Source of the DNA: Phycisphaerae bacterium
Lineage (GTDB): Bacteria > Planctomycetota > Phycisphaerae > UBA1845 > PWPN01
Reading direction: 5' to 3'
Length of the DNA stretch: 64,000 nucleotides
Assembly: GCA_030372985.1 (NCBI GenBank)
Contig: JAUCQB010000039.1
Location: forward strand, 1-64,000
The notes beneath the pieces are model-generated. The model was not told where the DNA came from, searched no databases, and was given only the letters and a program-made list of their open reading frames with translations. This document shows positions 1-64,000 of the stretch, in pieces. The stretch's first letter is position 1; each line of letters begins with the position of its first letter. The position numbers were made by a program, and so were the translations under genes.

Positions 1-91
1 GCGAGCGATCATCGGGCCGGAGCAGAGGAGTGGTGCCGAAATCATCGACAAGGAGTAGGACGGGATCTGCCCGCCTTCTTGAAAGCCGCTT

Positions 92-183
92 GGCCCGGAA
101 TCCTTCCGGGCCGCCTCGCGCGACCGAATCCGTTTGGCATTCGGTGATGATGAGGATGGGAATCCTCGACGCAAACGGCCCCA
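92..183. repeat. Dispersed palindromic repeat, copy 1
   Basis: About 92 bp upstream of pheT closely match 24037-24129. Both copies open with a perfect hairpin (GGCCCGGAA, short loop, TTCCGGGCC), then share a CGAATCC..GCATTCGGTGA block and end in GGCCCCA. The small ORF at 30-212 lies over this repeat and is not believed. Nothing else is recognised in the first 271 bases; pheS is not in the window. Confidence 0.7.
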
Positions 184-271
184 GAAGGGATTCTGGGGCG
201 AGCGAACGCTAGACACGCACTTGCCCGCCCGGTGAGCGAAGCCCGGGCTGCGGGCCTGGAGAATTGTCGAG

Positions 272-2680
272 ATGCTGATCTCGCTCAACTGGATACGCGA
301 TTTCGTCGATCTGCCGGCAGGATTCGATCCGCGCGAGCTGGCGGAGCGTTTCACCTGCACCAGCGCCGAGGTCGAAGGCGTTGAGCATACAACCTGTTCG
401 GCCTCCGGCTTGATTGCGGCGGGCATCGTCAGTATCGAGACCATCCCCGGCGAGAAGCCGTTGTTTGCCGTGAAGGTCGATCTGGGCGACCGACAGGTGG
501 ACACCGTGACCGTCGCCGAGGGGCTGAAGACCGGTGACCGCGTGATCTTCGCTCCGCCGGGTTCCACGCTGCCCGGCGTCGGCCAGGTCGGCGAGCGCAA
601 GACCGCCGGTCGCACCAGCGTGGGGATGATTGTTCCCGGTGACGCCCTTAGCCTGCCCACCGTCGGCCAGCGGGCCATGTGGCTGCCGCCGACCACAAGA
701 CCGGGCAGTCCCATCGACATGAGCCTGTTCGACGACTGGATCATCGAGGTCGACAACAAATCGATCACCCACCGGCCGGATCTGTGGGGCCACTACGGAA
801 TCGCCCGCGAAGTGGCGGCTATTTGCGACCGCCAACTGAAACCCTATCCGATCGCGCCGCCGCAGGAGCTGGACGACCCGGCGCTCCCGGCCGTTCCGAT
901 CGTGATCGACGACTCGGCCAAGTGCCCGCGTTACAGCGCGCTGCGGTTTACCGGCGTGCGACCGCAACCGGCTCCGTTGTGGATGCAGGTTCGCCTGGCT
1001 CACGTGGGGCTGCGGCCGATCGACATCCTGGTCGATCTGACCAACTACATCATGGCTGAGCTGGGCCAGCCGATGCACGCGTTCGACTGCGCGAGGATCG
1101 ATCGGATCGAAGTGGCGGTGGCCAGGCCGGGCGAGCAGTTCGTGACCCTCGACGGCTTCACCCGAACGATGCCTGAGGGTGCCCTCATGATCCAGTGCAA
1201 CCGCCAATCGGTGGCCCTGGCCGGCATCATGGGCGGTGCCAACACCGAGGTCACCAACCAAACCACCGATCTGCTGCTGGAGAGCGCCAACTTCGAGGCC
1301 GCCACGATCCGGCGTTGTGCCACCGCTCTCGGACATCGCACCGACGCCAGCGCCCGATTCGAGAAGTCGCAGGACCCGCACAACACGGTCATCGGGATCG
1401 GCCGTTTCGTCTACCTGGCGCGGCCCGAACTGCCGGACATGAAATTCACCAGCCGGCTTTCGGATTGCTTTCCGCACCCGCCGAAGCCGATCACCGTCCG
1501 CGTCGATCCGGCGTTTGTCGGCCGTTACATCGGGCGCGAGGTGCCGGCCGATCGGATCATGAGCATCCTGGCGAAGATCGGTTTCAGCGTGAAGGCCGTT
1601 GACGGCATGCTCGAGGTCGGTGTTCCGACCTGGCGGGCGACAAAAGACGTCAGCATTGAGGCGGATATCATCGAGGAGGTGGCCCGCTTCATCGGCTACG
1701 GGACGATCACGCCGGCGTTGCCCGAGGTCACCGTCCGTTACGCCGAGCCGGAAGCCATCACGCGACTGGAACGTCAGACGCTCACGCTAATGTGCGGCGG
1801 CATGAGTTATGCCGAGGTGCATCGTTATCTCTGGTTTGACGCCGATTGGCTCAAACAGTTGGGTTTTGACCCGGGTACGACGCTGTCACTGAAGAACCCG
1901 GTGGCGGCCGGCACCGAACGGCTTCGCACCACGTTGCTGCCCGGTCTGCTTGCGACCGTCGATCTGAACCGCCGTCACTTCGAGCATTTTGAACTGCTCG
2001 AAATCGGCAGCGCCTTCCCGCACGGACAGAAGGAATCGCCCGAGACGACCGAACAGCGGCACTTGGCGTTAGCTGTGGTCGCTCCCGGCCGAAAGCCTGC
2101 ACACGAGGATGCCCTGATCCTGCGGCTCAAGACCGATCTGGAAACTTTCGCGCGACAGGTGCTGAAAGGTCATTTTCAGTTCGCCGCCGAAGAAGCCGTT
2201 GCTCCGTGGGAGCATCAGGCCAAAACGGCCGCGGTGAGGCTCGACGAACAGACTGTCGGACGGCTCACCGCTGTGCCGGCCGCGTTCCGCCGCCGGATCG
2301 ATGAACACCTGGTGGCCTGGTCGGTGGTCCTGGCTGAGATCAATCTGTCGCTCCTGGCCGAGCGCCGGCCGGAGCCGCGGAAGCTGGCTCCCGTGCCCGT
2401 TTACCCGCGCATCAATCTGGATTTCTCCGTGCTCGCCCGGTCCACGCGACGTTACGACGAGATCGAACGGGCCCTGCGAACGTACGACCACCCGCTGTTG
2501 CGGCGGCTCGCCTTCGTGGACAGCTACGAGGGCGGTTCCGTACCCCAGGGCATGCGGAGCTTCACTTTCCGGGTGACCATCGGTGACCCCTCGCGGACGC
2601 TGACTGAACAGGATATCCAGGATTTCCGTTCGACTTTCCTTGAGTGGATGAAGAACCAGGACCTGGCTCTGCGGACATAG
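272..2680 (+). CDS. pheT: Phenylalanine--tRNA ligase beta subunit
   Basis: Large subunit of the heterotetrameric cytoplasmic enzyme that charges tRNA-Phe with phenylalanine. The 802-residue length is normal for the bacterial beta chain. The start MLISLNWIRDFVDLP is the family's characteristic N terminus. A tRNA-binding OB-like domain follows at about residues 40-150, then the B3/B4 editing region with a GQPMHAFD motif near residue 267, the B5 region, and the C-terminal FDX-ACB domain (about 705-802, ending in a LEWMKNQDLALRT tail). The partner pheS normally lies just upstream and would be outside the window. The next gene starts on the base after the stop codon, so the two are probably co-transcribed. 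Confidence 0.97.
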   Translation: MLISLNWIRDFVDLPAGFDPRELAERFTCTSAEVEGVEHTTCSASGLIAAGIVSIETIPGEKPLFAVKVDLGDRQVDTVTVAEGLKTGDRVIFAPPGSTLPGVGQVGERKTAGRTSVGMIVPGDALSLPTVGQRAMWLPPTTRPGSPIDMSLFDDWIIEVDNKSITHRPDLWGHYGIAREVAAICDRQLKPYPIAPPQELDDPALPAVPIVIDDSAKCPRYSALRFTGVRPQPAPLWMQVRLAHVGLRPIDILVDLTNYIMAELGQPMHAFDCARIDRIEVAVARPGEQFVTLDGFTRTMPEGALMIQCNRQSVALAGIMGGANTEVTNQTTDLLLESANFEAATIRRCATALGHRTDASARFEKSQDPHNTVIGIGRFVYLARPELPDMKFTSRLSDCFPHPPKPITVRVDPAFVGRYIGREVPADRIMSILAKIGFSVKAVDGMLEVGVPTWRATKDVSIEADIIEEVARFIGYGTITPALPEVTVRYAEPEAITRLERQTLTLMCGGMSYAEVHRYLWFDADWLKQLGFDPGTTLSLKNPVAAGTERLRTTLLPGLLATVDLNRRHFEHFELLEIGSAFPHGQKESPETTEQRHLALAVVAPGRKPAHEDALILRLKTDLETFARQVLKGHFQFAAEEAVAPWEHQAKTAAVRLDEQTVGRLTAVPAAFRRRIDEHLVAWSVVLAEINLSLLAERRPEPRKLAPVPVYPRINLDFSVLARSTRRYDEIERALRTYDHPLLRRLAFVDSYEGGSVPQGMRSFTFRVTIGDPSRTLTEQDIQDFRSTFLEWMKNQDLALRT

Positions 2681-4258
2681 ATGATGAACCGGCCTGCACG
2701 ACGATTTGCCTCCAAGGCTGCTTGCGTCCCGTTCCTCGCTGCGGCGCTGATGTGTCCTCCACGGCCGGCGGCCGCCCAGGTTTCACCGCCCGGTACCGTT
2801 GACACGGACACCGTCTGGAGCGGGGTCATCGAGATCAAGGGAGAAGTATGCATTCGGGACGCCTCGGTGCGCGTCGAACCGGGATCAACGATCCGTTTCC
2901 TCGGCGGCAAAGGATCGGGCGGCGCTTCCATCCGTTTCGGCGGCAGCGTGACCGGCAAGCGGTTGGGCAGTCGAAGTCGCCTGACGTTGGCGGGCACGGC
3001 CGAGCGCCCCATCACTGTTGAAACGCCGGAAGGCCATTCCCCCGGTTTCATCAGCGGCGACCTGGAGTCCGGATGCGCCCTTATTGCCCGGCATGTGGTG
3101 TTCCGCCGCCTGGGTTCCGTCGTCTCCGGCAAAGGAGGCGACCCGGCCGTGTTCCTCATCCTTAATTCGCCCGACAGCGATCTGTGGCTGTCGCATTGCC
3201 GATTCACCGATTGCGGCCGCATCCAGGCGGAATTCATCGGCGGGGCGGCCACGGCGGAGATTGACGGCTGCACCTTTGTTCGCACCATCGGCGACACAGC
3301 CATCGAGTTTCTGGGCACCGGCGAAGGTCTTCGGGTCATCGCCGACAACATCTCCAGCGCCGCGTTTCGAGTCGGGTGCCCCCAAACGCTGCTGAAGAAC
3401 AACGTTCTGGTCGGCGAATGGGCGTCCATGAGCGTCACCGTCAGGAACGTCCCCGGAATTGCGATCACGGGCAACTACGTTCACTGTGCGACCGACCGCG
3501 ACGAGGGCCGCTACGCTTTGCGATGCTCCGCCGAGGACGCGGTGGTGGCCGACAATGTTCTGCTCGGCGGCACGTATGTCATCGAACAATCGCCTCGTAC
3601 CCTGACCGGCAACGTTCTGGTGGGTGCGGCGGCCTTGCAGCCTGGTGTGACCCCCGGCAGCGCGGCGGCCGTGAAACTGACCACGACGCATTACCTGCTC
3701 TCGAAACCGGCGCCGCAGGCCAGGATCACTGATAATCTGTTTCTCGGCCCCGCCTATGCCGCGATTTCCGCCGGTCGCGAGAGCCCGCAGATTCATATGG
3801 AACACAATCTCTTCGACGGCTGGGGGGTGGCCAGACGAGCGATCCACTTCAACCTGCTGGTGCCCGCAGCACGTGACGCGCCGTTGGCGGCCAGGATCAT
3901 CGGTAACATCTTCGCGCGCTATCGCTCCGCTCCGGTCGCGGATGCCGCCAGGCACATTGGCACGGTGGCCCAGGCCGGTCTGAATGTCTTCGCCGAGGTG
4001 CCCGATACGCTTTACGAGACCAGCGATATCCAGAAGACTGCGCCGGGCGATCTCATTCTCCGGACGCTGGCGGATCTTCGGTTACAGGCACCGGTGGCGA
4101 CCAGGTCGGCTCTGTCTGCCGAGGCCCAGTTGCTGCAGCGGCAGCTCACGGTCGCCAAGGTGCGCGAAATGTGGTTCGACGCCTACCGCCCGCTGCAAGA
4201 TTCACCGCTGACCGGCAGCCGGCCCGCGGGACCGCGCCCTGACTCGTCGCCCGAATAA
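2681..4258 (+). CDS. Exported right-handed beta-helix protein
   Basis: A 525-residue protein of unknown function with a clear signal peptide (hydrophobic stretch LAAALMCPPRPAAA, cleavage near residue 32). The body is rich in repeated short beta-strand turns of the type found in parallel beta-helix proteins (for example IRFGGSVTGKR, LKNNVLVGE, ITDNLFLGPAY, IHMEHNLFDGW), with many Asn-Asn or Gly-Asn turns. Such folds are common in polysaccharide lyases and surface adhesins, but no catalytic residues could be assigned. It begins directly after the pheT stop with no spacer, so translation may depend on termination of pheT. A lyase, an adhesin or a structural surface protein are all possible. Confidence 0.75.
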   Translation: MMNRPARRFASKAACVPFLAAALMCPPRPAAAQVSPPGTVDTDTVWSGVIEIKGEVCIRDASVRVEPGSTIRFLGGKGSGGASIRFGGSVTGKRLGSRSRLTLAGTAERPITVETPEGHSPGFISGDLESGCALIARHVVFRRLGSVVSGKGGDPAVFLILNSPDSDLWLSHCRFTDCGRIQAEFIGGAATAEIDGCTFVRTIGDTAIEFLGTGEGLRVIADNISSAAFRVGCPQTLLKNNVLVGEWASMSVTVRNVPGIAITGNYVHCATDRDEGRYALRCSAEDAVVADNVLLGGTYVIEQSPRTLTGNVLVGAAALQPGVTPGSAAAVKLTTTHYLLSKPAPQARITDNLFLGPAYAAISAGRESPQIHMEHNLFDGWGVARRAIHFNLLVPAARDAPLAARIIGNIFARYRSAPVADAARHIGTVAQAGLNVFAEVPDTLYETSDIQKTAPGDLILRTLADLRLQAPVATRSALSAEAQLLQRQLTVAKVREMWFDAYRPLQDSPLTGSRPAGPRPDSSPE

Positions 4259-4375
4259 GGCATCTGCAAACACGGTGCCCGCGCCGTCAAACCTGGTCGA
4301 AGCCGCCCAACGGCGGCGCAGACCTGCCGCGACCGCGGGATAAGCGGTCGGCGATGGCGATCGAGGGAGATGAAC

Positions 4376-5485
4376 ATGAGCGATCAGGCCGCTGACAACA
4401 GGGCGTTCTCTCGGCGCCAGCTTCTCGCCGGCGGTTGTGCGACCGTCGCCGGGCTGACGGCCGTTCAAGGATCCGCGCAGCAACCCGCGACTCGACCCGT
4501 CGCGGGGCCGGACTCCTCCTCCTGGCCCAAGCCGATCAAGGCTTTTTGCATCGACTTTAACTGGTCCGGCGGCCAGGCATCGCCGCCGGGAACCTACGCC
4601 CACGCCGACCCTCCCGAACATGTCCGCTGGTACCGCGACCTCGGGGCCAACACCATCCAGACCTTCTGCGTCACCTACAACGGCTATGCCTGGTACCCCA
4701 GCGACGTCGCCCCGGTCACCCCCGGACTCAAGAGCCCGAACTTCCTCGGCGAGATGGTCGAACTCGGCCACAAGGCCGGCATGAGGGTGATGGGCTACTT
4801 CACACTTGGGGCCAATCCGCATTGGGAGAAGCTCAATCCGGACCTCGTTCACGGCGGTGATTCCCATGACATCAAGATTCCGATGACGCTCGAGTACCTC
4901 GACTATTTCTGCCGGTCGGTCGAAGATGCGATGCTCAAGACCGGCGTGGACGGGTTCATGATCGACTGGGTCCGCCCGACGCGGCACAAGAACTGGCTTG
5001 CCTGCGAGAAGGAGATGTACCGCCAGCTTCTCGGCGAGCAGTTCCCGGAATCGGGCGAGCCATCAGCGGAAATGGCACTGGAGTTCGACCGCCGAGCGAT
5101 GGAGCGGGCCTGGCGGCACATCCGGTGGACGGTTCGAGCCACCGGCCCGATCGTCATCTGGACCAACCACCCGTTCCTCAAGAACGAGTACCCGTTGTGG
5201 ACCGGCCATCGTTTGCTCAAGGAGGTGGACTGGGTGCTCAACGAGGCCCCGGAGCTCGATCACCTCGACTGGCTGCGGCAGCAGGTCGGGCCGCGAACGC
5301 TGATCATTCAGAACCTCTGCGGCTGGAAAGGTCATGACGCCTCCATGTGGAAGAAGATCGACCCCAAGGCCACGGGCTTCTACGGTTACGCCAGAGCCGA
5401 CGACAAGACCACCCTGCCCGACGCCGCAATCGAGGTGAACATCAAAAACATCGAGATCTTGCGAGAGGCGTATCACTCACTGTAG
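4376..5485 (+). CDS. Tat-signal putative glycoside hydrolase-like barrel protein
   Basis: The N terminus has a twin-arginine export signal (FSRRQLLAGGCATVAGL) that also contains a possible lipobox (LAGGC). The rest looks like a (beta/alpha) barrel: HVRWYRDLGANTIQTF, AGMRVMGYFTLGANPHW, VDGFMIDWVRPT, GPIVIWTNHP and a closing FYGYARADDKT. This pattern resembles putative glycosyl hydrolases related to the alpha-L-fucosidase group. The Asp of FMIDW is a plausible nucleophile, but this is inference. The ORF track starts at 4370; the ATG at 4376 is preferred because GAGGGAG ends 6 bases before it. A 117-base gap separates it from the beta-helix gene. The substrate is unknown. Confidence 0.65.
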   Translation: MSDQAADNRAFSRRQLLAGGCATVAGLTAVQGSAQQPATRPVAGPDSSSWPKPIKAFCIDFNWSGGQASPPGTYAHADPPEHVRWYRDLGANTIQTFCVTYNGYAWYPSDVAPVTPGLKSPNFLGEMVELGHKAGMRVMGYFTLGANPHWEKLNPDLVHGGDSHDIKIPMTLEYLDYFCRSVEDAMLKTGVDGFMIDWVRPTRHKNWLACEKEMYRQLLGEQFPESGEPSAEMALEFDRRAMERAWRHIRWTVRATGPIVIWTNHPFLKNEYPLWTGHRLLKEVDWVLNEAPELDHLDWLRQQVGPRTLIIQNLCGWKGHDASMWKKIDPKATGFYGYARADDKTTLPDAAIEVNIKNIEILREAYHSL

Positions 5486-5737
5486 GGCGACTCACGTTTG
5501 CCCGCAGAACTCGTTCTACGGTTCGGCCGCCGGTCGGCCTGCCCGCACCTGCGTCTCGCCACGCCGATGCGTAGCGAAGGAGCAAGCTTTGGGGCGAAGC
5601 CGGGCCCGTCAGCGCCTTCTCTTGCAGCGCAAGCCGGCAAGTAGTCCGTGACAGCCGCTTTCCCATTTGTGCGATCCTGCTTAGACTGTTGTCCACGATG
5701 GCCGGTCCGACGGGTTCGGCCCAGACGAGGGTGAGAT

Positions 5738-6043
5738 ATGGCACGCAAGATCGACGAGGCCCAGGTCCGGCATATCGGTCATCTATCTCGGCTGAATCCG
5801 ACCGACGACGAGGTTCGGCTGTTCAGCGAGCAGCTCTCGGCGATTCTTGAATACGTCGAGCAGCTGAACGAGGTGGAGACGGCCGACGTGCCGCCGACGG
5901 CGCATGCCCTGCCGGTGAAGAACGTCTTTCGGGCCGACGAGCCCCGGCCGGGTCTTGCGCCGGACCAGGCCCTGGCCAACGCGCCGCAGCGCGAGGGGAG
6001 CTTCTTCGCCGTGCCGAAGGTGCTCGATCAGGACAGCGCGTGA
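5738..6043 (+). CDS. gatC: Asp-tRNA(Asn)/Glu-tRNA(Gln) amidotransferase subunit C
   Basis: Small subunit of the GatCAB amidotransferase, which converts misacylated Glu-tRNA(Gln) or Asp-tRNA(Asn) to the correct amide form. The 101-residue length is typical. Family features are visible: VRHIGHLSRLNPTDDEV at the start, LSAILEYVEQLNEVET in the middle, and the DVPPTAH..NVFRADEP linker that wraps around GatA, ending in SFFAVPKVLD. A good ribosome site (GAGGGTGAG) precedes the ATG. gatA follows after 30 bases, so the pair forms an operon; gatB is not in the window. Confidence 0.95.
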   Translation: MARKIDEAQVRHIGHLSRLNPTDDEVRLFSEQLSAILEYVEQLNEVETADVPPTAHALPVKNVFRADEPRPGLAPDQALANAPQREGSFFAVPKVLDQDSA

Positions 6044-6073
6044 CCCGGCGACCGACGGGACGATGATCAGGCA

Positions 6074-7585
6074 ATGAATATGACCGCACCAACGCTGCTG
6101 GAAACCCGTGATTCGATACGAAACCGCACGATGACCTCGCAGGCCTGCGTCCAGCGATTGCTCGACGGCATTCGCACACTGGACCCCGCGATCAAGGCGG
6201 TTGTCAGTTACGACGCCGAGCGGGCCATGACGCTTGCCCGGCAGGCCGACGAGCGGATTGCCGACGGTCACGTCGACGGGCCGCTGGCCGGCGTGCCGCT
6301 ACTGATCAAGGACAATCTGTGCACCGCGTTCGGGCGGACGACCTGCGCCTCGCGGATCCTCGAAAACTTCAGCGCCCCGTACAACGCCCACGTCGTGGAG
6401 AAACTCGAAGCCGCGGGCGCGATCGTCGTCGGCAAGACCAACCTCGACGAGTTCGCCATGGGTTCGAGCACGGAAAACAGCGCCCTGATGGTCACGCGCA
6501 ACCCGTGGAACCTCGATTACGTTCCGGGGGGCAGTTCGGGCGGCTCGGCGGCGGCTGTTGCGGCAGGAATCACGGCCGGGAGTCTCGGTTCCGATACCGG
6601 CGGATCGATCCGCCAGCCGGCCTCGTTTTGCGGTGTGACCGGCCTCAAGCCGACCTACGGGCGCGTCTCCCGTTACGGTCTGGTGGCCTACGGCAGCAGC
6701 CTGGATCAGATCGGGCCGTTCGGCCGGACGGTACGCGACGTGGCTCTGCTGCTCGGCGTCATCGCCGGAAGGGACCACCGCGATTCGACGAGCGTCGATC
6801 GGCCGGTGCCTGATTACCTGGCGGCCCTGGAACAGCCTCTGAAGGGCGTGCGCATCGGCTATGCCGAGGAATACTTTGGCGAAGGCCTGGATCCCGAAGT
6901 GCGAGCGGCCGTCGAGGCGGCCATCGCGGTCTACAAGTCGGCCGGGGCCACCGTCCAGACCGTTCACCTGCCGCACATGAAGTACGCCATCGCCTGCTAC
7001 TACCTCATCGCCACCGCTGAGGCGTCGAGCAACCTGGCCCGCTACGACGGCGTCCACTACGGCCATCGCACGGCCGCGCCCAAGGATTACATCGACATGT
7101 ACTGCGCCAGCCGCCAGGAAGGCTTCGGGGCGGAAGTCCGGCGGCGGATCATGCTCGGCACTTACGCATTATCCAGCGGCTACTACGATGCCTATTACCT
7201 CAAGGCCCTCAAGGTGCGCACGTTGATCCAGCGAGACTTCGAGCAGGCCCTCGGCGACGTGGACGTCATTGCCTGCCCGACCTCACCGACGCCGGCGATT
7301 CGCATCGGCGAGAAGGTCAATGACCCGCTGGCCATGTACCTGATGGACATCTATACCGTCTCGGCCAACCTGGCCGGGATCCCCGCGATCAGCATTCCGT
7401 GCGGGTTCAGCAAGGCGGGCCTGCCCTTGACCGACTTGCGGGGGTCGGTCAAGGGCCTGCCGATCGGTCTGCAGCTCATGGGCGCCCACTTCGCCGAGGA
7501 CAGACTGCTGCGGATCGCTCACGAGTACCAGTTGCGGACCGACTGGCACACACGGACGCCGCCGATCGCCAACGGCGGCACCTGA
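6074..7585 (+). CDS. gatA: Glutamyl-tRNA(Gln) amidotransferase subunit A
   Basis: Amidase subunit of GatCAB that releases ammonia from glutamine for transamidation. At 503 residues it is slightly longer than usual. The amidase-signature catalytic triad is visible: Lys in [10 protein letters not shown] (about residue 78), the cis-Ser region in [15 protein letters not shown] (about 152-166) and the nucleophile Ser in [14 protein letters not shown] (about 174-187). The C-terminal part [20 protein letters not shown] is also typical. Two in-frame ATGs (6074 and 6080) are possible starts with only a weak ribosome site. It is co-directional with gatC and followed 15 bases later by the amidohydrolase start. 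Confidence 0.96.
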
Positions 7586-7600
7586 CACGTGGGCCGACCG

Positions 7601-8902
7601 ATGAGCACTGTGGTTTATCAAGCCCGATGGATTCTTCCCGTCGCCTCGCCGCCGATCGAGAACGGTCGGCTCGTCGTGCAGGATGGCTGTATCGTCACCG
7701 CCGAGAAAGCAGGTGCACCCGATTCATCAGCGATCGATCTGGGCGACAGCGTCGTTCTCCCCGGTTTTGTCAACGCTCACACGCATCTCATGCTGACCGG
7801 CTGCCATGGCATTCGCTACCGCGGCTCATTCACGGGCTGGATTCGGAATCTGATGGCGGTCCATCCACGATTCGCCTTCGGTGACACAGTGCGTCAGTCG
7901 GTGCGGGAGGGCCTGGGGCAATCCATGGCAGCCGGCGTGACGACGGTGGGGGACATCGGTGATGGCGTGGAAGTGATCGAGGCCTGGGCTGCAGGTCGCA
8001 TGAACATCGCCGGCTTCCTCGAGGTTGTCGGTATCGGATCAAAGAGGGCGGGTGGACACCCAAAGGCGGTTCAGACCGCAGCCGAATTACTCCACCGCGG
8101 ATTCCTGGAACTTTGGGTGCCGCCCCGATCCAACAATCCTTTGACGCATCCCGGTCTGTTCACAGCCGGTCTCTCCCCCCACGCACCCTACAGCACGGAC
8201 GCGTGCGTTTACCGCGAAGCGATCGGCTGCGTTTCCGGGTTGTCTGGCATTTGTCGGCGCCTGTGTACTCATCTTGCCGAGACCCGCGAAGAAGAACAGT
8301 TCCTGCGCGACGGCACCGGACCTTTCCGCGAGCTGCTGGAGCAGTTCGGGCTGTGGGACGGTTCGTACCGTCCACCCGGTTGCTCGCCGGTGGAGTTCAT
8401 GGAGCAGATCGGGTTTCTCTCGCACCGGCCGCTGCTGGTCCACTGCAACTACGTGAGCGATTCGGATCTCGACCTGATCGCCGCCTCGGAGGCATCGGTG
8501 GCCTACTGTCCGCGCTCGCATCGCTTCTTTAACCACGAGCCGCACCGCTGGCGGGAGATGCTCGCTCGCGGCATCAATGTCTGCGTGGGCACTGATTCGC
8601 TGGCCAGCAATGATACGCTTTCGGTGCTTGATGAATTGCGGTTCCTCCGCTGCCTCGATCCGTCAATCCCGGGCGGGCAACTCATCCGCATGGGTACGCT
8701 GGCTGGAGCTCGTGCTTTGGGCCTTGACGACCAAATCGGCTCGCTGGAGGTCGGCAAGCGGGCGGACTTCACGGTCATCCCGCTCGACCGTGCCATGACC
8801 CACGACCCGGTGGAGGCGGTGCTGGCCGACAGCAGTTGTCCTTCCTCCGCGTTCGTCGGCGGATGCCAGTCGCGCGACTTTGCGCCTCGGGCTTCCGAAT
8901 GA
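7601..8902 (+). CDS. Metal-dependent amidohydrolase (MtaD/SsnA/chlorohydrolase type)
   Basis: Cytoplasmic metal-dependent hydrolase of the amidohydrolase superfamily, probably acting on a ring-nitrogen substrate such as an aminated purine, adenosine derivative or guanine. The expected metal ligands are seen in order: HTH in GFVNAHTHLM, His in CTHLAETREE, His in LLVHCNYVSD, and Asp in CVGTDSLASND. The N- and C-terminal beta-sandwich segments (LPGFVNAHTH lead-in and LEVGKRADFTVI) are present. The track start is a GTG at 7589; the ATG at 7601 (MSTVVYQARW) is chosen because it matches the usual N terminus. It directly follows gatA and may be part of the same transcript. The exact substrate cannot be read from sequence. 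Confidence 0.85.
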   Translation: MSTVVYQARWILPVASPPIENGRLVVQDGCIVTAEKAGAPDSSAIDLGDSVVLPGFVNAHTHLMLTGCHGIRYRGSFTGWIRNLMAVHPRFAFGDTVRQSVREGLGQSMAAGVTTVGDIGDGVEVIEAWAAGRMNIAGFLEVVGIGSKRAGGHPKAVQTAAELLHRGFLELWVPPRSNNPLTHPGLFTAGLSPHAPYSTDACVYREAIGCVSGLSGICRRLCTHLAETREEEQFLRDGTGPFRELLEQFGLWDGSYRPPGCSPVEFMEQIGFLSHRPLLVHCNYVSDSDLDLIAASEASVAYCPRSHRFFNHEPHRWREMLARGINVCVGTDSLASNDTLSVLDELRFLRCLDPSIPGGQLIRMGTLAGARALGLDDQIGSLEVGKRADFTVIPLDRAMTHDPVEAVLADSSCPSSAFVGGCQSRDFAPRASE

Positions 8903-9015
8903 GTGCTCAGGCGCTCTGAAACGAGACAGACCCCGGTTGCCGGTAAGGGAACACTGACCTATGATTTTCTGTGGTGTGCCCGATACGGGCGCGACATTTC
9001 TTGGAGAAAACGGAA

Positions 9016-9960
9016 ATGGCCAGACTCTACGACGACATCACGCAGACAATCGGCAATACGCCTCTGGTCCGAATCAGGCGGATCATCCAGGCGCCGGCGA
9101 CAGTCTACGCCAAGCTTGAGTTCTTCAACCCGCTGTCCAGCGTCAAAGACCGGATCGGCGTCTCGATGATCGAGGCGGCCGAGCAGGCGGGCAAGATGAA
9201 CAAGGATACCATCCTTGTGGAGCCCACCTCGGGCAACACCGGGATCGCGCTGGCGTTCGTCTGTGCCGCCAAGGGCTATCGCCTGATCCTGACCATGCCC
9301 GAAAGCATGTCCGTCGAGCGCCGCAGCCTCCTGCGGGCCCTGGGCGCCGAACTCGTCCTGACTCCCGCCTCACAGGGCATGAAGGGGGCGATCGCCAAGG
9401 CCGAGGAGATCGTGGCCCAGACGCCCGGCGCCTTCATCCCCCAGCAGTTTCAGAATCCGGCCAACCCGGAGATCCACCGCAAGACCACCGCCGAAGAGAT
9501 CTGGCGAGATACCGACGGGGCCGTGGATATTCTCATATCCGGCGTCGGCACGGGCGGCACGATTACCGGCGTGGCCAGCGCCATCAAGCCGCGCAAACCG
9601 TCGTTCAAGGCCATCGCCGTCGAACCGACCGATTCGCCGGTCATCACCCAGCAGCGTTCAGGTGAGGAACTCAAGCCCGGACCTCACAAGATCCAGGGCA
9701 TTGGCGCGGGGTTCATCCCCGGCGTGCTCGACCTGTCGCTCGTCGATGATGTCGTCCGGGTCACCAGCGAAGATTCCTTTGCCTGGGCCCGTAAGGCGGC
9801 CAAGGAGGAGGGCATCTTGTGCGGCATTTCGTCGGGTGCGGCCCTGTGCGCCGCCAACGAGGTCGCCCACCGCCCCGAGAACGCCGGCAAAATGATCGTC
9901 GCCATCCTGCCCAGTTGTGGAGAACGCTATTTGTCCACGCCGCTGTTCCAGGAGGGATAA
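9016..9960 (+). CDS. cysK: Cysteine synthase A
   Basis: PLP-dependent O-acetylserine sulfhydrylase that makes cysteine from O-acetylserine and sulfide. The 314 residues beginning [20 protein letters not shown] match the family. The PLP lysine lies in [11 protein letters not shown] (about residue 41), the substrate loop is [11 protein letters not shown], and the phosphate-binding glycines are [10 protein letters not shown]. The track start at 8971 is upstream; ATG 9016 is chosen because GGAGAA lies about 7 bases before it and the protein then begins at the conserved position. The 113-base gap to the amidohydrolase may hold its promoter. A cystathionine beta-synthase-like role is less likely at this length. 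Confidence 0.95.
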
Positions 9961-10151
9961 GCCCGCGGCATCGCGTCCGGCAAAGAAATACCGCGCACGC
10001 CCGGCGGGGCGGTGATTGTTCCCATCCCTGCCGGTTATGTCTGGATGTTGCCCGCGGCGTTGTGCGCGAGCAGAAGTGAGGCACACGGCCTTATCGTTGC
10101 CCGGTTGGTCACTCCGAATCACGCGGGGCTGTGATCCGCCAACGGCTGGAG

Positions 10152-10754
10152 TCAGTCCTCCTCGTCCTCGCCGGCTTCCTCCTCTTCATCTTCCCAGTCC
10201 TCTTCGTCCTCGTCATCCTCGGCTTCGTCCCACTCCTCGTCTTCATCTTCCTGGTCGGGGTACTGCGGAGGGCTCTCGCCGACGCGTTTCGTCACGCTGG
10301 GATACTTGCCTGAGGGGATCGTCTCCTCGATCGAGAGAACATTGATCTGATGCCACCAGTCGTCACCATAGTCAAACCAGTAGCCGAACACATCTCCGAC
10401 CTTCAGCCCGAGCGTACCTATCTTGGTTCGAGTCAGGTCTCCCGCCTGCTGCGGATCGTGGAGGTCACGGGCATCCGGGAGCACGTAACTGCGGGCCTTG
10501 GGGTCCTGGGGACCTTTGCCGCCGAACTGAAACTCGTACATGTGCTCATCATCCCGGTCAAACGAGTCAAAGATAGCGAAATGCAGTTTGTCCAATGTCT
10601 GGTCACCGCGGATCTGGATGGTCCGAGAGACAACCGGATTCTTCTCGACGAACTCCTCCGTCACAGGCCCGCCGATCAACGACACCTCCAGTGTGTATAG
10701 CCCCTTTCCACCTGAGCCGTCTGTGTCTTGTATCTTCGTCTGACGGGCAGCCAT
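10152..10754 (-). CDS. Plasmid pRiA4b ORF-3-like protein with acidic tail
   Basis: About 200 residues. The first 155 or so resemble the plasmid pRiA4b ORF-3 (IS1096 ORF-3-like) domain: LDKLHFAIFDSFDRDDEHMY, FQFGGKG and KVGDVFGYWFDYGDDWWHQI are characteristic. The biochemical role of this domain is not established. The C terminus is extremely acidic, running almost only Asp and Glu over about 40 residues (for example EDDEDEEDWEDEEEEAGEDE). The start is set at 10754 because GGAGG precedes that ATG by a normal spacing; the track's 10841 start lies further upstream. No transposase is nearby, so it does not look like part of a live element. Confidence 0.8.
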   Translation of the reverse strand: MAARQTKIQDTDGSGGKGLYTLEVSLIGGPVTEEFVEKNPVVSRTIQIRGDQTLDKLHFAIFDSFDRDDEHMYEFQFGGKGPQDPKARSYVLPDARDLHDPQQAGDLTRTKIGTLGLKVGDVFGYWFDYGDDWWHQINVLSIEETIPSGKYPSVTKRVGESPPQYPDQEDEDEEWDEAEDDEDEEDWEDEEEEAGEDEED

Positions 10755-10926
10755 GACAGGCCTCCAATATTCTGTGAACGGACTCAACGCATCCCGTGCC
10801 ACACGGATGCGAGCATAGCTCCTCGGTAAGCAGAATGCCACAGACGCCGCGGCGTCGGCCGCTTTCCTCGACCCGGTGCCTTGTCCCCTGCCAACCTGCC
10901 GCCCCCCGCCGGCGCTTGCGGTTTTT

Positions 10927-11649
10927 TCATCGGGCGTTCAGGGGGGGAACCCATTCGGTCAGGCGGCTCAGGAGCCGATCGGCCATCTCGGGATGCAGGC
11001 AGTCGCCGATCTGCTGTGTGCCCGGATGGTCCGGAGCAACTTCCAGCAGCATCTTGTAGTACCGCTCGGCCACCTCGTATTCACCGGTTGCCGCGAAATA
11101 CCTGGCCATCAGACCGTTGAAACTGACGAATTCACTTACGTGATATCGTTTTCGGTTGGTGATCCAGAGATGGATCGAGAAGCGATTTTGCAGTATCTCG
11201 CCCACCTGGCGGACAAGCCCCCGACGGAGAAGCGTGTGCGCATAGTTGGCCATTCCGAAGAGATAATTCGGGAACCGGCAATACGTATCCTCGGCGCATT
11301 CCTCGGCCTTGTCGTACTGCCCGGCATTGTTGTAGGCAACCATCAAGAAGTTGTAGACTTTGGGAACGGTCGGAAACTCCTGGGCCAGCCGTTCCAGAAT
11401 CCGTGCCTGGTCCGCAGCCCCCTCCATCACTTTCGAGCCCGCCTCCATGATCCTGTCCCGATCCTCGGGGCGAAGGCGATTCAATGCCGGGTCAGGAATC
11501 GGCTCGTCGGTGATCTCGAAATCGAGCAGATGCAGCACGACGGGTTCGTCTTTGTTCTTGTTCGCGCCGATCAGGCGCAATCCGGAGAGCACATCCGAGC
11601 GTCGCGAGCGAACTCTTCGGGATGATGACCGCCGGTGTCTTCGGGACAT
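10927..11649 (-). CDS. TPR-like hypothetical protein
   Basis: A 240-residue protein without signal peptide. The N terminus is very basic (MSRRHRRSSSRRVRSRR). The rest is predicted helical with tetratricopeptide-like pairs: VPKVYNFLMVAYNNAGQYDKAEECAEDTYCRFP, then NYAHTLLRRGLVRQVGEIL and FNGLMARYFAATGEYEVAERYYKMLLEVAPDHPGT. It is probably a protein-interaction scaffold; the partner is unknown. The ATG at 11649 is preferred over the upstream GTG because AGGAG lies 8 bases before it. It lies 172 bases from the pRiA4b-like gene on the same strand, so the two might share a transcript, but no shared function is evident. Confidence 0.7.
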   Translation of the reverse strand: MSRRHRRSSSRRVRSRRSDVLSGLRLIGANKNKDEPVVLHLLDFEITDEPIPDPALNRLRPEDRDRIMEAGSKVMEGAADQARILERLAQEFPTVPKVYNFLMVAYNNAGQYDKAEECAEDTYCRFPNYLFGMANYAHTLLRRGLVRQVGEILQNRFSIHLWITNRKRYHVSEFVSFNGLMARYFAATGEYEVAERYYKMLLEVAPDHPGTQQIGDCLHPEMADRLLSRLTEWVPPLNAR

Positions 11650-11840
11650 GTGTGTCACTCCTTGACACGGGGGACTTGCTTCCAGGCTGACGGGCTATAC
11701 TGTGCCGCTGGTCGGTCCCAATGTCAACAGTTATTTGAGAAAACAGCCCGGAGCAATTCGCGTTTGCCCGTAGCCGCTGACCTCTGAGTCGACCGTCGGC
11801 CGACTGAGACACCGGCCGCCCCCCCGAATCGTTGAATGCC

Positions 11841-13553
11841 CTAATCGAAGCGGTGCAGTTCGTCCGTTACCATCTCCACCAGCGGGCGGAGGGTGGTCTC
11901 GCGGAAGTCGAATGTGAGTCCACCGGCCGCCCAGAGTTCCGGCAGCGGCCGTGAGCCGCCCAGCGCCAGGGCCTCGCGGTACCGCCTCAACGCCGAAGCC
12001 TTGTCTTCGCGGGTGTTTCGCCACAACTGCAGTGCCCCGATCTGGGCGATGCCGTACTCGATGTAATAGAACGGCACGCCGAACAGGTGCAGTTGCCGTT
12101 GCCACAGCGACTCGTGCGTTGCCTCGTAACCGGTCCACTCCTCGATACCGCCGAAGCGGCGCAGCAAATCCAGCCAGCAGGCCGTGCGCTGCTCGCGCGT
12201 GTGTCCGGGATGCAGATAGAGCCAGTGCTGAAACGCATCGATGACCGCGATCCAGGGAAAGGTGCCGATGATGCCCTCCAGTTGCTCGCGCCGGGCCCGG
12301 ACCAGGTCGTCGCCTTCGTAGAACTCGCCGAGATAATCACTGGCGAGCAGCTCCATGCCCATCGAAGCGACCTCGGCCATTTCCATCGAGGTATGCCGGT
12401 AAGCCAACAGCGGCTCGTCGCGGCAGGCCAGGCAGTGAAACGCGTGCCCGCCCTCGTGCAGCAGCGTCTCAACGTCCCGGTGCAGCCCGACCGCGTTCAT
12501 GAAAATGAACGGATGCCGGCTCTCGTCGAACGTCGCCTGGTAGCCGCCTGGAGCCTTGCCTTTGCGGCTGTCAAGGTCCAGCCAGCCGGCCTTGATCATG
12601 CCGTCGAATTGCTCGCCCAAAACCGGGTCTACCCGAGCGAAGATCGTCCGGCACTTGGCCGACAGCTCGCCGATCTCGTTGAACGGGCGAAGCGGCGGCC
12701 TGCCCTTCGGGTCGACACTCAAATCCCAGGGTCGCAGTTGTTCGATGCCCAGTTGCCGTCGCCGTTGCTGTTGGATCTCGCGGTAGACCGGCACGACCAC
12801 CCGCTCAATGGCTTCGTGGAACGCGTAACAGTCGGCAGGCGTGTAGTCAAACCGCTCATACGCCTTGAACTGGTAGTCTCGGAAGTTGTCAAAACCGGCG
12901 TTCTGCGCGATCTGCGTCCGCAGCCGGATCATCTGGTCGAAGATGTCGTCGATCGGACCGCGATCGGCAAGTCGCCGCCGGGCGGACAGCTCCCAGGTCT
13001 CCTGGCGCACCCGCCGGTCGGGCTCCTGCTGATACCTGGCCATCTGCTGGAGCGTTTGCTCGCGACCGTTGTACTCGACGGTCATCGCCCCGCAGATCTT
13101 CTGGTACTGCTGGTCCAGCTTGGCCTCCTCGGTTTGAAGCGGGACGTTTTCTTCCCTGAACAGCTCGACGGCGGTTACGGTACTGCGGTCATAAACCTCG
13201 TACCTCGGTTTGGGCAACTGCCGGCGGAGGGGGGAGGCCACATAGCGTTCGTTGAGCCGGTGCCACCTCGGTTTGCATCGCGGCTGAATCTCCTGAACGA
13301 AGTACAGATAAGCCTGCTCGCATGCCTGATCATCCGTCTGGCAGGTCATCGCGACGAGCCGTTTGTTGTATTCCTCCGAGAGGCAGGCGGCCAGTTCGTT
13401 CCCGTCCAGGATCCACCGCTCGAATAGACTCAGGTCCTCGATGGACCGGGCGTCCAGGGCATCAAACAACGGCGCGATCTGGGTCCAGTCGCCCATGTCA
13501 GCCCCGGTTGGCACAAAGCCTCTCGAATACTTGCCGTCGATCACAGAACTCAT
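11841..13553 (-). CDS. M3 family oligoendopeptidase
   Basis: Zinc metallopeptidase of the thimet/oligoendopeptidase F group that cleaves short peptides in the cytoplasm. About 570 residues. The zinc motif HEGGH is seen in LLHEGGHAFHCLA (about residue 366-370), with a downstream acidic segment MEMAEVASMGMELLA that supplies the third ligand, as usual for M3. The C-terminal part GTFPWIAVIDAFQHWLYLHPGHT is typical of the M3B branch. The track start at 13697 overlaps purQ; the ATG at 13553 (MSSVIDGKYSRGF) is chosen because GAGGAAG precedes it. No signal peptide is seen. purQ lies 65 bases upstream on the same strand. Confidence 0.9.
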   Translation of the reverse strand: MSSVIDGKYSRGFVPTGADMGDWTQIAPLFDALDARSIEDLSLFERWILDGNELAACLSEEYNKRLVAMTCQTDDQACEQAYLYFVQEIQPRCKPRWHRLNERYVASPLRRQLPKPRYEVYDRSTVTAVELFREENVPLQTEEAKLDQQYQKICGAMTVEYNGREQTLQQMARYQQEPDRRVRQETWELSARRRLADRGPIDDIFDQMIRLRTQIAQNAGFDNFRDYQFKAYERFDYTPADCYAFHEAIERVVVPVYREIQQQRRRQLGIEQLRPWDLSVDPKGRPPLRPFNEIGELSAKCRTIFARVDPVLGEQFDGMIKAGWLDLDSRKGKAPGGYQATFDESRHPFIFMNAVGLHRDVETLLHEGGHAFHCLACRDEPLLAYRHTSMEMAEVASMGMELLASDYLGEFYEGDDLVRARREQLEGIIGTFPWIAVIDAFQHWLYLHPGHTREQRTACWLDLLRRFGGIEEWTGYEATHESLWQRQLHLFGVPFYYIEYGIAQIGALQLWRNTREDKASALRRYREALALGGSRPLPELWAAGGLTFDFRETTLRPLVEMVTDELHRFD

Positions 13554-13618
13554 GCACAACTTCCTCGGACAGTCGCAATTCGCTGTTTGTGGGACACAAC
13601 CTTTCTTAACAAATAATG

Positions 13619-14401
13619 TTATAGCTGGCGAGCAGTCTTGACGGCGGTCTCGAACACGATCCGTCCGTCGGCCGTAGCTCCGGGGCGGCGAGTCCACTCC
13701 GGGTGCTGGGTGGGGTGGACATGGCGCTCGGGATGGGGCATGAGGCCGAAGATATGCCCGGTGACGTCGGTCAGACCGGCAATGTCTGCCTGGCTTCCAT
13801 TGGGATTCACCGGGTACGGACCCGGCCGCCCTTGGGCGTCGCAGTAGGTGACCGCCACATGCTGGTCCCGGATCAGGCGGGCCAGGGTATCGTCATCGGC
13901 GGCCACCAGCTTGCCCTCTCCGTGGGCGATCGGCATGGCCAGAATCGTATCGGCCGGAAAGAAGGCGGTCGACCGTCTCCCCGTCCGCAGGTGTACCCAC
14001 CTGTCTTCAAAACGGGCCGAATCATTGTTCGTCAGGGTGACGGTTTGCCGACCTATGACGCTTTGGCCGTTGCCAGGCAACAGACCCGCTTTGACCAGGA
14101 CCTGAAAACCATTGCAGATCCCCAGAACGAGTTTGCCTGCAGCCACGAATTCGCCGATGGCATCGGCAAGGTGGTGAATCATCTGGTTGGCCAGGATCTT
14201 GCCGGCGGAGATGTCATCACCGTAGCTGAACCCGCCGGGAATCGTTAGAATCGCGAAGTCCCGCAACAAGGCGGGTTTATCGATGAGTTCGCGGATATGG
14301 ACCCGCCGGGCCTTGGCACCGGCCAGTTCCCAGGCGTGGACGGTTTCCTCGTCGCAGTTGGTACCGGCGGTTCGAAGAATCATCACGCTTGGCTGGTTCA
14401 T
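13619..14401 (-). CDS. purQ: Phosphoribosylformylglycinamidine synthase, glutaminase subunit
   Basis: Class I glutamine amidotransferase that supplies ammonia to PurL for conversion of FGAR to FGAM in purine synthesis. The 260-residue protein starts MNQPSVMILRTAGTNCDEET, as in the family. The oxyanion region IPGGFSYGDDISAG, the nucleophile Cys in LGICNGFQVLVKAG (about residue 95) and the His-Glu pair in GLMPHPERHVHP are all present. The track extends the frame to 14686, but the conserved start is the ATG at 14401. PurL and PurS are not in the window. The length is at the long end for PurQ that works with a separate PurS, compared with about 225 residues. Confidence 0.95.
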   Translation of the reverse strand: MNQPSVMILRTAGTNCDEETVHAWELAGAKARRVHIRELIDKPALLRDFAILTIPGGFSYGDDISAGKILANQMIHHLADAIGEFVAAGKLVLGICNGFQVLVKAGLLPGNGQSVIGRQTVTLTNNDSARFEDRWVHLRTGRRSTAFFPADTILAMPIAHGEGKLVAADDDTLARLIRDQHVAVTYCDAQGRPGPYPVNPNGSQADIAGLTDVTGHIFGLMPHPERHVHPTQHPEWTRRPGATADGRIVFETAVKTARQL

Positions 14402-14516
14402 AGGGCCAAGAGTGTATGACACGGATGCCCGGCCTGCAAACCAGGGCTCCGACAGACCCAGTTGGCGCCACCCCCCCGGGAGTTGAACAGGCCGGCATGC
14501 CGCAGGAGTGATAACC

Positions 14517-16139
14517 GTGAGAACAAGCCCGTTGCGGATCGTGTTCTGGCTGATCGCTGTGCTGTGTTGTGTCGGCGGTCTCCTGCTGAGTGCGGTCTTG
14601 ACCTTTGAGTACTTGGAGACCCATGGGTTCACTCCACCGGTTTCGAGCGACGAAGGGAAGGGCGAGGCGGGATGGTTTGATACCATCTGCAGCGCGACCG
14701 AGAGCGCCAGTTGTGAAGAGGTGGCTAAGAGCCCCTACGCCGTCTGGCCCTTCGACAGCAAGCCCGGTCAATTCCAGGTGCCGGTCGCGCTTCTGGGAAT
14801 GTTCTTTTTCACCGCCGTGCTCGCATGGCTGTGGCTGGTTGGAATCTGCAGCCCCTCGCGATGGTGGGCACACCTGATCCTCGTGGCCGGGACAGCGATC
14901 GGAGTGGGCGTCAGTGCTTTCCTCGAATACATGATGTGGACCAAGCTGGATTACTACTGCCCAGTGTGTGTCATCACCCACGCGCTGTCGCTGGTCATTT
15001 TTGTGATCGCTCTGGCGCTTTGGCCCCGGGCGCAAGCGGCACCGGGAAGGCGCTCGATGCCTGAAGGAACCGCCCCGGGCGTCGCCTGGTGTGCCCCGAC
15101 GGTAAGCTGCTGGCCGACCCTCCGGATTCTGATCGCGACCCCGATCGTGGCGTTGGTGGCGATCTGGGGGGAATACCTTTGGTTGTCGCCGAGCGCTGCC
15201 GGGCAGGGTCTGGCGGGCGCGCCGGACATTGCGACCACTCAACCGGTGGACGAAAAGCAGCTCATCGCCACGCTGACGACCCAGCCCGCCGAGGTGCTGA
15301 TTCAGAAGGTCGTCGATGCGCAGAAGAAGCTTACGACCCTCGAGGGTTACCGGCAGCATTACAGGAAACAACTGGATTACTACCAGACACGCTGGCAGCA
15401 TGCCTACACGGCGTGGGAGATCTCGCCGGCCGTGCCCATCTCGCTTGAGGACCGACCGTTCCGCGGGCCGGCGAATGCTCCGCACACCCTCGTGGTCTAC
15501 AGCGATTTCGGATGCCCGGGCTGCAAGAAATTCGAGGATTACATCAACCAGAGGCTGCTGCCGCTCAGCGAGCGTCGCGGTGGACTGATCCGTGTCACAT
15601 TCAAGTACTGGCCGATCTGCACGGAGTGCAGCCCATATGCGACCTACAATCTGCACCCGGCCGCCTGCAAGGCGGCACTGGCGGCGGAGGCATGCCGAAT
15701 CGTCGGCGGCGACGAGGCATACTGGCAGATGTATGACCTGCTCTGGGACAGCCAGGAGCGATGGAAAGGGTGGCGACAAAACCGGGATTTCAATGCCCTG
15801 GCCCGCGAGATCGGGCTGGATGAAAGGGCCTTTGAGCAGGCGATGGCCAGCGATCAGGCCATGGCCCGGGTCAAGGCCGACCTGGATGAAGGGGCCAATC
15901 TCGGCAAGAGCCTGTCGGACATCAAGCCCGAGGACGTCAACTTTATCAAGGTCAGTTCGACCCCGGCGCTTTTCGTGGACAACAAACGTATCTGGCATCC
16001 GCATCTCAACGATGCCTTGTGGTTCAGGATCATGACATCGCAGGTGCCTTCGCCGAGTGTTCCGGCACCAGGTGCGTCGGTGACGCCCATCGGGTCGGGT
16101 GTGCGGCCGCCCCTTGTCACGACACGACCGGAACAGTGA
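14517..16139 (+). CDS. VKOR-DsbA fusion protein 1
   Basis: Membrane protein that probably makes disulfide bonds in exported proteins, joining a vitamin K epoxide reductase-like quinone-linked oxidase to a thioredoxin-fold partner. About 540 residues. The VKOR part has four to five hydrophobic helices, a periplasmic Cys pair (CSATESASCEEV) and the active-site CPVC in YYCPVCVITHA. A further helix and linker lead to a DsbA-like domain with FGCPGCKKF (about residue 333). Start: the GTG at 14517 is preferred over GTG 14508 because AGGAG lies 8 bases before it. The next gene is a paralogue 37 bases downstream. Confidence 0.85.
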   Translation: MRTSPLRIVFWLIAVLCCVGGLLLSAVLTFEYLETHGFTPPVSSDEGKGEAGWFDTICSATESASCEEVAKSPYAVWPFDSKPGQFQVPVALLGMFFFTAVLAWLWLVGICSPSRWWAHLILVAGTAIGVGVSAFLEYMMWTKLDYYCPVCVITHALSLVIFVIALALWPRAQAAPGRRSMPEGTAPGVAWCAPTVSCWPTLRILIATPIVALVAIWGEYLWLSPSAAGQGLAGAPDIATTQPVDEKQLIATLTTQPAEVLIQKVVDAQKKLTTLEGYRQHYRKQLDYYQTRWQHAYTAWEISPAVPISLEDRPFRGPANAPHTLVVYSDFGCPGCKKFEDYINQRLLPLSERRGGLIRVTFKYWPICTECSPYATYNLHPAACKAALAAEACRIVGGDEAYWQMYDLLWDSQERWKGWRQNRDFNALAREIGLDERAFEQAMASDQAMARVKADLDEGANLGKSLSDIKPEDVNFIKVSSTPALFVDNKRIWHPHLNDALWFRIMTSQVPSPSVPAPGASVTPIGSGVRPPLVTTRPEQ

Positions 16140-16176
16140 CAGGTTGCGGACGGCAGTATGGAGGACGAACAAAAAC

Positions 16177-17619
16177 ATGAGACAAAGCATACCGGCTGTG
16201 ATCGGCGTGGTTTTTGCGGTACTGCTCGCCCTGACAGGCCTGGCCGCCAGTGCGGTTCTCCTCCAGCACCATATCGTTGTCGAGATCGGCGGCGATCCGA
16301 TTCTGGGCGGCCTGTGCGAGGACGTCGGAGGGCAGTCTAGTTGCGACGCCGCCCTTGCCAGCAAATGGGGCAAGATGGTGCTGGGCAAGGACGACAACAA
16401 GACGGCAATCCCGACAGCAATGTTCGGCTTCGTGTTCTTCGCCTGCATGGCCTCATGGTACATCATCGTTGGCCGGGCAGGCGGTTCGCGGCAGGGGCTG
16501 CATCTTCTGCCGGTGCTCGGCGCAGCCGCCGGATCGCTGATCTGCATCTGGCTCGACGTGGTCATGTGGACCCGGCTTGCGCAGCCCTGCTGGTTGTGCT
16601 TCGCCACGCACGTGCTGACCTGGGCTTTGCTGCTCATGACGCTTCTGCTCTGGCCGAGGCAGGGCGTGGTACCCGGCCCGGTGGTCGTGCCGGCCAGTCG
16701 GTCCGTGCAGACCTCCTACAGCCCACGGTCAGAGGTGTCTCATCCGCCGCTGCATCTGGTCCTGGCCGCCGTTTTGATGGCCGTCGCCACAAGCGTGGCC
16801 GGGTGGGGCATGTACCAGTCACGCCTGAAGAGCGCGGATAGCGACAAGTACTTTGAGAAGTGGCAGGAGTACGACAAGGATTACGCCGCCAACCACCAGA
16901 GATTCATGGCCCAGCCACAGTTTGAGATTCCGATCATGCCGGAGGACCCGGTCCGCGGTCCGGCCGACGCTCCGCACACCGTGGTCGTCTTCACGGACTT
17001 CCAGTGTCCTTATTGCAGGTTGATAGCCGACATGCTTGATGAGCGCATGGAGGAGTTTCCCCGCCGATTCCGCGTGGTGTTCAAGCATTTCCCGATGAAC
17101 ACCACCTGCAACGACTACGTCAAGAACACGCTTCACGATGCCTCCTGCGCCGCCGCTGTGACGGCCGAGGCCGCCCGGATTCTTGGCGGAAATGAGACCT
17201 TCTGGAAGATGCATGACGAACTGTTCCGTGATCCGACGGCTTTCGCGAAGGGCGGCATCGAGTACGTCAAGCAGGCATGCGAAAAGCTGGGAGTGGATAA
17301 CGACGCGCTTTGGGGGCAGATCAGAACTCACAGCATTTGGAACCGAATCCGCTCCAATGCCGGCCAAGGCAGCGCCCTGGGCGTGAAGGCGACGCCGACC
17401 CTGTTCTTTGACGGCCGGCGCATGGCCGGTTGGGGCGACCGTCACACCTGGCGATTCCTCGTGGAGAGCCCGGCGTCGGAGACCCCGCACGCGATTCCCG
17501 CGACATACCCGGTTGCCGCGACGCGGCCGTCGAGCACGGGACCGTCCGTTCCTGCCGTGACGACCCGCGCGGCTTCCGCGCCCGCAACGACTCAGACCGC
17601 GACCGCGCCGGCAATGTGA
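16177..17619 (+). CDS. VKOR-DsbA fusion protein 2
   Basis: About 480 residues, with the same architecture as the preceding gene. The VKOR domain carries CEDVGGQSSCDAAL and the active-site CWLC in QPCWLCFATH. A later helix (LHLVLAAVLMAVATSVAGWGMY) is followed by a DsbA-like domain with FQCPYCRLI (about residue 283) and the cis-proline segment VKATPTLFFDG. The C terminus is a Thr/Ala/Pro-rich tail (SAPATTQTATAPAM). Start: ATG 16177 with GGAGG upstream; the track's 16099 start overlaps gene 1. The different CxxC dipeptides (CPGC against CPYC) suggest the two paralogues differ in redox behaviour. It converges with the MFS gene 23 bases away. Confidence 0.87.
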   Translation: MRQSIPAVIGVVFAVLLALTGLAASAVLLQHHIVVEIGGDPILGGLCEDVGGQSSCDAALASKWGKMVLGKDDNKTAIPTAMFGFVFFACMASWYIIVGRAGGSRQGLHLLPVLGAAAGSLICIWLDVVMWTRLAQPCWLCFATHVLTWALLLMTLLLWPRQGVVPGPVVVPASRSVQTSYSPRSEVSHPPLHLVLAAVLMAVATSVAGWGMYQSRLKSADSDKYFEKWQEYDKDYAANHQRFMAQPQFEIPIMPEDPVRGPADAPHTVVVFTDFQCPYCRLIADMLDERMEEFPRRFRVVFKHFPMNTTCNDYVKNTLHDASCAAAVTAEAARILGGNETFWKMHDELFRDPTAFAKGGIEYVKQACEKLGVDNDALWGQIRTHSIWNRIRSNAGQGSALGVKATPTLFFDGRRMAGWGDRHTWRFLVESPASETPHAIPATYPVAATRPSSTGPSVPAVTTRAASAPATTQTATAPAM

Positions 17620-17642
17620 AGAATACGATGGCCCGCCGGCGT

Positions 17643-19022
17643 TTACCGGCTTTGGCGGCTCATCCAGCCTCGCTCGATCTCCTCGAGCGACTTGCCCTTG
17701 GTTTCGGGTACCCAAGCGGCCACGAAGATGAAGCAGACCGCGCACATCGCCGCGTAGATGAAGAAGGTGCCTCCACCGAGGTGCTTGAGCAAGCGCGGAA
17801 ACGTCTGAGTGACCATGAAGCAGGCGAACCACAGACACACGGTGGCCACCGCCATTGCCCGGCCGCGAATGCCGGTCGGAAAGATCTCGGCGATCACCAC
17901 CCACACCACCGGCCCCATGGCAATCGCGAATGAGGCGACGTAGGCCAGCACCAGGATCAGTACCCACGGTCCCTGGAATCGTTCGCGGCGAAACGCCTCG
18001 CCCAGCAGCAGCAACGACAGCCCCATCCCGGCCGAGGCGATCAACAGCAGCGGTTTGCGACCAACGCGGTCGACCACCCAGATGGCGATGACCGTGAACA
18101 CCAGGTTGACCGCCCCGACCAGGACGGTGTGACCGATCGCATCGGTGATCTTCAAGCCCGTGCTGGCGAAGATCTTGGGGGCGTAGTACAGGACAATGTT
18201 GATCCCGGTGATCTGCTGGAGAACCGCCAGACCGATGCCGATCAGCAGCGGCAACCGCATCCGCCGGGCAAGAAGCTGACCGAATGAGGCGGTTTCCATT
18301 GAGAGGGCGTCGCGGATTTCGACGATTTCGCGCTTGGCATGGACTCGCCCGCCGATGCGAGCCAGGATCGACTCGGCGCGGTCCGCTTGCCCCCGGCTCA
18401 CCAGCCACCGCGGGCTCTCAGGCACAAAGAACAGCAGCACAAAGAACAGAACTGCCGGCAACACGCCGGAGCCGAACATCCAACGCCAGCCGTAATGGAT
18501 GTTCCAATCCTGGGTGCCTGCGCCACCCCGCCTCGCGATGTACGCATTGATGAAATAGACGATCAGCATGCCGAAGATGATGGCGAACTGGTTGACCGAT
18601 ATCAGGCGACCGCGAATCCGACTCGGCGAGACCTCGGCAATGTACATCGGCGACATCATCGAGGCGATGCCGATGCCGACCCCGCCGATCATCCGAGCGA
18701 CGACGAACTGATTGAGATTGCGGGGCAGGGCCGCGCCCAGCGCGGAAAGGGCAAACAACACCGCCGCCAGAAGCATCGTCTTCTTGCGACCGAAGCGATC
18801 GCTCAGCGTCCCCGCTATGCCCGCACCCAACATACAGCCCAGCAGCGTGCAGGCGGCGGTCCAGCCTTCCCAGTCCTCGTCGAGCGAGAACTTGTGCTTG
18901 AGGAACTCGGTCGCGCCCGAAATCACCGCCGTGTCATAGCCGAAGAGCAGTCCGCCCAGCGCCGCGACCATCGCCAGCAGCACGACATAGGCCACACTGC
19001 CCGATTCACTGCGATCGCTCAT
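17643..19022 (-). CDS. Sugar porter family MFS transporter
   Basis: Inner-membrane permease of the major facilitator superfamily, sugar porter branch (XylE/GalP/AraE type), probably a proton-sugar symporter. About 459 residues with twelve predicted helices. Family signatures are present: GGLLFGYDTAVISGA in helix 1, DRFGRKKTML after helix 2, VPESPRWLVSRG before the central loop, DRVGRKPLLL after helix 8, and VPETKGKSLEEIERGW at the C terminus. The track begins at a TTG at 19034; ATG 19022 is more likely but has no strong ribosome site. It is the last gene of the sugar operon, 29 bases after an oxidoreductase-like gene. Confidence 0.92.
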   Translation of the reverse strand: MSDRSESGSVAYVVLLAMVAALGGLLFGYDTAVISGATEFLKHKFSLDEDWEGWTAACTLLGCMLGAGIAGTLSDRFGRKKTMLLAAVLFALSALGAALPRNLNQFVVARMIGGVGIGIASMMSPMYIAEVSPSRIRGRLISVNQFAIIFGMLIVYFINAYIARRGGAGTQDWNIHYGWRWMFGSGVLPAVLFFVLLFFVPESPRWLVSRGQADRAESILARIGGRVHAKREIVEIRDALSMETASFGQLLARRMRLPLLIGIGLAVLQQITGINIVLYYAPKIFASTGLKITDAIGHTVLVGAVNLVFTVIAIWVVDRVGRKPLLLIASAGMGLSLLLLGEAFRRERFQGPWVLILVLAYVASFAIAMGPVVWVVIAEIFPTGIRGRAMAVATVCLWFACFMVTQTFPRLLKHLGGGTFFIYAAMCAVCFIFVAAWVPETKGKSLEEIERGWMSRQSR

Positions 19023-19051
19023 CGAACCGCTCAACCCTGGTTCACGACCTG

Positions 19052-20278
19052 CTATAACAGCTCTTCGATCTTCACCCAGCGGCGCTCGTCGACCGCCTTG
19101 CGGACCAGCAGGCCGGTGTAGGTGGCCAGCCGCCCGGTCTCGACCGTGCTGACGTTCGGCGCGCCGGTGCGGACCGAGTTCAGAAACGCCTCGATCGCCC
19201 GCACCGTGTGGTCGCCGTCGTCCACCTTGATCTGCTCCGGCTCCATCGACGGGTCGCGCCAGTACATCCAGCCGTCGCCGAAGGTGATGCCGCCCTTGGT
19301 GCCGGCAAACCGTTCGAACACGCCGGTGAACTGCTCCTTATCCTTGTGCGGGCAGATCCAACTGTGCTCGAAATCGACGTTCAGGCCGCACTTGTACACG
19401 ATGTGGGCGATGTAGTAGTCGGTCACGTCGCGCTGCGGGTCCATGTCCTTGAACACGTCCCGACGGCCGACGCCGGATGCCGCGACAGGCATTTCACCGG
19501 CTACCCAGTTGATCACGTCCCACGAGTGGCAGGCCTGCTCGAGCATCCAGTCGCCGCTGAGCTTGCGCCGGCCGAGCCAGATGCGGGCCCCTTCGCTGGG
19601 CCGGCCGATCGGGCCCCAGTTGTTGTTCCAGGCCGCCCGGCCGTCGATCATTTCGCCGAACTCGCCTTCTTTGATCCGCTTGATGCCCTCGGCGTACAGC
19701 TTGCTCGCCCGGCGCTGGAAGCCGATCTGCCCGACGACCTGCGGGTTCTTCTTCTGGGCCTCGACCAGGGCATCAGCCTCGTTGGCCTCGATGCACATGG
19801 GCTTCTCGCCGTAGAAATGCTTGCCGGCGGCGAAGCAGGCCAGGTACACCGGCCCGTGCAGCCAGCAGGGTGTAGCCGACAGGACGGCGTCAATATCGTC
19901 GCGGGCCAGGAGCTTGTTCTTGTAGTCGTCGGGCTCGGTGTAAACGTCAATACTCTCGCCTGTGGCGGCTTTGACCTTTTCGATCACCGCCTTGCGGTTG
20001 TTGGGATCCAGATCGGCCAGAGCCTTGATGCTGATGTTCTTCTGCTTGAGCAGGACGTCGAGCAGTCCCTGTCCCCGGCCTCCGATGCCGATGAGCCCGA
20101 AGCGGATCTGGCCATCAGCGCCGATTCTGCGGGGTGTCGGTCCGGCGGATACCGCAATGGTCGGGCCTTTCCTGTCCGCCGCGGCGCAACCGGCCGCAGT
20201 CACCATGCCCGCGACAGCCGCCGCTTTCATCGATGAGGCGAGGAAATCACGCCGGCTTGGATCGTTCCTGTCTGTCAT
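19052..20278 (-). CDS. Gfo/Idh/MocA family oxidoreductase, Tat-exported (1)
   Basis: A 408-residue NAD(P)-dependent dehydrogenase-like protein. It has a twin-arginine signal (PSRRDFLASSMKAAAVAGM) with a following TAAGCAA that could serve as a lipobox. The Rossmann fold begins at RFGLIGIGGRGQGLLD, and the conserved EKP motif is in FYGEKPMCIEANEAD. The second domain includes GDWMLEQACHSWDVINWVAG. Export of an NAD-binding enzyme is odd; related proteins from planctomycetes and bacteroidetes often carry this signal. Strong AGGAG precedes the ATG. It is close in sequence to the third copy at 21705-22943 and belongs to the kinase-permease operon, so a role in sugar or cyclitol breakdown is likely. 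Confidence 0.9.
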   Translation of the reverse strand: MTDRNDPSRRDFLASSMKAAAVAGMVTAAGCAAADRKGPTIAVSAGPTPRRIGADGQIRFGLIGIGGRGQGLLDVLLKQKNISIKALADLDPNNRKAVIEKVKAATGESIDVYTEPDDYKNKLLARDDIDAVLSATPCWLHGPVYLACFAAGKHFYGEKPMCIEANEADALVEAQKKNPQVVGQIGFQRRASKLYAEGIKRIKEGEFGEMIDGRAAWNNNWGPIGRPSEGARIWLGRRKLSGDWMLEQACHSWDVINWVAGEMPVAASGVGRRDVFKDMDPQRDVTDYYIAHIVYKCGLNVDFEHSWICPHKDKEQFTGVFERFAGTKGGITFGDGWMYWRDPSMEPEQIKVDDGDHTVRAIEAFLNSVRTGAPNVSTVETGRLATYTGLLVRKAVDERRWVKIEELL

Positions 20279-20306
20279 GGAAGTGCTCCTTTGTGATGGG
20301 TTCCGG

Positions 20307-21500
20307 TCACAGTTTGTACTGCGGTATCTTCAGCAGTTCGCCGTCCTTGAGGGCCGACTGGTGAGCGACGATACCGCCAACCGTCATGTTCAATGCCTGG
20401 GCGACGTCCACCAGGGGCTTGCGGTCCTGGAGAATCGCGGTGACGAACTCGTTCATCAGGTGGCCGTGCGATCCGCCGTGACCTCCGGCTTCCACCTTGG
20501 GAGGAAGCGGCGGACGCTTGAACTCAGGCACGTTCTTCTCGACGCCCTCGAACTTGCCGTAGAAGGTGCCGTTTTGGGTGCGAATGCGTCCCTGCTCTCC
20601 GCCGCTGCCGGGCGTGTCCCAGCTCACGGCCATCCGCGACATGCCGCCCTCGCTGGTGCGGAAAAGCGCGATCTCGGTGCCGAACACGTTCTTGTACGGG
20701 TTCTTGTCCGCCTGCAGCCAATAGAGCTTGCTGGGCATGCCCATGCAGCAGACCTCGGTGAAGCTCCCGCCTGTGACCCCCACGTAATAGGCGTTCGAGT
20801 GTGTCGGGTAGTACTGCGGAGGCAGGCCGACGCGCCAGCCCTTGTATGAGTCGATGGGGTCGGGCATGTAGTGGTAATACTCGCCCTCAGAGTACACGAC
20901 CTTGCCGAGCAGGCCGGCGTTGTACATCTGGCGCATGGCGTACAGGTCTGCATGGAAGTAGGACGTCTCGAACAGCATGTACTTGAGGCCGGTTTTCTTC
21001 ACCGCCTCGAACAGCTTGTCGGCGTCCTCCAGCGACCCGAAGCACGCAGGCACGGCGGAACACGCATGCTTGCCGTGTTCGAGGGCCATGATGGCCAGAC
21101 GGGCATGGCTCGGCGCATCGGTCGCCACGAAGACCGCCTCGATTCTCTTGTCCTTGATCATCTCTTCTGCCGAGGGATATGTCTTCTCGCAGCGCACCGC
21201 CTTGGCCAATGCGGCGCACTTGCCAGGGTCCAGATCGGTCACCGCCACGATCTCCACGTTCGGGTGGTCCTGGAAGCTGAACGCCGCCCCGAACTGGCAG
21301 ACGCCGAATCCGGCGATGCCGACGCGAACCTTGCGGTCCGAGACCGGCTTCCACTCTTTGGACGCGTTCGGATCGGTCGCTTCCTTCTCGAATCCCTGGA
21401 TCACCTTCTCCTCGGATCGGGCCACCTTGGTCGCGCCGAGAGCGGCGGCACCCAGACCCACCGCCTGAAGAAACGAGCGCCGTGTCGTGAAATCGTGCAT
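20307..21500 (-). CDS. Gfo/Idh/MocA family oxidoreductase, Tat-exported (2)
   Basis: A 397-residue member of the same superfamily but from a different branch than its two neighbours. Tat signal: TTRRSFLQAVGLGAAALGATK. The nucleotide-binding fold starts at VRVGIAGFGVCQFGAAF. The usual EKP motif is replaced by a segment reading HGKHACSAVPACFGSLEDA, so catalysis may differ or be lost. The C-terminal half contains a His/Gly-rich stretch (EAGGHGGSHGHLMNEFV). The ribosome site is AAGGAG. Twenty-eight bases separate it from copy 1 and about 200 bases, holding three hairpins, separate it from copy 3. Substrate unknown. Confidence 0.85.
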   Translation of the reverse strand: MHDFTTRRSFLQAVGLGAAALGATKVARSEEKVIQGFEKEATDPNASKEWKPVSDRKVRVGIAGFGVCQFGAAFSFQDHPNVEIVAVTDLDPGKCAALAKAVRCEKTYPSAEEMIKDKRIEAVFVATDAPSHARLAIMALEHGKHACSAVPACFGSLEDADKLFEAVKKTGLKYMLFETSYFHADLYAMRQMYNAGLLGKVVYSEGEYYHYMPDPIDSYKGWRVGLPPQYYPTHSNAYYVGVTGGSFTEVCCMGMPSKLYWLQADKNPYKNVFGTEIALFRTSEGGMSRMAVSWDTPGSGGEQGRIRTQNGTFYGKFEGVEKNVPEFKRPPLPPKVEAGGHGGSHGHLMNEFVTAILQDRKPLVDVAQALNMTVGGIVAHQSALKDGELLKIPQYKL

Positions 21501-21560
21501 CGTGAATTCTCCTTATCTCTTGCCGGCCGGTTGCCGCCGCTTCGGCACATCTAAGCAGGA

Positions 21561-21646
21561 ACGCACCGTCCTTTACGGTGCGGGACATACCTCCAACCTG
21601 TGTGAGACAGGCTTCCAGCCTGTCATGAGACCGGCAAGATGCCGGT
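21561..21646. repeat. Three consecutive intergenic hairpins
   Basis: Three short perfect stems stand in a row between two operon genes: CGCACCGT/ACGGTGCG, then GACAGGC/GCCTGTC, then ACCGGC/GCCGGT with loop AAGAT. The wording CGGCAAGATGCCG recurs, diverged, near 47565. They look like REP-type repeats. They could also stabilise or attenuate the polycistronic message. Confidence 0.65.
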
Positions 21647-21704
21647 CCCCCATTATGATTGTTCCTGCATTTCCACCTAGCCAGACCAATAGACTAACAG
21701 ACCT

Positions 21705-22943
21705 CTACAGTATCTCCTTCATCTCCACGCGGCGGTTCTCGTAGACCGCCTTGCGGACCAGCAGGCCGGTCAGCGTGGCCAGGCGTCCGTTCATCACGTT
21801 GCTGACCGGCGGGGTGCCTGTCCGCACCGACTTGAAAAACGCATCCACCGACTGCTGGGTCGCGCTGGCGTCTCCCCCGTCGGTCGGTGCGATCTCAATC
21901 GGCTTGTCCTTCGGGTCGCGCGGATAGTACTTGCACTCCACGGGGTAGAAGCCCAGAGCGATCCCGCCCTTGAGGCCGACAAACCGCTCCCAGATGCCCA
22001 TAAAGCGCCCTTCGTCATGGTGCGGGCAGCGCCAGTTGTGCTCGAAGTCGGCAATCATCCCGTTGGCGAATTCCAGGTGGGCAACATAGAAATCGGTCAC
22101 ATCTCGCTCGGGGTCTTCTTTCTTGAACAGGTCTCGGCGCCCCCGGCCCGAAGCCGCCACCGGCGTCGCCCCGGCCACCCAGCAGAACACATCCCAGGTG
22201 TGGCAGGCCTGCTCCAGCATCCAGTCGCCGCTCCGCTGCTTGCGCCCGAACCAGATCTGCGTGCCGGTGCCGGGCATGCCCAGCGGTCCGCCCGAGATGC
22301 GCCAGCACCCGCGAGCCTCGAACGGCGCGTCAATCATGCCGTCGTGGATCTTCCTGATCCCCGCCTGGTAGAAATGGCTGGCCCGTCGCTGGAAACCGAT
22401 CTGGCAGATCACCTTGGGGTTCTTCTTCTGGGCCTCGACCAGGGCGTCAGCCTCGGCCACGGCAATGCACATGGGCTTCTCGCCGTAGAAGTGCTTGCCC
22501 GCCGCGAAGCAGTCGAGATAAATCTTTGCATGGGCGTCGCAGGGCACGGCCACAAAGACCGCGTCGATGTCATCACGAGCCAGGAGTTTTTTGTAGCCTT
22601 CGGCGCCGTCATAGACTTCGGGCAGGTCGCCGCCGCGATTGCTGAGTTTGTCAAGCGTTTTTTCGACATTGGGTTCATCGGGATCGGCCATCGCCCTGAT
22701 CTCGATCTTCGGGTCTTTCAGCGAGGCATCCACCAGGTTGTTACCGCGCCCGCCGACGCCGATGAAGCCCAGCCGAAGCTTCTGGTCCGCCACGATTGGC
22801 TTGGGCTCGGGCCCGGCCTTGACCATGAGTGCCGGTTCGGCATCAGCCGCATGGGCGACCGCCGAAACCAATCCCGCCGCGCCGGCCATCTTCGCCGAGG
22901 CCGCCAGAAAGTCACGCCGCGTGCTCGAAGTCATCTTATCCAT
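21705..22943 (-). CDS. Gfo/Idh/MocA family oxidoreductase, Tat-exported (3)
   Basis: A 412-residue protein with Tat signal STRRDFLAASAKMAGAAGLVSAVAHA. The Rossmann motif is LRLGFIGVGGRGNNLVD, and the EKP motif is in HFYGEKPMCIAVAEAD. Long blocks match copy 1 (for example EADALVEAQKKNP, QIGFQRRAS, SGDWMLEQACHTWDV), so the two arose by duplication, now separated by an unrelated family member. The track start at 22967 lies before the real ATG at 22943, which has GGAG upstream. The PfkB gene ends 25 bases upstream. The three proteins may handle successive or related oxidised sugar or inositol substrates; this is inferred only from context. Confidence 0.9.
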   Translation of the reverse strand: MDKMTSSTRRDFLAASAKMAGAAGLVSAVAHAADAEPALMVKAGPEPKPIVADQKLRLGFIGVGGRGNNLVDASLKDPKIEIRAMADPDEPNVEKTLDKLSNRGGDLPEVYDGAEGYKKLLARDDIDAVFVAVPCDAHAKIYLDCFAAGKHFYGEKPMCIAVAEADALVEAQKKNPKVICQIGFQRRASHFYQAGIRKIHDGMIDAPFEARGCWRISGGPLGMPGTGTQIWFGRKQRSGDWMLEQACHTWDVFCWVAGATPVAASGRGRRDLFKKEDPERDVTDFYVAHLEFANGMIADFEHNWRCPHHDEGRFMGIWERFVGLKGGIALGFYPVECKYYPRDPKDKPIEIAPTDGGDASATQQSVDAFFKSVRTGTPPVSNVMNGRLATLTGLLVRKAVYENRRVEMKEIL

Positions 22944-22967
22944 GTTTCTGCTCCTCGCAGGGTTCAC

Positions 22968-23873
22968 TCATTCCAGCGACAGCATGGCCTTGTAGTCGGC
23001 CAGCCGCCGATCGACCTCCTCGATGGTCACGTGCTCGATCCGCCGTAAACTGAAGTCCTCGATCGTGAACGACGCGGTGATGGTGCCGTAAGCGAGGGCC
23101 CGCTTGAGTGAAGCCGCGCCGAAATCCTGCTGCGTGGACAGGTAGCCCATCATGCCGCCGGCGAAGCTGTCGCCCGCCCCGGTCGGGTCCTTGACTTCGG
23201 TCGTCGGGTAGGCGGGCAGGACGGCCGCATGATCCTTCGTGACCAGCATCACGCCGTTCTCGCCCTTCTTGACCACCACGAACTGTGGACCCCACCCGAT
23301 GATTCGCCGCCCGGCGAGGACAAGGTTGTGCTCATTCGTGAGCAGCCGGGCCTCGGCGTCGTTGAGAATCGCGCCCTGCACCATGCTGAACGTCTTGAGC
23401 AGGGCGGCCCGCTCGTTGCTGATCCAGAGATTGCGGGTGTCGGCCACAATCAGCCTAGGCGACTTGAGCTGGCCGACGAGGTCCTGCTGCAACGCCGGGT
23501 GTGTAGCCGCGAGGAAGACGAACGCGCTGTCAGCGAATTGCGGCGGGATCTTCGGGCCGGCCTCGGCCAGCACGTTGAGCTCGATGGCCGTGGTCTCCGC
23601 GTCGCTGGTCACCTGATCGTACTGGCCCGACCAGCGGAAGGTCTTGCTGCCCTTGCGGACTTCGAGTCCGGCCAGGTCGATGTTGCGTCTCGCAAGGAAG
23701 GTGCGGAAATCGTTCGGAAAATCCTCGCCGACGACGCCCACGAACCGCACCGGCGTAAAAAGCGTGGCCGCAAACGAGAAGTACACCGCCGAGCCGCCAT
23801 ATACGCCTTCAGCATTACCGAAGGGGCTTTTCACGTCGTCAATCGCAATGCTGCCGGTCACCAGTAGTGACAT
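22968..23873 (-). CDS. PfkB family carbohydrate kinase
   Basis: A 301-residue cytoplasmic sugar or nucleoside kinase of the ribokinase/PfkB superfamily. The N-terminal VTGSIAIDDV and the GGSAVYFSFAATLF substrate segment are typical. The C-terminal signature DPTGAGDSFAGGMMGYL carries the catalytic Asp of the GAGD motif. It is the first gene of the operon that continues with three oxidoreductase-like proteins and an MFS sugar permease, so it probably phosphorylates the imported or processed sugar. No ribosome site stands out before the ATG at 23873. Upstream lies a repeat-rich 510-base gap. Confidence 0.88.
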   Translation of the reverse strand: MSLLVTGSIAIDDVKSPFGNAEGVYGGSAVYFSFAATLFTPVRFVGVVGEDFPNDFRTFLARRNIDLAGLEVRKGSKTFRWSGQYDQVTSDAETTAIELNVLAEAGPKIPPQFADSAFVFLAATHPALQQDLVGQLKSPRLIVADTRNLWISNERAALLKTFSMVQGAILNDAEARLLTNEHNLVLAGRRIIGWGPQFVVVKKGENGVMLVTKDHAAVLPAYPTTEVKDPTGAGDSFAGGMMGYLSTQQDFGAASLKRALAYGTITASFTIEDFSLRRIEHVTIEEVDRRLADYKAMLSLE

Positions 23874-23979
23874 CTATGGATCTCCATGAATCCAGAAAGC
23901 GTGCTCGCTCACTGTGGGAATCCCGGCCTCCATGAAAGGATGAAGGCGGAAGGATGAAGGATGAAAAGCCCCGGTGTCC

Positions 23980-24029
23980 GCTCGACGCATCCTTCCTCCT
24001 TCATCCCTGATCCTTTCTTCTCGCGGCGT
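23980..24029. repeat. 50-bp direct repeat, copy A
   Basis: GCTCGACGCATCCTTCCTCC.. through TTCTCGCGGCGT is repeated at 24175-24224 with one mismatch. The 145 bases between the copies contain the second copy of the palindromic repeat first seen at 92-183. The region 23874-24383 holds no convincing gene; the long plus-strand ORF through it is a shadow of clpX. Confidence 0.85.
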
Positions 24030-24036
24030 CCTGCTC

Positions 24037-24129
24037 GGCCCGGAATCCTTTCCGGGCCGCCTCCTCTGGCGGAATCCATTCCGCATTCGGTGAGAATAGC
24101 GATGGAGATCCTCCACGCGGAAGGCCCCA
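24037..24129. repeat. Dispersed palindromic repeat, copy 2
   Basis: This matches 92-183 closely, with the same opening hairpin (GGCCCGGAA, four-base loop, TTCCGGGCC), the same middle block ending GCATTCGGTGA and the same GGCCCCA end. It sits between two direct repeats, so the whole 23980-24224 block looks like a composite repeat unit. Confidence 0.7.
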
Positions 24130-24174
24130 ACCATTCCACCCGTGTCTCCAGCAGCGGGCAAGGCCGCCCTGCCC

Positions 24175-24224
24175 GCTCGACTCATCCTTCCTCCTTCATC
24201 CCTGATCCTTTCTTCTCGCGGCGT
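24175..24224. repeat. 50-bp direct repeat, copy B
   Basis: Second copy of the 50-bp repeat at 23980-24029, in the same orientation, with one substitution (GCTCGACTCAT in place of GCTCGACGCAT). The bases after it no longer match copy A. Confidence 0.85.
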
Positions 24225-24317
24225 TGTCGGTCACCGTGCCGACCGCCTCAGCAAGGGCAGTCTATAACGAGTTGGAAATGCTTGCCAGCGGGCCGGGTCA
24301 TCGAGGGGGGCAGCGCC

Positions 24318-24351
24318 AACAAAAACGCCCCGAGGCTCAGGACCTCGGGGC
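24318..24351 (-). terminator. Rho-independent terminator of clpX
   Basis: On the minus strand a perfect 9-bp stem GCCCCGAGG / CCTCGGGGC with a 7-base loop is followed by GTTTTTGTTGG. It lies 33 bases past the clpX stop and faces the right way. Confidence 0.88.
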
Positions 24352-24383
24352 AGGGGTTGATATCGAAAGAGTCGGGAGGGAGA

Positions 24384-25691
24384 CTACGCCGATTCCTTGC
24401 GTCGAGCCCTCTGACTGAACAGGTCGACCTCTCCGCGGGCCACTTCCTTGGTCACGACGTAGCGGCCGTTCTTGCCTTCTTCGGGCAAACGGTACATCAC
24501 CTCGAGCATGAGGTCTTCCATGACTCCGCGCAGGGCTCGAGCGCCCGTGTCACGCTCCAAGGCCCGCTCAGCAATGATTTTCAACGCCTCGTCGGTGAAT
24601 TCCAGCTCGCATCCTTCCATCTCGAAGAACCGCTGGTACTGCCGGATCAGGGCGTTTTTGGGTTCGGTCAGAATCCGCACCAGGATGTCGACGTCCAACT
24701 GGTTCAGGGCGGTGATCACCGGGAGCCGGCCGACCAGTTCGGGGATCATGCCGAAGGTCACCAGGTCGTCGGGCGTCACGTGCTTGAAAATGTTGTGCTC
24801 GCGGACCGTGCTGTCCTTGGTCGATTTGCCGCTCATCTCGCCGATGAAGCCGATGGCCGACTTGCCCAACCGCCGGCCGATGATCTCATCGAGGCCCACA
24901 AACGTGCCGCCACAGATGAACAGAATGTGGGTCGTGTCCATCTGGATGTACTGTTGCTCGGGGTGCTTTCGGCCGCCTTGCGGCGGGATGTTCGAGACCG
25001 TGCCCTCCAGCATCTTGAGCAGGGCCTGCTGCACGCCTTCACCGCTCACGTCGCGGGTGATGCTGACGTTCTGGCTGGTCTTGCCAATCTTGTCGATCTC
25101 GTCGATGTAAACGATGCCTCGCTGGGCGGCCTCCAGATCGTAGTCCGCATTCTGGAGCAGTCGCAGGAGGATGTTTTCGACGTCCTCGCCCACGTAGCCG
25201 GCCTCGGTCAGCGTGGTCGCATCGCCGATGGCAAAGGGAACGTTCAGAACGCGGGCCAGCGTGCGGGCCAGGAGGGTCTTGCCCGATCCCGTCGGCCCGA
25301 TCAGCAGCACATTCGACTTGTCAATCTCGACGTCGTCCTCGTCGGCCCCGTCGCTGTGCGCCAGTCGCTTGTAGTGGTTATGGACGGCCACCGCGAGGGC
25401 CCGCTTGGCGTGTTCCTGCCCAATGACGTACTGGTCCAGGAACTCTTTGATCTGCCGCGGCGGCGGGATCGAGCCGGCCATGTGCCGGGCCGGGCCGCTC
25501 TTGCGTTTCTCCTGCTTAATGATGTTCTGGCAGAGATCCACGCAGGCGGCGCAGATGTACACATCGCTGGGGCCTTCCACCATCGGTGCAGCCTCGCGCT
25601 GGCTCTTTCCACAGAAGCTGCATGCCGTGCTGCGACGCCCGGGACGTCCCGGCCCGCCTGTTCCTCCCGTCGGCCCGCGTGTACTTGCCAT
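24384..25691 (-). CDS. clpX: ATP-dependent Clp protease ATP-binding subunit ClpX
   Basis: AAA+ unfoldase that feeds proteins to ClpP. The 435-residue protein has every expected part: an N-terminal zinc-binding domain with CSFC (residues 24-27) and CAAC (47-50), Walker A GPTGSGKT (132-139), the GYVG pore-loop segment in [13 protein letters not shown], Walker [11 protein letters not shown], an RKH-type loop (GGRKHPEQQ) and the IGF tripeptide in [11 protein letters not shown] that docks on ClpP. The ribosome site is GAGAGG. clpP is not adjacent, which is less common. A strong terminator follows, so it is probably transcribed alone or with upstream minus-strand genes. Confidence 0.97.
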
Positions 25692-25860
25692 GAATACCTC
25701 TCGATAAGCCGGTGTGCCCTGAGCCCCGACTCGGATGTCACCGGCTCACAACTCAGCCTGACCCTCGCTCAACCTCTGCTGGACGATCGGGCTGTGTTCG
25801 GTTCTATCGTCACCTGGCCGCGGCTTTCTGGAGATCAAAATCCTCCCGCCCAAGGCGCAC

Positions 25861-26169
25861 TCAAACCCGTTTTTCAGGGTTGGCATCGGCCTCTGAGCCC
25901 TCCGTGGCCTTGCTCCGGTAAGCGGCTATCAACGTCTCCCGCAGGCGCTGATATTCATCTTCACTCAGGCTGCCGTCTGCCCTCATCCGGCGCAGGTCAT
26001 CGAGCGTCCAGACCTCGGTCGACGTCGGCTCGTCAGCCATGGACCGCCGCCGCCACCAAATGATCAGTGCGCCAAAGAAGACGGCTGCAAGAATCAGCCC
26101 CAGACCGACCCACAGGATCGGCAAGCTTTTCTCCCACACATCTGGCCGACTTATCTGGGCGAACCACAA
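25861..26169 (-). CDS. Small membrane protein with SHOCT-like tail
   Basis: A 102-residue protein with one transmembrane helix (LPILWVGLGLILAAVFFGALIIWW) and a cytoplasmic tail that contains a short SHOCT-like helix pair (LDDLRRMRADGSLSEDEYQRLR). SHOCT motifs are often found on the ends of small membrane proteins; their function is poorly known. The start is a TTG at 26169, the only start codon with a good ribosome site: AAGGAG is 8 bases upstream. AAGGAG and the downstream CTCCTT form a perfect 6-bp hairpin that overlaps the start codon, so translation may be controlled. The neighbours are clpX and a LAB_N protein on the same strand. Confidence 0.72.
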   Translation of the reverse strand: MWFAQISRPDVWEKSLPILWVGLGLILAAVFFGALIIWWRRRSMADEPTSTEVWTLDDLRRMRADGSLSEDEYQRLRETLIAAYRSKATEGSEADANPEKRV

Positions 26170-26264
26170 GGAGCCGTCTCCTTAACTAATTATACGGACA
26201 TGAAAAGGACGGGTCCAATAGATCTAAATATCTTTTTGACAATTACTTAGAATCTCATGTCCGT
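26168..26264 (-). promoter_or_regulatory. Promoter and hairpin region of the SHOCT gene; AT-rich island
   Basis: On the minus strand TTGGAC (26213-26218) and TATAAT (26189-26194) are 18 bases apart and point at the TTG start, so the transcript would begin almost at the ribosome site. The stretch is markedly AT-rich for this genome. A perfect 10-bp inverted repeat, ACGGACATGA at 26194 and TCATGTCCGT at 26255, encloses the AT-rich centre. Whether it is an operator or a remnant of an element is unknown. Confidence 0.5.
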
Positions 26265-26285
26265 CCCCCAGGACCCTCCCATGCC

Positions 26286-26681
26286 TCAGTACCCGCCTTC
26301 CGAGTCACTCTCCCCGTTGACCTCGGAGCGAAGCTTGGCCTTGGGCAAACCCGCCAGCGCCCGGCGTCTGGCCTGACTGTAGATCAACATAAGGTTCCGA
26401 AGGTAGATCGCGCAGGCCAGGAGCTGGCCAAGCATGATAACCAGGTCGCGCTGATGCCAGGCGTAAATGAACAGAGCACCGCCGCCGGAGAGTGACAGGT
26501 ACCAGAAGGCAATGGGGATGGTGCTATGCCCTCGCCGCTCGCTGACGATCCACTGCCACAGGAACCGGCCAAAGAACAGGGCCTGAGCTCCAAGCCCAAA
26601 CCAGACCCAGGGGTCTCGGAGCTTCTCCCAAACCTCGAAATCCTGCCAGAGCTCCGAAAACCAATGAGTGATCGTCGCCAT
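26286..26681 (-). CDS. LAB_N domain membrane protein
   Basis: About 131 residues with three hydrophobic segments. It matches the small domain found at the N terminus of some lipid-A-disaccharide synthases (LAB_N): FGLGAQALFFGRFLWQWIVSERRGHSTIPIAFWYLSL is characteristic, as is the following LFIYAWHQRDLVIMLGQ. Here it stands alone; such stand-alone proteins are often found near lipid or sugar-transfer genes, and their activity is uncertain. The track start at 26696 lies inside the SEC-C gene. The ATG at 26681 overlaps that gene's stop in TAATG, which suggests translational coupling, and is chosen. The tail is hydrophilic and acidic. Confidence 0.78.
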   Translation of the reverse strand: MATITHWFSELWQDFEVWEKLRDPWVWFGLGAQALFFGRFLWQWIVSERRGHSTIPIAFWYLSLSGGGALFIYAWHQRDLVIMLGQLLACAIYLRNLMLIYSQARRRALAGLPKAKLRSEVNGESDSEGGY

Positions 26682-26887
26682 TACCTGCCACAGCATTTCT
26701 TATACTTCTTCCCCGATCCACAGGGGCAAGGGTCGTTGCGACCGACTTCTTTCTTGTCGGCGCGAATCGGCTCAACGGGTTTGGGCAACTGCGGCTCGTC
26801 TTCGCCCGGCAAGCTCGCTCGACGTTGCTCCTCTTTCTCCCGACGGCGATCGAACCGCGCGCCCTCGCGATTATCCTTCAGCGACAT
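26681..26887 (-). CDS. SEC-C motif mini-protein
   Basis: A 68-residue protein, [20 protein letters not shown].., ending in the zinc-binding SEC-C motif [21 protein letters not shown]. The same motif closes the SecA encoded 22 bases upstream ([22 protein letters not shown]), and the DNA of the two ends is clearly alike. In SecA this tail binds zinc and contacts SecB or ribosomes; a free copy could compete for or share that partner. AAGGAG lies 8 bases before the ATG. The track lists the frame from 27151, but the part before 26887 is a shadow of secA. Its operon position suggests co-expression with SecA. Confidence 0.85.
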
Positions 26888-26909
26888 TGATGCAGCTCCT
26901 TCGTAGAGG

Positions 26910-30854
<3,945 letters not shown>

Positions 30855-30987
30855 GGCATCACCGCTGTCTTCAATGACCGGTCACCTGTGCCGGTCTTGT
30901 ACTTCGTATGCGTCGTCCAGAAGCCATTTCATGATCGAGGGTTTTCGTCAGTTCGCGCGGGTTTGTGGCTGGGGCCGCGAGCGTGGC

Positions 30988-31320
30988 TTATTCGTCGTGT
31001 GTCCCGGTCAGCCGCATGATGTGGAGCCAGCGGGCCAAGGTCACAACAGCCATGCCGACGGCCAAGGCGAGTTGCCCGGCCGAGTAGCTCTGGGTCGGAC
31101 GTGACGGCGGCTGGTCGGACTTATCTGCGGCAACCCGGAGGGTGTCCTGTGGCATCCGCCAAATCACCAGTACACCCGGTCGAGCACCTGCCCATCGAGC
31201 AGAAACGCGACCGGTCAACACGGCCAAGTGCAGCGCTGCCACCAAGGCCGCCAGCCCCATCGGTGAGACGGTCTCCCGCCGCGGCGTGTGACTTCGGATT
31301 GTGCCGTACGCTCCGTTCAT
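30988..31320 (-). CDS. Possible small membrane protein
   Basis: A 110-residue frame beginning MNGAYGTIRSHTPRRETV with two hydrophobic segments (GLAALVAALHLAVLTG and QLALAVGMAVVTLARWLHIM). No family is recognised and no good ribosome site precedes the ATG at 31320. It is kept because the two membrane segments and its position upstream of secA, on the same strand, are compatible with a real gene. It may be chance in GC-rich DNA. If it is not real, then 30855-31544 is an intergenic stretch holding the secA and symporter promoters. Confidence 0.35.
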   Translation of the reverse strand: MNGAYGTIRSHTPRRETVSPMGLAALVAALHLAVLTGRVSARWAGARPGVLVIWRMPQDTLRVAADKSDQPPSRPTQSYSAGQLALAVGMAVVTLARWLHIMRLTGTHDE

Positions 31321-31544
31321 GAGCGCGCCATTGTACCAGAAGAGGCAGGGCACGGTCGAGCGGCTGAAAAACGTGGGTCGGTTGGTCCCCGGCGGCCCGA
31401 TCAGTTATTCTGTCCGCGTCGATCAGGCGGCCGGCCGTGACGTCTGACGCAATGCCCGGCGTCGCCCACAGTCCGCCTGTTGGGGACTCAGGCCGCGACT
31501 GGCCCAAGGCGGACAAGCATTCGAGCGGAAAGGCGGACAACAGC

Positions 31545-33326
31545 ATGATCTTGGGCAGTGCCGGGTTCACCCACTGGGATTGGATCGTTCTGATCGTCTA
31601 CTTCGTGGGCATCGTGGCCTTCGGCTTGTGGATGTCCCGCAAGATCCGCAGCAGCGGCGGTTACTTTCTCGGCGACCGGCAACTGCCCTGGTGGGTGATG
31701 ATGGGCCAGGCTTTCGGCACCGGCACGAACGCCGAGAACCCCGTCGCTCAGACCGGGGCCTCCTGCCAACACGGCTTCGCCACGATCTGGTACCAATGGA
31801 AGAACATGCTCATCACCCCGTTCTACTGGCTGATGAGCCCGTGGTACCGCCGCAGCAACCGGACGACCGTCGGCGAGATCATCGAGGACCGCTATGGTCG
31901 CAGGCTGGGGCTGCTCTACACCGTCTTCGCCATCGCCTTTTTCGTCTTCAACCAGGGGGCCATGCTCAAGGGAGCGGGCAAGATCATTTCGGTGGCCACC
32001 GGCGGCCAGATCATCTCGCCCAACGGCGTCGTCGTAGCGATGACCGCAACCTTCATCCTGTACAGTTTCTTTGGTGGGCTGATCGCGTCGGCTTACACCG
32101 ATTTCGTCCAGGGCTTTCTCATCATCGTGCTGTCGTTCATGCTGATCCCGGCGGGCTTGTCAGCCGTCGGGGGTTTTCAGGAAATGCGGGCGACGATCCC
32201 GCCCGATTTCTTCACGCTTTACAGCGACGTCAGCGGCCTGGACGCCTTTACCATCGCCATGCTCGCCATCAACGGGCTGGTGGGTATCACCGCTCAGCCG
32301 CACATCCTGAGCATGAACGCCACCGGCAGAACGGAGCGGGCCGGCCGTATCGGGCAGATGTACGGCAACCTGGTCAAGCGCCTCTGCACCATCGGTTGGG
32401 CGCTGACCGGTCTGGTGGTCGCGGCGATGGTGCTTCAACGGGGCATTTCGCTGCCCGATCCGGAACACGCCTTCGGCTACGCCTGTCTTGAACTGCTTGG
32501 CCCCGGACTGGTGGGGCTGATGGTGGCCTGCGTTCTGGCGGCCAACATGTCCACCTGCTCGAACTTCATGGTCAACACCGGGGCCCTGTTCACCCGGAAC
32601 CTCTACGCCCACTACATCAAGCCGGCGGCGGACGACAGAGAATTGCTCACGGTGGGGCGACTGTCCGGGCTGGCGCTGACCGGGCTGGGGATCCTGTTTG
32701 CGCTGACGGTGGAGCGGGTCCTCGATGCATTTCTCTTCACCGAAACCATTGCCGCTTTCATGGGCATCATGTTCCTCGGCGGCGTCCTGTGGAAACGGGC
32801 GAACCGTTATGGTGCGTTCACCGCCACGATCGCCGCGTTCGGCGTGTACTATGCGCTGAATTTCCTGATGACTTGCCATGCCGGACCGGCCGACGCGCCC
32901 AGCAAGACCCTCAGCGAAGCGTGGGTGCGAATGATGGACGCCGCCCGGTCCGATGCGTTGTGGGGTTTCCTCGGAAACGGCGAGCTTCGGCTGTTGTACA
33001 AATGGACGCCCGGGCCGTATGGCTGGGCGACATTGATCGGGTTCACCCTGTTCGTCGTTGTCAGCTTGTTGACCCGCCCTGAGGAACAGGGGCGAATAAT
33101 GGAATTCTTCAACAAGATGAGGTACACCTCGGATGAGGAGGGCAAGCTGGCGGCCGAACGCGGCCAGGACCTGCTCATGCTCGACCTGCCCGGCTGGCTG
33201 ACACCTCAGCGGTGGACGGGCTTTTTCCGCCGATACCGTGAGGACCTGGTCGGTTTCATCCTCGGCTGGTTTGCCGTCGGCGCCCTTGTCCTGCTGGCGA
33301 GGGGGATTCTGCAGATTGACAAGTAG
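31545..33326 (+). CDS. Sodium/solute symporter (SSS family)
   Basis: Inner-membrane sodium-coupled transporter of about 593 residues with 13-14 predicted helices. It opens with a periplasmic segment and helix 1 (HWDWIVLIVYFVGIVAFGLWMSRK), then SGGYFLGDRQLPWWVMMGQAFGTGTNAENPV, where the family's sodium-site helix breaks. The SSS hallmark near helix 5-6, GGLIASAYTDFVQGFLII, is clear. The C terminus has a cytoplasmic loop (FNKMRYTSDEEGKLAAERGQDL) and a last helix. The track frame starts at 31437, but ATG 31545 fits the family and follows AAAGGCGGA. The solute is unknown; sugars, amino acids and carboxylates are all carried by this family. Confidence 0.9.
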   Translation: MILGSAGFTHWDWIVLIVYFVGIVAFGLWMSRKIRSSGGYFLGDRQLPWWVMMGQAFGTGTNAENPVAQTGASCQHGFATIWYQWKNMLITPFYWLMSPWYRRSNRTTVGEIIEDRYGRRLGLLYTVFAIAFFVFNQGAMLKGAGKIISVATGGQIISPNGVVVAMTATFILYSFFGGLIASAYTDFVQGFLIIVLSFMLIPAGLSAVGGFQEMRATIPPDFFTLYSDVSGLDAFTIAMLAINGLVGITAQPHILSMNATGRTERAGRIGQMYGNLVKRLCTIGWALTGLVVAAMVLQRGISLPDPEHAFGYACLELLGPGLVGLMVACVLAANMSTCSNFMVNTGALFTRNLYAHYIKPAADDRELLTVGRLSGLALTGLGILFALTVERVLDAFLFTETIAAFMGIMFLGGVLWKRANRYGAFTATIAAFGVYYALNFLMTCHAGPADAPSKTLSEAWVRMMDAARSDALWGFLGNGELRLLYKWTPGPYGWATLIGFTLFVVVSLLTRPEEQGRIMEFFNKMRYTSDEEGKLAAERGQDLLMLDLPGWLTPQRWTGFFRRYREDLVGFILGWFAVGALVLLARGILQIDK

Positions 33327-33438
33327 CGTGCCCGGCGCCGCAGACTCAACCGGACCATCATTCTTTCAGATGACGTTCGTGAGCCGTAGTATGACCGGGT
33401 TGAATGAAATGACCCACGATGGTCTTGAGGGATGAAAC

Positions 33439-34590
33439 ATGCACCGGCAGGTGTTGATCACGATTCTCTTGTTTCAAGCAGCGTCGGTCGTCGTCTGTCG
33501 GGCGAACGGGCAACCGCTGATGGTCGAGCCGGGGCCGAGCAGTCGTCCGGCCGCGACCGTTCCTGCTGCAGGAGCACAGGCCGGGCCGGCGAGAGTGATC
33601 GATCCACGCCGCGTTTACTTTGATGATCCTGATGCTCTCTACGATCGACAGGCCGAGGTGTCGTTTGAGATCGTCGCGGATCTGCTCGACCGATTCAGGC
33701 CGCAGATACCCGAACCCCGCCAGCGAAGGACGGCTCTGCTGCTGCTGGACGGCATATTCCACGAGCAAGGGGCGCCCCAACGCCCGGCCGTGCAGGCATT
33801 TCACCATCAGCGGATCTCACAAGCGGCGAAGGAGATCACTGGTTCGCCGCCTTCTCAGGGGGCGGTGATCTGGAAGCTCTACGACCATGCATTTGTGGTT
33901 CGCACGCCGACAGTGACGTTGGCGTTTGATCTCACACGTGGGAATTCGGCAGGTGCGGAGGGCTTTGCGGTTTCCGACGAGGTGATGGCTCGCATCGTCG
34001 ATCAGTGCGATGTCTTGTTCATCAGCCATCCGCATGGCGACCATGCGGACGAGTGGGTTGCCGGACGGTTCATCGAGCAGGGCAAGCCGGTGGTCGCGAC
34101 GCCGGAGCTTTGGCCGGGCAAGGATCTCACGGCCAAGATCACCATCCCGCGCCGTCAGGCCCATGTGAGGCAACCGCTGCCACTGGCCAACGGCGGGCGC
34201 TCGCTCGATGTCGTGGTCTACCCTGGCCACCAGGGCAACCTGCCGAACAACGCTGTGCTCATCTTCACCCCCGAGGGATTGTCATTCTGCCACACGGGTG
34301 ACCAGGCAAACGCGAAGGATTCTGAATGGATTGACAAGGTGGCCGAGCATCACCGCGTTGACGTGCTGATGCCCAACTGCTGGACGCCCGAGATCGCCCG
34401 AGTGGTCCGCGGCGTCAATCCGGCCATCGTGATCACCGGACACGAGAATGAGTTGGGGCATTCGATCGACCATCGCGAGGCCTACTGGCTCACCTATGAC
34501 CGCACTACAGACTGCAGCCGGCCGGTCCTGATCATGACATGGGGCGAGTCTTACCGGTATTCCCCGATTCACAGATCACGGGTTCACTGA
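33439..34590 (+). CDS. Exported MBL-fold metallo-hydrolase
   Basis: A 383-residue protein with a signal peptide (LITILLFQAASVVVCRANG). The metallo-beta-lactamase fold starts near residue 140 (VIWKLYDHAFVVRTPTVTLAFDL), with the metal site LFISHPHGDHADEWVAG (about residues 194-210) and a later Asp/His in FCHTGDQANAKD. The end ITGHENELGHSIDHREAYW adds possible ligands. The first 120 residues are helical and may be a separate domain. A role in hydrolysing a periplasmic ester or phosphoester is inferred from the fold only. The ribosome site is GAGGG. It overlaps the next, convergent gene by 15 bases. Confidence 0.82.
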   Translation: MHRQVLITILLFQAASVVVCRANGQPLMVEPGPSSRPAATVPAAGAQAGPARVIDPRRVYFDDPDALYDRQAEVSFEIVADLLDRFRPQIPEPRQRRTALLLLDGIFHEQGAPQRPAVQAFHHQRISQAAKEITGSPPSQGAVIWKLYDHAFVVRTPTVTLAFDLTRGNSAGAEGFAVSDEVMARIVDQCDVLFISHPHGDHADEWVAGRFIEQGKPVVATPELWPGKDLTAKITIPRRQAHVRQPLPLANGGRSLDVVVYPGHQGNLPNNAVLIFTPEGLSFCHTGDQANAKDSEWIDKVAEHHRVDVLMPNCWTPEIARVVRGVNPAIVITGHENELGHSIDHREAYWLTYDRTTDCSRPVLIMTWGESYRYSPIHRSRVH

Positions 34591-34962
34591 TCGGGAGCGT
34601 TTTTCCCATTTCTGCAGAGCCGCAGAAACGAGCAGGAGCACTCCGGGTATCAGAAACAGCGGGAACGCCCCGCCGAGCAGCCACCCGCCTGTCATCACGT
34701 ATTCGTACAGGTTCATCACCGCGCACGAGAGCAAAACCGCCAAGCCGCCGAACGCCTCCCATTTCCAGCCCAGGGCCATTCCGATCAGGCATCCCCAGAT
34801 CCCCAACTGGATCGGGCTGAGCAGCACGCGCAGCGGCGGCAAACCATCGGAGATCGACTCTCCGATGATGATGGTCAGGATGAGCGCCGTCAGCAGGACA
34901 CCAGCCAAGCGGGTGGTCCAGCGTACCAGAAGCACGATGATGTGAGCGGTTTGCCGGTTCAT
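34576..34962 (-). CDS. Small multi-pass membrane protein
   Basis: A 128-residue hydrophobic protein with about four helices: IIVLLVRWTTRLAGVLLTALILTIIIG, LGIWGCLIGMALGWKWEAFGGLAVLLSCAVM, and GGAFPLFLIPGVLLLVSAALQKW. It resembles small planctomycete membrane proteins of unknown function. The ATG at 34962 is chosen because GGAAGG lies 8 bases before it. The stop of a short upstream frame (34964-35110) overlaps almost exactly (TGACATG), suggesting the two are translated together under the promoter-operator at 35097-35144. It converges with the MBL-fold gene. Confidence 0.72.
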   Translation of the reverse strand: MNRQTAHIIVLLVRWTTRLAGVLLTALILTIIIGESISDGLPPLRVLLSPIQLGIWGCLIGMALGWKWEAFGGLAVLLSCAVMNLYEYVMTGGWLLGGAFPLFLIPGVLLLVSAALQKWEKRSRSVNP

Positions 34963-34963
34963 G

Positions 34964-35110
34964 TCAGGCACCTTCCCTTGCTGCGGTCAGTCGCAGTAAC
35001 TCGACCCGAGAATCGGCGGGCACCCGGGCGATCACCGGGAGCACCTCGACGCGTTTCTGATGGAGCTGGCTGGGCCGGGCTATGGCTCCCTCGTGTATGT
35101 AAGCGTTCAC
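34964..35110 (-). CDS. Possible short leader-type peptide (48 codons)
   Basis: A frame beginning at GTG 35110 (VNAYIHEGAIARPSQ..) and ending with ..TAAREGA one base before the next gene's ATG. An in-frame TAA immediately precedes the GTG, so it cannot start earlier. No family is recognised. It is kept because it starts within the promoter's expected transcription start and ends in TGACATG, the arrangement of a coupled leader. Chance is quite possible. Confidence 0.25.
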   Translation of the reverse strand: MNAYIHEGAIARPSQLHQKRVEVLPVIARVPADSRVELLRLTAAREGA

Positions 35111-35144
35111 TTACATGCTAATCGGCCCGCCGGGGCGGTGTCAA
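35097..35144 (-). promoter_or_regulatory. Promoter with palindromic operator
   Basis: On the minus strand a perfect TTGACA (35139-35144) and TAGCAT (35115-35120) are 18 bases apart. A 20-bp palindrome, ATGTAAGTGAACGCTTACAT (35097-35116), overlaps the end of the -10 box and the start site. Such inverted repeats are typical of TetR-type repressor sites. It should drive the small membrane protein gene. No repressor gene is adjacent. The rest of 35117-35405 holds no gene; a perfect hairpin CGTCAGC/GCTGACG lies at 35372-35390, just past the flotillin stop. Confidence 0.6.
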
Positions 35145-35405
35145 CAGCATCCAGCCCCATCATTCAAAGGTTTTCCGGTTTTCCGGGGATGCCATGGCGT
35201 TCACAGGACAGGCTGGCTCGTCTATCGGCCCTTGGCGATCACCGCTCGAGCCACGAGCAGGACGGACAGAAAAGGCGCACCCAGGAAGAACTCGGGTCAG
35301 CTCCGGATGTCGGGAAGCAGCCTCCGGCCCCCGCCATGCCCGCGAGGCGCAGGAGCGGGGGACCGACCATACGTCAGCACGAGGCTGACGGATCTCGTAC
35401 GTCGC

Positions 35406-36794
35406 TCAGCGATCCTGTTTCTTCGCCGGCGGGGCGGAGGCCGCATGGGCCGAAGCGGCAGGCGTTTCATGCTTGCCGTCTCCGCCGAGGTTTCCGGCGA
35501 TGTTGTGGGCCAGTTTGCGCAGGTCGATGCCCATGACCGCCTCCAACGTGGCCAGCGATTCGGAGATCATTCTCGCCCGGCCCATGGCGGCGCCGCTGAT
35601 GGCCCGGCCTTGGTCACCGTCGATCACCGTGACCGTACCAAGTTCGACGTTCGCCACCGTCTTGGTGATCTCGCGGATTGCGGTCGGCATCATCTCGGCG
35701 AGCATGACCTTGAGGGCTTCGGGGTGCGCCTGGATGGCTCTGCCGATGGTTTCGATTGCGGTGGCACGCGCCTTGCCTTCCTCCATGATCAGGGCGGCAT
35801 CGCCCTCGGCCTTGGCCTTGGCCACGTCGCGAGCAGCGATGGCCGGCTTGACCTGTGCGGCCAGCAGGCGAGCCTCCTCCTTGGCGGCGGCGGCTTTCTG
35901 AGTCTCGGCCTCTTTCAGTTCGGCCTCGCGGGCCAGTTCGGCCCGGCGAATCCGGAGAGCGTTCTCCGCCTCGGCGATGGACTGCTCGGCGCCCAGACGG
36001 GCGGACTCGGCCTTCTGGTGAGCGGCGGCTTCGGCTGACCGGGCTTCGGCATCGCGGTCGGCACGGGCTTTTCTCGCCATGGAGTCGGCCTCGGCCTCCT
36101 TGATATCCGCATCGGCTTTCTTCTGGGCCTCGTACTGGCGGGCGCTGGCCCGGACTTCAGCGGAGGCCTTCCGGGCGATCGATTCAAGGTACTGCTCGGC
36201 ATCGTGGACGTTCTGGATGTTCACGCTGTCAATGTTCAGACCCAGCTTGCGGAAGTCGTCGGTGACCTCGGTCATGACCGTGGCCACGAACTTGTCGCGG
36301 TCCTCGACCATTTCCTCGGGCGTCATCTTGCCGATGACCGCGCGAAGGCCGCCTTCGAGCGTCTCGCGGGCCACGCGTTGCAGTTCTTGCATCGGCTCGC
36401 CGAGAAATCGCTCGATGGCGTTGCCGCGCAGATCGGGCTCGGATGACACCTTGACGTTGGCCACTCCAGTGACGGTTACCGGAACCATCTTTCCGCCGCC
36501 GGACTGGGCGCTGACTTCCAGGCCGACCTGCATGTTGCGAAGGCTGATCCGCGAGACCTTCTCGATGATCGGGATGACCAGCGTTCTGCCGCCGATGAGC
36601 GTCCGGTACCCCTGCCCCTGCGTTGACCGTCGGCCGCTGATCACCAGCATCTCGCTCGGGTTGCCGACCACCATCAGCTTGGAGATCAGCAAAGCGATGG
36701 CAATGACGACACCCAGCAACCCCAGGCCGATGATCAGTGCCGGACCCCAAGGGTTATCCGCTGATGGCGGTGCGGCAAGAATAAGTGAGAACAT
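35406..36794 (-). CDS. Flotillin-like SPFH domain protein
   Basis: A 462-residue membrane-anchored scaffold protein. One N-terminal helix (WGPALIIGLGLLGVVIAIALLISKLMVV) is followed by the SPFH/band-7 domain (about residues 50-220, including LVIPIIEKVSRISLRNMQVGLEVSA and LNIDSVNIQNVHD). A long Ala/Glu-rich coiled coil follows (ADIKEAEADSMARKARADRDAEARSAEA and on to about 340), the flotillin hallmark. The C terminus (AMGRARMISESLATLEAVMG) matches the oligomerisation region of FloT/YuaG/YqiK. It lies 21 bases downstream of an OB-fold membrane protein, the usual YqiJ-YqiK or NfeD-flotillin pairing. A role in organising membrane microdomains is expected. Confidence 0.92.
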   Translation of the reverse strand: MFSLILAAPPSADNPWGPALIIGLGLLGVVIAIALLISKLMVVGNPSEMLVISGRRSTQGQGYRTLIGGRTLVIPIIEKVSRISLRNMQVGLEVSAQSGGGKMVPVTVTGVANVKVSSEPDLRGNAIERFLGEPMQELQRVARETLEGGLRAVIGKMTPEEMVEDRDKFVATVMTEVTDDFRKLGLNIDSVNIQNVHDAEQYLESIARKASAEVRASARQYEAQKKADADIKEAEADSMARKARADRDAEARSAEAAAHQKAESARLGAEQSIAEAENALRIRRAELAREAELKEAETQKAAAAKEEARLLAAQVKPAIAARDVAKAKAEGDAALIMEEGKARATAIETIGRAIQAHPEALKVMLAEMMPTAIREITKTVANVELGTVTVIDGDQGRAISGAAMGRARMISESLATLEAVMGIDLRKLAHNIAGNLGGDGKHETPAASAHAASAPPAKKQDR

Positions 36795-36815
36795 GTTGCG
36801 TATCCTCCTTCAGTA

Positions 36816-37532
36816 TCAGGCATGTTCGCTGCCTTTGGATGAAGTGTGTTCGTCGTGCGCGACCACCTCGGCCGTCGCATCGTTCAGTTCAACGATGAAC
36901 ACTCGATCGCCCTTTTCGAACCGGGTGTTCGGCTGTTTGGCCACGGCGGGTATGAACCGTGTGCCGCCGCGGACGGACACCGCAATCTCGCCCTTTCTGT
37001 GACCGTTGATGGCAAGGGTCACGCAGGCGGACCGGTTGACGTACTCGGCAATGTTTGGAGCACTGTTGCCGCTGGTTCTGCGCAGGAACCGCAGCAGGTG
37101 GTGGACGCCCTGTCCGGCCAGGACCCCGGTCAGCACGGCGAGTGCGGCCACGCCGTGGGGCTGCATGTTGGACAGGTACGTCAACGAGGTGCCCACCAAC
37201 CCAAATACCGCGAGGAAGTAGACGACAAAACTGATCGAAAACCACGAAGTGAGCGAGAACCAGTCGTGTCCGTGACCGGCCGCGTCGAAAGCTCCGTCAG
37301 CACCGCCGCTCGGGTCGACGTGCACGTCCGAGGGCAGATCGGTATGAACGTCACCGGAGAAATCGAAACCGCCGTCGACGTGAACGTCGGCGGAGGCGTG
37401 CCCGCCCAGAATCGACGAGATGAGCAGCATTCCGCCGCCCAGAATGAGCGACACAATGTAGATCGTGGCCATGGGCAACGGGCCGGACCACAGCATTGGG
37501 TTCTCCGCCAGGAGGGACAGGTTTTCGAACAT
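36816..37532 (-). CDS. YqiJ/NfeD-like membrane protein with OB-fold
   Basis: About 238 residues, the flotillin's partner. There are three to four hydrophobic helices (MATIYIVSLILGGGMLLISSILGG, SFVVYFLAVFGLVGTSLTYL, VAALAVLTGVLAGQGVHHLL), with an Asp/His/Gly-rich loop between the first two (ASADVHVDGGFDFSGDVHTD, then further DVHVDPSGG). The C-terminal part (SACVTLAINGHRKGEIAVSVRGG..KGDRVFIVEL) looks like the OB-fold found in NfeD and YqiJ proteins. The ATG at 37532 has AAAGGA before it. The Asp/His loop repeats DVHxD and may bind a metal; this is a guess. Confidence 0.8.
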   Translation of the reverse strand: MFENLSLLAENPMLWSGPLPMATIYIVSLILGGGMLLISSILGGHASADVHVDGGFDFSGDVHTDLPSDVHVDPSGGADGAFDAAGHGHDWFSLTSWFSISFVVYFLAVFGLVGTSLTYLSNMQPHGVAALAVLTGVLAGQGVHHLLRFLRRTSGNSAPNIAEYVNRSACVTLAINGHRKGEIAVSVRGGTRFIPAVAKQPNTRFEKGDRVFIVELNDATAEVVAHDEHTSSKGSEHA

Positions 37533-37851
37533 GGTTGGTCCTTTCTCTCGCTCGGCGGCCCACCGACCTCCAGACCGCCAGCGAATGATATTCTTAACCT
37601 TCTGCAATCTACTCGTTACAGGGGTCCGCGCCCATTAGAAACCCGGCCGTTTTTCCGAACCGCCGCCAGGAAGGTTCCTATTGAGGCCGCGCATGGCGTA
37701 GTTGTAACTAGCTTCCGCAAAGCGAATTAGGTGCTCATGTCGCCTCGTCGTCTTCCGTCGGACGACCGCCATGGCGACTTGCGCGGAACCCGAGACGATC
37801 CATGTTGGGCATCGCCCGCTCAGTCCGTTGGACACCGTTGCAGGTCGCTCC
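37533..37851. other. Intergenic region, 319 bases
   Basis: This gap separates the OB-fold/flotillin pair from the zinc-ribbon gene upstream. The only frame listed (37635-37835, minus) has no recognisable content. The promoter of the flotillin pair should lie here, but no convincing boxes were found. Confidence 0.5.
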
Positions 37852-38427
37852 TTACAGAGCAGGAGGTCTCTTTGAGGATATGGCGTCGAGGAGTCGGCGG
37901 CGTTTGTCGGCGATTCGCCTGAAGCCTCTGTAGATGAGAAACAGGCAGCAGAGAACCGCCAGGAAGGCAGTGATCTCCAGGCCGTAACCCAGGTAGTGCA
38001 GGCTGGTCATCAGGCTGGTGCCGTACCTGGGCGGAGGGCTGCCGGCTTGGCTCGAACGCCAGACCAGAAAACTGTACGGGAGCGCGGCGCCCATTTCGAT
38101 CGCTATGGCGACCATGCCCACGACGAGGAAGCGAACAAGCCAGCGGCCATAGCCCGCCTTCCACCACGTACGGCCGAGCGGGTTGAGAACATACGACACG
38201 ACCAGTTCGCGACCGCGCTCGAAAGGCTTTCCGCATTCCGGACACGGGCCGTCGGGTAGGCCGCGCAGGTTGTAGCCACAGGTCCCGCAGTAGATCGGGT
38301 ACTCCTCCTCCGGAAACAGAGCCGGGTCCACCCGGGCATCGTGCGGGATTACCCGCGTGCCGAAGAGCGGACGGGCAAGTGCCGCGGCGATTCGAGTACC
38401 GAGGCGAGGCTTGCCTGAAACCGTCAT
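37852..38427 (-). CDS. Zinc-ribbon membrane protein
   Basis: A 191-residue protein of unknown function. A zinc ribbon is clear near residues 46-65: YCGTCGYNLRGLPDGPCPEC, the pattern common in planctomycete membrane proteins. Two transmembrane helices follow (WLVRFLVVGMVAIAIEMGAALPYSFLVW and ITAFLAVLCCLFLIYRGF). The start codon overlaps the end of the upstream DUF2723 gene by four bases (ATGA), so the two are translationally coupled. Confidence 0.78.
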   Translation of the reverse strand: MTVSGKPRLGTRIAAALARPLFGTRVIPHDARVDPALFPEEEYPIYCGTCGYNLRGLPDGPCPECGKPFERGRELVVSYVLNPLGRTWWKAGYGRWLVRFLVVGMVAIAIEMGAALPYSFLVWRSSQAGSPPPRYGTSLMTSLHYLGYGLEITAFLAVLCCLFLIYRGFRRIADKRRRLLDAISSKRPPAL

Positions 38428-40022
38428 TGAGCCGTCTCCGTTGCGGATTGCTTACTCGCCGACGCATCGAGCACGTACAGATCACCCCGTCGCTGCCAGC
38501 GACCCAGCGGCGGTGCAAGCCGCGGCTGATCGCGGTTGAGAGGGACCAGCACGACGGCTCGACCAGCTTCAGCCTCAGAACGCACCTCCGCCGCCAGCTC
38601 TTTCATCGCTTCTTGCCTCTCCACGGACGGCACCATCCTAATACCGACACCTGTGAGGCCGGCTTGAAGTCGGCGATACTCAACAGCACTTCGGGCCATG
38701 CCGTCTTCAACGAGAACAAGCCCATCCGGGCTGGCTAGGCTCACTGCTTCGCTGCTCATGCGCTCGGCTGAACGATCCACAACGCTCCACGGGACCAGCA
38801 GGTAGATGTAGTCGTCGCGGTAGGGCTTGCGGTGAGCGAACTGGCCCAGCAGTTGAACACGTCTGGCCGTGATAATCGCGACAATGTTGAGCAAGGGGGT
38901 GGCCAGCAGCAGAAGAATCGCCGCAGCGCACAGACTCTCACGCCTCAGGGTTGCTGGCCATCGCAGGACGGCCGCCGCGCCGACCCCGCCGAAAATCGCC
39001 AGAAACGTGTACATCGGCAGGAAGAAGGTATGTTGATCGAGAACCTCGTATCGCAGGGCGAAGACGGCGTGGATGACCAGTCCGGCGGTCATCGCCAGCC
39101 AGGCGAGCCCCGGCATTCCGGCTCGTCGATACCTGACAAGGCCGTAGAGTGCCGCCGGGATCAGCAAGTTCGGGAAGTTCAGCAACGGAAAGGCGATGTC
39201 GGTCATGATCATCCGGGTGGTGGCGCTTGCGTTGAGAACCGCAACGGAAAAATGATTGCCGAACAGCGCCGACTGAAGTGTCTTCATCGGCTCGGCGCCG
39301 TGGACCATCAACCCAAGCACCAACCCCGTGTACGGCAACGATCCCAGCAGCCACAGCCACATCGCGATGAGGAGGTCGCCGATTCTCAGTCGTCGCGACG
39401 ACATGCCGTGAAGAATGACCAAAGCGAGCACGGGCAAGGTCAGCAGAGCCTGAAGATGGTTCGCCAGACCAAGCCCGCTGAACAGGCACATCCCCCAGAT
39501 GGCCCATCGGCTGCCTCGCTTGGCATAGACTGCCAGACACCAGCACTCCCCTGCCAGCAGCGCGGCACTGAGGGTATACACCTCAGCGATGGTGCCCAGA
39601 TGCCAGAAGGTGTTGGCCAGCGCGAGCGAGGCCGCGGCGAAAAACGCTGACGCTGTGCTGCCCGACAACGTGCGCACGCAACCGAACACCGTTGCGACGG
39701 CGAGGGCGGCCCCGAGGCTGCTGATCAGAGTAATCGCGAAGGCAGGTTCGAGCAGCCCAGGAGCGATGGCCGCACGGCCAAGCCAGTAGTGCAGCGGATG
39801 GGAAAGGGCCAGGCCCAAGCGCCCAAGGAGGTCGCCCGTGGTGATGCGAAGAATGAATTCCCCTGAGTCCTGCCACTGGGGGCCCCGATTGGCGGTGGTG
39901 GCATAAAGGCACAGAGATGCTAGGAAGACCAGCAGCCAGCCGGCGAGGGTCGGAAAAGTGGATCGACCTGCCCCCTGCTCGGCGAGCGGCTGGTGACCCC
40001 GTTGACCGATGGTGGTGGCCAT
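38424..40022 (-). CDS. DUF2723 / mannosyltransferase-like membrane protein
   Basis: A 532-residue polytopic membrane protein with about ten helices. The N-terminal pattern, GWLLVFLASLCLYATTANRGPQWQDSGEFI, with an Asp-Ser-Gly-Glu in the first periplasmic loop, and LALSHPLHYWLGR shortly after are typical of DUF2723 proteins, relatives of protein O-mannosyltransferases (GT-C fold). The C-terminal soluble part is short and carries no clear domain. It may move a sugar from a lipid carrier to a protein or glycan outside the membrane; this is inferred from the fold. It is divergent from the YdcF-like gene, with 110 bases between them. Confidence 0.82.
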   Translation of the reverse strand: MATTIGQRGHQPLAEQGAGRSTFPTLAGWLLVFLASLCLYATTANRGPQWQDSGEFILRITTGDLLGRLGLALSHPLHYWLGRAAIAPGLLEPAFAITLISSLGAALAVATVFGCVRTLSGSTASAFFAAASLALANTFWHLGTIAEVYTLSAALLAGECWCLAVYAKRGSRWAIWGMCLFSGLGLANHLQALLTLPVLALVILHGMSSRRLRIGDLLIAMWLWLLGSLPYTGLVLGLMVHGAEPMKTLQSALFGNHFSVAVLNASATTRMIMTDIAFPLLNFPNLLIPAALYGLVRYRRAGMPGLAWLAMTAGLVIHAVFALRYEVLDQHTFFLPMYTFLAIFGGVGAAAVLRWPATLRRESLCAAAILLLLATPLLNIVAIITARRVQLLGQFAHRKPYRDDYIYLLVPWSVVDRSAERMSSEAVSLASPDGLVLVEDGMARSAVEYRRLQAGLTGVGIRMVPSVERQEAMKELAAEVRSEAEAGRAVVLVPLNRDQPRLAPPLGRWQRRGDLYVLDASASKQSATETAQ

Positions 40023-40132
40023 GACAGCATCTTACGTGCGGGCAGGACCATGGGGAAGCGGGAGGCGGACAACTTGCGGACGGATATGACTCCGGCAAAT
40101 ATGGGGGTCGTCAAACCGAGGAGACCGGGTGC

Positions 40133-40807
40133 ATGATCGAGAATCGGACGGATACAGGCGCGGCGGTGGCCTGCGGACTGCGCCGTCCCACAGCGCCGCG
40201 ATGGCTGCGGCGGGCGGGATGGCTCTATCGCCGCATCCGCGGCCTGCTGGCGCTGAGCATGCTGATCCTGATCGTGCTGGTTTTCACGCCGCTGACAGGA
40301 ACGCTGCAGGGCCTGCTCGACGTGACCGGGCCGCCCCAGGCAGCGGATTACATCGTTTGCCTGGGTGGCGAAGATGAGCGGCTGATCTGGGCCGCGGAGC
40401 TGTTCAAACAGGGATATGCCCCCAAGGTGATCGTCTCCAACATCGGTGGACCCGCGCTGGTCATGAAAAGCCGGATGGAAGGCATGGGCGTCCCGTCGGA
40501 CTGCCTCATCGTGGATGCGGCCTCCCGTAACACTGGTGACCACCCGACATGCATTGCCGCCCTTGAGGGCATCGACCCGGGGGCCCACCGGTTCCTCATC
40601 GTCACCCATCTTGAGCACAGTCGCCGGGCCGCGGCCTGTTTTCGGAAGGGCGGGTACGCACACCTCAGCGTATTTGCGGGCCGGCCTTCGACGAAGCAGG
40701 AAGGACCACTGACCGCCCGCAACTGGCGCGCGAGGGTGATGATCGGTCCGACCCTGGCGTATGAGTACACCGCGCTGCTCAAGTACTGGCTCCAGGGCAA
40801 GATTTAG
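40133..40807 (+). CDS. YdcF/ElyC family (DUF218) membrane protein
   Basis: A 224-residue protein with one N-terminal helix (GLLALSMLILIVLVFTPLTG) and a DUF218 domain: AADYIVCLGGEDERLIWAAELFKQG, KVIVSN, then DAASRNTGDHP and LIVTHLEHSRRAAACF. DUF218 proteins take part in envelope or lipid-carrier processes in several bacteria, but the reaction is not settled. GAGGAG precedes the ATG. Alternative annotation: SanA/YdcF-like. Confidence 0.85.
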   Translation: MIENRTDTGAAVACGLRRPTAPRWLRRAGWLYRRIRGLLALSMLILIVLVFTPLTGTLQGLLDVTGPPQAADYIVCLGGEDERLIWAAELFKQGYAPKVIVSNIGGPALVMKSRMEGMGVPSDCLIVDAASRNTGDHPTCIAALEGIDPGAHRFLIVTHLEHSRRAAACFRKGGYAHLSVFAGRPSTKQEGPLTARNWRARVMIGPTLAYEYTALLKYWLQGKI

Positions 40808-40876
40808 AACCTCAGGGCAAGGGAGCTGTACGGCTTGCGCGTATGTTTCCGGATCACCGGACGCTACGGAAAGAAG

Positions 40877-40905
40877 TTGACTGCCCTGCCCGGCGATGCT
40901 AATTT
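40877..40905 (+). promoter_or_regulatory. Promoter of the Lys/Cys peptide gene
   Basis: TTGACT (40877-40882) and TAATTT (40900-40905) are separated by the ideal 17 bases and lie 58 bases upstream of the 25-codon gene. Confidence 0.6.
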
Positions 40906-40963
40906 GTGGGCTGATCCCGTTCGCGTCACGCGGGACTCGTATCATCGTTCATGGAGGTGCGCC

Positions 40964-41041
40964 ATGGCTAAGAAGAGGGCCAAGAAGGCCGGCAGCAAGA
41001 AGGCCGCCAAGAAGAGCGGCAAGAAATGCTGCTGCAAGTGA
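40964..41041 (+). CDS. 25-residue Lys-rich peptide with CCC tail
   Basis: A short gene below the ORF-track limit: MAKKRAKKAGSKKAAKKSGK followed by KCCCK. It has a textbook ribosome site (GGAGG, 7 bases before the ATG), a promoter 58 bases upstream and a hairpin-T terminator right after, so it is a complete transcription unit. Half of the residues are Lys or Arg, in the AKK repeats seen in histone H1-like and other nucleic-acid-binding tails, and three adjacent Cys could bind a metal or form disulfides. The function is unknown; DNA/RNA binding or metal binding are guesses. Confidence 0.7.
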   Translation: MAKKRAKKAGSKKAAKKSGKKCCCK

Positions 41042-41064
41042 GACAGATGTCTTTCGGGCAAAGC

Positions 41065-41096
41065 GGGCGGTCATATCGGGCCGCCCATTTGCTTTT
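41065..41096 (+). terminator. Terminator of the Lys/Cys peptide gene
   Basis: Stem GGGCGG / CCGCCC with a 10-base loop followed by ATTTGCTTTT, 24 bases after the stop codon. Confidence 0.65.
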
Positions 41097-41373
41097 CCGA
41101 ACCGCGGATTGACCGAGTGCCTGCGTTCGCCAGACGGCCGGCGCATCTCCGTCCAAAGATCCGCGGCACTTGTGGCGACCATCTCACAGCGAACCTTTTC
41201 CACCAAGGCGTGACTGGGCGGACCGGTCCCTCTCTTCCCAGTTGGCGCCATTTTGTCACGATCCCCGACCGGGCACAGGCCGTCCTCGACCCATCTTTGG
41301 CAGGCTCGATGTGTCCAGGTATGATAGGCGGGCATCAACCACCGCCGATGTTGACGAAGGGAGGTGCGGCGCC

Positions 41374-42183
41374 ATGAAGCATCGAGGCGCAGTTCTGCTC
41401 GTCATTGGCCTGGTATCGGCCGGCCTGTGGTCCGCAGGATGCTCCACCGTAGCCGAGACGGGGCGAACACAGATGATGCTCGTGTCGGCTGAACAGGAGC
41501 AGCGGCTCGGCCTTGACGCCTACCAGGAGGTACTGGCCAAAGAGAAACGCAGCAGCGACCAGCGGATGACGGCCATCGTCGAGCGCGTCGGCCGACGGAT
41601 CGCCGCTGTTGCCAATCGTCCTGACTTTCAATGGGAGTTTGCCCTGCTCGAATCCGACCAGGTCAACGCCTTCTGCTTGCCCGGCGGCAAGATTGCCGTG
41701 TACACCGGGCTGCTGCCGGTCGCCAAGAATGAGGCCGGGCTGGCCGCGGTCGTCGGTCATGAGGTGGCACACGCCGTCGCACGGCATGGCGGGGAACGCC
41801 TCAGCCAGCGCATGAGCGCAGAGATTATTCAGGAACTGCTGGCTACCGGCCTGAGCAGGGCCTCGCCGACGGTGCGCACGGGAGCGCTGCAGGCCTTCGG
41901 CATCGGAACCAATGTGGGCGTGCTGCTGCCGTACAGCCGGACGCATGAAACCGAGGCCGATCAGATCGGCCTGATGTACGCGGCCAGGGCCGGCTACGAC
42001 CCGCGAGAGGCCGTGGCCCTGTGGCAGCGGATGGAGGCGGTCGGCAAGAACCGTCCACCCGAGTTCCTCTCCACTCACCCCCGCGAGGGACGTCGCATCG
42101 AGCGGCTTGGGGAACTCATGCCCGAAGCCATGAAGGCCTACGAGGCCTGCCCGCATCGTTATGGACTGGGTGAGACCTGGTGA
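41374..42183 (+). CDS. M48 family zinc metallopeptidase lipoprotein
   Basis: A 269-residue protein with a lipoprotein signal (AVLLVIGLVSAGLWSAGCS), so it is probably anchored in a membrane facing the periplasm. The zinc site is VVGHEVAHAVARHGGERLS (HEVAH), and the third ligand is in HETEADQIGL. The C-terminal FLSTHPREGRRIERLGELMPEA is typical of the M48 branch of BepA/LoiP/YcaL quality-control proteases. The ATG at 41374 is preferred, with GGGAGG upstream, over the earlier track start at 41170. It probably degrades misfolded envelope proteins. Confidence 0.92.
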   Translation: MKHRGAVLLVIGLVSAGLWSAGCSTVAETGRTQMMLVSAEQEQRLGLDAYQEVLAKEKRSSDQRMTAIVERVGRRIAAVANRPDFQWEFALLESDQVNAFCLPGGKIAVYTGLLPVAKNEAGLAAVVGHEVAHAVARHGGERLSQRMSAEIIQELLATGLSRASPTVRTGALQAFGIGTNVGVLLPYSRTHETEADQIGLMYAARAGYDPREAVALWQRMEAVGKNRPPEFLSTHPREGRRIERLGELMPEAMKAYEACPHRYGLGETW

Positions 42184-42289
42184 TGACGCACTCCGCAGCG
42201 CGACCGAAGCACAAAAAGCAGGCCAGCGAACCGAATCGGCAACGCGATCGATGATGGACACCCGCCCAGCCGGGGGTAGCACAAGGGAA

Positions 42290-43420
42290 TCAGGATTGCG
42301 GTGCCTGGCGCCGTGCAAGCTCCTCCAACCGGCCAATCTGTCCGCGCAGGGCGTTGGCCTGCGGACTGAGCGGGTATTCGTTCAGGATGCGCCGCGCCAG
42401 GGCTAAGGCATCCCAATACTGCTGCTTCTGAATGTACTGCTTGATGTAACGTTCGAGCGTCTGGCGGGACTGGATCTCAGCGTTGGCCTCGAGCGTCGGC
42501 AACTGGTTTCTGAGCACATCGGTATCCGGGCCGGCGGGGAAGGTCTCGATGAACTTCCGGGCTGCTGACTGGGCCTCCTGCCAGCGCTTCTGATTCACGA
42601 ACTGCTGAATCTCGTCGTGCATCCTCTGGCGATTAAGCTGCTCGAACTTTTTCTTCTCCTGGCGCAGTCTTTCCAGCAGGGCATTGGGTTCTGTGGCCGA
42701 AGGGTACTTCCGAGCCAACTCCAGAACGGTCCGCTCGGCCTCGTCCCATCGTCCCTGAGCGATCACATCCTTGACGAACTGCGTGACGCGGGTCACGTCG
42801 TTCGCCAAAGCCGCGTTGGCTGCTTTCTCCAGGCGGTCGGCGCTCTCGGCGAGGCGGCGATCCTGGCCAAAACGCTCGGACAGGGCGGTCAATTCCTCGC
42901 GGGCCTGATGAAACTCGTTGGTGCTGATGAGATGGTCAATCACCGCCAGACGCCGGCCCAATTCACGCTCGACCATTGTGCGATACCGGGCGGCTCGCTC
43001 CTGCTCGGGCAGCAGGAGGACCTCGTGAATCCGCTCCAGCAACGTGCGAAGCTCGACCGGGTTGACGGTGGTACTCTGGGCGTAGGTGTGGGCCTGTGTC
43101 CGCGCCATGCTCTGCTCGGCGAGAATGGCGGTCTGCTGGTCGACGGCGGTCAACTTCTCAACGAGAGCGTCAATCTGGCGGTAGATGATGATGCCGATGA
43201 TCAGCAGGCCGCAAGCGGCCAGCACGCCGATGAGCAGCGCGGCAATCGCCAGGATCTCCATTCCCGTTACCACGCCCTGTCGGGCGACGAGCACCACCAC
43301 CGCCGGCAATGCCAGGACGGTCAGAGCCCCGACGGCGATCAGGATGGAGATGATCGCGTGGGGGGCCCAGCGGCTCGAACGGCTGAACAGATCGATCGGA
43401 CCGATCGGAGTCAGACTCAT
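42290..43420 (-). CDS. Membrane-anchored helical-repeat (TPR-like) protein
   Basis: A 376-residue protein. Two N-terminal helices (HAIISILIAVGALTVLALPAVVVLVA and LAIAALLIGVLAACGLLIIGIIIY) are followed by a coiled-coil stretch and several TPR-like units: FHQAREELTALSERFGQ, RWDEAERTVLELARKYPSATEP, RWQEAQSAARKFIETFPAGPD and YWDALALARRILNEYPLSPQ. Such proteins act as scaffolds at the membrane; the partner is unknown. It is convergent with the M48 gene 106 bases away and follows another small membrane gene on the same strand, 123 bases upstream. Confidence 0.75.
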   Translation of the reverse strand: MSLTPIGPIDLFSRSSRWAPHAIISILIAVGALTVLALPAVVVLVARQGVVTGMEILAIAALLIGVLAACGLLIIGIIIYRQIDALVEKLTAVDQQTAILAEQSMARTQAHTYAQSTTVNPVELRTLLERIHEVLLLPEQERAARYRTMVERELGRRLAVIDHLISTNEFHQAREELTALSERFGQDRRLAESADRLEKAANAALANDVTRVTQFVKDVIAQGRWDEAERTVLELARKYPSATEPNALLERLRQEKKKFEQLNRQRMHDEIQQFVNQKRWQEAQSAARKFIETFPAGPDTDVLRNQLPTLEANAEIQSRQTLERYIKQYIQKQQYWDALALARRILNEYPLSPQANALRGQIGRLEELARRQAPQS

Positions 43421-43543
43421 GCCGAAACCTCCGGAGTACGAGCCCTCTTGTGGCAGGCCTGGAACGAGCCTCGCCAGCCCGGCCAGCGGTTATATCGGCA
43501 CCTCCCGGTATGGAGGCCACCGGAACTCGAGCCTACGGGGTTC

Positions 43544-43930
43544 TCAGCCCGGCCGGTCGCCTTGGTCGGTGGACGGTGCGGAATCGGCCACCTCCTCGGG
43601 CAACCGGTGCATGGACCACACGTCGTCCACGGGTGTCGGAGGGTGAGGACGAGCCAGCAGATACCTGCGGAACCTTCGACTCCAGCGAAGGAAAGCCACC
43701 GTGGATACCGTGAAGATGCCGATCAGCACCAGCAGCCAGAACAGCACGGCCTGCAGCATCCGGGCCGTGGCTTTGTTGTCCGGAAGCGGGCCGGGACCCG
43801 AAGCGGTGGTCTCATAGATCTCGTACTGGTACTGGAGCGTCAGAAAAACGCCCAAGAGAACAAACAACAACCCACCGATGCAGAGGATCGCGGCCAAACG
43901 GCAACGATCCTCTTCAGCTACGCCGGCCAT
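43544..43930 (-). CDS. Small two-helix membrane protein
   Basis: A 128-residue protein with two hydrophobic helices (LAAILCIGGLLFVLLGVFLTLQY and MLQAVLFWLLVLIGIFTVSTVAFLRW) and a Pro-rich cytoplasmic end (RPHPPTPVDDVWSM). No family is recognised. It precedes the helical-repeat membrane gene in the same direction and may work with it. Confidence 0.65.
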   Translation of the reverse strand: MAGVAEEDRCRLAAILCIGGLLFVLLGVFLTLQYQYEIYETTASGPGPLPDNKATARMLQAVLFWLLVLIGIFTVSTVAFLRWSRRFRRYLLARPHPPTPVDDVWSMHRLPEEVADSAPSTDQGDRPG

Positions 43931-44371
43931 CGTCCACCCCTGTCGCTGGACTCTTGATTGTCACCTCATTGTACGCTGGACCAGGTGCCAGGCGGCAAGC
44001 CTGCCTTTCACCTTGCTTCCGTGTGGCGACATCCCTCACCGGAGCCGCCTCGACTCCGGGATCCGGAAAACAAGGCGCGGACTGTGTTGCCTGTAATGAG
44101 ACATAAGTCCTTTCCCGGAAAAGACTTACAAGAACTCAGTCCCTGGTCATGGCAGGCGACCGGGAGATCTGTCGCCGGCGCATGTTCGGCAGAACGGGAT
44201 TCAGTCCAAGCACAGCGCGCTGGTTGCGGTGATTGGAGATGTTGACGAGCACCTGACCTCACAATAGCGGCCGGCAGTAAGCTGGATGGTATCTGGCGTG
44301 GCCACTGACATGCGCACCCTCGGCATGCTTTTGCCTCAGCCGGCTTGTCGGCAGCCCACGATACGGACACA
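43931..44371. other. Intergenic region, 441 bases
   Basis: No gene is supported; the 218-residue minus-strand frame is a shadow. A near-perfect hairpin, AAGTC-c-TTTCC / GGAAA-a-GACTT, lies at about 44105-44127 and could be an operator or a transcript hairpin. Promoters for the genes on both sides should be here. Confidence 0.5.
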
Positions 44372-44599
44372 ATGGAGCCTATGTTGGCGGATGCTGCATC
44401 GATCCTGGGGATCACACTCCTTATGGCCGCGGCGGTCGGGTTCATCGCTATCCTGCTGCAGCAACGAAGCGGCTCGGGCTGCGGATGCTCCTGTGAGAAG
44501 CTGATTTGTCCGCCCAGGCCCAATGATGACCCCGCCGGTAACAAGCAAGCGAACCCATCGAGCCCACAGGCAGACGACGCAAATCGGCAGTCGGAATAA
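44372..44599 (+). CDS. Small Cys-rich membrane protein
   Basis: About 75 residues. A single helix (ASILGITLLMAAAVGFIAILLQQ) is followed by a cysteine cluster (SGSGCGCSCEKLICPP) and a polar tail. The layout recalls the small FeoB-associated Cys-rich membrane proteins, though no feoB is present. The start is uncertain between ATG 44372 and ATG 44381; the track's TTG at 44345 is less likely. It ends 5 bases before bioF, so the two are probably co-transcribed. A metal-related role is a guess. Confidence 0.6.
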   Translation: MEPMLADAASILGITLLMAAAVGFIAILLQQRSGSGCGCSCEKLICPPRPNDDPAGNKQANPSSPQADDANRQSE

Positions 44600-44604
44600 G
44601 CCGA

Positions 44605-45801
44605 ATGAAGCCAAGCGCGATTCCCCAGAACTGGTCCGATCGGTTGGCAGATCTGGAACTTCAAGGGCTCCGGCGGTCGCTGCGAATCCTGGAATCGGCC
44701 CAGGGTCCATACGTCACTGTCAGTGGCCGCAGCCTCATGAACCTCTCAAGCAACGACTACCTCGGTCTGGCCGCCCATCCACATCTGATCCGGGCGGTCA
44801 AACAGGCTGTCGAATGCTGGGGGTGGGGCGCTGGCGGGTCCCGGCTGGTTTCGGGCACGATGGGAATCCACGCCGATCTTGAAGCACGGCTCGCGAGCTT
44901 CAAGGGGACTGAGGCCGCGCTGGTTTGCTCAACGGGATACCAGGCAAACCTTGCTGCCATCCGCAGCCTCGCAGGTCGGGGCGACGTGATATTTCTAGAT
45001 AAATTGAATCATGCTAGTATCATCGACGCCGCATTTGCGCGAGGGCATGCTGGATTCGAGTCCCCTGCCGTTCGGGTCTTCCCTCATCGGGATTACAGCC
45101 GATTGGCACAGCTCTTAGAGCGCACAAGATCGGTCGGAAGAAGGATCATCGTGACCGATTCAGTCTTCAGCATGGAAGGGGACTTTTCTGATCTTTCAGC
45201 GATCGTTGAACTTAAGAAGCGTCACGATGCCCTCCTGATCGTTGACGAGGCGCACGCGACCGGTATTTGGGGGGAACGAGGCCGGGGTCTGGCAGAGGCC
45301 ATGGGGATCGCTGCAGACGTTGACGTTACGGTTGGGACGCTCAGCAAGGCGCTTGGAGGGCTGGGCGGTTTCATCACCGCATCCCGGGCCATCATCGATT
45401 GGCTGGTCAACACCGCACGTCCCTTTATCTACACAACCGCCTTACCGCCTGCCGCATGTGCTGCCGCGATGGCCGCACTGGACATCATCGATCGGGAACC
45501 CGATCGCCGCTTGCGACTGGTCGAGCTGGCTGCCTGGTTTCGCGATGAGGTCACCGGTCGCCTGGGGCTGGACATTGCCGGATCGTGCAGCCAGATAGTC
45601 CCGGTCGTCGTTGGTCCGGCGGATCGGGCTGTCGAGTTGTCGCGGAACCTGGAGGAAGCCGGTTTTCTGGTTCCAGCTATCCGACCGCCAACGGTCCCAA
45701 GAGGTAAGTCCCGTTTGCGCATTAGTTTATGCTCCGAGCACCGGCGGACGGATCTCGTAAGACTCATCGAGGTTCTCGGCAGGATCTGGCGAAGCGAATG
45801 A
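44605..45801 (+). CDS. bioF: 8-amino-7-oxononanoate synthase
   Basis: PLP-dependent alpha-oxoamine synthase that condenses pimeloyl-ACP/CoA with alanine in biotin synthesis. The 398-residue protein has MNLSSNDYLGLAAHPHLI, GAGGSRLVSGTMGIHADLE, the DEAHATGIWGERGRGLAE aspartate region and the PLP lysine in VGTLSKALGGLGGF (about residue 248). Glycine C-acetyltransferase (Kbl) is the closest alternative; the GSRLVSGTMGIHADLE and HATG features fit BioF well, but the two are hard to separate by eye. No other bio genes are in the window. It overlaps no other gene and is 5 bases after the Cys-rich peptide. Confidence 0.9.
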   Translation: MKPSAIPQNWSDRLADLELQGLRRSLRILESAQGPYVTVSGRSLMNLSSNDYLGLAAHPHLIRAVKQAVECWGWGAGGSRLVSGTMGIHADLEARLASFKGTEAALVCSTGYQANLAAIRSLAGRGDVIFLDKLNHASIIDAAFARGHAGFESPAVRVFPHRDYSRLAQLLERTRSVGRRIIVTDSVFSMEGDFSDLSAIVELKKRHDALLIVDEAHATGIWGERGRGLAEAMGIAADVDVTVGTLSKALGGLGGFITASRAIIDWLVNTARPFIYTTALPPAACAAAMAALDIIDREPDRRLRLVELAAWFRDEVTGRLGLDIAGSCSQIVPVVVGPADRAVELSRNLEEAGFLVPAIRPPTVPRGKSRLRISLCSEHRRTDLVRLIEVLGRIWRSE

Positions 45802-46182
45802 GCCCACCCCAGCGTTGCATATGGCAAGGCTGAGGAATGAGGAACGTCGAACGCAGGATTGAGAATGGCAATTGTTCTGTCGCGCAGACGGCCAAATGCG
45901 CTGGCGGTGGTGTTTCGCTGCAAGGCAAGAGACCCGGGAAGAAGCCCGTCCCCAGGGCGTTATCGGAGTGTTCCTGGTCGGGTTTGATGCCACCGAAGGG
46001 GCTGGGTGATAAGTGTAGGCGCGTTGAAGCGGTCTGGCCGGCCCCCAAAGACTTGGACGGTGCAAGCAGCAGACAGCCGGGAGGTCCAACAGGTTTAGCG
46101 GCAAGCTGGATCGGGATTGGTTGATCTTTGCCAGCGGTTTGACTAAGTTACTTATGACAATACCGGTTTTGCCGGATGGCCT
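45802..46182. other. Intergenic region before the tRNA, 381 bases
   Basis: No gene is supported. Near 45828-45866 the DNA has a degenerate GAATG/GAACG run (GAGGAATGAGGAACGTCGAA), a simple-repeat texture. The segment just before the tRNA (TTGACTAAGTTACTTATGAC) is AT-rich and probably holds the tRNA promoter, but the -10 box is not clear. Confidence 0.5.
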
Positions 46183-46255
46183 GCCCCCATCGTCTAGTGG
46201 CCTAGGATATCAGGTTCTCATCCTGGAGACAGGGGTTCGAGTCCCCTTGGGGGTA
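46183..46255 (+). tRNA. tRNA-Glu (anticodon CTC)
   Basis: A 73-base cloverleaf: acceptor GCCCCCA / TGGGGGT with discriminator A, a D-arm with AGTGG, the anticodon stem CAGG / CCTG with loop TTCTCAT (anticodon CTC, Glu), and a T-arm with GGGGTTCGAGTCCCC. CCA is not encoded. It reads GAG codons, frequent in this GC-rich genome. A strong terminator follows. Confidence 0.95.
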
Positions 46256-46284
46256 TCCGGCGGCGGAAGCTGCCATCTGATGAC

Positions 46285-46319
46285 AGGAGCGGTCATAAGT
46301 GACCGCTCCTGCTGTTTTT
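46285..46319 (+). terminator. Terminator after tRNA-Glu
   Basis: A perfect 11-bp stem AGGAGCGGTCA / TGACCGCTCCT with loop TAAG is followed by GCTGTTTTT, 30 bases past the tRNA. Confidence 0.9.
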
Positions 46320-46399
46320 ACAGATGGATCACGGCTGTGCGTTGTTGATTCCGGAGTGCCATCCGATGACAGCGTGAGGCTGACCTTGCCGCTCGGGTC

Positions 46400-47028
46400 A
46401 TGGCACATGGCGCACGGGTACGCAGGGTCCGGACTTCCCTGACATTCCCATCGGCGGCTGGGTTGGCACGATCGAGGAGGCGCGATCCGAGAAGAACAAG
46501 GGATTCTACGTCATCGCCTGGCCCCGGGCGACCCTCGCGGCTCTCCATTCCGTCTACAAGAAGAGATGTGAACGGGATGGCCTGGACTGCGAACACGACA
46601 ACCTGACGGACGACGAACTCGAACCATATGCCGGGGAACCGCTGAGCATCGAGGAGCCCACCGGGATCGGGACGCCTGCGTTGTCTCCCGACAACCAGGA
46701 TGACCGGATCCGCGTAATCCTCGGACTCACGGGCAATGATCCACTGCCCGACGGGGACCAAGAAACGCTTGAGAAGGACCGGGAGTACCTGAGTCACCAC
46801 CTGTTGTTGCCGTTTGCCGCCCGGCACCGTCGCGAAGATGGTCCTGACAACGATATCACGGTCACGTGCCTGCCTGACCCCGACGACTGTGACTGCGACG
46901 AGTTCTCAGGCCTGTGCTGCGAAGGCCGTTGTGGATGACGGAAGATCACCGTGTCCCTCGGCGAAATGGAGGTGCAGAAGGGCAATCCCCATTACCAGCC
47001 TGTCGAAGACTATCTTTACTGGTTTTGA
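46400..47028 (+). pseudogene. Decayed SH3-like / putative calcium-binding protein gene
   Basis: The track gives only fragments (46400-46606 and 46681-46938), but one reading frame is continuous in meaning: GPDFPDIPIGGWVGTIEEA.., ..FYVIAWPRATLAALHSVYKKRCERDGL.., ..PALSPDNQDDRIRVILGLTGNDPLPD.., then DDCDCDEFSGLCCEGRCG, an in-frame TGA at 46936, then RKITVSLGEMEVQKGNPHY..DYLYWF and TGA at 47026. The main frame has no start codon upstream before a stop at 46381; a plausible MAHGARVR start (46400) is one frame off. So there is a frameshift near 46425 and a premature stop (CGA to TGA would explain it). The sequence recalls planctomycete proteins annotated as calcium-binding; that name is from memory. 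Confidence 0.75.
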
Positions 47029-47654
47029 ACTACCGGTCGAGAAGCCCTCACACTGCGGCCGCCTTTAGATCGGGCCCGCATTTTGCACCTCCCCATCATC
47101 CCCTCGTCATCCCGTCAGTGGATACCGCGCGCTATGATGACTTGAGCGTCGGGAACGGAGGACCTACTGTGAGCCTTTTGAGGCCGCTGCGTGATGAGTC
47201 GTTCCGCTGTCGAAATCGCAAGCAGATCTTTCTGGACGCGAGTGTCGCGGGCGTCGAGGATGGCCGGCCGCCCTGCCGGATGTGGCGTTCTCCCGCCCTC
47301 CAGTGGTGTGAAAGCGGCCGAGAGGGAGCAGGCCGCGTGGCAGCATGCTCAAGATCTGCCCCGAGAGAACCCGGGGAGAATGTCCATGGCCGGTGGGGAC
47401 GGCCAAAGAATGCCAAGGCAGACCGCCTTCCTGCGGGCCGCCAAAGCACCTTGTGATCCAGAAACATGCGCGTCAACCGCGCACCCATCACGACGGAGGA
47501 GAGCACGAAGGTTAACAAGCTCCGACAGGACTTGCGTGGCGGGCTTTCAGCCGGTCGATGGGAGCGGCAAGATGCCGTCCCACGCAGGGTTTTGTAGGCG
47601 TCCATCAGTCGCCTGGCCGGGTCGCCTGCCAATCAAGCCGGTGCTCCGGCTTCG
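47029..47654. other. Intergenic region with repeat remnants, 626 bases
   Basis: Overlapping frames on both strands resemble no family. Near 47534-47590 a hairpin-repeat remnant reads GGGCTTTCAGCCGG..GGAGCGGCAAGATGCCGTCCCAC, related to the hairpins at 21606-21646. A 7-bp stem AAGCCGG/CCGGCTT at 47635-47652 may act as a weak terminator for the LamG gene. Confidence 0.5.
47169..47456 (+). CDS. Doubtful small ORF
   Basis: A 95-codon frame from GTG 47169 (MSLLRPLRDESFRCRNRKQIFLDA..). It is listed only because GGAGG lies 7 bases before the GTG and the first 30 or so residues look protein-like; the rest has the Arg/Gly/Pro texture of noncoding GC-rich DNA. It may be a degraded fragment. Confidence 0.2.
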   Translation: MSLLRPLRDESFRCRNRKQIFLDASVAGVEDGRPPCRMWRSPALQWCESGREGAGRVAACSRSAPREPGENVHGRWGRPKNAKADRLPAGRQSTL

Positions 47655-50600
47655 CTACTGATCGTCACAGGTCTTGGCTGCTGGAATACCCGCGCCGGTC
47701 GCGCAGATCTCGAACGCGTCGAGGTCGGGCGAGTCGATGCTGCCGCTCCCGTCGTGGTCCAGGCAGCCGCAACCGCCGGGGATTCCGCCTCCTGTTCCTG
47801 TGAAGCAGGCCTGGAGCTGGGCGAAGTCTGTCTGGTCCACGTCGCCGTCCGCGTCAGCATCGGCAAACGGGTTGGGGCAGTCCGTCGCCAGCGGGCAGTC
47901 GACACAGGCCTTGACGCTGTCGATCCAGCCTTGTCCGTTGCCATCGACGATGTTGTGGAACGCTGCAAACAGGAACGCACCGTTGTCGAACTCGTCGGTG
48001 ATAGCGGCGCCAGCGAGGCCTTCGCCCAGACTGTCGGCGTCCCATCCGCCAAGGACCTTCCCTGAGCCCGTGTCGAAGCTGATGCCCGGGCGTGAGGCCT
48101 CCGTGGGCCAGACGCTGTAGACGGCGCCGGCGTTCTGGGAGAAGCCGACCTTCCAACCATTCTGGTCGAGTTCGATGGTGACCACCAGCGGCTTGGCGGG
48201 CGTGATCGAATGCACGTTCGTCAGTTCGAAAACCACCGGCGTTTCGAGCCCGTTGGCGTCCTCGCCACTTGTAGCCTCCGGGTGGGTGGAGTTCACCACA
48301 CGAATGCTGCCCTTCACGGTGATGTTCTCGGTGGGTGAGTCGACGTAGCCGCTGTAGTACAGATTCACGTACAGACCGCCCTGCGTGTTCCGGTAGAGCT
48401 CGCTCCAATAGGTGTTCGCGGCATTTGCAGAGATGACGCCCAGTTCGTGAGAGCATTCCGCGTCATCGGCGTTGGGCCAGCCGGTGCTGCCGCCGGCGGC
48501 GGTCAGCTGGACATAGTTGATCACCCATTCGATACGGATGCCGTCGGCGTTCATGAACGGGAATTCACCCGCGGGCTTGGAGGAGATCCCGGTCCAGACG
48601 TACGGACCCGAGATGCCCAGGATCTTCAGAGAGCTGTCTGCCTCCGACGGAGCACCCTTGGCCTGGTACGGCACGTACCATCCGCCGCCGACACCGTTCA
48701 CGTTCGTGCCGACGGCGTTGTCGTCGAAATCGTCGTTTACATACATTCCGCCCACGATGACCAGGCTCGAATCGATCTGGATGCTGTCGCCGCCCAGCCA
48801 ACCGGAGGCGGCGTTCGGCGTGGCGGTCAGAATCGTTGTGCCGTAGCCTCCGCTGACGGGGGTCACGGTCAGCACCGCGCTGGTCAAGCCGTCGGGAATC
48901 GGATAAGCGGTACCAGGCGTTATGGCCACGACGCCGTAACCCGGTATGTCGACGGAGACTGTGACGATCGACGTGCTGAAGGAGAACGTGAGCTCAAGCC
49001 CGCTGGAACTCTGGCCGGAGGGCGCCGACAGCGTCACGTTCACCGGCGTCAGGTTCGTCGGGTCAACGAACTCAATTTCGTGAATATCGAACGTCATGGC
49101 CACCGAACCGTAGTGGGCGCCGATCCGTTCGGGCGACAGCGCCGTGTCGTAGATGGCCACTTCGTCGATCTTGCCCGGGAAGCCCCAGTCGCCCTGCGGG
49201 TCGATGGTGCCGATCTGGAAGTTGCCCAGGAAACCGGTGGGCGGCAGCAGTTGGAAGTCGGCCTGGTTGATGACTTGCACGCCGTTGACGTAATAGTCCA
49301 ACTTGCCTGCGTTGAACACCGACACCACGTGGAACCATTGTTCACCCTCCGGCAGACCGCCGGGGATGGACCCGTTCACGTACCACTCGGGGAGGTTCTC
49401 GACACCTATGGTCGCGTCGCTGGTCCGCATCTCCAGGGCGTAGTGGGGGTTATCATAATCGTCGGCGCTGGATACGATACCGGGCCGGTAATTGAAGAAC
49501 GGCCAACCGAAGTTGTCGCTTCGATATTTGATCCCCGCTGCCGGGGCGATCCAGGCCTCGATAGTCCCCACTCCCGTCCAGACTCCGGGCGATGTTTCCT
49601 CAACAAGTTTGAAGGCGTCCACAGCTCCCATGCTGACCATGCCACCGCTCTTGCCGCTGTTGTCCAGTGCCAAGGCCTGTCCTCCGCAAAAACCCGAAGT
49701 CCAGTCAATGGGCTCGACGAGCGTGCCGTTGTGGCCGTGGCCCGAGTTGTCGGTGACGGAGGTGGTGTCGCCCTCAAAGCTGTAGTAGCCGATCGGAGCG
49801 TCGGCCATGACCTGGGCGGCGTAAGCTGCCCTGCTGGGTAGCGGTGTCGTGGGCGGAGCGACGCCGACCGCGGCCAAGTAGTGCTGGGCAATCGCGCTGT
49901 CGCTCACCTGGCCGGCATAGACGGCCACCTCATCGATCAGGCCGACGAACCCACCGGCGCCGTTCGGCTCAGCCGCACCGATCTGGAACGTCGCATCCGT
50001 CTTCGCGCCAAGGAACCCCCAGAAATCGCCGAGCAGGATGCCGTTGACAAAGATCCGAGTGGTCGGGTAGCCGTAACCCTCGTAATCGGGAGTGAACACG
50101 AACGCGACGTGATACCACTGATCCGACCGGAAATCCCAATACTCCGGGTGATAGCCCATGATCCCGCCGTAGACGCCCCACCCGAGCCGCGTCTTCTCAA
50201 GGTGCATACTCCAGCGGCTGGAAGGGTTGGGATCGCCGCCCGACGTGACGTCGCGCACGGAGGCCAGCGCCGGATTGGAGCTTGGCGGTGTCACCGGATC
50301 CCAGCTTGGGCGAACCCACATCTCCACCGTGCCGGGTGTGGCCAACTCCGCTGACTGACCACCGAAGGCAAACTCGGCAACCGCGCCAAAAGTGACCCAG
50401 CCCGTCCCAGTGAGCGACAGAGCGTTGCCCGCCCCGCCGAAGCCTTCACCGTCTGCGGTGAAGGCCGCCGTCCCTTGCAGCGTGCCGGTGGGGTCCGGCA
50501 ACGCGGTCGTGTAAGTGTCTGACACGCTGGGCGCCGAGTCGTCGTCGAAGGTGAAGTAGCTGATGAGGTTCGTCTCGGCATTGACCGCGTCCTGATACTC

Positions 50601-50678
50601 GTTCAATCCGGCGAAGGCCGCCGGCAATCCCAGAATGGCCGTCAGCACGACCGTCGCGAGTAGACTTCTGCAAAGCAT
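47655..50678 (-). CDS. Exported LamG protein with dockerin-like tail
   Basis: A 1007-residue secreted protein. Signal peptide MLCRSLLATVVLTAILGLPAAFA. Two LamG/concanavalin-like domains follow, each opening with a YYSFEGD-type strand: residues about 30-255 (NLISYFTFDDDSAPS.., YHVAFVFTPDY..) and about 275-500 (PIGYYSFEGDTTSVTDNSGHG.., WFHVVSVFNAGKLDYYVNGV). Next is an Ig-like segment, a third jelly-roll-like region (DDFDDNAVGTNVNG.., WIDSVKACVDC), and a tail with two EF-hand-like repeats (ADADGDVDQTDFAQLQACFTG; DHDGSGSIDSPDLDAFEICA). The tail resembles type I dockerins, but no cohesin is seen. The ATG at 50678 has GGAGGG upstream. A glycan-binding surface role is likely; two 21-bp-spaced operator half-sites lie upstream. 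Confidence 0.85.
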   Translation of the reverse strand: MLCRSLLATVVLTAILGLPAAFAGLNEYQDAVNAETNLISYFTFDDDSAPSVSDTYTTALPDPTGTLQGTAAFTADGEGFGGAGNALSLTGTGWVTFGAVAEFAFGGQSAELATPGTVEMWVRPSWDPVTPPSSNPALASVRDVTSGGDPNPSSRWSMHLEKTRLGWGVYGGIMGYHPEYWDFRSDQWYHVAFVFTPDYEGYGYPTTRIFVNGILLGDFWGFLGAKTDATFQIGAAEPNGAGGFVGLIDEVAVYAGQVSDSAIAQHYLAAVGVAPPTTPLPSRAAYAAQVMADAPIGYYSFEGDTTSVTDNSGHGHNGTLVEPIDWTSGFCGGQALALDNSGKSGGMVSMGAVDAFKLVEETSPGVWTGVGTIEAWIAPAAGIKYRSDNFGWPFFNYRPGIVSSADDYDNPHYALEMRTSDATIGVENLPEWYVNGSIPGGLPEGEQWFHVVSVFNAGKLDYYVNGVQVINQADFQLLPPTGFLGNFQIGTIDPQGDWGFPGKIDEVAIYDTALSPERIGAHYGSVAMTFDIHEIEFVDPTNLTPVNVTLSAPSGQSSSGLELTFSFSTSIVTVSVDIPGYGVVAITPGTAYPIPDGLTSAVLTVTPVSGGYGTTILTATPNAASGWLGGDSIQIDSSLVIVGGMYVNDDFDDNAVGTNVNGVGGGWYVPYQAKGAPSEADSSLKILGISGPYVWTGISSKPAGEFPFMNADGIRIEWVINYVQLTAAGGSTGWPNADDAECSHELGVISANAANTYWSELYRNTQGGLYVNLYYSGYVDSPTENITVKGSIRVVNSTHPEATSGEDANGLETPVVFELTNVHSITPAKPLVVTIELDQNGWKVGFSQNAGAVYSVWPTEASRPGISFDTGSGKVLGGWDADSLGEGLAGAAITDEFDNGAFLFAAFHNIVDGNGQGWIDSVKACVDCPLATDCPNPFADADADGDVDQTDFAQLQACFTGTGGGIPGGCGCLDHDGSGSIDSPDLDAFEICATGAGIPAAKTCDDQ

Positions 50679-50978
50679 CACGGAATACCCTCCAGATAAG
50701 GGAAGCGGGGGAAACACCGCTTCGGACACCCCTGCTCGGTTCTTGTTATCGATCAAAACCCGCGGCACCGAGAGATGGAGCCAATCCGGCCTTGCCACTG
50801 GCCGGCGACGGTGACTCTCGCGTGGTTTTCGGACGCCCTTCTCGCGTTCCCTCCATCAACAGAGCGGGACTGCGGGTCTTATACCCTGTACTCTAACAAG
50901 CATGTGGGGAAAGTGATATGCCAGTTTGCGACAGTCCATTGCCTTTTTGCGTCATGGCGTTCAGCAGGGGGTGTGTGG
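50679..50978 (-). promoter_or_regulatory. LamG promoter with AraC-type direct-repeat operator
   Basis: Read on the minus strand, TGACGCAAAAAGGCA (50940-50954) and TGTCGCAAACTGGCA (50919-50933) share 12 of 15 bases and are spaced exactly 21 bp, two helical turns, as AraC-family proteins bind. TAGAGT (50890-50895) lies 35 bp past the second CGCAAA and could be the -10 box. The regulator gene ends 25 bp away. Nothing else is recognised in this 300-base gap. Confidence 0.7.
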
Positions 50979-52148
50979 CTACTCGCGGCGGTTCGACCGA
51001 TTGGCGGCCGTGCGGCGGAAGAGTGACGGCTGGTATCCGGTCACCTGCTTGAAGAGAACGGTCAGGCGCGCAGTGCTGCCGATGCCGCACTGCTGGGCGA
51101 TGACCGAGAGCTTCAGGTCCGTTTCGGCCAGGAGATGCTTGGCTTTCTCGATTCTCATCCTCCGGATTCTCTCCAGAATGGAGTCGCCGACAGCGGCCCG
51201 GAACCGCCGTTCCAGCGTGCGACGGCAGGTCCCGATTGCCTCGACGACCCCATCCACACTGATATTCTCCGCGAGGTGCTCGCGGATCCAGATAAGCGCG
51301 GCGGCCACGTCGGGGTCCTCCACCGCTGTGGTTTCGGTGGATTGCCGGGCAACCACATGGGTCGGTGGAATGCTGACGCGCAGTTGCCTGGGGGATTCGC
51401 CCGATAACAGCCGGTCCAGCAGTCCGGCCGCTTCATATCCGATCTGCACCCCGGGGTTATGCACGCTGGACAACGGCGGATGACACAGTCGGCATTCGAA
51501 CTCGTCGTCGTCGACGCCTATCACCGCAACCTCATCCGGGACGCGAAGGCCCAGTTGATGGCACGTGTCCACCAGGTCCCGGCCGGGCTTGTCATGAGAG
51601 GCCAGAACCCCGACAGGCTTGGGCAGCCTGAGCAGCCAGCTCTGGACCGACCGGCTGAGACCTTGCCAGCTTGCGTCCAGAACCGGGACAGGCCGGTATT
51701 CCGCGTGACAGACGAAGGGGGTGAATCCCGCCTGCGCCAGACGTTTGCTGAAGCCCGCGGCCCGCCCCATGGAACATCCTCCTCCGGCGCTTCCCAGAAA
51801 ACCGAAGCTACGGAACCCGCGGTCGAGCAGGTGTTCCGCTGCCAGGCGTCCGACTTCGAGGTGATCCACGTCCACCAGCGGCCCTTTCCAGGCGGTGATC
51901 ATGCTCGATGTGTTCACGGCCGGCACATCGCAGCGGGCGAGCCTCCGGGCAACCTCCTCGTCGAACAGGCTGCAGATCACACCGTCGGGTTTCCACATCC
52001 GCATGGGGCGAAGGGCCCGGATGTCTGCGCGGGCGTCATGAAAGACCCAACCTCGGGTGATGGCGTATTCGTGAACGCCCTGCAAAACCCGCCGGCAAAA
52101 ACCGATGTCCTGTCCGATCAACAATGCGACTCGACGAGCACGGGACAT
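50979..52148 (-). CDS. XylR-type AraC family transcriptional regulator
   Basis: A 389-residue activator. Residues about 1-265 form a periplasmic-binding-protein (LacI-like) sugar sensor: VALLIGQDIGFCRRVLQGVHEYA, SMITAWKGPLVDVDHLEVGRLAAEHLLDRGF, GVLASHDKPGRDLVDTCHQLG and PDEVAVIGVDDDEFECRLCHPPLSSV. Residues about 280-380 form the AraC double helix-turn-helix: WIREHLAENISVDGVVEAIGTCRRTLERRFRAAVG and LLAETDLKLSVIAQQCGIGSTARLTVLFKQVTGYQPSLFRR. This layout matches XylR of enteric bacteria. The ATG at 52148 is chosen (GGGGAAA upstream). It sits between two surface-protein operons, each with CGCAAA half-sites 21 bp apart, its probable targets. Confidence 0.92.
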   Translation of the reverse strand: MSRARRVALLIGQDIGFCRRVLQGVHEYAITRGWVFHDARADIRALRPMRMWKPDGVICSLFDEEVARRLARCDVPAVNTSSMITAWKGPLVDVDHLEVGRLAAEHLLDRGFRSFGFLGSAGGGCSMGRAAGFSKRLAQAGFTPFVCHAEYRPVPVLDASWQGLSRSVQSWLLRLPKPVGVLASHDKPGRDLVDTCHQLGLRVPDEVAVIGVDDDEFECRLCHPPLSSVHNPGVQIGYEAAGLLDRLLSGESPRQLRVSIPPTHVVARQSTETTAVEDPDVAAALIWIREHLAENISVDGVVEAIGTCRRTLERRFRAAVGDSILERIRRMRIEKAKHLLAETDLKLSVIAQQCGIGSTARLTVLFKQVTGYQPSLFRRTAANRSNRRE

Positions 52149-52773
52149 GGGTTGATTTCCCCGACACTCCATTCCGGCACCTTTCGCAGAAAAGAACAAC
52201 CGGGACGGCCGATGTCATGTGGCGCGAATGGAAGTGCTGCAATGCTATCTCCGCCATTATCCGTCTCGCGCAGAATGATGTCCAGCGCGGAATCGCCAGG
52301 TTTCACCAAATCCCTTGATGAGTCGATCTTGGCTCGAGCTCGGTGGGGGCAGGTGCGCTACCAGGGTGACCGAGCATACGGGGTGAATGACTACCGCGAT
52401 CGTCGCAGAAGCCTTTCACCCACAATGTCAGAAGATATCAGCCTTGATTCACCGCAGACCAAAGATGGGGCGATGCAGCAAGGCAAATAACCTGCAGTCA
52501 ACCGTGGTGCAGACTCGCGGCACGGATTCGCACTTGTCAGGGGTCTGCGACGGCCGCGAGAGTCTCCAGCGATGCCGGCGTCCATGCCGGGCAACAGGCG
52601 TCCGGCGCAAACCGACAAGGCTTTTGCGCAAAATGATATTCCCGCGCCGCCGATACTACGGTTATCATTCTATACAGGTGGCAGGCATGATGCAGCGATC
52701 GCCTCTGGTGCTGCCGTTCGGTCAGCGGGGGATCGTTTGTCGCATGCCAACGCAGTTTCGGAGATGTCAGAGG
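52149..52773 (+). promoter_or_regulatory. Regulatory region with second AraC-type operator
   Basis: A 625-base divergent gap. On the plus strand CGCAAA occurs at 52606 and 52627, exactly 21 bp apart, within 15-mers (52603-52617 and 52624-52638) that partly match the LamG-side half-sites. TATCAT (52663) lies 36 bp past the second CGCAAA and could be the -10 box. The promoter-proximal half-site also forms TTTTGCGCAAAA, and ATGATA/TATCAT make an inverted pair. No gene is supported in the rest. Confidence 0.6.
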
Positions 52774-53610
52774 ATGCCGTTTCCAAGAACGATGTCAGTG
52801 GACAGCTTGGTTTTACGGCGAGGGGCGAGGCCGGTTCGTCCGGGCGAGAACCGGCTCCGGCAGCCGGGTTTTACGCTGATCGAAGTACTCGTCGTGGTGG
52901 CGATCATCGCTCTGCTGATCGCGATCCTGCTCCCGTCGCTTTCCAAAGCTCGCGAACAGTCGCGGCGGGTGGTCTGCCAGAATAATCTGAGGCAGCTTCA
53001 GCATGCGTTTGTCTTCTATCTTTCAGATCACAAGAGCATATTCCCACCGCACCGCACGAAGGTCCGGGAAGGCACCAAGGGCCGGGATGACCTCGGAGAG
53101 TGGGCATGGTTCCAGCAACTGGAGCGATACACGAAGTCTCCTGAGATACCTCACTGTCCGACGCTGGCGAATCACGTACAGGAAGACTCGGGTATCGTCT
53201 GGTCATGGGGCTACAACCGGCTGGATATCGGCTACGGTTACAACGCGTGGTTCCTCGGGCTTTGGAATCATGCGACCAACGGCGGCTATGAAGAATATGC
53301 CGGTCTTCGGAGCCATCCGTGGTTTCCGGAGAGTCGCGTCAAGAGCCCGTCGCGCAATATTCTGCTGGCGGATGCCAACCCGAAAAATGACCGGTTGTTC
53401 GGCGGGCAGTTGTGGTGGCCCTTTGTCGACGGCGACACCGGTGGGACGGGTGAGGGCGTCAACGTCAGGAGGCACCAAAAAGGCGGCAACATCGTCTTCA
53501 ACGACGGCCACGCCGAGTTTCGCAGGGAGGGGACCATTAACCCTCCGGCGGGCTCGCCGAACAAATACCTGCAGTATTGGGACCCGCTTCTGCGGCGCGC
53601 GCAACCGTGA
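52774..53610 (+). CDS. Prepilin-like protein with N-terminal methylation motif
   Basis: A 278-residue protein of the large planctomycete type IV pilin-like group. The cleavage/methylation motif is [20 protein letters not shown], followed by the helix and [26 protein letters not shown], in which the VCQNNLRQ motif is typical. The C-terminal domain ends with the signature [20 protein letters not shown]. Such proteins may build pseudopili or surface layers; their real role is not known. The start is uncertain: the track frame goes back to 52387, and ATG 52774 (GGAG 10 bases upstream) is a compromise. The AraC-type operator lies about 150 bases upstream. Confidence 0.85.
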
Positions 53611-53856
53611 CGTGGGAACAACCGGGGTCCGGTTGACCGCAGGAGCCGGTTGAGACAAGGCGGCGTATCGAGAGGGGAGGTGAAAAGAAACTCACGGCGC
53701 AATCAGGTCCTGTAAGCTGTTGCCACTCCGTTCCTGCTTGCCTTGTGAGGGGATGCTTGAATAGGATTAGAAATGGAGGATCTGCGAGAGCAGCCGGCCG
53801 TTGTCGGCCGGCAGGTGTCACGCTTGGACTGAACTAACATGAATGGAGGAGAAAAC

Positions 53857-54699
53857 GTGAGAACTTCTATCTGGACTGTTTCAATTGTAGCGCTCCTTGT
53901 GGCGGCGGGCATCGCCAATGCTGCGAATGTCCCCGCGGGAGTGACCGGGCTGTGGCGGTTTCAAACCGAAGCGGACAAGCTGACGGCCACGATGGGCGTG
54001 GATCTCACCACCAGCAACGCCGGCAACAGCGCCTGGTTTTCAGGTCCCTGGACCGTCATCGAGCCCGAGCTGAGCGACGGCGGTGTCGTTCAGGAACGGA
54101 GTTGGGATTACCTGACGGTCAACCCCAGCTTCGTCGCCAACGGCGGCGGCAGCTATGTTAACCAGTACACGGTTGCCGTAGATTACGTGCAAACATCGGA
54201 CGGGGGGTGGTGGGAGGGTGAGCAATACAACAGCCTGTTCCAGACGTCATGGGATGGCAATGAAAATGACGGCGATCTGTTCATCAAGGGGCCGGATCGT
54301 GCCAACTCCGTCATCGGCACCGGTGACACTGGTTACTCGACACTGACCTATGGCGCGTCCAAGTGGCACAGAATCGTCTGGTCCGTTGACAACAGCAGCT
54401 TCTTCCGAGTCTATGTTGACGGCGTTCTGTTCCTCGACGCGCCAGGCCAGGGCGTTGATGGCAGGTTCTCGCTCTATCCGGACCGCTTCAATCTCTTCGC
54501 AGATAACAGCTGGGAAGATGCGTGGGGCTTGGTCGGCACGGTAGCGACGTGGAACCGCGCTCTGTCGAGTGAGGAAATCGCCCCCATGGGCGGATGGATC
54601 GACGGCGCTGCAACGCCGACAAAGCTGGTGATTCCGGAACCGGCGACGCTGGCCCTGCTGCTGAGCGGGCTCCCGCTGCTGCGACGTCGTCGGGCATGA
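53857..54699 (+). CDS. PEP-CTERM lectin-like (LamG) surface protein
   Basis: A 280-residue exported protein. Signal peptide MRTSIWTVSIVALLVAAGIANA, a LamG/concanavalin-like body (VTGLWRFQTEADKLTATMG.., SKWHRIVWSVDNSSFFRVYVDGVLFLD), and a C-terminal PEP-CTERM sorting signal: IPEPATLALLLSGLPLLRRRRA (Pro-Glu-Pro, helix, Arg cluster), recognised by exosortase. The GTG at 53857 is chosen because GGAGGA lies just before it. Much of the body matches the N-terminal domain of the next gene product, so they share a binding module. It ends 79 bases before a strong terminator. Confidence 0.88.
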   Translation: MRTSIWTVSIVALLVAAGIANAANVPAGVTGLWRFQTEADKLTATMGVDLTTSNAGNSAWFSGPWTVIEPELSDGGVVQERSWDYLTVNPSFVANGGGSYVNQYTVAVDYVQTSDGGWWEGEQYNSLFQTSWDGNENDGDLFIKGPDRANSVIGTGDTGYSTLTYGASKWHRIVWSVDNSSFFRVYVDGVLFLDAPGQGVDGRFSLYPDRFNLFADNSWEDAWGLVGTVATWNRALSSEEIAPMGGWIDGAATPTKLVIPEPATLALLLSGLPLLRRRRA

Positions 54700-54777
54700 A
54701 GCCGACACCGCTGTGTTTTCTGTCCAGGTTCGGCCGGCTTGGAGCGGCGCCTGGATCAGGACAAGGTTAGTTTATCC

Positions 54778-54822
54778 GTGCCGGGCGGGAGCGTTCGGCT
54801 GCCGCCCGGCACTTTGTTTGCG
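54778..54822 (+). terminator. Terminator after the PEP-CTERM gene
   Basis: A perfect 11-bp stem GTGCCGGGCGG / CCGCCCGGCAC with a 13-base loop followed by TTTGTTTGCG. It separates the PEP-CTERM gene from the phosphoesterase gene. Confidence 0.75.
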
Positions 54823-54858
54823 CCAAGTCTCGGCGTGTCCGCGCGGAGAGTGTTCCTC

Positions 54859-57219
54859 GTGCATCGTATCGGCCGCCTGACGAAACCCGTCCTGCGTGCT
54901 GCCTGCCTCTGTCTCATGTGGTCGGTCAGACCCGTGGCCGCGCAGAGCATCGGCCAGTGGGACTTCGACGCGGGCAACCTGTCGGCAACCAGCGGCGCGG
55001 TGATGGAATACTATGGCAGCACGACGGCCTCCCAGACCCAGTTCGGCACCACGACCTTCTTCGGCATTCCCAATATCGGCGGTTCGGTTGCGTCGGTGAT
55101 GAGGTTTCCCGCATGTCTGTCGAGCGAAGGCTATGTCGTGCACACCAACGCTCCGGGCAACGGCGGCGGCGCATACATCAATCAATACTCGCTGGTTCTG
55201 GACGTGCTGTACCCGACGGCCAGCACCAATTCCTGGCGGGCTATCTTCCAGACCTCGCGCACCAATGGCAACGACGCCGACTTCTTCGTGGGCAACGGCA
55301 CGACGACCCCGAGCGCGAACGGCATTGGAGTCGCCGGTCAATACCACGGCGTAATTCAGCCGAACACGTGGTATCGCGTGGCAGTCACGGTCGATCTCGC
55401 CACGCTGACCATGGCCAAGTACATCAACGGCTCGCCGGTTGGAACCCAGTTGCTGGCCGACTCCTTGGATGGCCGGTGGTCTCTCTACTCAACCAACACG
55501 GCCCCCGATTGGCTGCTCCTGTTTGCAGACGAGGACAATGACACGAAAGCCGGTTACGTCAACAGCGTGCAGTTCCGCGATTACGTCATGTCGGCCCTTG
55601 AGATCGCCGAACTCGGCGTCCCCAGTGCCAGCGGTATCCCCCTTCCGACGGCCCCGACCGACCTGCAACTGGTGGGCCCCAACGGCGGCGAGCACTGGCA
55701 GGCCGGCTCCACACAGACCGTCTCCTGGACCGTGACAGACCCGAGCGGCGTGGTCAACATCGAGCTGTACGACGGGGCCGCGCTGCGGGCCCGACTTGGG
55801 CGGGCGCCCATGGCCGACGGCCAGTTCATCTGGTCAATCTCGCCGTACCTGGGTGACTCCGCGGACTATCGCGTGAAGATCTCGGCAGCCGCGTTCCCTG
55901 AGGTCTCGGACACGTCCGACGCGTCCTTTGAGGTTTACGGAACAGTACCGGAACCAACGGTTATCACCACGTTGCCGATGCTGCAAGACGCACGCCCGGA
56001 CGCGATGAATCTCATCTGGGAAACAAGCGGCCATGGGACCCCCAATGGGGTCGATTTCGGCCTGAGCGATGTATCGGAGAACACGATCACCGACGTTATG
56101 ACCCAGCAGCTCGACGCCACTCACTTCATCCACACGGCCACGATTCAACCATTGCAGGTCGAGACGGTCTACAAGTACCGTGTGCGAAGCGGAGATACCA
56201 CTTCGGCAACGTATTCCTTTCGGACCGCCCCGCGGCCCGGCACCCCAATCAGGATAGTCTGGTTCGCCGACGAGCAGGGCTACACGATCTTCCGGCAGCA
56301 GGTTCCGCACATGGCCGCCCGCGATCCAGATCTCGTGCTGGTGGCCGGTGATCTGATGAACGACGGGACAAGTATCGCCCAGTGGCAGGATTACTGGTTC
56401 GGCCCGCTGGAGCTGGGCAATCTGGCCCAGACCACGCCTGTCCTGTTCTGCCGCGGCAATCACGACGGTGAAAGCGCCTTGGCCTACGCATACAGCGTGC
56501 TGCCGGGCAACGAGGCCTGGTTCGCCTTGACATATGGAAGCACCCGTTTCATCTTCCTCGATACGAACATTCAGACCGCCGAGCAGACTTCCTGGCTCGA
56601 AAATGAACTCGCCTCAACGGAGGCCCAACGCGCCTCATTCCGCGTGGTCAGCTTTCACAAGCCTCCCTACACCGACCTGTGGGATAGTCCTGGATACAGC
56701 GGTGAGGCCTTCGTTCGGGAGAACTGGGTGCCGCTGTTCCAACAGTACAAGGTTGACGTCGTCGTGAGCGGTCACACGCACGCCTACCTGCGCGGCCTGA
56801 GCGACAACGTGATGTACATGATCGTCGGCGGTGCCGGCAACACCATCGACACCTATACGAGCTACGTCTGGGGCTTCTTCACGGTCAAGCAGTCCATACA
56901 CCACTACGGTGTCATGGAGATTGACGGGTATTCCCTGGCCTGGAATGCCTACGACGTGAACGATGTGCTCTTTGATTCGTACGAACTGGTCAGCCGAACA
57001 CCGTTCTGCCCGGCCGACTTCGACGGCGACACGGACGTCGATCACGACGACTTTGCCCTCCTCCTGCCTTGCATGAGCGGGCCGGATGTCTCTGCCGCAC
57101 CGAGCTGCTCTCAGGAAGACATTGACGCGGACGGCGACGTGGACCAGACAGACTACGGTCTGTTTCAGCGGTGCTACAGCGGCTCGAATGAGGTTGCGCC
57201 TGCGAATTGCGCGCAGTGA
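54859..57219 (+). CDS. Exported lectin-metallophosphoesterase with dockerin-like tail
   Basis: A 786-residue secreted enzyme. Signal peptide (LTKPVLRAACLCLMWSVRPVAAQ), LamG-like domain (about 25-230) matching the preceding PEP-CTERM protein, a short Ig-like domain (LQLVGPNGGEHWQAGSTQTVSWTV), an Fn3-like domain typical of purple acid phosphatases (about 355-460), and a calcineurin-type metallophosphoesterase: RIVWFADEQG, LVLVAGDLMND, LFCRGNHDGE and DVVVSGHTHAYLRG. The first motif has D-E-Q where D-x-H is common. The tail has two dockerin-like EF-hands (FDGDTDVDHDDF, DADGDVDQTDY). The GTG at 54859 is chosen (GGAGAG upstream). It probably strips phosphate from an extracellular substrate. Confidence 0.9.
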   Translation: MHRIGRLTKPVLRAACLCLMWSVRPVAAQSIGQWDFDAGNLSATSGAVMEYYGSTTASQTQFGTTTFFGIPNIGGSVASVMRFPACLSSEGYVVHTNAPGNGGGAYINQYSLVLDVLYPTASTNSWRAIFQTSRTNGNDADFFVGNGTTTPSANGIGVAGQYHGVIQPNTWYRVAVTVDLATLTMAKYINGSPVGTQLLADSLDGRWSLYSTNTAPDWLLLFADEDNDTKAGYVNSVQFRDYVMSALEIAELGVPSASGIPLPTAPTDLQLVGPNGGEHWQAGSTQTVSWTVTDPSGVVNIELYDGAALRARLGRAPMADGQFIWSISPYLGDSADYRVKISAAAFPEVSDTSDASFEVYGTVPEPTVITTLPMLQDARPDAMNLIWETSGHGTPNGVDFGLSDVSENTITDVMTQQLDATHFIHTATIQPLQVETVYKYRVRSGDTTSATYSFRTAPRPGTPIRIVWFADEQGYTIFRQQVPHMAARDPDLVLVAGDLMNDGTSIAQWQDYWFGPLELGNLAQTTPVLFCRGNHDGESALAYAYSVLPGNEAWFALTYGSTRFIFLDTNIQTAEQTSWLENELASTEAQRASFRVVSFHKPPYTDLWDSPGYSGEAFVRENWVPLFQQYKVDVVVSGHTHAYLRGLSDNVMYMIVGGAGNTIDTYTSYVWGFFTVKQSIHHYGVMEIDGYSLAWNAYDVNDVLFDSYELVSRTPFCPADFDGDTDVDHDDFALLLPCMSGPDVSAAPSCSQEDIDADGDVDQTDYGLFQRCYSGSNEVAPANCAQ

Positions 57220-57234
57220 TCCGCGCCATCACGC

Positions 57235-59199
57235 TCATTCCTGGATCGTCGGGAACTCCGTGATCCGCAACCGGGTGCTGCCATACGGGATGAGTTCCAG
57301 ATCGGTCGTCGGCTCGTTTGAGACCGCAGGGCTCATCGGCGGATCACCGGCGGAATTGTGCTCCAGCTTCCACCCGGGAAGGGCCCTGCCCTTGGCCTTC
57401 AGCGTGACGGGTGCGGCGTCTTGTGCGAAAGGGATCTTGCCGACCGCCCGGGTTGCCACGGAAACCGATTGCTCGGGTCTGCCGCGATCCAGAAGCAGGC
57501 CGTAGTTCCAGGGCGTCGCAGGGTGAATCGCCCAGTCGTTGACAGGGAACTTGTCATGGTGGGATCTCAGCTTCTCATATCGCTCGCCGATCTTAAGCGA
57601 GAAGCAGAGCGGTCCGCGGAGGATCGCGACCGAGTTGTTGTACCGTGGCTCGGTACGCAGGTTCATCGGCAGCGAGATCGTAACCACCTCGCCTGGGTCC
57701 CACATCCTGTCGACGACGGCGAATCGCCCTGCTTCCGCGGGCGTCTCCGTGCCCATACACACGACCCGGGCACCCGTGGCCCAGACAGGGATGCGCAGAT
57801 GAAGCGGAAACCGGGTGGGGCGAGGCGACTCCAATACCAGTCGAACGACCCCGTCAAACGGATAAGCCGTTTCCTCCGAGATGGTGACTTCCTGGCCGTC
57901 GGCCACCTTGGCCTTGACCTTGCACGGTCCGTAGGCGACGGCGGCCAAGCCCTGATCGTGCGTGGCCATCCACAGGTGCGACACGAGCTTGGGCCAGCCT
58001 TGATGCATGTTGGCCGTGCAGCATCCGTAGTTCGGCTCCAGACCGTATATGTTCGATGTGTCGTCGTTCCCGTGGCTCCATTGCCGCTTGGCGATTGTAC
58101 ACAGCACCTGGTTGGCCTGCTGGTCGAACTGATGGGCCCAGTAATCCGGCATGCACGTACCGGGGTTGGCGTTGTACGCCAGTCGCTCGAGTCGATCGGC
58201 GAAGGCGACGTCCCCGAGGATCTCGACCAGCTTCTCCATGGAGAACATGTACTCGACCACGCCACACAACTCCGTGCCCTGCGTCGGTCGCTTTCCCGAC
58301 AGGTGCTCGTCGCCGCCGAACCCGCCGGCGACCTGCCCGTGATGCTCGTCAAGACTGGCAATTCCCTGGTACGACGCCTTCCGGTCGCGCTCGTCGCCGG
58401 ATCGGAGGTGCCAGAGGGCCGGGTTCTTGACCGCCATGGCATTGTTCACATCGTGCGTGAAGTGTGTGTATTTGAGCCCTGCCTTCAGGGCCTCTGTGGT
58501 ATAGGGGAAGTCGAGGAAAAACGGTGTCCAGTCAAAGCAGCTCCTGTGAATCGAGTCTGCTGCCTTGAGAATCTCCGCGTCGCCGGTTCGGTTGTACAGC
58601 CAGAACGCGCTGACAACATGCTCCATGGCTCTCACTCCGCGCCATTCGGTGTCGGGCCAGTCGGGCGGCGTACGGTTGATGTACTTGAAGTAGTTTGTGA
58701 GCAACGGGATCACCCGGGCGTCGCCGGTGGCTTCGTGATACTGTGTGAGGACCTTCATGGCGACGGCCCGCGGCCAACGGTCCTTGTTTTTGGCCGGGCC
58801 GAACCAGCCGTCCGGCTGCCCGCTCGCCAGAATCCACTCGATCCACACCTTGGCCTTGGCGATCAGGCGCGCATCGTCGAGTTCGTACGCCAGCGGGACC
58901 AGGCCGTCGAGGTAGTATGGGCCCCGCTCCCAGCCGTCGCCCGTTCCGCCTTTCCAGGCCGACTGGGCCAGATCGGGCCAGAATTCGTCCAGGTGCCCCG
59001 TCAGTCCTTCTGCCTGGATACGAAGCTGATCGCGCAACCAGCCCTGTGGTTTCACGGCCCCCAGGGGCAGTTCAACAAACCGAGTTTGTCTGAGCGGAGG
59101 GCGGCTTGATGGGTAATGCCTGTTTGCGGCCTGCCCCCTCGCCACAGAGACCAGGGGCGGCAACACCAGGACAACGCAGGCAAGTACCAGGCGATTCAT
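57235..59199 (-). CDS. Beta-L-arabinofuranosidase-type glycoside hydrolase (GH127 family, formerly DUF1680)
   Basis: A 654-residue exported enzyme with signal peptide MNRLVLACVVLVLPPLVSVARG. The (alpha/alpha)-barrel core includes GGTGDGWERGPYYLDGLVPLAYELDD, GWFGPAKNKDRWPRAVAMKVL, AGGFGGDEHLSGKRPTQGTELCGVVEYM and the family hallmark EPNYGCCTANMHQGWPKL, in which the Cys pair helps bind the zinc that activates the nucleophile Cys in HypBA1-type enzymes. It removes L-arabinose or related residues from plant-type glycans. The ATG at 59199 has AAGGAA upstream. It is divergent from the malectin-domain gene with 72 bases between, and convergent with the phosphoesterase. Confidence 0.92.
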   Translation of the reverse strand: MNRLVLACVVLVLPPLVSVARGQAANRHYPSSRPPLRQTRFVELPLGAVKPQGWLRDQLRIQAEGLTGHLDEFWPDLAQSAWKGGTGDGWERGPYYLDGLVPLAYELDDARLIAKAKVWIEWILASGQPDGWFGPAKNKDRWPRAVAMKVLTQYHEATGDARVIPLLTNYFKYINRTPPDWPDTEWRGVRAMEHVVSAFWLYNRTGDAEILKAADSIHRSCFDWTPFFLDFPYTTEALKAGLKYTHFTHDVNNAMAVKNPALWHLRSGDERDRKASYQGIASLDEHHGQVAGGFGGDEHLSGKRPTQGTELCGVVEYMFSMEKLVEILGDVAFADRLERLAYNANPGTCMPDYWAHQFDQQANQVLCTIAKRQWSHGNDDTSNIYGLEPNYGCCTANMHQGWPKLVSHLWMATHDQGLAAVAYGPCKVKAKVADGQEVTISEETAYPFDGVVRLVLESPRPTRFPLHLRIPVWATGARVVCMGTETPAEAGRFAVVDRMWDPGEVVTISLPMNLRTEPRYNNSVAILRGPLCFSLKIGERYEKLRSHHDKFPVNDWAIHPATPWNYGLLLDRGRPEQSVSVATRAVGKIPFAQDAAPVTLKAKGRALPGWKLEHNSAGDPPMSPAVSNEPTTDLELIPYGSTRLRITEFPTIQE

Positions 59200-59271
59200 C
59201 GGTCCGTTCCTTGTGGCGGCTTTGCGGTGGTGCACTGTACCATATTGGTCACATTCTGCGGAGGATCACAT
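59200..59271. promoter_or_regulatory. 72-bp divergent promoter region
   Basis: Both genes start outward from here. TGGTGCACTGTACCA (59228-59242) is an imperfect 15-base palindrome and a candidate operator for both. No pair of CGCAAA half-sites 21 bp apart was found. -35 and -10 boxes could not be set with confidence. Confidence 0.4.
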
Positions 59272-61890
59272 ATGCGAGCAAGGCGTTCGGCTTCCACGGT
59301 ACCCGTCAGGTTCAAGCCGGTTGGCTCAGGCGTTCCGGGCCTCGTGCTGCCGGCCGCGACACTGGTCTGCCTGGTTGCAGGGGCCGCTCGGGCCGCCGAC
59401 GTTCTCAAACAGTACTACGCTCACCCCGCGGTCGAGGATAGCAGCGGCGTCATCGCTCCCTGGTATCAGGGGCAGAACGGCCAGTTCGACGAACGGATGC
59501 AAATTGCCGTCGATATCTACAAGCGATACCCCTGGACGGAGCCGGGTCAGGCGGTGATACCCGCTCCGCACATTGTGTACAACACGCACTGGAAGATCAA
59601 CAACGACGGCACGATATCGATTCCGCCCACACAGCCATGGATGTGCGGCGACCTGAGCCAGAGGGCGTTCAGCATCATCCGCGGCCTGTCGGAGTACTAC
59701 CGGTACAGCGGCGATCCGATCGCCTTCGTCTACATCCCCATCACCGTGGACTACATTCTGGACTATTGTCTGACCGGCGCTGACCACGCGTGGCCACGTT
59801 TCCCGATCGCCACGCCCACAAAGGGAGTCGGATACCAGAAGGCAGATCCCAATGTGCCGAACCAGTTGGATCTGTGCGCTTACGTCGGTCTTGAAGTACT
59901 GCGAGCGTACAAGCTACTCGGCAACGACCGCTACCTGGAGGCCGCCAAGCACTGGGGCGACGTCTTCGCCGAGAAATGCAACTTCTCCGACCCGCAGATG
60001 CCCCCCTGGAACCGCTACATGAGTCCGGAGCACATGCTCTGGTCCGATGAGCTCACCGGCAGCACGACGTTGATCGCCGAGTTCCTCGATGCCTTGATCG
60101 ACACGGGTTACGAGGGCAAAGACCGCGCCATCGTCAAGGCACGTGACGCCGCGCGTGCGTACGTGACCGGTCAGATCCTGCCGCGCTGGATCGACAACGA
60201 GGCCTGGGGGCGTCACTACTGGGACGTGGAAGGCGACTGGATCTCGGGCGGCGCCTCCTGGATCTGCGGCTACTTCCTGGATCACCCCGAAGCCTTCCCG
60301 AATTGGAGAAACGACGTCCGCAACATCCTGTCGCTGGTCTTCAACCGCAACTGCGTCGACCCGGCCTCGCGCGGCGAAGTCTACAGTGGTGCGTGGGCGT
60401 TCCCTGAGTCGTTCGTCTGCTGCGGAACCTCGTTGTCCTACAATCAGTACACGTATGCGGCGCCCCTCATTCAGCTCGGAGAGCTGGCCGGGGACGAATG
60501 GGCACGCGAGGTTGGGCGACGGATGCTGATGATGGCGACGTATGACAGTCGCGAGAACGGCGTTGTCCTGGACGGCCTGGCGGGCGACGTGGTTGCAGCG
60601 GCCGACTGGCTCAATCTGGCCCATCCGTGGCCGTTGTGCCAGATTCTGGCGGCCATGGCGTGGCGCCCGGAGACCTACGGCCCCAGCCGCGAGAACCACG
60701 TCATGCGGACGAAATCCGTGGTCACCTCCATCGACTATGACAAGGGCGCGGTCCGCTACTCGACGTTCGATGCACCGGCGGGCAGCGTCGACGTCTTGCG
60801 ACTGGCTTTCGAGCCGCAGTCGGTATCGGCGGACGGCAAGGCATTGGCGAAACGCGATGACCTGAAGGGAAACGGTTTTACGGTGAAGGGGCTCGCCGAC
60901 GGCGACTGCATCGTGAGTATCCGTCATGATGGATCCAAGAAGATCAGCGTCAGCGGTGATGATCCGCAGGAAGTCGCGGACGACGATGCCTTCTCATACA
61001 CCGGGCAGTGGAGCACGGTTCGGACGGACGGAGCCCGGCAGGGCTCGCTGCACGTGGCAACCGACGCGGGCGCGGCACTGACGTTCGCATTCACCGGGAA
61101 CCAGTTCCGCTTGATCGGGGCCGTCGATAACAAGGGCGGACTGGCGGATGTGTACATCGACGGGCAGAAGCAAATGGCGCCGCTCGACTGCTGGAATCCC
61201 AAGCCCAGACACCAGCAGCTTGTCTACCGCAAGGGAGGACTGGCCGATGGAAAGCACGAAATCCGAATCGTTGCCAGAGGCGATAAGAACCCGCTGTCTG
61301 CCGGCTCCGGCATCTCTGTGGACGGAATCCAGTATTCGGCCGCGACGGGCAAGAGCGATTTCGGCGAGGGCGGCGGCCCCACTGATGCACAGCGGCTGAT
61401 CCTCGGTTACACGGGCCGAGACGACTACGTCGATTCGCAGGGCCATTCCTGGCGTCCGGGAACCGAGTTCGTCGTGCGTCTGGGGGCCTCGGTGGACGCT
61501 GTCACCCGCACGTGGTTCACCGATCGCCGGAGCTTCTACATCGGCAACACGCCTGATCCGGAGCTCTATCGCTACGGCGTACACGCCCAGGACTTCTGCG
61601 TGAACCTGACCGTCGGTCCCGGTCGTTATCGCGTTCACCTGCATTTCGCGGACACGAACACGAGGAGCACTGTTCGCGTTTTGATCAATGATGAGGAGGT
61701 CGTTGACAAAATGAATGTCGCCCAGGCCGCGGGCGGTATCTTTCGGGCACACAAGCGTACATTCACCGACATCCGGCCGAAAAACGGCGTGATCGAGATC
61801 CGGTTCATCGGCCGCGACAAAACCGAGGCCTGCGCCCAGGCGATCGAGGTGGAACCGGAGGAGGCGGATGCCGGCAACAGCGGCTCGTGA
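59272..61890 (+). CDS. Exported (alpha/alpha)-barrel protein with malectin domain
   Basis: An 872-residue secreted protein. Signal peptide (VPGLVLPAATLVCLVAGAARAAD). Residues about 40-480 look like an (alpha/alpha) toroid: DLSQRAFSIIRGLSEYYRYSGDP, DLCAYVGLEVLRAYKLLGNDRYLEAAKHWGDVF and GASWICGYFLDHPEAFPNW are repeated helical hairpins, as in many uncharacterised glycoside hydrolases or lyases. The middle holds a carbohydrate-binding-like sheet domain (VADDDAFSYTGQWSTVRTDG..). The C-terminal malectin-like domain is clear: FVVRLGASVDAVTRTWFTDRRSFYIG, YRVHLHFADTNT and FTDIRPKNGVIEIRFIG. The ATG at 59272 has GGAGG. Catalytic residues are not evident. Confidence 0.78.
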   Translation: MRARRSASTVPVRFKPVGSGVPGLVLPAATLVCLVAGAARAADVLKQYYAHPAVEDSSGVIAPWYQGQNGQFDERMQIAVDIYKRYPWTEPGQAVIPAPHIVYNTHWKINNDGTISIPPTQPWMCGDLSQRAFSIIRGLSEYYRYSGDPIAFVYIPITVDYILDYCLTGADHAWPRFPIATPTKGVGYQKADPNVPNQLDLCAYVGLEVLRAYKLLGNDRYLEAAKHWGDVFAEKCNFSDPQMPPWNRYMSPEHMLWSDELTGSTTLIAEFLDALIDTGYEGKDRAIVKARDAARAYVTGQILPRWIDNEAWGRHYWDVEGDWISGGASWICGYFLDHPEAFPNWRNDVRNILSLVFNRNCVDPASRGEVYSGAWAFPESFVCCGTSLSYNQYTYAAPLIQLGELAGDEWAREVGRRMLMMATYDSRENGVVLDGLAGDVVAAADWLNLAHPWPLCQILAAMAWRPETYGPSRENHVMRTKSVVTSIDYDKGAVRYSTFDAPAGSVDVLRLAFEPQSVSADGKALAKRDDLKGNGFTVKGLADGDCIVSIRHDGSKKISVSGDDPQEVADDDAFSYTGQWSTVRTDGARQGSLHVATDAGAALTFAFTGNQFRLIGAVDNKGGLADVYIDGQKQMAPLDCWNPKPRHQQLVYRKGGLADGKHEIRIVARGDKNPLSAGSGISVDGIQYSAATGKSDFGEGGGPTDAQRLILGYTGRDDYVDSQGHSWRPGTEFVVRLGASVDAVTRTWFTDRRSFYIGNTPDPELYRYGVHAQDFCVNLTVGPGRYRVHLHFADTNTRSTVRVLINDEEVVDKMNVAQAAGGIFRAHKRTFTDIRPKNGVIEIRFIGRDKTEACAQAIEVEPEEADAGNSGS

Positions 61891-61956
61891 AAGCTCCTCA
61901 TGTCAGGTGATCGCATCCATCGTGCCCGAAAGATCGGCAATGGCGGCCCTCCGGCG

Positions 61957-61969
61957 TATAATTCCGCCA
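61957..61969 (+). promoter_or_regulatory. TATAAT box directly before the GH5 start
   Basis: TATAAT ends 6 bases before the ATG at 61969, so transcription would begin about at the ATG. No -35 match and no ribosome site were found. It suggests a leaderless message or a chance match. Confidence 0.35.
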
Positions 61970-63063
61970 TGCTCCCGATTTCTCTCGGCCCGGCCGGACT
62001 CTTCACGGTGATGTCGCTCGTGTTGCCGTTCACGGCAGCTTCGGCTGTTCCCGGATCGCAACCAGCCGAAACCGAACCGGCCAGGCTCTCCATACGCGAA
62101 ACGGAGATTCTGACCCCGGATGGTCATCCGATCCGGTTCCGCGGCTTCAACCTGCTCTGGTGGGTTCCTCCGACGGCCCAGGACGTCGCCGACATCAAAG
62201 ACCTTGGTGCCAATTGTGTGCGTTATCAATTCGGTTACGTCCCGTCGGGGCAATTCGACCCCCGGCAACTCCGCTTCCTTAAGAGGCACGTGCGGTTGTT
62301 CACCTCACAGGGGCTTTGGGTCATCCCCAATCTACATGCGTTTCGTGCCGACGGCCGGCCCAACAGCGGCAACGTGTGGAACACGCCGGCCCTGCATCGC
62401 GAGTTCCTGGATATGTGGGACTACATCCTGAATCTGCTGAAGGATGAGCCATTCATCGCCGCCTGGGAGCCGATCAACGAGCCGCACGACGTGGATAGAA
62501 CCAAGCTCGCTCCCTGGTATCGCGAAGTGATCGCCCATTTCCGTCGAACGGACGCGCGGACGCCGATCGTGATCGAGGGGGCGGAGTATTCGGGGGCCGA
62601 GGAACTGCTCGACTATCTCAAGCTCGATGATCCGAACCTCATCTACTCGTTCCACTTTTACCATCCGCACGAGTACACGCACATGCTCCATCCGGAGAAC
62701 CGGCCACTACTCGAGTATCCAGGCAAATGGGGCAAGGCGGCCCTGGCCGAGCGGATGTCGACGGCGGTCCGCTTTCGCGATCGCCATCGGGTGCCGGTCT
62801 TCTGCGGCGAGTGGGGAGTGCGAACCGGCGCCCCCGGCTACACGCAGTGGCTCAAGGACGTCGGCAGCCTCCTCGAAGAGCACAAGATTCCGTGGGCGCA
62901 CTGGGCGTGGGCCATGCAGAGGCACTGGCCGGTCAACGACACATTTGATCTGAACAGGCAGAAAACGGAGATCTATGGCGTGGTCTCGGCGATTCTGAGG
63001 AACGCGCTCTCGGGCGATCAGACAAAACCCGACCATCGCAACGCCACACGCCAGGCGGAGTAG
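61969..63063 (+). CDS. GH5-type glycoside hydrolase
   Basis: A 364-residue exported enzyme of clan GH-A, family GH5 by its motifs: signal peptide (MLPISLGPAGLFTVMSLVLPFTAASA), IRFRGFNLLWWVPPTAQDVADIKDLGANCVRYQF, general acid Glu in AAWEPINEPHDV (about residue 171), YSFHFYHPHEYTHM and nucleophile Glu in VFCGEWGVR (about residue 282). The fold ends WAHWAWAMQRHWPVND. It cleaves beta-glycosidic bonds in a cellulose-, mannan- or xylan-like polymer; specificity cannot be read. The track start at 61900 lacks a ribosome site; ATG 61969 fits the signal peptide. It is 78 bases after the malectin gene, on the same strand. Confidence 0.88.
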   Translation: MLPISLGPAGLFTVMSLVLPFTAASAVPGSQPAETEPARLSIRETEILTPDGHPIRFRGFNLLWWVPPTAQDVADIKDLGANCVRYQFGYVPSGQFDPRQLRFLKRHVRLFTSQGLWVIPNLHAFRADGRPNSGNVWNTPALHREFLDMWDYILNLLKDEPFIAAWEPINEPHDVDRTKLAPWYREVIAHFRRTDARTPIVIEGAEYSGAEELLDYLKLDDPNLIYSFHFYHPHEYTHMLHPENRPLLEYPGKWGKAALAERMSTAVRFRDRHRVPVFCGEWGVRTGAPGYTQWLKDVGSLLEEHKIPWAHWAWAMQRHWPVNDTFDLNRQKTEIYGVVSAILRNALSGDQTKPDHRNATRQAE

Positions 63064-63098
63064 AAACAGCAAGGGGACATGCTGATTGAGGTACCGAC

Positions 63099-64000
63099 AT
63101 GCTCTCGATTCCCATGATGATGATGGCTGCCGTTCTCACGACGGCGGAAACGCCGGAACCCACATTCACCATCCGTATGCCGTCAGAGAAGATCGGTTAT
63201 CCCGGCGTCGAGTATTGGGGCGCCATCGACGGGCCGGACGGAAAGACACTGTGGTCGTTCGCCATCTACGCGGGCAAGGATGCCTGGACCATACCGCTGC
63301 GGGCACCGGCGCCCGGCACCTACCGGCTGACCCGCGTGGAGAAGCGGGCGGGTGACAAGCGGACCGACGTCAAGCTTGCGGAGATCTCACCGCCCCAGAT
63401 CGATGTGGCCAAGGCTTGGCAGACCGAGGCTCGCTCGCCCAAGACGCTGGTGGAGGCCGGAGAGTTCAAGAGAGTCTTTGCCGCCGAGGAGCCTTGGTGC
63501 ATCAACGATCACACGATCGTCCAAGGACCCGACAACACGTGGCACCTGTTCGGCATCACCCACCCCAAGCCGCTGGATTTCTTCAAGGATCCCGGGCGGC
63601 GACTCGCTCATGCGACCGCGACTTCACTGCTGCAAGACCCATGGCAGGCCCAGCCGCCGGCCGTGACCGCCGATTGGGAGAAACACAAGGAATACCTGCT
63701 CTGGGCCCCCCACGCCATTCGAAGCAACTCAGTCTACCACATGTTCGTCTGCGCCGGGGACAAAGACACGCACAAGTATCGCATCCAATTGCTCACGTCG
63801 CCGGATCTCAAGACATGGACGCGGTCACCGGACAATCCGATGGTGGTGGACGGGTTCGATGGGCGCGATCCGATGGTCCTGCGGGCGGAGAACCAATGGA
63901 TCATGTACTACACCGCGACAACCACACCGGATGGGGGCAACCACACCGTCGTGTGCGTCACCAGCAAGGATCTGACCCACTGGGGCGACCGTAAGGTTGT
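63099..64000 (+). CDS. GH43-like five-bladed propeller enzyme (partial, 3' cut)
   Basis: About 300 codons are open from the ATG at 63099 to the window end; the track omits this frame because no stop is reached. The start has GAGG 8 bases upstream and a short signal-like segment (MLSIPMMMMAAVLTTAE). After an N-terminal beta-sandwich part, propeller blades appear: WCINDHTIVQGPDNTWHLFG, YLLWAPHAIRSNSVYHMFVCAG, LKTWTRSPDNPMV and FDGRDPMVLRAENQWIMYYTA. Blade motifs of this form (N-D-H-T, RDP) are those of GH43/GH32-like hydrolases of arabinans, xylans or fructans. It follows the GH5 gene by 36 bases. The catalytic glutamate may lie past the end. Confidence 0.8.
   Translation, partial: MLSIPMMMMAAVLTTAETPEPTFTIRMPSEKIGYPGVEYWGAIDGPDGKTLWSFAIYAGKDAWTIPLRAPAPGTYRLTRVEKRAGDKRTDVKLAEISPPQIDVAKAWQTEARSPKTLVEAGEFKRVFAAEEPWCINDHTIVQGPDNTWHLFGITHPKPLDFFKDPGRRLAHATATSLLQDPWQAQPPAVTADWEKHKEYLLWAPHAIRSNSVYHMFVCAGDKDTHKYRIQLLTSPDLKTWTRSPDNPMVVDGFDGRDPMVLRAENQWIMYYTATTTPDGGNHTVVCVTSKDLTHWGDRKV

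Follow-up and report, generated by a model that had tools for sequence, protein, structure and literature searches.

The window (the whole 64,000-nucleotide stretch analyzed here) encodes a XylR-like regulator at positions 50979..52199 on the minus strand, with a Peripla_BP_3 sugar-sensor-like domain and an AraC-type HTH_18 domain detected by Pfam. Its start codon is uncertain and may be the TTG at 52199 or a later ATG. Scores exceeded the Pfam cut-offs for Peripla_BP_3 (111 bits), HTH_18 (62 bits), and HTH_AraC (33.6 bits), and the PBP1_XylR N-terminal model scored 20.5 bits, below its cut-off of 27 bits. The best solved relative is Escherichia coli XylR (4fe7; E value, 9.8e-55), aligned over residues 8-395. 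Like other members of the XylR subfamily, the 406-residue protein joins a LacI-type periplasmic-binding-protein domain to an AraC-type double helix-turn-helix at its C terminus, in a DNA-binding domain spanning residues 290-406. No xylose genes were found beside the regulator gene; GH127 and GH5 genes are present nearby in the window.

On the same strand, positions 47655..50678 hold an open reading frame for a secreted protein with a signal peptide and two LamG domains (Laminin_G_3; PF13385). The initial annotation had called this gene LamG/dockerin; Pfam recovered Laminin_G_3 and no dockerin at E≤0.001, and we keep the first half of the label. Divergent from the regulator gene is a plus-strand gene for a prepilin-type secreted protein (52747..53610; N_methyl/DUF1559, PF07963 and PF07596; start codon uncertain). 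It is probably cotranscribed with two genes on the same strand. The first encodes a LamG-like protein (53839..54699; PF13385 barely above cut-off) whose C terminus resembles a PEP-CTERM sorting signal, and it has no operator of its own. The second encodes a secreted metallophosphoesterase with a LamG-like domain (54739..57219; PF00149, PF16656, and PF13385) and is followed by the GH127 and GH5 genes.

Paired half-sites flanking the regulator gene

Between the LamG and regulator genes, two related 15-mers are repeated in one direction on the minus strand. The distal half-site of this candidate operator (operator 1) is TGACGCAAAAAGGCA at 50954-50940, and the proximal half-site is TGTCGCAAACTGGCA at 50933-50919, with its 3' end abutting the expected -35 position. 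Rereading the sequence bore out the geometry given in the initial annotation: the 15-mers are identical at 12/15 positions and lie 21 bp apart, start to start; the -10-like TAGAGT (50895-50890, minus strand) starts 35 bp beyond the start of the second CGCAAA; and 25 bp separate the operator from the regulator stop codon, which ends at 50979. A leader of ∼200 nucleotides (window 50678-50890), measured from the -10 element to the ATG of the signal peptide, would precede the LamG coding sequence, and the distance is similar in two genomes from another genus of the same family (G009 and G010). No Rfam match was found in the region.

When the 297-bp intergenic stretch was shuffled 2,000 times, a match of at least 12/15 arose at exactly 21 bp in 4 shuffles and at any spacing of 16 to 40 bp in 102. 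Taken by itself, the pair is moderately unlikely and suggestive only; it stands above chance because it recurs in the window, in the genome, and in related genomes. We consider it extremely improbable that the repeat arose by chance within a short intergenic region. A pair at any spacing does turn up in ∼5% of shuffles, but chance would also have to account for a second copy, conservation between genera, a class-wide spacing peak, and a conserved -10 offset.

The second copy, operator 2, reads CGCAAACCGACA-N9-CGCAAAATGATA, again 21 bp apart, at 52606-52638 on the plus strand, divergent from the regulator gene. Its core, CGCAAA-N15-CGCAAA (52606-52632, plus strand), lies 5' of the prepilin-type gene on the regulator's far side, and a pattern match placed the -10-like TATCAT (52663..52668, plus strand) 36 bp past the second CGCAAA. 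The proposal of an operator for the LamG gene therefore holds as far as the site is concerned but not as to its being specific to LamG, since the twin serves the divergent prepilin-type gene.

Pattern searches of the 6.45-Mb genome returned four exact matches to CGCAAA-N15-CGCAAA, two of which flank the regulator gene. With the extended pattern CGCAAANNGRCA-N9-CGCAAANNGRCA and at most one mismatch, operators 1 and 2 were the sole matches in the genome, operator 1 being the unique pair with no mismatch; three further matches each had three mismatches. Within the window, two matches to the extended pattern were observed versus 0.01 expected. The motif first suggested for such scans, TGNCGCAAANNGGCA, was too strict to describe a family: it occurred as just four single copies genome-wide, with no pairs besides the reported one, and is better replaced by CGCA[AT][AT]-N15-CGCA[AT][AT]. 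One exact half-site, CGCAAACAGGCA, stands without a 21-bp partner near the 5' end of the GH127 gene (window 59117-59128, minus strand). The genome's only other full-length XylR-like relative (L006; G000:C172:15087-16250) is 37% identical to the regulator and adjoins a prepilin-type gene; no CGCA pair was found in its flanks.

Spacing and promoter position across the class

We examined the 600-bp flanks of XylR-like regulators from the same class that are 33 to 42% identical to the one in the window. At the first 36 loci, 8 pairs of CGCA[AT][AT] occurred at 21 bp, 2 at 22 bp, and at most 1 at any other spacing. A further 80 loci, fetched after the motif had been fixed and thus serving as an independent test, yielded 17 pairs at 21 bp, 5 at 22 bp, 3 at 20 bp, and 0 to 3 elsewhere. 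After thinning to <60% identity, 81 regulators retained 20 pairs at 21 bp and 4 at 22 bp, with each remaining spacing between 10 and 50 bp represented by 2 pairs or fewer. The initial annotation had made its proposal depend on an excess of 21-bp pairs near related genes, and that excess is present and strong. Counting 5-mers without reference to the motif gave the same result: among all combinations of word and spacing, the two highest were GCGCA at 21 bp (14 versus 0.5 expected) and CGCAA at 21 bp (13 versus 0.9). Before the core was fixed, coding periodicity obscured the general self-similarity of the flanks at 21 bp. The 21-bp peak was much weaker at 1.5 to 5 kb from the regulators.

No such peak appeared in the sequences flanking 30 cupin-type AraC regulators from this class, which bears on the question of which protein reads the sites. 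AraC-type domains are alike and adjacency alone does not prove cognacy, so the operators could be real and yet be recognized by a different AraC-type protein encoded in the genome. We regard this as very unlikely, given that the excess of 21-bp CGCAWW pairs is seen at XylR-like and not at cupin-type regulators of the class, that two copies flank this particular XylR-like gene, and that a genome in which the prepilin target has moved retains a 70%-identical regulator.

Strict pairs within 600 bp were found at only about a quarter of the class regulators, which means that many of these proteins must rely on variants or on different sites. In 24 of 34 cases, the operator lay upstream of the regulator gene, in divergent orientation. 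Little CGCAWW at 21 bp was seen near regulators of other classes; the letters are confined to the class, and the spacing apparently is not. At loci from elsewhere in the phylum, in other classes (L147, L150, L151, L153, L163, and L165), TGAGA is repeated at exactly 21 bp near XylR-like regulators, often before the regulator gene itself (6 pairs versus 0.3 expected, several of the loci being close relatives). These repeats have the same geometry with different letters.

The promoter elements are also held at a fixed distance. Among 32 distinct operators, TAnnnT lies 34 to 37 bp beyond the second core in 20, compared with ∼0.4 per offset elsewhere, and matches to TATAAT at five or more of six positions peak at 35 bp past the second core. 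Across 15 genomes, the combined pattern of pair plus -10 element gave 41 matches versus 7 for a reversed control. At both window sites, the half-sites point in the same direction ∼21 bp (two helical turns) apart, as in a tandem operator, with the proximal one beside the -35 position and at a fixed distance from the -10 element. The window promoters have -10-like elements at 35 and 36 bp and poor -35 hexamers at both. With a 17-bp spacer, the -35 hexamer would come immediately downstream of the proximal half-site, the arrangement seen at class II promoters of the AraC type. The window's own genome has a third match to all three elements, G000:C261:1767-1828 (CGCAATAAGACGGCGCTGTGCGCAATAACGG..TAACGT), with no XylR-like gene in the 6 kb examined there.

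Based on these sequence patterns, we think it reasonably likely that CGCA[AT][AT]-N15-CGCA[AT][AT]-N28..31-TAnnnT serves throughout one planctomycete class as an operator-promoter code through which a large XylR-like family switches secreted, prepilin-type, and LamG surface proteins. If true, regulons would be readable from sequence, with other classes of the phylum keeping the 21-bp geometry in different letters. One class genome (G322; L200-L206) carries a dozen near-identical operators (CGCAAAATGATAAAA..CGCAAAATGGCGTTT), mostly before genes for prepilin-type, LamG, or other secreted proteins and several without an adjacent regulator; these are apparently one larger regulon. One regulator in G322 is flanked by operators on either side, just as the window regulator is.

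Orthologous loci in a second genus

In both G009 and G010, a regulator 70% identical to that of the window is followed by a LamG gene whose product is 36 to 37% identical. The gap between them contains TGACGCAAAATGATAATCGATTTACGCATTGG, with TAACAT or TAATAT at 35 to 36 bp. The distal half-site of operator 1 is kept there as TGACGCAAAA and the second half-site is degenerate (CGCATTGGCA), and the operator forms a conserved island inside an otherwise diverged intergenic region. A rigid 33-bp pattern found no match at these 70%-identical orthologues with up to 4 mismatches, and a relaxed pattern revealed the expected site.

The gene divergent from the regulator in these genomes differs from that of the window and is esterase-like by eye. 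The orthologue of the window's prepilin gene lies on another contig (72% identical; next-best paralogue, 37%) and is preceded there by CGCAAAAGGACAAGTCATTTACGCAATG and TAATAT. The window's prepilin-type protein has many relatives at E≤1e-10 (40 matches in G000, 61 in G009, and 67 in G010). In the 6.9 Mb of G009, the three-element pattern (pair plus -10) matched just the LamG and prepilin sites; in G010, it matched these sites and two others. Both target genes have thus kept the operator despite the changed gene order, and this is the strongest evidence that it functions as a regulatory site. No pair was found within 6 kb of a more distant, 50%-identical orthologue (L029).

Mode of action and relation to known systems

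The pair at 50919-50954 (minus strand) and its twin at 52606-52638 (plus strand) are very probably operators for the XylR-like regulator whose gene lies between them, and we predict that it binds and activates from both. The original reading of the site as an AraC-type direct-repeat operator of the adjacent regulator is thus supported by the enrichment at 21 bp, the conserved -10 position, and the operator that followed a moved target. We propose that a regulator dimer, joined through its periplasmic-binding-protein-like domain, would sit on one face of the DNA, each half-site being occupied by an AraC-type reading head made up of two helix-turn-helices. The proximal head would abut the -35 position, where the promoter has a poor hexamer. 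Binding of a small ligand by the sensor domain, most likely a sugar released from a polysaccharide, may then lead to recruitment of RNA polymerase. We predict that the LamG protein and the prepilin-type/LamG/phosphoesterase operon would be induced together.

We infer activation rather than repression from two features, the site geometry and the weak -35 hexamers. The regulator could instead own the operator and repress, binding beside the -35 position and blocking RNA polymerase until a ligand releases it. Its sensor domain has a LacI/GalR-type fold, the best-known members of which repress, and the proximal half-site is near enough to occlude the promoter. Repression nevertheless seems unlikely to us: tandem sites with the proximal half abutting -35, a fixed -10 offset, and poor -35 hexamers fit class II AraC-type activation, and in the AraC family it is activation that goes with direct repeats placed upstream of -35.

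Activation of this kind would resemble several E. coli systems in part. E. coli XylR has the same domain order as the window regulator, with a periplasmic-binding-protein-like sensor and an AraC-type DNA-binding domain. On the xylF side, we read from the sequence alone the cores CGTAAT and TGTAAT (positions 243 and 264), in one direction and exactly 21 bp apart; no clear CGCA pair was found on the xylA side. The core CGTAAT differs from the window's CGCA[AT][AT], and the targets differ as well, being xylose isomerase and transporter genes in E. coli and LamG and prepilin-type surface proteins in the window. E. coli AraC binds two direct half-sites 21 bp apart at araI1-araI2, and the proximal half-site adjoins the -35 hexamer. 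The window operators share this 21-bp direct arrangement and the proximal site by -35, but the cupin arm that serves AraC as a sensor is unrelated to the LacI-type fold of the window regulator, and the letters of the half-sites also differ. No looping partner site of the AraC kind was identified at the window operators. MarA, SoxS, and Rob have the same AraC-type reading head and bind as monomers to one asymmetric box; the box is single for these proteins and doubled at the window operators.

As a kind, the AraC/XylR tandem operator is already known. Our literature search, which covered a limited set of journals, returned nothing on this motif, on the spacing to its promoter, on its use across the class, on the conserved two-gene surface regulon, or on XylR-like operators in planctomycetes. 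Very little is known of how planctomycetes regulate their DUF1559/prepilin-type and LamG surface proteins, of which their genomes encode dozens. An operator that is short, searchable, and held at a fixed promoter spacing would tie named regulators to named targets, and regulons could become predictable across the whole class, including in uncultured organisms.

The first recognition helix offers a possible basis for the letters. Arg occupies position 327 in 27 of 28 regulators with this operator versus 59/88 in the rest of the class, and Glu occupies position 330 in 28/28 versus 74/88, in raw counts uncorrected for kinship among the regulators. E. coli XylR has Ser at position 327 where the window regulator has Arg. 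In a hand alignment, positions 327 and 330 fall on the base-contacting MarA residues 42 and 45. The association of Arg327 and Glu330 with the CGCA core is suggestive and provides a concrete residue-to-base hypothesis.
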